Below, in pieces: positions 1-34,123 of a stretch of 34,123 bases of DNA (position 1 is its first letter; each line of letters starts with the position of its first letter). The notes beneath the pieces were generated by a model. It saw nothing but the letters and a program-made list of their open reading frames with translations. It ran no database searches and was not told the origin of the DNA. The translations under genes were made by a program, and so were the position numbers. This DNA comes from Thermodesulfobacteriota bacterium (GTDB lineage: Bacteria; Desulfobacterota_D; UBA1144), in contig JAURPH010000003.1 in the NCBI GenBank assembly GCA_030835345.1, positions 1-34,123 of the forward strand, read 5' to 3'.

Positions 1-2
1 AA

Positions 3-521
3 GCAATCAGTCTAAATAAAAATTATATATCTTCTCAAAAAGCACTAATTATTATTATTGTCGCAACCTTATTAGATGATGTTGCATACTATATATTTGA
101 TAATAATTATGCATTAACTAATCTTAGCTCTATTTTTTATTTCTCTGAAGTAATCTTATCAGTTTTTGCAATTAGTTTATTAGCTAGGATTTTTGGAGCT
201 GGAGCTAGAGCCTCTCAATATGGGTCAGTCTTAAGAGCTTACTCTTATACATTATCTCCAGTAATTTTTGGTTCGATAATACTCATTATTGTTTCTACTA
301 CAACAAATTGCAATGTGACCTATTACGATACAGTCAAACTTGCTGCATTTCTTGTAATCACAGGATGGATGTGGCTATGTCAATTTATTTGTATACAAAC
401 AATTTTTAATAAATTAGGTTTCTTAAAAAGAATGTTTTTATTCTTAGTCACCATTGGAATATATGTAGGAGTTGATAAGTTTAAAAAATTCTTTTATCTC
501 TTCTTATCTGGATCCCAATAA
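3..521 (+). CDS. Yip1-like multi-pass membrane protein, 5' end cut by window
   Basis: The frame is open from base 3 to the TAA at 519-521, so this is the C-terminal 172 residues of a protein that starts outside the window; the first internal ATG (315) is not a credible start. The visible part is strongly hydrophobic, with about four to five likely membrane segments (roughly residues 14-25, 45-62, 85-100, 112-135 and 140-155). The stretch LLARIFGAGARASQYGSVLR, followed by a segment with Pro in its first turn, resembles the conserved core of the bacterial Yip1 family (small inner-membrane proteins of unknown role). That family call is by memory of the pattern and is tentative; membrane topology is much safer. 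Its last 28 bases overlap the end of the convergent gene on the minus strand. Confidence 0.6.
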   Translation, partial: AISLNKNYISSQKALIIIIVATLLDDVAYYIFDNNYALTNLSSIFYFSEVILSVFAISLLARIFGAGARASQYGSVLRAYSYTLSPVIFGSIILIIVSTTTNCNVTYYDTVKLAAFLVITGWMWLCQFICIQTIFNKLGFLKRMFLFLVTIGIYVGVDKFKKFFYLFLSGSQ

Positions 522-1228
522 TCAACAATTCTAAAAGTGTCTACAATGTAATTTAAGTTAACACTATGTTCGACTGCATCCTTATAGATTTCATATGCAA
601 GATATGGTGTTAAATATAAATCCAATTTATCTTTTTTTGGGATTCTATTATGTAATTCTGAAATTATTACAGCTGCTGTAATTTTCAGATCTCCAAAATC
701 TATACTCACATCAGGAATCTGATATTTATTCATAATCTCTTCTTTTAAATCAGCATGAGTCTTCACTGATATCTCTAAGAACCTAGTTATAGAATCAAAG
801 TTATCAATTACTCTGAAGCATCTCCTTGGTGGATGAACTTCAAAAGTTATTATAGGTTCACTGCAATTTTTAATACTATGAACAAAGCCTGAATCATAAT
901 GGTAAAACAAATTATTATCTCTAGAGTTCCTTAACGATTCTCCAACATTTCCTAAAAGACATTTGAGAGAGGCTTTATCATCGCAATCGTTAGAGTTAAG
1001 CAAAATAGACCAATAATTAACTGTTTCAACAAAAAAAGGGTCCATTAAAACATTAGTATCAAATTCTAATGCCCAAAAAAGATATTTGGGACTTTTCGTT
1101 ATTAAATATTTATTGATTAAAAGATGTCTTGAAAAACAATTGGGAGAATTTAGTGTTTCAGGGAAAAAGCCTAAATTATCACCTTGATCATATTTATTTT
1201 GCTGGGTTTCAAAAGAAATATAATTAAT
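494..1228 (-). CDS. Hypothetical protein, about 244 aa, probable non-ATG start
   Basis: Function not recognised. The first ATG is at 1045, but the frame stays open to the stop codon of the preceding gene at 1241-1243. The 61 added codons read like protein (for example NLGFFPETLNSPNCFSRHLL). Right after that stop lies AGGAG (1236-1240), and seven bases further an in-frame ATT at 1226-1228. I therefore place the start there, as a rare ATT start or an ATG lost by mutation or assembly error. The protein has no obvious signal peptide or membrane segment, is acidic/mixed and contains several cysteines. It ends in a charged tail (DYWDPDKKR) and overlaps the convergent membrane gene by 28 bp. It is probably co-transcribed with the two genes upstream of it. 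If the upstream start is wrong, the product is the 183-residue form from 1045. Confidence 0.6.
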   Translation of the reverse strand: MNYISFETQQNKYDQGDNLGFFPETLNSPNCFSRHLLINKYLITKSPKYLFWALEFDTNVLMDPFFVETVNYWSILLNSNDCDDKASLKCLLGNVGESLRNSRDNNLFYHYDSGFVHSIKNCSEPIITFEVHPPRRCFRVIDNFDSITRFLEISVKTHADLKEEIMNKYQIPDVSIDFGDLKITAAVIISELHNRIPKKDKLDLYLTPYLAYEIYKDAVEHSVNLNYIVDTFRIVDYWDPDKKR

Positions 1229-1235
1229 CTCTATG

Positions 1236-1240
1236 CTCCT
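1236..1240 (-). promoter_or_regulatory. Ribosome binding site deciding the 1228 start
   Basis: AGGAG on the minus strand sits directly after the TAA of the upstream gene and seven bases before an in-frame ATT. No ATG, GTG or TTG follows at a suitable distance in that frame. The first ATG of the frame lies about 190 bases downstream and has no comparable Shine-Dalgarno sequence. Confidence 0.5.
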
Positions 1241-1786
1241 TTATTTTAAAGTAATTAAATAAGCACAATTGTTTTTTAAGTCTGTTCCGCTTGAAAAGTA
1301 TCGGTCATAAAAAATAAATCTATTTTTTTCTGAATTCCATTCTAATTTCTTACTTATTGATTTATCATCTTCGACCACATAGTGTTTGCCATTTTCACTG
1401 TATGAAAAATATTTCAACCTCTTGCAGTTTTCAGCTCCCTTAGAAACATACCCTAATCCTAATACAACCCCTTCAGCATCAATTATATAAATTGATTTTA
1501 CTTCAGATAAATTTTGCAAGAATGTCTCTTTATAAAACAAATTGTTTAAATCACTTGCTACAATCTCATTCAATAACTTTGAATCTAATCCTTCTAATCT
1601 CTCAAATTCATTAGTTTCAACTTGATCTCCAATTGAAATTGAGTCAACTATTATGTCCCTATTTTCTATCAATTCGTGATTTGAATTTTTATTGAGATAA
1701 ATCAAAGAAGCACCTAGTAAAAGTAAAATATATAATGCTGGTGTTATTATCCATTTGTTATCTCTTATCAAATATTTAATTCTCAT
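1241..1786 (-). CDS. Hypothetical membrane-anchored protein, 181 aa
   Basis: Function not recognised. A short basic N-terminus (MRIKYLIRDNKW) is followed by one hydrophobic segment at about residues 13-31 (WIITPALYILLLLGASLIYL). The remaining roughly 150 residues are hydrophilic, so the likely topology is N-in with a periplasmic domain. Two cysteines in the C-terminal half (in AENCKRL and LKNNCAY) could form a disulfide there; this is inference. The central part VKSIYIIDAEGVVLGLGYVS has the alternating hydrophobic pattern of beta strands. A GGAG-like sequence precedes the ATG. It lies 16 bases after the cyclophilin gene and immediately before the 494-1228 gene, so the three probably form one transcript. 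Confidence 0.7.
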   Translation of the reverse strand: MRIKYLIRDNKWIITPALYILLLLGASLIYLNKNSNHELIENRDIIVDSISIGDQVETNEFERLEGLDSKLLNEIVASDLNNLFYKETFLQNLSEVKSIYIIDAEGVVLGLGYVSKGAENCKRLKYFSYSENGKHYVVEDDKSISKKLEWNSEKNRFIFYDRYFSSGTDLKNNCAYLITLK

Positions 1787-1802
1787 AACCTAACTCCAAA
1801 AA

Positions 1803-2270
1803 TTATTCTTTAATAGGGGTAACTTTTAGCATTTTATCTGGGTCAGTAACCATCCCACTTTGATCCATACCTTTTTTAAGACCATCTATAAAATTCATCC
1901 CTTCAACAACTTCTCCCCAAATAGTATATTGTCCATCTAACCAATTAGCATCGTTAAAACAAATAAAAAATTGAGAATTTGCACTATTTGGATCGCCAGA
2001 CCTTGCCATTGATGCTGTACCTCTTGTATGCTTCTCTGCACTAAATTCTTGTTTTAAGTTTGGCTTATCTGATGAACCTGTTCCCGTTCCAGTAGGATCA
2101 CCAGTTTGAGCCATAAAATCTGGAATTACTCTATGAAAAACTATCCCATCATAAAATCCTTCCTCTGCTAATTCTGTAATTTGTTTTACATGATTTGGTG
2201 CCAAGTCTGGTCTTAATTTTATTTTTACATCACCTGACTCAAGCTTAATAACTATATGTGTATAATCCAT
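1803..2270 (-). CDS. ppiB: Cyclophilin-type peptidyl-prolyl cis-trans isomerase
   Basis: The 155-residue product is a single cyclophilin domain, the usual length for cytoplasmic bacterial PpiB. It catalyses cis-trans isomerisation of Xaa-Pro bonds during folding. Visible family motifs are FHRVIPDFMAQTGD with the catalytic Arg in the first third, then the glycine/threonine-rich loop TGTGTGSS, SQFFICF, and NWLDGQYTIWGEV carrying the Trp that in eukaryotic homologues contacts cyclosporin. No signal peptide is present, so it should act in the cytoplasm. The start ATG follows AGGGGGTAAA, a good ribosome binding site. It is the first gene of a three-gene minus-strand set and is divergent from the ethylmalonyl-CoA operon, sharing a 161-bp intergenic region with it. 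Confidence 0.95.
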   Translation of the reverse strand: MDYTHIVIKLESGDVKIKLRPDLAPNHVKQITELAEEGFYDGIVFHRVIPDFMAQTGDPTGTGTGSSDKPNLKQEFSAEKHTRGTASMARSGDPNSANSQFFICFNDANWLDGQYTIWGEVVEGMNFIDGLKKGMDQSGMVTDPDKMLKVTPIKE

Positions 2271-2340
2271 TTTACCCCCTAGTCGTAGTAGATATTTAAA
2301 TATATATTTTTTTAAACACTTTTAAAAGGGTTAATGGTAC

Positions 2341-2369
2341 TTTTAAATTTACACATAGCATTGTATAAT
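2341..2369 (+). promoter_or_regulatory. Candidate sigma-70-type promoter of the ethylmalonyl-CoA operon
   Basis: A perfect TATAAT is found at 2364-2369 in the divergent intergenic region, 62 bases before the acyl-CoA dehydrogenase ATG. The hexamer 17 bases upstream (TTTTAA at 2341-2346) is a poor -35, so the assignment rests on the -10. The leader downstream contains a strong ribosome binding site (GGAGGG) just before the ATG at 2432. In this AT-rich background a TATAAT can arise by chance. Confidence 0.4.
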
Positions 2370-2431
2370 TATGTTCTGTAAGGTTCGCACCCCTATAACA
2401 TGATTTTAATATTCAAGAATGGAGGGCAGTT

Positions 2432-3598
2432 ATGTCATTAATTACAAACGATCATGAAGAATTCAGAGCAGCAGTAAGAAAATTTACTCAAGAGGAAATT
2501 GTACCTATTGCAGAAGATATAGATTCTTACAAGTATCCGGATATACCTCAAGAGGTTATCAAAAAAATGGCAGAACAAGGATATTTTGGAGTTATTTTTC
2601 CTGAAGAATATGATGGCTTAGGCCTTGATTACATAACATTATCTATTGTTTCCGAAGAGCTTAGTAAAGGTCTATTGAGTGTAGGAAGTGTAATGACTAG
2701 AGGAATTCTAACTGGAACTTTGTTATTAGCTCATGGAACAGATGATCAAAAAAAGCGTTTTTTACCTGGTATTGCAACGGGAGAGTTTATGACAGCAGCG
2801 GCATTCACTGAACCTGATTCAGGATCTGATACTGGTAGTATGATTACTAAGGCTACAAAAGTTGATGGTGGTTATATTCTAAATGGTTCTAAAGCATGGT
2901 GTACATATGCAAACAGAGCACATTACTTAACAGTGCTTGCAAGAACTGATTCAGACTTAAGCAAGAGGCACAAAGGATTGAGTATCTTCATGGTTGAAAA
3001 AGAACCTGGTGAGGACATAGATCATCCCAATATAAAAGGTGAGCCAATCCCTACCGTTGGATATCATGGAATGAAATCATATAATCTCTCACTTGAGGAT
3101 GTTTTTGTTCCTGAAGAAAATATGATTGGAACTGAGGAAAATAGAGGATTTTATCAATTAATGGAAACCTATGAGGCAGCGAGACTTCAGACAGCTGCAA
3201 GAGCAGTCGGGGTAGCACAAGCGGCTTTCGATTTTTCATTACAATATTCAAAAGAAAGGGAACAATTTGGTAAACCGATTTCTGAACACCAAGCTATAAG
3301 AATGAAACTTTCTGAAATGGCAACAGAGCTTGAAGCTGCTAGACAATTAGTCTACTATGCTGCATCAATGAAGGATTCTGGGAAAAGATGTGACCTTGAA
3401 GCTGGTATGGCTAAAGTTAAATCTGCAAAAGCGGCAGAATATGTTACAAGAGAAGCTATGCAAATACTTGGTGGATATGGTTATTCTAAAGAATTCCCTG
3501 TAGAAAGATTTTGGAGAGATGCGAGAGTAATAAGTATTTTTGAGGGAACTAGTGAGATTCAGCATGAAGTTATTGCTAAATCTTTATTGAGTAAATAA
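2432..3598 (+). CDS. Acyl-CoA dehydrogenase (candidate methylsuccinyl-CoA dehydrogenase)
   Basis: The 388-residue product is a standard-length FAD acyl-CoA dehydrogenase, with N-terminal helical domain, middle beta domain and C-terminal helical domain. FAAD-type motifs are visible: FTEPDSGSDTGSM at about residues 127-139, the C-terminal QILGGYGYSKEFPVERFWRDAR, and IFEGTSEIQ with the catalytic base Glu at about residue 371. It oxidises an acyl-CoA to the 2,3-enoyl-CoA and passes electrons to ETF. The two following genes are ethylmalonyl-CoA pathway enzymes, and that context suggests methylsuccinyl-CoA to mesaconyl-CoA as the reaction. However, well-studied methylsuccinyl-CoA dehydrogenases are longer (about 550 residues), so the specificity is an inference and an ordinary short-chain acyl-CoA dehydrogenase remains possible. 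It is 24 bases upstream of the lyase gene. Confidence 0.9.
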   Translation: MSLITNDHEEFRAAVRKFTQEEIVPIAEDIDSYKYPDIPQEVIKKMAEQGYFGVIFPEEYDGLGLDYITLSIVSEELSKGLLSVGSVMTRGILTGTLLLAHGTDDQKKRFLPGIATGEFMTAAAFTEPDSGSDTGSMITKATKVDGGYILNGSKAWCTYANRAHYLTVLARTDSDLSKRHKGLSIFMVEKEPGEDIDHPNIKGEPIPTVGYHGMKSYNLSLEDVFVPEENMIGTEENRGFYQLMETYEAARLQTAARAVGVAQAAFDFSLQYSKEREQFGKPISEHQAIRMKLSEMATELEAARQLVYYAASMKDSGKRCDLEAGMAKVKSAKAAEYVTREAMQILGGYGYSKEFPVERFWRDARVISIFEGTSEIQHEVIAKSLLSK

Positions 3599-3622
3599 AA
3601 ATCAAACATCAGGAGGAGACAA

Positions 3623-4651
3623 ATGTTTGTATTAGATGGAGGAACTAGAGTAGTAGTTCCAAGAACAGAATTAACTTACCCGGGGCACAACATGAAGCTT
3701 CATACAAATGCGGCAAGTGCTGAAAAAACACCTGTTGATCATGTAATGGCTGACTTGGAAGATGCTTGCCCGTATGAGTTCAAAGGTGATAAAAGTAGAG
3801 CAACTATGGTTGAGGCTTTAAATACTTTAGATTTTGGTAAGAAAGTAATTACAGTACGACCAAACAATATTAAATCCGAATTTTTTAAAGGCGATATGGA
3901 AGCCATACTTAGTGGAGCAGTCGACAAATTTCATGGAATTATAATTCCAAAGTGTAACGGCCCAGAAGATGTAAAGCTTGTTTCTGAAACACTTGATGAG
4001 CTTGAAGCAAAGCATGGATGGAAAACCAAGTTGGCGATAGAAGCATTGATAGAAAGACCAAGAGCACTTGAATATGCTTTTGAAATGGCTAAAGCTTCTC
4101 CCAGAATGGCTGGTTTAATTTTTGGTATTGCTGATTATACAGCTGAACTAGGTGTTGACCCTAGTGCCTGTTTAGATGCACAAAATGAAGTTTTTTATTA
4201 TGAAAAGAAAGCAGTTATTACTGCTGCAAAAGCAGCAGGTCTTCATGCGATAGATAATGTATATCTAGGTCTTTGGAGAAAAGATGATACTCCAGAACAA
4301 GTTAAAAAAGTTGAAGATGGTTTAAGAAAAAAAGTTGAAGGATCAGCTTTAATAGGAATGGATGGAACTTGGGTTATCCATCCTCAACAGGCTGTAATAT
4401 CCAATAGTGCTTTTACACCAAATGAAGAACAAATTAAAGAAGCAAGACAACAACTAGACTTTTATCATGAAATGGGTGGGGGTTCAATGTTTAATCCAGA
4501 AACTGGTGAAATGATTGATGAAGCAACTGCAAAAATTGCCTTAATGAGAGTTTCTAAGGCCCACTTAGCAGGTTTAGTCGATAAAGAATATCTTGATTTA
4601 ATGGCTGAAAAAAGTAAATCAATTACAGGATATGATATTCTTGGTTCTTAA
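3623..4651 (+). CDS. mcl1: HpcH/HpaI-family CoA-ester lyase, L-malyl/beta-methylmalyl-CoA lyase type
   Basis: This 342-residue protein belongs to the citrate lyase beta subunit/HpcH-HpaI superfamily of Mg-dependent TIM-barrel enzymes. Motifs include VDHVMADLEDACPYEFKGDK near the N-terminus (metal and substrate region), VITVRPNN with the conserved Arg, AIEALIERPRALEYA, LIFGIADYTAELGVDPSA with acidic metal ligands, and GMDGTWVIHPQQ. These match the malyl-CoA/methylmalyl-CoA lyases that cleave beta-methylmalyl-CoA to glyoxylate and propionyl-CoA, or malyl-CoA to glyoxylate and acetyl-CoA. Its length is close to the Chloroflexus and Rhodobacter enzymes (about 320-350). A good AGGAGG precedes the ATG. 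It lies between an acyl-CoA dehydrogenase and an ethylmalonyl-CoA mutase, which strongly supports an ethylmalonyl-CoA pathway role; the stop is two bases from the next start. Confidence 0.85.
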   Translation: MFVLDGGTRVVVPRTELTYPGHNMKLHTNAASAEKTPVDHVMADLEDACPYEFKGDKSRATMVEALNTLDFGKKVITVRPNNIKSEFFKGDMEAILSGAVDKFHGIIIPKCNGPEDVKLVSETLDELEAKHGWKTKLAIEALIERPRALEYAFEMAKASPRMAGLIFGIADYTAELGVDPSACLDAQNEVFYYEKKAVITAAKAAGLHAIDNVYLGLWRKDDTPEQVKKVEDGLRKKVEGSALIGMDGTWVIHPQQAVISNSAFTPNEEQIKEARQQLDFYHEMGGGSMFNPETGEMIDEATAKIALMRVSKAHLAGLVDKEYLDLMAEKSKSITGYDILGS

Positions 4652-4653
4652 CT

Positions 4654-6618
4654 ATGGCACAAACTGAAAGAGATAAACCATGGATTATGAGAACCTATGC
4701 TGGACACACAACAGCTGAGGATACTAATAAACTTTTCAAAACTAATTTATCAAAAGGTCAGACTGGATTGAGTGTGGCCTTTGATTTACCTACTCAAACT
4801 GGCTATGACTCGGATCATATTTTATCAGAAGGCGAAGTTGGAAAAGTTGGAGTTCCGATATCACATATAGATGATATGGAAACTTTATTTGATGGAATTC
4901 CATTGGATAAGATGAATACATCAATGACTATAAATGCAACTGCCGCTTGGCTATTAGCTCTTTATTGTGGTGTTGCAAAAAACAATAATGTTGGACTAGA
5001 CAAGCTTCAAGGAACAACACAAAATGACATCCTCAAGGAATATCTGTCAAGAGGCACATACATATTCCCTCCAAAACAATCTATAAAGATGATTTCAGAT
5101 ATGATTATATTTTGTTACAAGAATATACCTAAGTGGAACCCCACTAACATTTGTAGCTATCACTTACAGGAAGCAGGAGCAACTCCTGTTCAGGAGCTTG
5201 CATTTGCACTATCAAATGCAATTTGTATATTAGATACAGTTAAGGAATCTGGGAAAATACCTCCTGACGAATTTGAAAAAGTGGTTGGAAGAATATCTTT
5301 CTTTGTAAATGCTGGAATAAAATTTATTGAAGAATTATGTAAAATGAGAGCATTTACAGACATGTGGGAAGAAATATGTACAAATAGATATGGAGTAAAA
5401 AATCCTAAATTCAAAAGATTTAGATACGGTGTGCAAGTTAATTCTCTTGGACTGACAGCACAACAACCAGAGAATAATGTAGCAAGAATAATTATCGAGA
5501 TGCTTGCTGTAACTTTGAGTAAAGATGCAAGAGCTAGGGCAGTTCAATTACCTGGCTGGAATGAAGCATTAGGTTTACCAAGACCTTGGGACCAACAATG
5601 GTCATTAAGATTCCAGCAGATACTTGCTTTTGAAACTGACTTATTAGAATATGGAGATATTTTTAATGGTTCAACCGTAATAAATGAAAAAGTTGAGAAT
5701 TTAAAGAAAGAAGCATATAAAGAAATTGAAAAAATTGATAATATGGGTGGTGCTGCAGTTGCCCTAGAAAATGGATATATGAAAGAGGCACTAGTAAGCT
5801 CATTATCTAAGAGATCTCAAGAAATTGAAAATGGTAGCAAAAAAATTATTGGTGTTAATACATTTACGGAAACAGAAGAATCCCCTATAGGTGCAAATGA
5901 ATCAATACAAAAGGTTGATGAAAACTTAGTTAAAAAGAAAATAGACTCTTTAATTGAATATAAGCAAAATAGAGATGAAGAGAAAGTAAACAAATCATTA
6001 AATAATTTGAAAAAATCTGTAGCAGCATCTGAGAATATAATGGAAGCTACAATCGAGTGTGTAGTAAATGGTGTAACTACTGGAGAGTGGGCAAATTCTT
6101 TAAGAGAATTATTCGGGGAATATAGGCCTCCAACTGGAACTTCAATCTCAACAAACATTGATGATGAAGAAATTAATGAAGTTAGAAAAGAGGTATCAAA
6201 AATTTCTAAAACTTTAGGAAGACCTATTAAAATTTTAATTGGTAAGCCTGGACTAGATGGGCATTCCAATGGTGCGGAGCAGATAGCAGTAAGGGCTAGA
6301 GATGCAGGAATGGAAGTTATATATCATGGTATCAGATTAACTCCTGATGAAATTATTAGCACTATTGAGCAAGAAAATGTTGATTTAGTAGGATTGAGCA
6401 TTCTATCTGGCTCACACTTATCAGTAGTCCCAAAAATTTTGAGCATGAAAAAAGATAAAGGATTCGACTCAACTCCTCTAATTGTAGGTGGAATCATACC
6501 TGATGAAGATAAAGATAAATTACTAGCTAATGGTGTAAGGGCTGTATATACACCTAAAGACTACTCGCTTAATCAAATAATGTTAGATTTTGTTGGCATT
6601 GTTAAAGAAAATATCTAA
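4654..6618 (+). CDS. ecm: Coenzyme B12-dependent ethylmalonyl-CoA mutase
   Basis: The enzyme interconverts ethylmalonyl-CoA and methylsuccinyl-CoA. At 654 residues it has the single-chain length of Ecm/MeaA. The N-terminal catalytic barrel begins with RTYAGHTTAEDTNKLF and contains GLSVAFDLPTQTGYDSDH, SMTINATAAWLLALY, NICSYHLQEAGATPVQEL and RYGVQVNSLGLTAQQPENN. These agree with the MeaA/Ecm subgroup as I remember it rather than with large-subunit methylmalonyl-CoA mutase. A charged linker (about 400-510) leads to a C-terminal cobalamin domain. There GKPGLDGHSNGAEQ (530-543) carries DxHxxG with the cobalt-ligating His at about 537, followed by LSILSGSH and VGGIIP. Two bases separate it from the lyase gene, so translation is probably coupled. 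Replacement of methylmalonyl-CoA mutase function cannot be excluded. Confidence 0.9.
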   Translation: MAQTERDKPWIMRTYAGHTTAEDTNKLFKTNLSKGQTGLSVAFDLPTQTGYDSDHILSEGEVGKVGVPISHIDDMETLFDGIPLDKMNTSMTINATAAWLLALYCGVAKNNNVGLDKLQGTTQNDILKEYLSRGTYIFPPKQSIKMISDMIIFCYKNIPKWNPTNICSYHLQEAGATPVQELAFALSNAICILDTVKESGKIPPDEFEKVVGRISFFVNAGIKFIEELCKMRAFTDMWEEICTNRYGVKNPKFKRFRYGVQVNSLGLTAQQPENNVARIIIEMLAVTLSKDARARAVQLPGWNEALGLPRPWDQQWSLRFQQILAFETDLLEYGDIFNGSTVINEKVENLKKEAYKEIEKIDNMGGAAVALENGYMKEALVSSLSKRSQEIENGSKKIIGVNTFTETEESPIGANESIQKVDENLVKKKIDSLIEYKQNRDEEKVNKSLNNLKKSVAASENIMEATIECVVNGVTTGEWANSLRELFGEYRPPTGTSISTNIDDEEINEVRKEVSKISKTLGRPIKILIGKPGLDGHSNGAEQIAVRARDAGMEVIYHGIRLTPDEIISTIEQENVDLVGLSILSGSHLSVVPKILSMKKDKGFDSTPLIVGGIIPDEDKDKLLANGVRAVYTPKDYSLNQIMLDFVGIVKENI

Positions 6619-6621
6619 TTC

Positions 6622-7293
6622 TTATCTATTTCTATTTTTTCCAGATTTAAGCTCATCTTCGTAAGTCTGATATTCCTCAATATATTTATCTTTGAACTCT
6701 TTAAATGCCCTTGAATCTTCAAGAACAGAGTTAATCTCCGAAATTGTAACTAGATTTTTTTCTCTATCAATTGATAGGAAAATTTCAATATCTCCTTTTT
6801 CCCAAACATAGGTCTTAAAAGAATAAATTGAAGATTCACTTGTAGGCTCTTGGTAGAAATCCATTAAAAAACTGTATACAACTGTTATAATTTTATCTAA
6901 ATTTTCAGTATTAATGGCATTAATAAAAACTCTTGAAGCCAATAAATCTCCATCGAAGAAGTCAACCATTGCAGATAAATTCTCATATCGGAAAAGATTC
7001 TTATTATCAAAAAGGCTTCCCTTAATTTCATAAGTCTTAATATCTTTCATAGAGTCCCTTGAGGATGAATATTCTAAGTTTTGTTCTTTTAGTTTTTTTA
7101 CTAGGTCTCTCTGGCTGTCATTTATATTAAGTCCTGATAAGAGAACATAATCTCCAAACTCAACATTGTCTGATGATGTTAAAGACTTATCGGGCATAAC
7201 CCAACTTGGTCTATCATCCCATTTCTCGCTTACCCAACTGCATGAAGAAATTGTAATAAAAACAAAAGATAAAATTATAAATTTATACTTCAT
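6622..7293 (-). CDS. Hypothetical lipoprotein, 223 aa
   Basis: Function not recognised. The N-terminus MKYKFIILSFVFITISSC is a lipoprotein signal peptide with Cys at about residue 18 as the lipidated residue, although the lipobox (ISSC) is not a perfect LxGC. The rest is hydrophilic and mixed alpha/beta, with a charged C-terminus ending in KSGKNRNR. AAAGGT precedes the ATG by five bases. The ATG directly abuts the stop of the small exported protein upstream, so the two are surely co-transcribed. It is convergent with the ethylmalonyl-CoA mutase gene, with only three bases between the two stop codons. LspA, which would process it, is encoded at 21141-21605. Confidence 0.75.
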   Translation of the reverse strand: MKYKFIILSFVFITISSCSWVSEKWDDRPSWVMPDKSLTSSDNVEFGDYVLLSGLNINDSQRDLVKKLKEQNLEYSSSRDSMKDIKTYEIKGSLFDNKNLFRYENLSAMVDFFDGDLLASRVFINAINTENLDKIITVVYSFLMDFYQEPTSESSIYSFKTYVWEKGDIEIFLSIDREKNLVTISEINSVLEDSRAFKEFKDKYIEEYQTYEDELKSGKNRNR

Positions 7294-7515
7294 TTAATAC
7301 CTTTCTCTTGGTGATCCGGGCCTGGAAACAGAATCTTTTTTTGATTTATTTTTAAAACTTTTAGTATTTACATTAACATGTTCAGTATGATGCTTGATCT
7401 CCTTCCCGGTCTTTCCATAATTCCAATTTTCCCTTGGAGATTTAGCATCAGAAAAATTAGTAAATAAAAGGAATGAGCTAGTTAAAAAAATAAAAGAAAG
7501 TAGTTTTAAAAACAT
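7294..7515 (-). CDS. Small exported basic protein, 73 aa, unknown
   Basis: Function not recognised. The N-terminus MFLKLLSFIFLTSSFLLFTNFSDAKS is a clear Sec signal peptide with a likely cleavage after the SDA. The mature part is only about 49 residues, basic and low in hydrophobic residues. It carries the tripeptide SPR twice, once just after cleavage (SPRENW) and once at the C-terminus (SPRERY). It is adjacent to the downstream lipoprotein gene, and its start lies 35 bp from that of the divergent TonB-family gene, suggesting an envelope role. Short length means moderate certainty; the signal peptide and the tight junction are the main support. Confidence 0.6.
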   Translation of the reverse strand: MFLKLLSFIFLTSSFLLFTNFSDAKSPRENWNYGKTGKEIKHHTEHVNVNTKSFKNKSKKDSVSRPGSPRERY

Positions 7516-7550
7516 CTATACTAATAATACATTCAAATTGGTTAAAATAA

Positions 7551-8342
7551 ATGAACAATTTAAATACAAAGTTTCCAAAAAACATATTTTTAATTCTTTC
7601 TTTAATTATACATTTGCTTATTTTTATAAGCGCATTAATCCTAGGTGATATTGGAAAATTTGATAAAGAGCCTCTCAAATATATAGAAATCACTGAAATA
7701 ATTCAAGAACCTAATATTAACAATGAAAAAGCAAAAAGACTTGCTAAAAATAGCCGTAAGACTTTAAAAGAAACCGCTCCCAAAGACGAGATAAATTATT
7801 ATAAAAAACCATCAGCTCAATCAAGCGAATCACAACTTTCGAAAAAAGAAAACAAAAAGAATGATAAAGAAAATGATAAACCCCTTGAAGAGGATGGGTA
7901 TATTGCAAAAAAGAAAAAAGAGGATAAGAAAACAGAGGAATCTATTAGCTCAAAAGAAAACTTTTTTTCTCCGAAAATTACAGACAATAAAGTAAAATTA
8001 AATGAAGAGACTGTTGATTTAGACACTAAAGAATTTAAATACATATCATATTTCTTAAAAATTAAAAGAAAAATTGAATTAGTTTGGTCATATCCCCAAG
8101 AAGCATATAGCAAAGGTTATACTGGTAAAGTTCTAGTCAAAATGTCATTAGATAAAACAGGAAAATTAATTGATGTGAAAATAGTAAAGTCTTCTGGCTA
8201 TAAAATTTTGGATAATGAAGCAACCAAATCGATTATTGAAGCTTCTCCTTATGCACCATTTCCTGAATCATGGGAAGGTTTAGATAGATTAAATATTAGA
8301 GTTAAATTTGCTTATCTGACTGGTAGTTGGCAATTTAGATAA
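7551..8342 (+). CDS. TonB/TolA-type energy-transducing periplasmic protein
   Basis: The 263-residue protein has the classic TonB-family layout. A cytoplasmic N-terminus is followed by one membrane segment at about residues 11-32 (IFLILSLIIHLLIFISALIL). A long Lys/Glu-rich, low-complexity spacer spans about 60-160, where TonB proteins carry a periplasm-spanning linker. The C-terminal domain is TonB-like (about 165-263), with KIELVWSYPQEAYSKGYTGKVLVKMSLDKTG and SSGYKILDNEATKSIIEASPYAPFP. The Pro-Xaa-Ala-Xaa-Xaa-Xaa-Gly pattern and the VKSSGY...LD..A motif are typical of this domain. No exbB, exbD or receptor gene is next to it, so it could serve either TonB-dependent uptake or a TolA-like envelope function. 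It overlaps the end of convergent purM by eight bases. Confidence 0.85.
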   Translation: MNNLNTKFPKNIFLILSLIIHLLIFISALILGDIGKFDKEPLKYIEITEIIQEPNINNEKAKRLAKNSRKTLKETAPKDEINYYKKPSAQSSESQLSKKENKKNDKENDKPLEEDGYIAKKKKEDKKTEESISSKENFFSPKITDNKVKLNEETVDLDTKEFKYISYFLKIKRKIELVWSYPQEAYSKGYTGKVLVKMSLDKTGKLIDVKIVKSSGYKILDNEATKSIIEASPYAPFPESWEGLDRLNIRVKFAYLTGSWQFR

Positions 8343-9348
8343 TTTCAAATCCCTTTTTAGATTTGACTTCACCAATTATATAAAATTTTTCATTTAACTT
8401 TTTAAAAATTTTTTGAATTAAATCAATTTTTGTTTTCTTAACACTTATTACCATTCCTATGCCCATATTAAAGACCCTTGCCATTTCATTATAATTTAAT
8501 GATGATTTTGCCATAATATCTTCAAAAACTGGCCCTATAGGCCACAAATTTTTATTCATTCTTATTCCTAAATTAGAAGGAATCATTCTTGGTATATTTT
8601 CAATCAGGCCACCACCAGTGATATTCGCAATTCCAGTTATGGATCTTGGTTGAGACAATAATTTATGAATTAAACCTGGATATAGCCTTGTAGGTTTCAT
8701 GACAGCATTTAAAAATTTACCTTTAATTTGTGCTTTATTTTTACCGCTATAAACTTTTCTAATTAAAGAGTAACCATTAGAATGAGGACCAGATGATGGA
8801 ATTCCTAATAAAACATCACCTGCTTTAACTTTCTCAGGAGAGATTATTTCTTTTTTGTCTACTAAGCCAACAGAAAATCCTGCCAAGTCAAACTCACCCG
8901 GCTTATACATTCCAGGCATCTCAGCAGTTTCTCCTCCGACTAAAGAACAATTTGAATCTATACAGCCCTTAGCAATTCCCTTAATAACTTTTGAGTGGTA
9001 ATCTGAATTCAATTTTGAAGTTGCAAGATAATCTAAAAAAAATAAGGGTTTTGCTCCTGTGCAAATGAGATCATTGACACACATCGCAACAAGATCAATT
9101 CCTAAACCTTCTATCTTGTTAGTTTCAACACCTAATTGAACTTTTGTCCCAACACCATCAGTACAAGAAACTAAAACTGGGTTAGATATGTTTTTAAGAT
9201 CTAATGAATATAGAGCAGCAAATGAGGTTGTTTTTCCTATTGTGTTAGCAGATAAGGTTTTTTTAACAAAGGGTTGGATTTTTTTTACTAAAAGATTCCC
9301 TTCATCAATATTTACTCCCGATTTTGCATAAGTAATTTTCGTTTTCAT
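8335..9348 (-). CDS. purM: Phosphoribosylformylglycinamidine cyclo-ligase
   Basis: AIR synthetase, fifth step of de novo purine synthesis, converting FGAM and ATP to aminoimidazole ribotide. The 337-residue length fits the family. Motifs are YAKSGVNIDEGN near the N-terminus, VSCTDGVGTKVQLGVETN (about 55-75, ATP/FGAM region), GGETAEMPGMY and GIANITGGGLIENIPRM. I chose the ATG at 9346-9348 because it gives the N-terminus expected for PurM and lies four bases after the stop of the newly found 49-residue gene. A longer TTG form from 9369 would run through that gene. It is the last gene of the act transcript and overlaps convergent tonB-like DNA by eight bases. No other pur gene is nearby; linkage of purM to respiratory genes is probably positional, not functional. 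Confidence 0.95.
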   Translation of the reverse strand: MKTKITYAKSGVNIDEGNLLVKKIQPFVKKTLSANTIGKTTSFAALYSLDLKNISNPVLVSCTDGVGTKVQLGVETNKIEGLGIDLVAMCVNDLICTGAKPLFFLDYLATSKLNSDYHSKVIKGIAKGCIDSNCSLVGGETAEMPGMYKPGEFDLAGFSVGLVDKKEIISPEKVKAGDVLLGIPSSGPHSNGYSLIRKVYSGKNKAQIKGKFLNAVMKPTRLYPGLIHKLLSQPRSITGIANITGGGLIENIPRMIPSNLGIRMNKNLWPIGPVFEDIMAKSSLNYNEMARVFNMGIGMVISVKKTKIDLIQKIFKKLNEKFYIIGEVKSKKGFEII

Positions 9349-9352
9349 TTGG

Positions 9353-9502
9353 TTAGTTAATAATACCAAATAAAATTCTAATTAGCCTAGGAATAAACGG
9401 GCCTAACATTGAAATTGTCACCAACAATGTGATAAAACCAAATACACCTAGAGCGAAACCAATAGTTCCTGCTCTTCCTAAATTATTGCTTTTTTTATCC
9501 AT
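9353..9502 (-). CDS. Small single-span membrane protein next to actF, 49 aa
   Basis: A short frame read by hand: ATG at 9500-9502, TAA at 9353-9355. The protein starts MDKKSNNLGRAGTIGFALGV and ends with IPRLIRILFGIIN. It has a basic N-terminus, a hydrophobic helix at about residues 13-34 and an amphipathic basic tail. Its ATG overlaps the stop of actF by one base (TAATG), so translation is very probably coupled. GGAGGAGAC lies just upstream within the end of actF. It fills the gap between actF and purM almost exactly. The position suggests a small accessory subunit of alternative complex III; some ACIII gene clusters carry such small extra proteins, but I cannot prove homology. It could also be an independent membrane peptide. 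Confidence 0.7.
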   Translation of the reverse strand: MDKKSNNLGRAGTIGFALGVFGFITLLVTISMLGPFIPRLIRILFGIIN

Positions 9503-10731
9503 TAGTGACCGTCTCCTCCTTCAATTTTTTTAATTAAATATTTATCTTTAGTTGTAAATACTGGGAAATAACTAAGAAACTTTGTTACACACAATAGGAA
9601 CATACATAAAAATCCAAATGTAATAAGAACTACTTCAAAACCTATATGGAAATGATTATGCATTATTGACGGATATATAAGCCAAATTTTTTCTAAAAAT
9701 AATCCAAGAAAAGAAATTGTTGCAATAGTTGCAAGAATTGGTTTAGCCAATTTAGTAGTTCTAGGAATTAATGAAACGAATGGGATAACAAACGTACAAG
9801 TTAAAAAAGCCCAAATAAATGTGCTGTATGGCTGTTCAAAGACTCTTGAGCCAACATAGCCCGTTTCCTCAGGCATGTTCGCATACCATATTGGAAGGAA
9901 TTGTGCATAAAGGGTATATAGCCAAAAAACAGATAAGCCAAACATTAATTTCCCACAATCATAAAATTGAATCTCTGTTATTATCTTATGTAACTTAAAT
10001 TTATTTGTAAGCATTTGGGAAATTATAACAGTTAGCATCAATGCAGCTAAAACTGATGCCATAAAATAATAGACCCCAAATAGTGTGCTGTAGAAATGAG
10101 AATCTAATGACATCATGAAATCAAATGCTAGAAAACTCATTGATAAAGCATAGATAAATGCAATTGCTATTGAAAGTTTATAGAGTTTCGAGTCAAAATT
10201 ATTTTCACCTTCATTTAATGGTTTTGATAAGAAAGAAAAGAAACCTTTATAACAGCTTGTACCAGCAACATCTTGTCTGATTGAATTGTATAAATAGTAA
10301 TATATCAATGCATGAAGAATTCCAACGAACAAGAAAGTTCTACCAAAAACAAAAATTTCATTAAGCCAAAGTGATTTTTGAACATAAACAGGTTTTGTTG
10401 TCATGTAAGGAAGAGTATATTCACCAGCAAAATACATAAGAATAATAAATATAAATACTATGGGAATAAAGGATCCAAAGGATTCAAAAATCCTCATTAG
10501 GGGTCTTCCCCAACTTGATTCTGTAATTCTCATTGCTGCAGCAAATAGCACTCCGCCATGGCTTACACCAGCCCAAAAAATAAAATTTAAGTGAAAAGCT
10601 GTCCAGGCTAAATCAGCATGAGAACCAAGTGCATAATAAATAAAAGATGCTATACCAACTAATGCACCAACAATTAAAAAAATTGTAAAAGTTGAAGAAA
10701 AAACTATCTTTTTATTGAGGTCTTCTATCAT
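9502..10731 (-). CDS. actF: Alternative complex III subunit ActF (NrfD-like membrane protein)
   Basis: The 409-residue product is a polytopic membrane protein with about ten hydrophobic segments, homologous in type to NrfD/PsrC subunits. Landmarks are the first helix (FSSTFTIFLIVGALVGIASF), LNFIFWAGVSHGGVLFAAAMRIT, WGRPLMRIFESFGSF, KSLWLNEIFVFGRTFLFVGI and the C-terminal HNHFHIGFEVVLITFGFLCMF. In alternative complex III (quinol:cytochrome c/electron acceptor oxidoreductase), ActC and ActF are the two NrfD-like subunits that face each other in the membrane; which binds quinol cannot be decided here. It follows actE by 14 bases and overlaps the start of the 49-residue gene, so it is translated within the act polycistron. 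The C-terminus (KKIEGGDGH) is short and charged. Confidence 0.92.
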   Translation of the reverse strand: MIEDLNKKIVFSSTFTIFLIVGALVGIASFIYYALGSHADLAWTAFHLNFIFWAGVSHGGVLFAAAMRITESSWGRPLMRIFESFGSFIPIVFIFIILMYFAGEYTLPYMTTKPVYVQKSLWLNEIFVFGRTFLFVGILHALIYYYLYNSIRQDVAGTSCYKGFFSFLSKPLNEGENNFDSKLYKLSIAIAFIYALSMSFLAFDFMMSLDSHFYSTLFGVYYFMASVLAALMLTVIISQMLTNKFKLHKIITEIQFYDCGKLMFGLSVFWLYTLYAQFLPIWYANMPEETGYVGSRVFEQPYSTFIWAFLTCTFVIPFVSLIPRTTKLAKPILATIATISFLGLFLEKIWLIYPSIMHNHFHIGFEVVLITFGFLCMFLLCVTKFLSYFPVFTTKDKYLIKKIEGGDGH

Positions 10732-10745
10732 CCTAAAATTTCTCC

Positions 10746-11246
10746 CTATTTAACTTTTCCTTGTAAATATCTAACATAATAAACTATGTCCCAAGCCTCT
10801 TTCTCATTAATCCTTCCATATGCAGGCATCATGACTTTACCCCCATATCTAATGTAAGCATATATATATCCATCTGTTCGCTTTTGGGTTTGTGCTTGTT
10901 TTAAATTTACAGGATAGAAATAAGCATTTTTTCTTTTATCATTTTTAATAACAGGTCCATATCCATCACCGTCCATACCATGGCAAGCATAGCAGTAAGT
11001 TTGATATAACTCCTTACCTCTAGCAATGGATGCCTTACCATCATTAGGGCCAGTTTGAATTTCTTCATATTCCTCTCTAGTTAATTCTCTATTTTTCTGT
11101 CCTTGTCTTACATTATTTTCTGGGTAATCTCGAGCTTCTTCATAAGGTTTAATACTAGGGTGCTCCCACATATCTGTCGACCAAGGTAATGCGTGAGCAT
11201 TTAATGATAGAGATAAAAGTAAAAATAAAATAATTTTATTCTTCAT
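10746..11246 (-). CDS. actE: Alternative complex III monohaem cytochrome c subunit ActE
   Basis: A periplasmic c-type cytochrome of 166 residues. A signal peptide (residues 1 to about 19, ending NAHA) is followed by an acidic spacer. A single haem site CYACHG is at 85-90 and the probable axial Met lies in the VMMPAYGRI motif further on. It would accept electrons from the Fe-S/haem chain of ACIII and pass them to the terminal acceptor. I place the start at the ATG 11244-11246, four codons inside the longest frame. GGAG lies six bases upstream of it, and the sequence then begins with the short basic region of a signal peptide. The gene start overlaps the end of actD. The signal peptide has no lipobox cysteine, so this ActE would be released or held only by protein contacts. 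Confidence 0.93.
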   Translation of the reverse strand: MKNKIILFLLLSLSLNAHALPWSTDMWEHPSIKPYEEARDYPENNVRQGQKNRELTREEYEEIQTGPNDGKASIARGKELYQTYCYACHGMDGDGYGPVIKNDKRKNAYFYPVNLKQAQTQKRTDGYIYAYIRYGGKVMMPAYGRINEKEAWDIVYYVRYLQGKVK

Positions 11247-11769
11247 TTTTAACTCCATTAATTTGAATCTCTTCAGACCCCATATCTCTTAAGATATTTT
11301 CTACCTGTTCTAACTGGTCCGCTGAACATGAAACTAATATTCCAAATTTATCGTCACTAAATCGTTCATCATATAATTCAGGGGGAGTATCCTTTCTTAG
11401 TCTTGCATTAATCAAAAGACCTAAGAATGTTGAAAGGCCACCTATTAAAATCATACACTCAAAAACAATTATCATATAAGGCGGTAAGGAAACAATAGGT
11501 TTAGCACTTGTAACTATTGGCCAATCCAATGAAGTAAAAATTGTAAAAGCTAAACCAACTAATGCCCCTAAGATAGCACCACAAAATGTAAAGTATTTCA
11601 CCTTGCTAGGCTCTTTACCTGTATCGAGACAGTCTTCAATTTCATGGTTTGGAGCAGGTGAAAAAACTCGTATTTCTTCAAAACCACTAGATCTTAATTT
11701 TTTTACAGAATCTACAAGAAGATCCACATAGGAGTAAATTCCCATTATATGCTGACTGTCTTTATTCAT
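11236..11769 (-). CDS. actD: Alternative complex III subunit ActD (DUF3341 family)
   Basis: The 177-residue protein has the ActD pattern. A cytoplasm-like alpha/beta N-terminal region begins with HIMGIYSYVDLLVDSVKKLR and carries VFSPAPNHEI (about 36-45). Two membrane helices follow at about 61-81 (FCGAILGALVGLAFTIFTSL) and 98-120 (MIIVFECMILIGGLSTFLGL), and a C-terminal region DDKFGILVSCSADQLEQVENI resembles the N-terminal fold. ActD carries no cofactor and is thought to support ActC/ActF in the membrane. Its start overlaps the end of actC by eight bases and its end overlaps actE, consistent with stoichiometric, coupled translation. Confidence 0.9.
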   Translation of the reverse strand: MNKDSQHIMGIYSYVDLLVDSVKKLRSSGFEEIRVFSPAPNHEIEDCLDTGKEPSKVKYFTFCGAILGALVGLAFTIFTSLDWPIVTSAKPIVSLPPYMIIVFECMILIGGLSTFLGLLINARLRKDTPPELYDERFSDDKFGILVSCSADQLEQVENILRDMGSEEIQINGVKNEE

Positions 11770-13117
11770 CAGTTGAACCCTCCTGTTTCTTTTTTGGCAC
11801 TGGAAGTATTTCTTTAATCTCAGCTATAGATAAAGCAGGTAATGTTCTAACAAAAATGAGGAAGAACATAAAGAACCATGCAAAACTTCCTACAGTTATT
11901 CCTAATTCCACCCAAGATGGTTTATAAAGGCCCCAAGAGCCAGGCTCGAATTCTTTTGCAAGTGATATAACAATGATGTTAAACCTTTCAAACCACATAC
12001 CAATGTTAATCAATAAAGAAATAATAAATAAAATCTTTAGATTTTCTCTTATTTTTTTCCACCATAGGAAATGTGGAACAATCCCATTACACACCATCAT
12101 AATCCAATAAAACAATGCATAGTCTCCATTAGCCCTATAAAGAAATTGGTCATATTCATATTTGTTTCCACTATACCAAGCAATAAAAAATTCGGTTAAA
12201 TATGCATAGAAAACAATACTTGATGTCAGAATAATCATTTTAGACATCCCATTAAAGTTTTCCATTGTTATATAATCTTCTAATTTGAAAATACTTCTCA
12301 AGGGGATACAGAGTGTTATAACCATCGCAAGACCAGAAAAAATAGCTCCAGCAACGAAATATGGAGGAAATATAGTTGTATGCCATCCAGGAGTATTTGC
12401 CATAGCAAAATCCCAAGAAACAACACTGTGGACTGATATTACAAGTGGAGTTGCAAAACATGCAAAGTAAAAATATGCTCTAGTATAATGTCCCCATTCC
12501 CAACTGGAACCTTTCCAGCCTAAGGATGCAACTGAATAAAAAGTTTTCTTAACTTTACCAACAACAGTATCTCTAATTGCAGCTATGTCAGGAATCATAC
12601 CAATGAAGAAAAATACCGAACTAATTGTTGCATAAGTGCTGACCGCAAAGACATCCCATAAAAGAGGAGAATCAAAATTCACCCATAAACCCCTTTGGTT
12701 TGGATATGGTAATAACCAATAAAAATTCCATGGTCTACCCAAGTGAATAATTGGAAAAAGGCCTGCAGTAGCAACAGCAAAAACTGTCATAGCTTCAGCT
12801 ATTCTGTATATAGACATTCTGAATCTTGCACGAAATAGAAATAATACTGCAGAAATTAAAGTTCCCGAGTGAGCAATACCGACCCAGAAAACAAAATTAG
12901 TGATATAAACACCCCATAGGACAGGGTGGCTGTAACCGGCTACACCTAAGCCAGTGTAAACCTGATAAATAAAGCAGTAAATACCAAATGCAAGAAACAA
13001 CATGTCAATTGCGAAAATTGTCCACCAACCCCATGAAGGTTTAGTTAGCATGTTCATCACAGTAGTATTTAAATGTGAATATTTCTGTGAAGCTGTCAAA
13101 GAATTAAAATCGCTCAT
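11762..13117 (-). CDS. actC: Alternative complex III subunit ActC (NrfD/PsrC-like)
   Basis: The 451-residue integral membrane protein has about ten predicted helices. Recognisable stretches are WGWWTIFAIDMLFLAFGIYC, YITNFVFWVGIAHSGTLISAVLFLFRARFR, LFPIIHLGRPWNFYWLLPYP, and FAMANTPGWHTTIFPPYFVAGAIFSGLAMV. Histidine and arginine residues in the HSGT and HLGRPW regions occupy places expected near the quinol site in this family. ActC and ActF are the two NrfD-like subunits of ACIII; ActC packs under ActB. It begins two bases after actB (TAG, then ATG), preceded by GGATAG as a weak ribosome binding site. The hydrophilic C-terminus (VPKKKQEGSTDE) overlaps the actD start. Confidence 0.94.
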   Translation of the reverse strand: MSDFNSLTASQKYSHLNTTVMNMLTKPSWGWWTIFAIDMLFLAFGIYCFIYQVYTGLGVAGYSHPVLWGVYITNFVFWVGIAHSGTLISAVLFLFRARFRMSIYRIAEAMTVFAVATAGLFPIIHLGRPWNFYWLLPYPNQRGLWVNFDSPLLWDVFAVSTYATISSVFFFIGMIPDIAAIRDTVVGKVKKTFYSVASLGWKGSSWEWGHYTRAYFYFACFATPLVISVHSVVSWDFAMANTPGWHTTIFPPYFVAGAIFSGLAMVITLCIPLRSIFKLEDYITMENFNGMSKMIILTSSIVFYAYLTEFFIAWYSGNKYEYDQFLYRANGDYALFYWIMMVCNGIVPHFLWWKKIRENLKILFIISLLINIGMWFERFNIIVISLAKEFEPGSWGLYKPSWVELGITVGSFAWFFMFFLIFVRTLPALSIAEIKEILPVPKKKQEGSTDE

Positions 13118-13119
13118 TT

Positions 13120-16065
13120 CTATCCTTTATCCCACTCGATTTTTTTCAAATACGAAATTGATGGTCTAGTATTAAGTTCCTCAAGTAATGCATAAGACCT
13201 CTTGTCTTTTGAAAGTTTAACAACTTCACTCTTTGGATCATTAAGGTCTCCAAATTCGATAGCATCACATGAGCATGCTTGCTGACAAGCAGTCAATACT
13301 TCTCCATCATTTAATTTCCTTTTTTCATCTTTTGCTAAATCTTTTGCCTGTACAATTCTGTGATAACAGAAATTACATTTTTCCATTACACCCTTACTTC
13401 TTACTGTAACATCCGGATTTAATTGAAGATTTAATGGTTCTGGCCACTCATACTTGAACCAATTAAATCTTCTTACTTTATATGAACAGTTGTTTGAACA
13501 ATATCTAGTACCAACACACCTACTGTAGACCATCATATTGATTCCCTCTGGATTATGATAGGTAGCAAAAACAGGACAAACAGGTTCACAAGGTGCATTT
13601 TCACAATGCTGACAAAGCTGAGGAATTATCCTTGTATCAACTCTAACTGTATCTAAAAGTTCATCTTTAATTTCATCTTGGAACCTTTCTAATTTTAACC
13701 ATGACATATGTCGTCCGTTTCCAACTTGCTCTTTTCCTACAACAGGAATATTATTTTCTGCATAACATGCTACAACACAAGCACCACAACCAGTACACTT
13801 ATCTAGGTCAATATTCATTCCCCATTTATGAACAAAATAATCATACTCTCTATACATGTCATATTCTTTGTGCCCGCCATGATGATCATCATGATGATGG
13901 TCATGGTCATCAGTCAGTGCTGATAATGCTATCGTTTGGGCTATATCTCTATTCTCTTGCGAGAAGGAATGTTGAACTTTTACGAATTTTTCAGATTTTC
14001 CAGTTTTAGAAATTGATACTTTAGCTGATGTAAAATCAATTGAGCCGTCATTGCTTGTGACAGGAGATAAGAGATCTAAAGGATTTACACCACGATTAGA
14101 TGCATACCTTCCCATTGCTGTGTGTCCTTGGCCTAAAGAGATTGATACAGTATCAGGTCTAATTGCACTTGTTAAATATGCTTGGGTTTCTATTTTCCCA
14201 AAATCTGATTCAATTTGAATTATATCTCCCTCTTCAATTTCTAATTTATTTGCCAGTTTTGTATTAATCTCAATCCAAGAATCCCAGACAGCTGTAGTTA
14301 ACAAATCAGGTAACTCTTGGAGCCACGAATTGTTAGAACTTCTTCCATCATAAAATCTGTATGAAGGAGTAATATATAAATTTAGTCTCTCTTCAGTAGA
14401 AATTTTTTCAATTTTTATTTTATTATTGGCTATGAATTTTGCTGCAGAATAGTTTGAATTCTTTTTAAACAAACCTCCATCTTTAACAACCTTGTTCCAA
14501 AAAGCTTCAAACGATTCACCACCGCTTAATGCTTTCCAAGAATTTTGTAAATACTCGTAAAAACTTTTCTGATCAATCTTAATATCAGATTTTGAATTAA
14601 TTCTATTAAATAAACCAACTAAAACTTCCTCTGAGGAAAGTCCATCATACAAAGGCTTCATGGCTGGCTGTATGAGCATTAAGTTTCCATTTACTCCTTC
14701 ATAATCTCCCCATTTTTCAAACGGGTGCAAATCTGGGATAACTAAATCACACATTTTAGTGGTTTCATCATCTAAATTTGAAAAACTTACTTTAAAATTA
14801 ATTTTTTCGAAAGCTTCCATAAAACCAAAGGGCTTTGGGACATTGTAGACAGGATTTGCTCCATGAACAATAACTAAATCGACTTCACCATTTTTAGCTT
14901 TTTCTATAAAATCAGTCATTTCTTTGAAATCAGAACAATTAGAGAGAGAGAGGAAATTGTCAAAATCTATTTTATCGGAATTTCCAGTTATCTCATTTAA
15001 TAAATTTATTGCTACTATAGTATCTCTTGAATCTAATCCATCAGATGCAACACCACCACCAATTGCCAATGCAGATTTAGATGAAGCAAAGTCTTTTGCA
15101 ATCTTCGAAATTGAATCTTCAGCTATACCTGTAAGCTCTGATGTCTTTGCTAATGAATAATAGGATAAGTTGTCAAAGATGTTAGGAATTGAATTCCTAT
15201 TTAATTTATTCTGTTTAATATAATTTATTATTCCTAAAACAAGGCTTAAATTTTGATTTGGTGATATTGGTACCCAATCATCAGCCTTAGATCCTGTAAG
15301 AGTTAATTTTGGTTCAACTTGAACGAATTTAGACTTCTTTTTTCCTTTCAAGGAATGCATTTTTGAAAACTTTTTAGAATATTCTGTTGGAGATAACCAA
15401 GTCTCTAAAAAATCTGCACCAAAACTAATTAGATAATCAACATCTTCTATATGATATGTTGGTATTAAAGCTTTACCATAGCTTATTTCATTTGCTTTTC
15501 TTATTGACTCATAAGAGAAAGTTTCAAATTTTATTCTTTTAGCAGATATTTTATTTGCAAAACTATCCAAAAGTCTATCATATGAACCTGTAGTATTATT
15601 AGTAATAATATAAGGATTTTTTGGGTTCTCATTAAGCTTATTAACTAAAATATCTGAAGCTGCTACAAATGTTATAGTTGTTAGATTATTTCTATTATTT
15701 TTAGAAAGTGGTTGTTGTATCCTATCTGGATCGTAAAGAGTTTGTAATGTTGCTTGATCTTCAGCTGATGAGGCACCCTGAGAGATTGGATCAAGACTAT
15801 TTCCCTCAATTTTTATTGCTCTGCCCTCTCTAACTTTAACTACAACTGATGAACCAGCAGGCGAATTAGGAATTGCAGTTGAGTAATAATTGGCTAATCC
15901 TGGGATTACATTTTCTGGAGGAACTGCATAGGACACTAATTTATCTAGCGGTTCTGGTGTGCACCCTGAAGATATAACAGCGGCCCCGCTAATAGCAGTC
16001 AATGCTTTCAGAAAATCTCTTCTGTTTAATGTTCCGTTCTTGTTATTCTTATTATCTGATTCCAT
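13120..16065 (-). CDS. actB: Alternative complex III iron-sulfur subunit ActB
   Basis: A 981-residue fusion of a molybdopterin-oxidoreductase-like domain (about 60-690, without an N-terminal Fe-S motif) with a four-cluster ferredoxin domain (about 740-981), the ActB architecture. The N-terminus has a twin-arginine motif (NRRDFLKAL, residues 14-22) and a lipobox-like ISSGC with Cys35. It is therefore probably exported folded and lipid-anchored at the periplasmic face. Cluster cysteines are seen in CTGCGACVVACYAEN (from about 757), CQHCENAPCEPVCP, CVGTRYCSNNC and CNFCYHRI...CQQACSCDAIEFG; family knowledge gives three [4Fe-4S] and one [3Fe-4S] cluster. An unusual His/Asp-rich run (HDHHHDDHHGGH) lies at 721-732, in the linker just before the ferredoxin part. 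It starts 14 bases after actA, with AGGTG upstream. Confidence 0.95.
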   Translation of the reverse strand: MESDNKNNKNGTLNRRDFLKALTAISGAAVISSGCTPEPLDKLVSYAVPPENVIPGLANYYSTAIPNSPAGSSVVVKVREGRAIKIEGNSLDPISQGASSAEDQATLQTLYDPDRIQQPLSKNNRNNLTTITFVAASDILVNKLNENPKNPYIITNNTTGSYDRLLDSFANKISAKRIKFETFSYESIRKANEISYGKALIPTYHIEDVDYLISFGADFLETWLSPTEYSKKFSKMHSLKGKKKSKFVQVEPKLTLTGSKADDWVPISPNQNLSLVLGIINYIKQNKLNRNSIPNIFDNLSYYSLAKTSELTGIAEDSISKIAKDFASSKSALAIGGGVASDGLDSRDTIVAINLLNEITGNSDKIDFDNFLSLSNCSDFKEMTDFIEKAKNGEVDLVIVHGANPVYNVPKPFGFMEAFEKINFKVSFSNLDDETTKMCDLVIPDLHPFEKWGDYEGVNGNLMLIQPAMKPLYDGLSSEEVLVGLFNRINSKSDIKIDQKSFYEYLQNSWKALSGGESFEAFWNKVVKDGGLFKKNSNYSAAKFIANNKIKIEKISTEERLNLYITPSYRFYDGRSSNNSWLQELPDLLTTAVWDSWIEINTKLANKLEIEEGDIIQIESDFGKIETQAYLTSAIRPDTVSISLGQGHTAMGRYASNRGVNPLDLLSPVTSNDGSIDFTSAKVSISKTGKSEKFVKVQHSFSQENRDIAQTIALSALTDDHDHHHDDHHGGHKEYDMYREYDYFVHKWGMNIDLDKCTGCGACVVACYAENNIPVVGKEQVGNGRHMSWLKLERFQDEIKDELLDTVRVDTRIIPQLCQHCENAPCEPVCPVFATYHNPEGINMMVYSRCVGTRYCSNNCSYKVRRFNWFKYEWPEPLNLQLNPDVTVRSKGVMEKCNFCYHRIVQAKDLAKDEKRKLNDGEVLTACQQACSCDAIEFGDLNDPKSEVVKLSKDKRSYALLEELNTRPSISYLKKIEWDKG

Positions 16066-16079
16066 TTAAAAAACACCTG

Positions 16080-16868
16080 CTAATAATGACATGTAGAACA
16101 GTCTTTTAGCCAAGCAACCTCCTCTTCAATATTAATTAGCTTAGGAGCATAATCTTTATTACTGTGCTTATCTCCTAATTGATGATCATAATCTTTATAT
16201 AATTTATCTGATCGAATTCTACCCGTATGTGACATTATTCTCTTATCTGTTTCCGAGAGTTCGCTCATACCTTTATGTTTTGCCTCAATAGCTTTAAAGT
16301 TTGCATCGAGTTTTTCCTCATGACAACTGATACACCAACCCATCTGAATTTTGACAATTGGCTTTGGTATATCAACTTCATCAACATTTCCATGACAAGT
16401 TGTACATTCTAACCCATATCTTATGTGAGGTTTGTGCGGAAATTTTGCATGTTCAGCAACATAGTGATAATTTACCCATACAATAGGCTCTTTTCTTTCC
16501 CAATAGCCTGTAAGTTTTTTAATTTCTTCCTCAAAGACTATGCGTTTTCTGTTGTCATATAAATAATTATTGGGATCAATTACCTCACCTTTATATTCTT
16601 TAAGTCGTTTGGGATCATTTGAATCATATTCCGCCTTAACATAAGTATGACATCCCATACATTCCATAACTGACGGTATTCCAGGTTGAGATGATTTAGC
16701 TACATATGAATGGCAATAAGTACAAGGAATGTTATTTACACCTGAGTGAATTTTATGGCTAAAAGCTATTGGTTGATGAGGTTCATACTCTTTTATAAAA
16801 CCAAAGTATGTAATAGCCACAGTGGCTACAAAGGCGATTATAGTTAGAAAGATTAGCTTCTTCGACAA
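16080..16868 (-). CDS. actA: Alternative complex III pentahaem cytochrome c subunit ActA
   Basis: Five CXXCH haem c sites are seen at residues 49-53, 70-74, 155-159, 179-183 and 257-261 (the last two residues before the stop are HisTyr). The remaining His residues, such as FSHKIHSG, HYVAEHAKFPHKPH and IMSHTGR, are suitable second axial ligands. One N-terminal membrane anchor (about 4-24) places the hemes in the periplasm. The length (262) is in the family range. The start is TTG at 16866-16868: there is no upstream or nearby in-frame ATG, and AAGGA lies eight bases before it. It is the first gene of actABCDEF and has its own promoter immediately after bioD. Confidence 0.93.
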   Translation of the reverse strand: MSKKLIFLTIIAFVATVAITYFGFIKEYEPHQPIAFSHKIHSGVNNIPCTYCHSYVAKSSQPGIPSVMECMGCHTYVKAEYDSNDPKRLKEYKGEVIDPNNYLYDNRKRIVFEEEIKKLTGYWERKEPIVWVNYHYVAEHAKFPHKPHIRYGLECTTCHGNVDEVDIPKPIVKIQMGWCISCHEEKLDANFKAIEAKHKGMSELSETDKRIMSHTGRIRSDKLYKDYDHQLGDKHSNKDYAPKLINIEEEVAWLKDCSTCHY

Positions 16869-16897
16869 CTCTTTTATCCTTATTTTCTTTATGCGAC

Positions 16898-16913
16898 TTA
16901 CGGTGGTCCGTAA
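16898..16913. promoter_or_regulatory. Perfect dyad at the predicted act transcription start: candidate operator
   Basis: TTACGG-TGGT-CCGTAA is a perfect inverted repeat with six-base arms and a four-base spacer. It begins two bases beyond the -10 hexamer of the act promoter on the minus strand and covers the predicted start site. This is the usual place for a repressor operator. Its arms are GC-richer than the surroundings, so chance is less likely than for AT-only repeats here. It is not followed by a T-run and so is not a terminator of bioD. The binding protein is unknown. Confidence 0.5.
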
Positions 16914-16914
16914 A

Positions 16915-16942
16915 ATAATATCATAGTCAAAAGGGGTGTCAA
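16915..16942 (-). promoter_or_regulatory. Sigma-70-type promoter of the act operon
   Basis: On the minus strand TTGACA (16937-16942) is separated by 16 bases from TATTAT (16915-16920): a consensus -35 and a five-of-six -10. The -35 lies directly beyond the bioD stop codon. The predicted start is near 16908, about 40 bases before the actA TTG. Read-through from the upstream genes could add to its output. Confidence 0.7.
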
Positions 16943-17704
16943 TTAGTCAATAAAACTCTTTGCAAATTCAATTTTGGAATTACCAATAAATTGCTTTTGA
17001 TCAAAATTTCCATCTAAATTTTTATCTAAATAGTGTTTAGTTTTAGCATGAAAATTCGAATATTCTCTTTTCAAAAATTTAGGGATAACACCTGCTATTT
17101 TTATACCACTGTCCGCTAAATATATAGGATTATATAGCTCTGATATTTTTGGGTTTTTTGGGTAATTATTAAAAATAACCCCTTTAAAGCTTATTTTCTC
17201 ATCTTTTAAGGCATTTATTGATAGTAAAGTGTGATTTATGGTACCTAAATTAGAATTTATGATTAAATAACAGTGAGCATTTAAATCTTTAATTAAGTTT
17301 ATTACCTTATATTTTTTAGTTAATGGCACCTCCAATCCACCCGCACCTTCAACTAAAATCAAAGGATAATCTTTTCTTAATTCATTTATATTTTTTTTTA
17401 TAAGTGAAATGTTGATTCTTTTATTTTCTATTAAGGATGCTGTGTATGGAGATATTGGATTAGAAAAAGAATAATAATTAAAGAAATCAACATTTTTTCT
17501 GATTTCAATATCCTTTTTATTAAATTTCTTGATGAAATCCAAATCAGATTTATTTTTTCTATTAACACCAGATTCTACTGGTTTAACAACGGCAATTTTC
17601 TTATATTTTTTTTTAGAATTTGATTTAAGAAATGAAGATAATATAATGGAGGTTGCAAAAGTTTTACCAATATCAGTATCGTTGCCGCTAATAAATAGAA
17701 TCAT
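16943..17704 (-). CDS. bioD: Dethiobiotin synthetase
   Basis: ATP-dependent closure of the ureido ring from 7,8-diaminopelargonate and CO2, the penultimate step of biotin synthesis. The P-loop is FISGNDTDIGKTFATS at residues 4-19, matching the family GTDTxVGKT pattern with one change (Asn for Thr after Gly). Further motifs are AVVKPVESGV with the substrate-binding Lys/Glu/Ser region, VEGAGGLEVPL and INSNLGTINHTLLS. At 253 residues it is a little longer than typical BioD (about 225), with an Asn/Lys/Phe-rich tail. No bioA, bioB or bioF is nearby. Its ATG abuts the stop of the peroxiredoxin gene and its end abuts the act promoter, so it is probably the last gene of the tpx-sufT-bcp-bioD segment. 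Confidence 0.92.
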   Translation of the reverse strand: MILFISGNDTDIGKTFATSIILSSFLKSNSKKKYKKIAVVKPVESGVNRKNKSDLDFIKKFNKKDIEIRKNVDFFNYYSFSNPISPYTASLIENKRINISLIKKNINELRKDYPLILVEGAGGLEVPLTKKYKVINLIKDLNAHCYLIINSNLGTINHTLLSINALKDEKISFKGVIFNNYPKNPKISELYNPIYLADSGIKIAGVIPKFLKREYSNFHAKTKHYLDKNLDGNFDQKQFIGNSKIEFAKSFID

Positions 17705-18148
17705 TTACAGATCAAGAAAACTTAAAACTTCTTCTCCATGGCTGGCAGCTTTAACTTTATCCCATATGAAAAGGATATTTCCTTGCTCATCAACTAAAAA
17801 ACTTTTTCTATTTGCTGAACCTTTTTCATTTAAAACACCATAAGAAGATATAATCTTCTTATCAGTATCAGGAACTAAATCAAAATTTAAATTGAATTTG
17901 GATTTAAAGTTTGCATGAGACTTTTCAGAATCTTTACTAACTCCTATCACTTTAATATTTTTTTCTAGTAAATCATCCATCGAATCTCTCAAAGAACATG
18001 CTTGCTTGGTGCAACCAGGAGTATTGTCTCTAGGGTAAAAATAAATTAGAACTTTTTGGCCCTTGTGGTCTGAAAGAGATAATGAATTCCCATCTGAATC
18101 GATATATTTAAAATTCGGCGCCTTTTTACCAACTGATATATTACTCAT
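17705..18148 (-). CDS. bcp: Thioredoxin-dependent peroxiredoxin of the Bcp/PrxQ type
   Basis: This 147-residue thiol peroxidase reduces hydrogen peroxide and organic hydroperoxides at the expense of thioredoxin. Residues 3-15 (NISVGKKAPNFKY) are the usual start of the fold. YFYPRDNTPGCTKQACSLRD at about 32-51 holds the peroxidatic Cys (PGC) and, five residues later, the resolving Cys typical of atypical two-Cys PrxQ proteins. IGVSKDSEKSHANFKSKF follows. No signal peptide, so cytoplasmic. It is adjacent to bioD and to a sufT-like gene without spacing, and near tpx, forming a redox-protection group. Recognition is secure at family level. Confidence 0.95.
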   Translation of the reverse strand: MSNISVGKKAPNFKYIDSDGNSLSLSDHKGQKVLIYFYPRDNTPGCTKQACSLRDSMDDLLEKNIKVIGVSKDSEKSHANFKSKFNLNFDLVPDTDKKIISSYGVLNEKGSANRKSFLVDEQGNILFIWDKVKAASHGEEVLSFLDL

Positions 18149-18451
18149 CTAATCTATACCCATGCTTGCGCGAGCTTCTTCGCTCATTCTCTCAGGGGTC
18201 CAAGGTGGATCCCAAACAATTTCAATATTCGCCTCTTTTACTTCATCAAGCTCGCTTACTAATGTTTGAGATTCTAAAATAATTTCTCTTGCTGAAGGGC
18301 AACCTGGTGAAGTCATTGTCATTTGTAAATTGACAATATCTCCATCGATTGCAATATCATAAACTAATCCCAAATTAACTATATCAATTGGTATCTCTGG
18401 ATCATAGACATGTGATAATGCTTCTAATACTTTTTCTTTTGTAACTGCCAT
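18149..18451 (-). CDS. SufT/MIP18-family (DUF59) iron-sulfur assembly factor
   Basis: The 100-residue protein is a single MIP18/DUF59 domain. Motifs are HVYDPEIPIDIVNLGLVYDI at residues 14-33, MTMTSPGCPSAREI with the conserved Cys, and VWDPPWTPERMSEEAR near the C-terminus; the last two are typical of the SufT/YitW/PaaD group. Members help mature Fe-S proteins under high demand; PaaD members serve phenylacetate oxygenase, but no paa genes are here. Candidate clients in this window include ActB, QueG, ThiC and GltB, all of which carry Fe-S clusters; that link is inference. It abuts bcp and starts two bases after the tpx stop. Confidence 0.88.
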   Translation of the reverse strand: MAVTKEKVLEALSHVYDPEIPIDIVNLGLVYDIAIDGDIVNLQMTMTSPGCPSAREIILESQTLVSELDEVKEANIEIVWDPPWTPERMSEEARASMGID

Positions 18452-18453
18452 GA

Positions 18454-18972
18454 TTACACTAAACTCTTGATAACTGATAAAGCTGCTTCAAAATTTGGTT
18501 CACTTGCAATCTCTGGAACATATTCAACATGCTTAACAGTATTATCTTTATCTAAAACGAATACGGCTCTCGCTAGAAGACCTTTATCTTTTATTAAAAT
18601 CCCATATGCTGAACCAAAATTATTTCCTAAATAATCAGATATATTTTCAACTCTCTCAATTCCTTCAGAACCGCAAAATCTTTTTTGGGCAAAAGGTAAA
18701 TCAGAGCTTACGGTATATATCTTTAAATCACCATTAATATTTGCTGCCTCTTCATTGAATCTTCTGGTTTGTGCTGAACAAACTGGTGTATCAACTGACA
18801 GTATCACATTAAAAACTTTCACTGAATCACCCATATCTGCAAGTGAAACCTTTGGCATTAGTCCCTGATCACAAATAAAATCGGGTGCCTTATCTCCTAT
18901 TTTTAATTCAGGACCAATTAAAGTTATTGGATTACCTTTTAAAGTTACTGCTGAATCTCTTTCAATACTCAT
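18454..18972 (-). CDS. tpx: Thiol peroxidase, atypical two-Cys peroxiredoxin
   Basis: The 172-residue length and motifs match Tpx: TLKGNPITLIGPELKIGDKAP at the N-terminus, then VFNVILSVDTPVCSAQTRRFN with the peroxidatic Cys in TPVC. The resolving Cys is about 34 residues later in FAQKRFCGSEGIE, and GLLARAVFVLDKDN lies near the end. It reduces lipid and alkyl hydroperoxides using thioredoxin in the cytoplasm. AAAGGAG eight bases before the ATG is one of the best ribosome binding sites in the window, consistent with high expression. It heads the tpx-sufT-bcp-bioD segment and is separated from queG by 49 bases, which may hold a weak promoter. Confidence 0.96.
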   Translation of the reverse strand: MSIERDSAVTLKGNPITLIGPELKIGDKAPDFICDQGLMPKVSLADMGDSVKVFNVILSVDTPVCSAQTRRFNEEAANINGDLKIYTVSSDLPFAQKRFCGSEGIERVENISDYLGNNFGSAYGILIKDKGLLARAVFVLDKDNTVKHVEYVPEIASEPNFEAALSVIKSLV

Positions 18973-19021
18973 AATATAAACTCCTTTCTAAAACATAAGG
19001 TAAACAGATATCAATTTAGTG

Positions 19022-20071
19022 TCAAGAATCGTCAGAGTCTAGTCTAATTAAAGCCTGCTTGGCAGTTATTGATAATACATGGTCTTCTGAATGGGTATAT
19101 TTTAAAATTCTATCTTTATAAGATTTTTGACCTGAATTACCCATTACATTTAAAATGTTTCTAATTAAGCCATTTTTCTTCGCTCTTTTTACTGGACTTT
19201 TAATTTTCATGGTTTCCCAGTCTGTTTCTACCAAGTCAAGAATATTATCCAATTCAGGTGAAACAAATTCATCTCGAAGGTTCCAATTAAAATTATTTTT
19301 AATTTTAGACTTACTATTCCAAGGACATACCTCTTGGCAAATATCACATCCATATATATTACTTCCAACTTGTTTAACAAAGTCTTTTGATACTTCTTTT
19401 TTATTTTCAATAGTTAAGTAAGAGATACATTTATTAGAATCAACAACCTTATCTTCAATGATTGCATTTGTTGGACAAGCATCTATACATCTAGTGCATG
19501 TACCACACATGTCTTTTACAGGTTCATCATAAATGAACTCCTCGCTAATCAAAATTTCAGCTAGAAAAAACCATGATCCAAGACCTTTATTTATCAAGCA
19601 TGAGTTTTTACCTATCCATCCAATACCAGCTTCTTTTGCATACCCTCTTTCTAAAACTGGTCCAGTATCTACATAAACCTTGTGTTTAATAGGGTTATTA
19701 AAAAACTTTTCGATTTCTTTTGCAATTGATTTCAATTTTTTTTCTAAAATTTTATGATAATCATCAATTATGGCATATCTTGCAATCCATCCATGGTTAC
19801 TTTTTACATTATGAGAGTTTATTTTGTTCTCTAAAACATTGTAATTGATTGCACAGGAAATGATGCTTTTAAATGAGGAGTCTATAAAAGAAACTGGCTT
19901 TTGTCTTTTATCGTTTTCCATATAATCCATCTTGGCATTATATTTTTGATCTAACCACTTTTTAAGGTGACTAAAATCATCAATAGTCTTACATGAAGAA
20001 AATCCAACGAAGTCAAATCCTTCTGAATAAAACAAATCTTTAATCTCGTTCTGTAAATTAATTTTGGGCAT
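19022..20071 (-). CDS. queG: Epoxyqueuosine reductase
   Basis: QueG performs the last step of queuosine tRNA modification, reducing epoxyqueuosine in the wobble position of tRNA with GUN anticodons; it uses cobalamin and two [4Fe-4S] clusters. At 349 residues it is of usual length. The N-terminal half carries DYMENDKRQKP, VDTGPVLERGYAKEAGIGWIGKN and LGSWFFLAEILIS, all family-typical. Two ferredoxin motifs follow, CGTCTRCIDACPTNAI (about 187-202) and CDICQEVCPWN (about 240-250). The C-terminus has the HEAT-like helical part ending LIRLDSDDS. It overlaps the end of aroK by 14 bases. Together with ethylmalonyl-CoA mutase it means the cell needs B12 or an analogue. Confidence 0.95.
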   Translation of the reverse strand: MPKINLQNEIKDLFYSEGFDFVGFSSCKTIDDFSHLKKWLDQKYNAKMDYMENDKRQKPVSFIDSSFKSIISCAINYNVLENKINSHNVKSNHGWIARYAIIDDYHKILEKKLKSIAKEIEKFFNNPIKHKVYVDTGPVLERGYAKEAGIGWIGKNSCLINKGLGSWFFLAEILISEEFIYDEPVKDMCGTCTRCIDACPTNAIIEDKVVDSNKCISYLTIENKKEVSKDFVKQVGSNIYGCDICQEVCPWNSKSKIKNNFNWNLRDEFVSPELDNILDLVETDWETMKIKSPVKRAKKNGLIRNILNVMGNSGQKSYKDRILKYTHSEDHVLSITAKQALIRLDSDDS

Positions 20072-20570
20072 GAAGATTATAAAGGGAAATTATTTCATCA
20101 CTAATTTCACTTGGATTCTTAAAGTCAGTAGTTATGTGGTATTTAAATGATTCATAGGTGTCTTGCCTGGATTGAAATAAATTTTTTGCTGTGCTATATG
20201 GATCATCAGTCAACAATAAGGGTCTAGTTTTATCCTCTTTGATTCTTTTAAAAATATTTTCGAAATCAGCCTTTAAATATATTGAGAAAGTTTCTTTTAA
20301 AATCTTACAATTTTCACTTCTTAAGATTATTCCTCCACCCGTTGATATAACTGAATTCTCCGAATTTCTAAGCTTCTTTAATTGTTGAACCTCTAAATCT
20401 CTAAAAGCCGATTCCCCATCAACTTCGAAAATTTCACTAATTGCTTTTCCTTGTTCAATTTCTATAGAGTGGTCTGTATCGATTAATTCAAATCTTAACT
20501 TTTCTGCTAAAGACTTACCTACGGTAGTCTTACCAGCCCCCATAAAACCAATCAAAAAAATACTTTTCAT
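20058..20570 (-). CDS. aroK: Shikimate kinase
   Basis: Phosphorylates shikimate at the 3-hydroxyl, fifth step of the common aromatic amino acid pathway. The 170-residue protein begins MKSIFLIGFMGAGKTTVGKS with the Walker A loop at about 9-16. FELIDTDHSIE holds the Mg/shikimate Asp pair, and AFRDLEVQQL and ISTGGGIILR (about 76-85) hold the shikimate-binding Arg and GGG motif. The lid Arg is in KEDKTRPLL. The start overlaps the end of ribE by four bases, and its own end overlaps queG, so translation is coupled at both sides. No aroB is adjacent, unlike the common aroKB pairing. Confidence 0.95.
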   Translation of the reverse strand: MKSIFLIGFMGAGKTTVGKSLAEKLRFELIDTDHSIEIEQGKAISEIFEVDGESAFRDLEVQQLKKLRNSENSVISTGGGIILRSENCKILKETFSIYLKADFENIFKRIKEDKTRPLLLTDDPYSTAKNLFQSRQDTYESFKYHITTDFKNPSEISDEIISLYNLHAQN

Positions 20571-21160
20571 TTAACAACCATTTTTTCTATATATTTTGCT
20601 ACCATGTCGAATTCTAAATTAACAACATCTCCAACTCTCCATTCATTAGAGTTGGTTTTTGAATCTGTATGAGGGATTATGTTTACAGAAAGTTTATTTT
20701 TGACTATATCATTAACTGTTAAGCTAATACCATCTATGGCAACAGATCCCTTTTCAATGACATATCTAGCATATTTTTTACCAAACTTAATCCAATATTT
20801 TATAGACTCTCCATCTTCTGCTATATCAGATATTTCACCAACATTATCTACATGACCACTGACTATATGACCGCCGAATCTTGAGCTAGCTTTCATTGCT
20901 CTTTCTAAGTTTAAAGAACTGCCTTCTTGCTTTAATCCTATATTAGTTTTCTCCAGAGTTTCTTTTGAAGCTAGAGTTTTGAAAAAAGTTTTACCAGATG
21001 AAATTACCGTCAAACAAGTTCCATTTACTGAAATAGATTCGCCTAAATTAAATTTAGGCTTTGAAATAATACTACATCCTATAGTTAAAATCTTTTCACC
21101 TGAATCTCTCTGGTCGATTTTTTTTAATAATCCAACTTCTTCAACTATTCCTGTAAACAA
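20567..21160 (-). CDS. ribE: Riboflavin synthase alpha chain
   Basis: Dismutates two 6,7-dimethyl-8-ribityllumazine molecules to riboflavin. The protein has the two tandem lumazine-binding beta-barrel repeats (about 1-95 and 96-197). Motifs include SISVNGTCLTVI in the first repeat, FGGHIVSGHVDNVG at the boundary and VAIDGISLTVND in the second. I place the start at TTG 21158-21160. It gives the conserved N-terminus (M)FTGIVEEVG, and GGGAG lies eight bases upstream; the longer frame would start inside this binding site. The resulting 197 residues fit the family (about 200-215). The gene overlaps the end of lspA by 20 bases and the start of aroK by four. No other rib gene or FMN riboswitch is seen. 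Confidence 0.93.
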   Translation of the reverse strand: MFTGIVEEVGLLKKIDQRDSGEKILTIGCSIISKPKFNLGESISVNGTCLTVISSGKTFFKTLASKETLEKTNIGLKQEGSSLNLERAMKASSRFGGHIVSGHVDNVGEISDIAEDGESIKYWIKFGKKYARYVIEKGSVAIDGISLTVNDIVKNKLSVNIIPHTDSKTNSNEWRVGDVVNLEFDMVAKYIEKMVVK

Positions 21161-21605
21161 TATTAAGTCTCCCAAATGATTGTAATAAAAATAATATTAT
21201 ACCAACTGAAATGAATAGGTCTGCAAAATTAAAAGCAGGCCAGTGAAAATTCTTATAATAAATATCAATAAAATCTACTACTCCGTTTAAAAAAAATCTA
21301 TCAAATGAATTTCCAATTGCTCCTGCGAGTAAAAGAGAAGATGCTAATTTTAAAGTTTTATCATCATAGTAAATTTTAAGGATTAAGTATGTTGCTAAAA
21401 TAAATATAATGAAATGAGCAATAAAAATATAATCTAAATTGGAGCCTGAAAATAAACCAAATATAAATCCCGAATTTTTATAATATACAAGATTTAACCA
21501 ACTATTAACTGGAACAACCTGGCCATAAGATAGATTGTTAACTATTAAGTACTTAGTTAATTGATCAATCGATGAGAACAATACTACGAGGGATAAAAAA
21601 TTCAT
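21141..21605 (-). CDS. lspA: Lipoprotein signal peptidase II
   Basis: Integral inner-membrane aspartyl protease that removes the signal peptide of diacylated prolipoproteins. The 154 residues contain four membrane helices (about 2-14, 60-82, 88-102, 125-145). The early DQLTKYLIV motif and NSGFIFGLF are conserved family elements. The two catalytic Asp residues are in GNSFDRFFLNGVVDF (about 96-112) and FNFADLFISVG (about 122-132). It directly abuts greA. Clients in this window include the lipoprotein at 6622-7293 and probably ActB. Confidence 0.94.
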   Translation of the reverse strand: MNFLSLVVLFSSIDQLTKYLIVNNLSYGQVVPVNSWLNLVYYKNSGFIFGLFSGSNLDYIFIAHFIIFILATYLILKIYYDDKTLKLASSLLLAGAIGNSFDRFFLNGVVDFIDIYYKNFHWPAFNFADLFISVGIILFLLQSFGRLNIVYRNS

Positions 21606-22076
21606 TTAGAAAATCTTATTAAGAACAAAATCTTTAGTTCCAGAAGGTGTTTTAACTGAAAACTCGTCTCCCACCATCTTACCTATTAAACTTCTTCCTA
21701 TTGGTGATTCAATAGATATCGAACCCTTATCAGGGTCAGATTCTTCTGGGCCTAACAATTGATAACTTTGAATATCTCCTGTATCAAGATCTTCAATCTC
21801 AAAAGATAATCCAAAAATAATCTTCGATTTATCTTTTATAAGACTTGGATCAATTACAACGCATGAAGACAACTTGCTCTCAAGTTCATTAATCCTTTTA
21901 TCTACATAGGCTTGCCTTTCTTTTGCTGTTTCATATTCAGCATTCTCAGACAAGTCTCCAAGAGACCTCGCAAATTCTATCATTTTAATTACACGGGGTC
22001 TTTCCTCGTTCTTTAGTTTTTTAAGCTCTTCCTGTAATAACTTAAAACCATTGGTTGATATTGGTAATTTGTCCAT
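21606..22076 (-). CDS. greA: Transcript cleavage factor GreA
   Basis: Rescues backtracked RNA polymerase by stimulating cleavage of the nascent RNA end. The 156-residue protein has the expected N-terminal coiled coil (about 1-75), whose tip carries the acidic residues in SLGDLSENAEYETAKERQ (about 39-56). The C-terminal FKBP-like domain ends with ESPIGRSLIGKMVGDEFSVKTPSG. These are textbook Gre features; GreA rather than GreB is preferred because of the length and the LSENAEY tip. It lies 14 bases after carB, the same neighbour as in many proteobacteria (carAB-greA), and abuts lspA. Confidence 0.95.
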   Translation of the reverse strand: MDKLPISTNGFKLLQEELKKLKNEERPRVIKMIEFARSLGDLSENAEYETAKERQAYVDKRINELESKLSSCVVIDPSLIKDKSKIIFGLSFEIEDLDTGDIQSYQLLGPEESDPDKGSISIESPIGRSLIGKMVGDEFSVKTPSGTKDFVLNKIF

Positions 22077-22090
22077 GTGTAATTATACCC

Positions 22091-25000
22091 TTAAAAATAA
22101 TCTTGAAGAGGCTTAACTTCTATTGAACCATTATTTAAATAATCAATTGCATGGACACCAGCTGTAGCACCTGCAATTGTTGTAAAGTAAGGTATTTGCT
22201 TAATTAACGATGTTCTTCTAATGGAAAAAGATTCTACAATTTCGTTATTACTAAAGGTTGTATTTATAACTAAATCTATCTTGTCATTCTTTATTAAATC
22301 AATAATATTTGGATACCCATCTTTTACTTTTTTAACTAATGTTGATTCAATTAAATTATCCTTTAGAAACTTATTTGTTCCAACAGTTGCAACTAAATCA
22401 AATCCTATGCTAACTAGCTTCTTTGCTACAGGTAAAATTTTAGCTTTATCGCTATCTTTAATGCTTATAAAAGCCGTTCCTGAGGAAGGCAGCCTATTAC
22501 CAGCAGCTATCTGAGCTTTAGCAAAAGCTGCATACAAGTCTTTATCTATTCCCATAACCTCACCCGTCGATTTCATTTCTGGACCCAATATAGTATCCAC
22601 ATTAGGAAATTTAATGAATGGAAATACTGATTCTTTCACACAAAAATGATTTATTTCAAAACTTTCAGGCAACCCTAATTCTCCTAAAGATTTCCCAGCC
22701 ATAATTCTTGAAGCCATTTTTGCCAAAGGAACCCCAACAGCTTTTGAGATAAATGGAACTGTTCTACTTGCACGAGGGTTCACTTCAATTATAAAAATTT
22801 TTTCATCTTTGATTGCATATTGAATATTTAAAAAACCTTTTACTTTAAGTTTTAACCCAATATCTTTTGTTTTTTCTTTTATATCATTTATTACTTGACT
22901 CGATAAGGAATAAGGGGGCAATACCATAGTGCTATCGCCTGAATGAATACCTGCTTCTTCAATATGTTCTAAAATTCCACAAATACAAACATTCGACCCA
23001 TCTGAAATAGCGTCAACATCAACTTCTTTTGCATCATTCAAAAACCTGTCCATCAATACTGGTCTTTCATTAGAGGCTTTAACAGCTTCTGTTAGATATT
23101 TTTCTAATTCAGATTCTGAATATACAATTTCCATTGCTCTTCCGCCCAAAACATAAGAAGGCCTTACAATTATAGGAAATCCCAAATCTTTTGATTTTAA
23201 AAGAGCTTCATCTGATGATTTCGCAATTGCAGATTCTGGTTGAAGGACATTTAATTCTTTCATTAATGAATTAAATCTTTCACGATCTTCGGCTAAATCT
23301 ATACTATCAGGAGAGGTTCCTATTATCTTTCCACCAGAGGCTTCAATATCTAATGCTAGTTTTAAGGGAGTTTGACCACCAAAGTGAACTATTATTCCAT
23401 CAGGCTTTTCTTTATTAATTATCGAAACAGTATCCTCAATCGTTAATGGTTCAAAATATAATTTATCAGAAGTATCATAATCAGTGCTTACTGTTTCTGG
23501 ATTACAATTAACCATAATAGTTTGATAACCATCCTCTTTTAAGGCGAAAGACGCATGAACACAACAGTAATCAAACTCAATACCTTGACCAATTCTATTA
23601 GGTCCTCCCCCCAAAATTAAGATTTTTTTTCTTTCATCAGAGGGTGATTCGTCCTCTTCTTGATAAGTTGAATAAAGATATGGAGTATAGGCTTCAAATT
23701 CAGCTGCACAGGTATCAACCATCTTATATACTGGAATAATATTATTTTTAATCCTTTCGTTTCGAATTTTCTCCTCTGAATGGTTTGTAATTAATGATAA
23801 GAACTTGTCAGAGATTCCATTTTCTTTTGCAAGTCTTAAATGAGAAGCTTCTAATCCGTTATCTTTTATTTCTTCTTCGATTTGAATTATTTCTTGTATG
23901 TTTTTCAAAAACCACTTGTCGATTTTTGTAATTGAAAAAATTTCATCTATAGACATTCCTACTCGAAATGCTGAGCCTAAATACCACAGCTTATTTGGAT
24001 TGTTTGAATTTAAAATTCTTTTTATTTCATCTTTATCATCAATAAAAAAATCAAACCCTGAAGTATCAGTTTCCATAGATCTTATTGCCTTCCCAAGGGC
24101 TTCTCTAAAATTGCTACCAATTGACATTACTTCACCAACAGATTTCATCTGTGTCCCTAGTTCTGGATTTGTTTGTGGAAACTTTTCAAAAGTAAACCTT
24201 GGTATTTTAACAACAACATAATCTAATGTTGGCTCAAAAGAAGCTGGGGTATCTCTTGTAATATCATTAGGCAATTCATCTAAGGTAAAACCAATCGCTA
24301 ACTTAGCTGCTATTTTTGCAATAGGATATCCTGTTGCTTTAGATGCAAGTGCTGAACTTCTAGAAACTCTTGGATTCATCTCAATTACTACAACATCGCC
24401 ATTATCAGGATTTACACCAAACTGAATATTAGATCCACCAGTATCAACTCCTATTTCCCTTATTATTGCAATGGAGTAATCTCTTAATTCTTGGTACTGC
24501 TTATCGGTTAGTGTTTGAGAGGGAGCAACGGTTATGCTGTCACCAGTATGTACTCCCATTGGATCAAAATTCTCAATAGAGCAAATTATGACTACATTGT
24601 CATTCTTATCTCTAACTACTTCTAGTTCATACTCTTTCCAGCCAACAATTGATTCATCTATTTGAACTTCAGATATTGGGCTTGAATCTAATGCGGATTT
24701 AAGCAAAGGTTCAAAATCTTCTTTGGAATATGCAATGCTCCCACCAGTTCCACCAAGTGTAAATGATGGTCTAAGAATTGCCGGAAAACCTATTTGTTCT
24801 ATATCCTTTAATCCTTTACTTACTTCATTAACTATAATACTTTTTGGTACCCTAAGGCCTATTGACTCGATTGCTTCTTTAAATTTTTCTCTTTTCTCCG
24901 CTTTATCAATTGCTTCAATTGAAGCACCAATAAGCTCAACATTATATTTTTTTAAAATACCAGCCTTATCTAGATCCATGGCTAAATTTAATGCTGTTTG

Positions 25001-25276
25001 ACCACCAATGGTCGGTAACAAAGCATCTGGTTTCTCTTTTTTGATTATTTTCTCTACAATATCTACTGTCAAAGGTTCTATGTAAGTCCTGTTAGAGAAA
25101 TCAGGATCTGTCATGATAGTTGCAGGATTACTGTTTATAAGTATTACCTTATAACCTTCTTCCATAAGAGCTTTACAGGCTTGAGTCCCTGAATAATCAA
25201 ACTCACATGCTTGTCCTATAACTATTGGGCCAGAACCTATTACTAGAATAGAATTAATATCTTCTCTCTTTGGCAT
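22091..25276 (-). CDS. carB: Carbamoyl phosphate synthase large subunit
   Basis: Makes carbamoyl phosphate for arginine and pyrimidine synthesis from bicarbonate, two ATP and glutamine-derived ammonia. The 1061 residues show two repeated halves. The first starts with [20 protein letters not shown], the second with [19 protein letters not shown]-like sequence at about 560-580. Each half has an ATP-grasp with [16 protein letters not shown] and [16 protein letters not shown]. The C-terminal methylglyoxal-synthase-like regulatory domain is present (about 930-1061). carA is not next to it in this window, although carAB is the common order. It follows thiC by 15 bases and is followed by greA. Confidence 0.97.
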
Positions 25277-25291
25277 TTTTAAATCTCTATC

Positions 25292-27160
<1,869 letters not shown>

Positions 27161-27182
27161 TTACCATAATATTAAATTTTTA

Positions 27183-27202
27183 AATTATTTTAAAAAATAA
27201 TT
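27183..27202. repeat. AT-only inverted repeat between thiC and tsaD
   Basis: AATTATTTT (27183-27191) and AAAATAATT (27194-27202) form a perfect nine-base dyad with a two-base spacer. It lies in the 82-bp divergent region between thiC and tsaD, 19 bases before the tsaD start. It could be a shared operator, but in AT-only sequence chance dyads are common. Confidence 0.35.
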
Positions 27203-27221
27203 CTTTAAGCATAATATCAAT

Positions 27222-28217
27222 ATGAAGTACTTGTTAGGAATTGAATCTTCATGTGATGAAACTGCAGCGGCAATACTAGCTCCAAGTGGGAAAATTTTGT
27301 CGAATATTGTTTTTAGTCAATCCTCAATTCACAATAAAACAGGCGGTGTAGTTCCCGAAATAGCATCAAAAAATCATTCAGAGAAAATACATTTAATAAT
27401 CAATGAAGCATTAATAAAGGCTAATGTTAAGTTGAACGAAATAGCTCAGATATTTGTTTCAAATGGACCAGGACTGACAAATTGTCTAATGATTGGAGTT
27501 ATCGCCGCAAAGGCATTAGGTTTGTTAGTCAAAGTGCCAGTTCACCCTGTAAATCATATTGAAGGCCATATAGCTTCATGTTTTATAGAAAATAAAGTTA
27601 TATTTCCCTCATTATGCCTTGTTGCATCCGGAGGCCATTCAAGCATTTATTATCTAGAGGATGAAGTTAATTTTTCAGTTATTGGATCAACAATTGATGA
27701 TGCGGCAGGAGAGGCTTTTGATAAAGGAGCTAAGCTTATGGGGCTTGGGTATCCTGGAGGGATTGAAATCGATAAATTGGCAAAAGAAGGGGATGAAAAC
27801 TTTCATAAATTTCCAATTGCAAAATTAGATAAAAACTCATTCAACTTTAGCTTCAGTGGTATTAAAACATCTTTAAGATATTTTTTAGAAAAAAATCCTA
27901 ATTGGAAAAATAATGTTCATTCAATTGCTGCAAGTTACCAAGAATCAATAGTTGATTCACTTTTACAGCAATTAATTAAAGCTAGAAAAAAATTTAAACC
28001 AAAATCAATTTTAATTTCTGGTGGAGTAGCTTGTAATTCGAGGCTCAGAGAAAAAGCTCAGAAAAGTTTCATTGATTCCTCTAACCTTATTATTCCAACT
28101 CCAAAATTATGTACTGATAATGCTGCAATGATAGCTATGAGAGGAATACAGCTTAAAAGAAAAGATAATATAGACTACTCTTTTGGTGTCTATAGTACTT
28201 CAAGGAAAATCAATTAA
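27222..28217 (+). CDS. tsaD: tRNA N6-threonylcarbamoyladenosine transferase subunit TsaD
   Basis: With TsaB, TsaC and TsaE it makes t6A at position 37 of ANN-decoding tRNAs. The 331 residues start LLGIESSCDETAAAIL, the family signature. HPVNHIEGHIAS (about 107-118) has the metal-binding HxxxH, and LVASGGHSSIYYL and DDAAGEAFDKGAKLMGLGYPGG are nucleotide-binding motifs. ISGGVACNSRLREK and TDNAAMIA complete the ASKHA fold. No partner gene is adjacent. The start ATG lacks a clear Shine-Dalgarno sequence. The last eight bases overlap convergent gltB. Confidence 0.97.
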   Translation: MKYLLGIESSCDETAAAILAPSGKILSNIVFSQSSIHNKTGGVVPEIASKNHSEKIHLIINEALIKANVKLNEIAQIFVSNGPGLTNCLMIGVIAAKALGLLVKVPVHPVNHIEGHIASCFIENKVIFPSLCLVASGGHSSIYYLEDEVNFSVIGSTIDDAAGEAFDKGAKLMGLGYPGGIEIDKLAKEGDENFHKFPIAKLDKNSFNFSFSGIKTSLRYFLEKNPNWKNNVHSIAASYQESIVDSLLQQLIKARKKFKPKSILISGGVACNSRLREKAQKSFIDSSNLIIPTPKLCTDNAAMIAMRGIQLKRKDNIDYSFGVYSTSRKIN

Positions 28218-31200
28218 TATCAGGTTTTATAAAATTAAAATCATCTATTGAAATACCTTTAGATTCTAATATTTTATAAATTTCTTTTGGTATGATTCTT
28301 ACAAAACTAGAAACTTTATTATCAAAATCTTCTAAAATTGACTTTGCTTTCTTGCTTCCAGTTTTAGCAAGATGTTCATTTATGATATTTTTAATTTTTA
28401 TTTTATCATTTTCACTTAGTTCATCAATAAAAACCATATCTTGATTTACATTCAAATTAATATCCTTGTTTTCATTAAAGATATAAGCTATGCCACCTGA
28501 CATTCCCGCTCCAAAATTCTTACCTATAGGGCCTAATATATAAACCTCTCCACCAGTCATGTATTCGCAAGCATGATCTCCGGTTCCTTCAACAACAGCG
28601 GTTGCGCCACTGTTTCTTACACAAAATCTCTCACCTGCTAGACCTGATGCAAAAAGCTTACCGCCTGTAGCTCCGTACAATACAGTGTTGCCAATGATAG
28701 AATTTCCATCTGATAGAAACTTGGTTTCTTTATCTGGATATATTGCTACTTCGCCGCCATGCATTGATTTCCCTACATAATCATTGGCTTCTCCTTCCAG
28801 ATTCAAGTTAATACCATTAATCAAGTATCCACCAAAAGATTGTCCTGAAATACCTCTAAAATTAATATTGATAGTATTATCAGGTAACCCTTTATTTCCA
28901 TATTTTTTAGCTATAGCACCAGAAAGTATTGCACCAACAGTCCTATCAACAGTATTAATTGAAAGTGAGATTTCATTTGGATTTAGCTCATCAATACTTT
29001 TTCTAAAATAATTAATCAATTCAAAGTCTATTGGATCTTCATCTCTATTGTTCCTCTCAAGAATTCTTTTCCTAGGTTTGGTATTAGATGGATCAGGATC
29101 AGCAATGATTCTTGATAGGTCTATGTTCTTAGTTTTATTAAAATTAATTTTTGATTTAATTTTCAAATATTCTGTTCTTCCAATAATTTCATCTAATGAA
29201 GTTACTCCAATCTTTGCTAAAATTTGTCTAACATCATGAGCTACTGAAAATAAGTAATTAACGGCTTCCTCTGGAATACCTGGGAATTTTTTTCTTAGTT
29301 CTGGTTTTTGTGATGCTATGCCAACAGGACATGTATTTAAATGGCATTGCCTTGCCATAACACATCCAAGTGCCACAAGTACAGATGTACCAAATCCATA
29401 TTCTTCTGCCCCCAGCATCGCCGCAACTACAACATCAAAACCTCTTTGAAAACCACCATCGACAGTTAATGTAACTTTTCCACGAAGATCATTCATAACC
29501 AAAACTTGTTGAGTTTCAGAAAGTCCCATTTCCCATGGAATCCCTGCATGTTTAATAGAACCAAGTGGAGAAGCACCAGTACCACCTTCGCAACCACTAA
29601 TCTGAATATAATCCGCATAGCCTTTTGCAACACCAGCTGCAACAGTACCAACTCCAACCTCTGATACTAGCTTAACTCCTACCTTTGCATTAACATTTGC
29701 ATGCTTTAAGTCATATATCAGTTGTGCTAAATCTTCAATACTGTAAATATCATGATGGGGTGGTGGAGATATCAAGCCAACTCCAGGAACTGAATTCCTT
29801 TGGGATGCAATCTCAGTGCTAACCTTTGGACCAGGTATTTGACCACCTTCTCCAGGCTTGGCACCTTGTGCCATCTTTATCTCAATTTGCTTGGCTGAGG
29901 CTAAATATTCAGGTGTGACCCCAAACCTTCCTGAGGCTACTTGCTTAATTGCACTGTTTCTAGAATCGCCATTTTCATCGGGGGTATATCTTTCAGAATT
30001 TTCTCCTCCCTCGCCACTATTACTCTTACCTTGAATTCTATTCATGGCAATTGCAACAGCCTCATGAGTTTCAGTACTTAATGCACCGTGAGACATTGCT
30101 CCAGTCCTAAATCTTTTCATAATTTCTTCTTCTGATTCTACTAAATCAATAGAAACTGATTCGCCTAATTTAAAATCCATTAAATCTCTTATTAATGATG
30201 GTGGTCTAGATTCGTGTAATTCGTTAAATTTTAAATAATCTTCATATGATGCAGTTTTAGAAAGTTTCCTTAAGGATTTGAAAATTAACGGATTTAATGA
30301 ATGGTACTCTCCATCCTTTCTAAATCTATAAATTCCTTCCTCTTTCAGCTTATCTTCAGTCTCATCACTGAAAGCTTTCTTGTGCAAAGCTAAAGTATCG
30401 TTTTCAAAATTTTTAAGAGATACTCCTTGAATCCTAGTAACGGTACCAGGGAAAAATTCTTTGGTTGTTTTCTCATCAATACCAATAATCTCAAAGATTT
30501 GAGAGCCTGTATAGCTAGCTACTGTACTAATTCCAATTTTTGATAAAACCTTAAGAATTCCTCTTTCAAGTGCAAGTTTATAATTTTCCATATAATGATT
30601 TATATCTTCATCAAATTTTCCCATCCATTGAAATGCACTGCTAAATGCTAAATATGGATAAACTGCGGATGCTCCATATCCTAAAAGACAACAAATATGA
30701 TGATCTTCTTTTACCTCTGCTGATTCAACAATTATGGATGTTTTCATTCTTAATCCATTATTTATCAAAGAATGGTGAATTTTACTAACAACTAGTTGAA
30801 TTGGTATCGCAGCTTTATCTTTTGATACTGCTTTATCTGTTAAGAGTAAAATATTAGCTCCATTTTTAACTTTATTTATAGCTTCATCTGAAATAACTTT
30901 TATTGCCTTATCTAAACCAGCTCTTTTAGAGATAAAGAAAGTTGTATCGATTTCAGCAACTTTTAAATCATCAGAAGAAATATTTTTAAAGAAATCCATC
31001 TCATTTTTTGTAAGAACTGGTGAGTCTAAATAATAAAACTTACCTTGATCTTCATCATGATTAAAAAAAGCACTCTTGTCCCCAAAAACAACCCTTAAAG
31101 ACATTACGCTATCTTCTCTATATGGGTCGATTGGTGGATTAGTAACCTGGGCAAATAATTGTTTAAAGTAATTAAATACTGATTTAGGCTTAGCAGATAA

Positions 31201-32739
31201 TGCAGCAATTGGAGTATCATCACCCATTGAACCAATAGGCTCTTTTGCCGTTAAGCTCATAGGCTCAATTAGTCTTTCTAAATCCTCTAACGAATATCCA
31301 AAAACTTTTTGTAAATTAAGCAATTCTTCTGACGAGATCTCTTCAACAAACGAACCTGATTTTTTATTTTTGATAACTTCTGATAATGAATGAAAGTTTT
31401 TCTCACTCCAATTTTGATAATCATAACTGCTAGAGATTTCTTCTTTTATTTCTGTATCACTTAAAAGAATTTTTCTATTTGAATCAATTGCCAACATTTT
31501 TCCAGGAGCAATCCTACCAGATCTTAGAATTTCAGCAGGAGGTACATGAACCATCCCAGCTTCTGAACCTAAAACTAACAAATTATCCTTTGTTACATGA
31601 TATCGAACAGGCCTTAATCCATTTCGGTCTAAAGCTGCGCCAATTATATTTCCATCTGTAAACACTAATGCAGCAGGTCCATCCCAAGGTTCTGCTATAC
31701 AAGAAGAATATTCGTAAAAGGCCTTCAAACCCTTATCAAAAACTTCATCCTTTTCATATGCCTCTGGGACCAACATGCTAACAGCTTTTAATAATCCTCT
31801 TCCTGATATTGAAAGTAATTCCAAAGTGTTGTCTAAATCTGATGAATCACTACCTTCAGGAGATACAAATGGCTTTATTTGGTCTATTTTTGTGCTCCAA
31901 ATATCTGACGAACAAGAATTCTCTCTTGCTTTCATCCAATTAACATTACCCCTGATTGTATTGATTTCTCCATTGTGAGCTAAATACCTAAATGGATGAG
32001 CAAGTTTCCATTCAGGAAAAGTATTAGTGCTATACCTTTGATGGAAAATTACTTTATTAGTTTTATAGTTTGGGTTTCTAAGGTCAAGATAGAATTGATC
32101 TAGTTGATGGGCTTGAAGCATTCCTTTATAGACAATTGTTTTGGATGAAAAAGAGCAACAATAAAAATCATTCATTTTGGCCTTAAGGGATTCTCTCTCT
32201 AAAGTTTTCCTAATTAATAAAAGCTTTCTCTCAAATTCATCTTGATTTAAAAAATCATTATCAGTTACAAAAAACTGAAAGATAGATGGCTTAGCAGATA
32301 ATGCTTTCTCACCAAGAGCTGAATCATCAACTGGCACTTCTCTTGAAGAAATTAAATTTAAATTATGTTCTTTAATTATTTTATTTATTAGCTCTAAACT
32401 TTTCTTATGCAAAATATTTTCTTTTTTTGGCAAAAAGAACATACCTACACCAAAGTTTCCAATAGTAACCTGATTAACATCTTTTTCAGATAAAAATTCA
32501 TCAAAAAGTTCAAGAGGTAATTGAGTAAGAACACCGGCTCCATCACCAGTTTTTTTGTCGCCTCCAACTGCACCTCTATGTGTTAAATTAACAACTGCCT
32601 CAATTGCTTTCTTTAAAACCTTGTTAGTTCTAACACCATCTATAGATGCAACTAGCCCTACACCGCACGCATCATGCTCGAAACTTTTTTCATAAAGTGT
32701 TTTAGTCATAGTACAATTCTCTAAGGGGTTTTTAGTCAA
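28210..32739 (-). CDS. gltB: Glutamate synthase large (alpha) subunit
   Basis: Transfers the amide of glutamine to 2-oxoglutarate to give two glutamates. At 1509 residues it has the full bacterial layout. An N-terminal class II amidotransferase has catalytic Cys25 in HDACGVG, exposed after propeptide removal. The central region is followed by the FMN synthase domain, with GEGGENSERYTPDE and GAKPGEGGQIPGPKV. The [3Fe-4S] cysteines are in CVMARQCHLNTCPVG (about 1120-1140), and the C-terminal beta-helix ends with GEVYILGPIGKNFGAGMSGG. I place the start at TTG 32737-32739 because GAGGTG precedes it by four bases. ATG 32709, with a weak binding site, is the alternative. gltD is not in the window. 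A promoter and two dyads lie upstream. Confidence 0.96.
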   Translation of the reverse strand: MTKNPLENCTMTKTLYEKSFEHDACGVGLVASIDGVRTNKVLKKAIEAVVNLTHRGAVGGDKKTGDGAGVLTQLPLELFDEFLSEKDVNQVTIGNFGVGMFFLPKKENILHKKSLELINKIIKEHNLNLISSREVPVDDSALGEKALSAKPSIFQFFVTDNDFLNQDEFERKLLLIRKTLERESLKAKMNDFYCCSFSSKTIVYKGMLQAHQLDQFYLDLRNPNYKTNKVIFHQRYSTNTFPEWKLAHPFRYLAHNGEINTIRGNVNWMKARENSCSSDIWSTKIDQIKPFVSPEGSDSSDLDNTLELLSISGRGLLKAVSMLVPEAYEKDEVFDKGLKAFYEYSSCIAEPWDGPAALVFTDGNIIGAALDRNGLRPVRYHVTKDNLLVLGSEAGMVHVPPAEILRSGRIAPGKMLAIDSNRKILLSDTEIKEEISSSYDYQNWSEKNFHSLSEVIKNKKSGSFVEEISSEELLNLQKVFGYSLEDLERLIEPMSLTAKEPIGSMGDDTPIAALSAKPKSVFNYFKQLFAQVTNPPIDPYREDSVMSLRVVFGDKSAFFNHDEDQGKFYYLDSPVLTKNEMDFFKNISSDDLKVAEIDTTFFISKRAGLDKAIKVISDEAINKVKNGANILLLTDKAVSKDKAAIPIQLVVSKIHHSLINNGLRMKTSIIVESAEVKEDHHICCLLGYGASAVYPYLAFSSAFQWMGKFDEDINHYMENYKLALERGILKVLSKIGISTVASYTGSQIFEIIGIDEKTTKEFFPGTVTRIQGVSLKNFENDTLALHKKAFSDETEDKLKEEGIYRFRKDGEYHSLNPLIFKSLRKLSKTASYEDYLKFNELHESRPPSLIRDLMDFKLGESVSIDLVESEEEIMKRFRTGAMSHGALSTETHEAVAIAMNRIQGKSNSGEGGENSERYTPDENGDSRNSAIKQVASGRFGVTPEYLASAKQIEIKMAQGAKPGEGGQIPGPKVSTEIASQRNSVPGVGLISPPPHHDIYSIEDLAQLIYDLKHANVNAKVGVKLVSEVGVGTVAAGVAKGYADYIQISGCEGGTGASPLGSIKHAGIPWEMGLSETQQVLVMNDLRGKVTLTVDGGFQRGFDVVVAAMLGAEEYGFGTSVLVALGCVMARQCHLNTCPVGIASQKPELRKKFPGIPEEAVNYLFSVAHDVRQILAKIGVTSLDEIIGRTEYLKIKSKINFNKTKNIDLSRIIADPDPSNTKPRKRILERNNRDEDPIDFELINYFRKSIDELNPNEISLSINTVDRTVGAILSGAIAKKYGNKGLPDNTININFRGISGQSFGGYLINGINLNLEGEANDYVGKSMHGGEVAIYPDKETKFLSDGNSIIGNTVLYGATGGKLFASGLAGERFCVRNSGATAVVEGTGDHACEYMTGGEVYILGPIGKNFGAGMSGGIAYIFNENKDINLNVNQDMVFIDELSENDKIKIKNIINEHLAKTGSKKAKSILEDFDNKVSSFVRIIPKEIYKILESKGISIDDFNFIKPDIN

Positions 32740-32757
32740 TGAACACCTCAATTACTC

Positions 32758-32804
32758 TTTTAACTCATGAGCTATGAGGAGCTTTTTAACCATGCTCTAT
32801 GGTT
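32758..32804 (-). promoter_or_regulatory. Two tandem similar dyads in the gltB leader: operator pair or RNA element
   Basis: Two imperfect direct copies lie 25-26 bases apart. Each copy contains a dyad with a five-base centre: AACCAT/ATGGTT (32788-32804) and CTCAT/ATGAG (32764-32778). On the minus strand each copy reads CATAG-N2-CATG and then TTAAAA. The two stems differ at paired positions, so the symmetry is kept while the sequence changes. The first dyad starts at about the predicted transcription start. The loop of the first (GAGC) is complementary to the loop of the second (GCTC). It may be a pair of regulator sites or a structured 5' leader. Confidence 0.5.
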
Positions 32805-32810
32805 TGTATA

Positions 32811-32838
32811 ATTATATATTTTCAAATATAAGTATCAA
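32811..32838 (-). promoter_or_regulatory. Sigma-70-type promoter of gltB
   Basis: On the minus strand TTGATA (32833-32838), a 16-base spacer and TATAAT (32811-32816): five of six -35 bases and a perfect -10. The predicted start is near 32804, giving a leader of about 65 bases to the TTG start or 95 to the ATG. Confidence 0.65.
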
Positions 32839-32844
32839 GTATAC

Positions 32845-33441
32845 CTATTTTTTAAAAATCATAGCCATCCAAGATCCTGAAACTAAAACATCTAATATCT
32901 TAATATTTTCTATTGATGCCAAATTAGTAAAAGATTCTTTCTTACTCTTATTCAGTCCTGAAATTATAAAAAATCCTCTTTCCTCGAGCTTATTGATGAT
33001 GTAACTAAAATTTTTTTCTAAATACTTTCCAGATATATTTGAAACAATTAAACCATATTTAATTTTTAAATTTGATGGAAAATCTACAAATTTAATATTA
33101 TCTTCCACCAGATTTTTTTTTAAGTTAATTAACGATTCCTTCTTTGCAAAATCATCTATTTCACACGAATGCACAGAATTAAATCCTATCTTTGAAAGTA
33201 AAATTGATAAAATTCCTGATCCCGAACCTAAATCTAAAGAATATGAGTTGAGGTCAATATTCTTAATGTTTCTCATAATTGCTTCTATTGCCAAATTAGT
33301 AGTAGTATGATTTGAGCCAAATGAAGTCCCTTGAGCAATATGAATATCCAAGAAAGATCCATTATTATTTATCGGTATCTTAATATTGAGATCTTCCAAA
33401 CGGTCTTCTATATAAAGTTCCTTTATTTTCATAATTAACAT
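32845..33441 (-). CDS. Short PrmA-like SAM-dependent methyltransferase
   Basis: The 198 residues match only the C-terminal catalytic part of ribosomal protein L11 methyltransferase (PrmA, usually about 290 residues). Visible are QGTSFGSNHTTTNLAIEAI (PrmA: FGTGxHxTTxLxLExL), the SAM motif SLDLGSGSGILSILLSKIGF (about 68-87), the acidic CEIDD end of motif II, VSNISGKYLEK (PrmA: VANI) and GFFIISGLNKSK. The N-terminal substrate-recognition domain is missing: only about 40 residues precede the catalytic core, with no space upstream because divergent thiD starts 18 bases away. It may be a reduced PrmA or a methyltransferase of another protein substrate. The start is ATG 33441 or the ATG at 33432; neither has a ribosome binding site. 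Confidence 0.8.
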   Translation of the reverse strand: MLIMKIKELYIEDRLEDLNIKIPINNNGSFLDIHIAQGTSFGSNHTTTNLAIEAIMRNIKNIDLNSYSLDLGSGSGILSILLSKIGFNSVHSCEIDDFAKKESLINLKKNLVEDNIKFVDFPSNLKIKYGLIVSNISGKYLEKNFSYIINKLEERGFFIISGLNKSKKESFTNLASIENIKILDVLVSGSWMAMIFKK

Positions 33442-33455
33442 TTAATATATATTAA
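33442..33455. promoter_or_regulatory. 14-bp AT palindrome in the prmA-thiD divergent gap
   Basis: TTAATATATATTAA is a perfect palindrome that fills most of the 18 bp separating the start codons of the PrmA-like gene and thiD. An outer inverted repeat, ATAATTAA (33431-33438) and TTAATTAT (33452-33459), surrounds it. It could hold back-to-back -10 elements of leaderless transcripts or a shared operator; being AT-only, it could also be chance. Confidence 0.35.
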
Positions 33456-33459
33456 TTAT

Positions 33460-34123
33460 ATGGCTAGAAAAGTTCCTTTAGTTTTAACAATTGCTGGCTC
33501 TGATTCTGGTGGTGGGGCCGGAATTCAAGCAGATTTAAAAACATTAAACTCATTAGAAGTTTTTGGTTGTTCAGCTATCACTTGCGTAACCGCCCAAAAT
33601 AGCAGAGAAATTACGAATATTTTCAAACTACCCAACTTAAGTATAAATAAGCAAATCACAACAGTATTGAGAGACTTTAAAATAAAATATATAAAGCTTG
33701 GAATGCTATACGATACTGAAACAATGAAAACAGTACTTAGTGCTTTACAGAATTTTAGTAATTTAAAAATTATTTCAGATCCTGTCATGATTTCAAAATC
33801 CGGTGACAGCCTTCTAAAAGATTCATCTATAAATTTCTATATCAAAAAAATATTGCCAATTTGTTATTTAATAACCCCAAATATTCATGAAGCAAATAGA
33901 ATTACAGGTCTTAAAATTCTTAAATATGCTGATTTAATAAACTCTCTTAATATAATAAAAAAGTATGGAGCAAAAAATGTCCTAATAAAAGGTGGACATT
34001 CAAAAGACACTAATAAATCTGAAGATTACCTTTTATCTCAAAACAAGATTCATAAATTTGCATCTAAAAGGTATGATACTAAGAATACACATGGAACAGG
34101 TTGCACTCTATCTGCTGCAATAA
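33460..34123 (+). CDS. thiD: Hydroxymethylpyrimidine/phosphomethylpyrimidine kinase, 3' end cut by window
   Basis: The frame opens at ATG 33460-33462 and continues without stop to the window edge, giving 221 residues of a protein that is normally about 260-270. It phosphorylates HMP and then HMP-P in thiamine synthesis, the step after ThiC. Clear ribokinase-superfamily ThiD motifs: LTIAGSDSGGGAGIQADLKT (8-27), VTAQNS, KLGMLYD, ISDPVMISKSGDSLL (the usual DPVMxxxxGxxLL), LITPNIHEANRITG, VLIKGGHS, and the catalytic NTHGTGCTLSAAI with the anion-hole GTGC at the truncated end. It is divergent from the PrmA-like gene with 18 bp between starts and no Shine-Dalgarno sequence. No TPP riboswitch can fit here. 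Confidence 0.95.
   Translation, partial: MARKVPLVLTIAGSDSGGGAGIQADLKTLNSLEVFGCSAITCVTAQNSREITNIFKLPNLSINKQITTVLRDFKIKYIKLGMLYDTETMKTVLSALQNFSNLKIISDPVMISKSGDSLLKDSSINFYIKKILPICYLITPNIHEANRITGLKILKYADLINSLNIIKKYGAKNVLIKGGHSKDTNKSEDYLLSQNKIHKFASKRYDTKNTHGTGCTLSAAI

Follow-up and report, generated by a model that had tools for sequence, protein, structure and literature searches.

Two classes of glutamine riboswitches are known. The first, glutamine-I (glnA RNA, RF01739), is a cis-regulatory leader captured by a 53-position model, is often tandem (157 doublets and 4 triplets; PMC9481103), occurs in marine bacteria and in phages, being reported from Melnitz and pelagimyophages (PMC9004378), and has among its targets glutamate synthase, upstream of which glnA RNAs are reported (PMC2864571), and short basic peptides. 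The second, glutamine-II (Downstream-peptide RNA, RF01704), is larger, has a conserved core of its own and is confined to picocyanobacteria (PMC6316151), where multiple copies precede open reading frames (ORFs) of 17-100 aa in marine species (PMC2864571, PMC6316151).

Several other compact RNAs share single features with the arrays described here. In preQ1-I, SAM-II and SAM-V, each aptamer is a single small H-type pseudoknot near the Shine-Dalgarno sequence (SD), and the third loop of preQ1-I is A-rich. Guanidine-II (mini-ykkC) consists of very small units in tandem, the two hairpins of which join through their loops. ToxI and CptI are antitoxin RNAs in which short pseudoknot units are repeated in tandem ahead of a small gene; in such type III antitoxins the repeats are near-identical and the toxin has the ToxN fold.

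The leader of gltB analyzed here lies in a window of 34,123 nucleotides (contig JAURPH010000003.1) from a streamlined Dadabacterium of marine origin (UBA1144 family); among named relatives, this gltB is closest to those of Dadabacteria and unclassified marine MAGs. The array in this leader shares its genomic context, as distinct from class membership, with glutamine-I, to which it is unrelated in sequence and fold. The likeness to preQ1-I, SAM-II and SAM-V is likewise one of common topology and not of membership: the array unit is only 25 nt long, always abuts its neighbor and has a CAU/AUG core and an NNANAA loop, and the respective models are not matched. The units are pseudoknots, unlike those of guanidine-II, and neither near-identical repeats nor a ToxN-fold toxin were found at the arrays. 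No Rfam 15 family matches the window or the Dadabacterial and phage arrays at gathering or permissive thresholds, guanidine-II and glutamine-II included; RF01739 and RF01704 do not reach their gathering thresholds, in line with the original prediction that the leader falls outside the glutamine riboswitch classes. A search for RF01739 in 14 genomes of the UBA1144 family found none, and the control, Synechococcus elongatus, was positive. No prior description of this combination of array and context was found in the open-licence PMC literature. The arrays look like an undescribed family of tandem mini-pseudoknots (two to four units) in marine Dadabacteria and marine phages, and this Rfam-absent family, with its strong covariation, connects short marine-phage genes with an enzyme central to nitrogen metabolism in an uncultured ocean bacterium.

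The gltB Leader and Its Two Pseudoknot Units

The gltB gene encodes the large subunit of glutamate synthase (1499 aa; 28210..32709 on the minus strand, ATG at 32709), and its domains are complete according to Pfam: GATase_2 (1.1e-167), Glu_synthase (1.2e-141), Glu_syn_central (1.5e-103) and GXGXG (5.3e-77). A sigma-70-type promoter is predicted upstream (32811..32838, minus strand) and consists, as originally proposed, of TTGATA (32838-32833), a 16-nt spacer and TATAAT (32816-32811). It matches 11 of the 12 consensus positions, but chance alone would yield about one such site in this AT-rich stretch, so that the call rests on its position and on the similar placement in relatives, several of which have a comparable -10 box about 5-10 nt ahead of the array. 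From this promoter, transcription is expected to start near 32804, and the array thus begins at the predicted +1. A methyltransferase-like ORF on the same strand (32845-33441) ends approximately 40 nt upstream of the array, so read-through into the gltB leader is possible in addition to initiation at the gltB promoter. Elsewhere in the window, a run of minus-strand genes (9502-16868) resembles, to judge from translations read by eye, an alternative complex III cluster, with a multihaem cytochrome, a molybdopterin/iron-sulphur subunit, NrfD-like membrane subunits and cytochrome c.

The array consists of two 25-nt units on the minus strand (32803..32779 and 32778..32754) that abut with zero bases between them. 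Both have the topology of an H-type pseudoknot, with a 5-pair helix S1, a 1-base loop L1, a 4-pair helix S2 in which the loop pairs with the 3′ tail of the same unit, and a loop L3 rich in A. In unit 1 (32779..32803), called from the sequence, the pseudoknot grammar and the covariation of 45 units, S1 pairs ACCAT (32803-32799) with ATGGT (32793-32789), with a possible sixth pair, 32804/32788; L1 is A 32798, S2 joins GAGC (32797-32794) to GCTC (32782-32779), and L3 is TAAAAA (32788-32783). Unit 2 (32754..32778), for which the evidence is the sequence, its retention in seven genomes and covariation, has CTCAT (32778-32774) paired with ATGAG (32768-32764) in S1, A 32773 as L1 and TTAAAA (32763-32758) as L3; its S2, GCTC (32772-32769) with GAGT (32757-32754), has a G-U outermost pair in the window, and the tail is GAGC in genus g4.

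The original prediction had described the two dyads, AACCAT-AGAGC-ATGGTT and CTCAT-AGCTC-ATGAG, each followed by TTAAAA, as direct repeats 25-26 bp apart. Both dyads and the repeats are present, the spacing being exactly 25 nt, and the stems differ with pairing kept (ACCAT/ATGGT versus CTCAT/ATGAG in S1), as they do between neighboring units elsewhere. What had been missed is the pairing of each loop with its own 3′ tail, which turns each unit into a pseudoknot. The complementarity of the two loops, interpreted at the time as a possible kissing interaction, is real in the gltB pair, but kissing itself is unsupported: neighboring loops in the other arrays do not match (GGGC versus AGTC, or GTGC versus AGTC, for example) and instead match their own tails, and these mismatches, together with the covariation of S2, speak against kissing between neighboring units.

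A search pattern that fixes only CAT/CATG/AAG at a 25-nt period occurs in tandem once in the window and in none of 100 shuffles. The reversed-pattern controls gave no match over 58 and 387 genomes, and ARAGORN detected no tmRNA at the arrays. A lone conserved match, CATAGAGCATGGCTAAAAAT, found in three genomes, was rejected because it falls within coding sequence and no tandem partner accompanies it.

Covariation of the Units

Among 45 distinct units, 97.0% of the cells are paired, compared to 74.9% after shuffling, and the covariation score is 0.589 versus 0.147 (reached in 0 of 500 shuffles), counts that are not to be read as probabilities since the units are related by descent. When the helices are slid by 1-3 columns, under 35% of the cells remain paired. 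Because the 45 units had been chosen in part for their pairing, the count was repeated on 40 units picked by the CAT/CATG/AAG pattern alone. At the five pairs that this pattern leaves free, 33, 40, 35, 40 and 40 of the 40 units are paired, against expectations of 20, 24, 29, 22 and 17, respectively; the three positions paired throughout are S1 pair 2, S2 pair 2 and S2 pair 3 (expected 24, 22 and 17), each with three to four Watson-Crick types. The pattern imposes the CAT/ATG core and the C-G pair that closes S2, so that the invariance of these positions is partly an effect of the search, and arrays with other cores are missed. Within a single array, both helices vary from unit to unit and yet remain paired; the gltB leaders alone display almost no covariation, and the support comes from paralogous units.

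These data bear directly on the two alternatives that had been proposed for the dyads, namely a pair of DNA operators at the start site, separated by about 2.5 helical turns, or a small RNA element controlling glutamate synthase. The position of the dyads at the predicted +1 and their 25-bp spacing would suit operators. However, S2 joins the center of each dyad to a tail outside it, a pairing that no DNA dyad predicts, and it covaries across units, with two varying positions paired in 40 of 40; in addition, the arrays of two phages are located between a stop codon and the SD, an unusual place for an operator, and four-unit arrays extend 100 nt into the leader. Operators are accordingly a highly improbable explanation, and it is the RNA element that gains support: the units are almost certainly RNA pseudoknots, as judged from these sequence comparisons.

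Conservation and Spread in the UBA1144 Family

The 60-nt block that comprises the array and the GAGGTG motif downstream of it is 96% identical between the genus of the window and five genomes of another genus, whereas the identity in the same comparison is 55% in the 60 nt upstream, 40% in the rest of the leader and 67% in the first 90 nt of gltB. The compensatory changes in both helices and the conservation above the flanks are together what is generally expected of a cis-acting structured RNA, and the array is very probably a cis-regulatory element. With respect to the conservation of the dyads upstream of gltB in relatives, the check proposed with the original prediction, the array is retained ahead of gltB in 7 of the 14 family genomes, which represent two genera, and does not precede gltB in the other seven.

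Altogether, arrays of two to four units are present in 10 of the 14 genomes, ahead of gltB in seven and of a short basic ORF in nine. In this second Dadabacterial locus, arrays of four units precede an ORF of 46-73 aa. In genus g4 (L261, L262, L264, L266 and L267), the short-ORF array follows a tRNA-Cys gene of the same strand at a short distance, and a -10-like box of the array's own lies between the two. Outside the UBA1144 family, no arrays were found among 387 sampled genomes, and in Pelagibacterales they are present in 0 of 247.

Arrays and Short Basic Peptides in Marine Phages

In IMG/VR, the tandem pattern matched 29 contigs, all 29 of which carry pseudoknot arrays of two to four units. 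Eight more contigs, among them a second group with 24-25-nt units, were matched by a looser pattern, bringing the number of marine phage contigs to 37. Wherever the contig continues, the next gene is a basic ORF of 29-40 aa. One family of these peptides (A), with the motif ALRxYQKxxxxKKR, is related to the Dadabacterial short ORF, and arrays precede 18 of its 20 loci. Another (B), with the motif HHWILARFSQLRKIAR, is preceded by an array at 5 of 5 loci and is carried by phages with T4-like tail genes (L320, L321, L349, L352 and L365), two of which (L352 and L365) have late-promoter-like boxes, TATAAATA, just ahead of the array. Peptide B may resemble the cyanobacterial IF7 (RHH motif), a likeness that plays no part in the argument. 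The peptide and array region of the peptide-B phages has no relative among 50,697 INPHARED records, and the short peptides in general have no tblastn match in the isolated phages of that collection. For one tail gene of L365, the relatives are all distant, the best matches listed being under 40% identical.

The two peptide-A loci that lack an array (L510 and L511) are identical to each other in local sequence and carry the ORF in the corresponding position behind the capsid gene; this phage is a case of natural loss of the array. In L347 and L358, a two-unit array precedes a third, different short ORF (MLLTKKLIRFNSDYMIEIPRQMKGLWDLSENRWGYKKVKK).

Tandem short pseudoknots upstream of a small gene are reminiscent of type III toxin-antitoxin systems, in which the array would be a ToxI-like antitoxin. 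The prospects of this explanation are very slim: the downstream genes are gltB or basic ORFs of 29-73 aa that have no significant Pfam, NCBIfam or PADLOC match and include no ToxN-like toxin, the 25-nt units differ from one another by compensated changes rather than being identical repeats, and no terminator-like site separates the array from the gene in the window.

The targets of the arrays, i.e., peptides A and B, the third peptide and GltB, are dissimilar, and the presence of unrelated products behind the same RNA favors a common signal. Such a signal could be a protein: the tandem pseudoknots might be binding sites for a host translational regulator, or for an autoregulating basic peptide with gltB as a further target. 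Gp32 of phage T4 regulates its own message through a leader pseudoknot, small repetitive pseudoknots would suit cooperative protein binding, the arrays adjoin the SD, and the short ORFs are all strongly basic (median charge +7.5 for 30 ORFs), such that their products could bind RNA. At least three dissimilar peptides and GltB behind one RNA make autoregulation by the product unlikely but are still compatible with a common host protein; the invariant CAT/ATG core, itself partly imposed by the search pattern, and the A-rich L3 are neutral between protein and ligand. Taken together, we regard a protein-binding role as rather unlikely, and consider it likely that the array is a metabolite-sensing riboswitch.

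Proposed Switching Mechanism

The candidate switch strand in gltB is the conserved TTGAGGTG (GTGAGGTG in g4; 32744..32751, minus strand), which every one of the seven gltB leaders retains. The GAGG within it is able to pair with CCTC (32779-32776), where the unit 1 S2 3′ strand meets the unit 2 S1 5′ strand, and this pairing competes with both pseudoknots; across the gltB leaders, a similar pairing with CCTCA at the unit junction is available to the conserved GTGAGG, which reads TTGAGG in the window. With 26-41 nt between it and the gltB start codon, the GAGGTG motif is too distant to be an ordinary SD.

In one group of phages (L168, L270, L271 and L284), the fold computed without pseudoknots contains an equivalent helix, GCCTCTC/GGGAGGT, that sequesters the SD of the short ORF, GCCTCTC being made up of the S2 3′ strand of unit 1 together with the S1 5′ strand of unit 2. 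In two of these phages (L168 and L270), the array directly follows the stop codon of the upstream gene, ahead of the SD. The calculated probability that the SD is unpaired in this group rises from 0.01-0.12 in the free leader to 0.22-0.30 with the pseudoknots held. In the Dadabacterial short-ORF leaders, the array shares no more than its last bases with the SD hairpin, and in most of them the calculated hairpin remains largely closed with the pseudoknots held as well as without. An ON switch is clear only in that one phage group, and the direction of switching is one that we infer: the L168-type fold and the junction pairings of gltB suggest that formed pseudoknots would free the ribosome-binding region.

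Under the mechanism that we propose, each 25-nt unit would most likely be a small aptamer, and the tandem copies could sharpen the response, as in the tandem glutamine and glycine riboswitches. Pseudoknots stabilized by the ligand, most likely glutamine or a close signal of nitrogen sufficiency, would compete with the downstream helix that hides the ribosome-binding region, and the ligand-bound state would thus free this region and turn translation on. For the reading of the gltB leader as a candidate tandem mini-pseudoknot riboswitch that acts on translation, most likely as a glutamine ON switch, we estimate a probability of roughly 0.55.

The Case for Glutamine

Glutamine is the leading candidate for the ligand because glutamate synthase consumes it, and is further favored by the resemblance of the short basic peptides to the known targets of glutamine riboswitches in phages and cyanobacteria; on this contextual evidence, we give it an even chance. 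Glutamine-I riboswitches are common in marine phage contigs, with at least 120 IMG/VR stretches (L377-L496), and RF01739 was confirmed by Rfam in all 9 phage loci checked. Among the matches listed, what follows these riboswitches is nearly always a short basic ORF (31-65 aa) from one of many dissimilar families; the 83 distinct ORFs among these matches are all of net positive charge, with a median of +7, and belong to the same charge class as the ORFs behind the pseudoknots. Some of the glutamine-I ORFs are YRGV-rich and DUF4278-like, and one is weakly matched by DUF4278, the domain at the N-terminus of IF17, a factor that inactivates glutamine synthetase in cyanobacteria (PMC6316151). The phage peptides associated with glutamine-I are possibly a large class that acts on host nitrogen metabolism.

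Peptide B is weakly similar to the peptide behind a tandem glutamine-I riboswitch in L408 (score 52, compared to a maximum of 46 in 200 shuffles), a comparison of short sequences in which the two best of the four related queries have p values of about 0.005 and 0.015. Peptides A have no significant similarity to the peptides behind glutamine riboswitches.

The same array could instead be a riboswitch for another signal, such as 2-oxoglutarate, glutamate, an amino acid or some other metabolite, the link to glutamine then being contextual only. The gltB product also uses 2-oxoglutarate and makes glutamate, and the peptides are without known function; the parallel with the targets of the phage glutamine-I riboswitches points more to glutamine, and we consider a different ligand improbable.

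With glutamine as the ligand, a broader and more tentative proposal can be made, to which we assign somewhat less than even odds: the arrays would constitute a new glutamine riboswitch class of tandem 25-nt aptamers, independent of the two known classes, which controls glutamate synthase in streamlined Dadabacteria and, in unrelated marine phages, the timing of short basic peptides whose target would be host nitrogen assimilation, perhaps through inhibition of glutamine synthetase. If glutamine binding is true, this would be a third RNA solution to glutamine sensing, and the effects of the short basic phage peptides on host nitrogen metabolism could then be tested directly. Its small size puts the unit within reach of chemical synthesis and structure determination.

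One of the phage contigs with a tandem glutamine-I riboswitch also carries, near that riboswitch, a match to the Rfam family RF02980, the cis-regulatory RNA "freshwater-2" (L396:2004-2087, minus strand).
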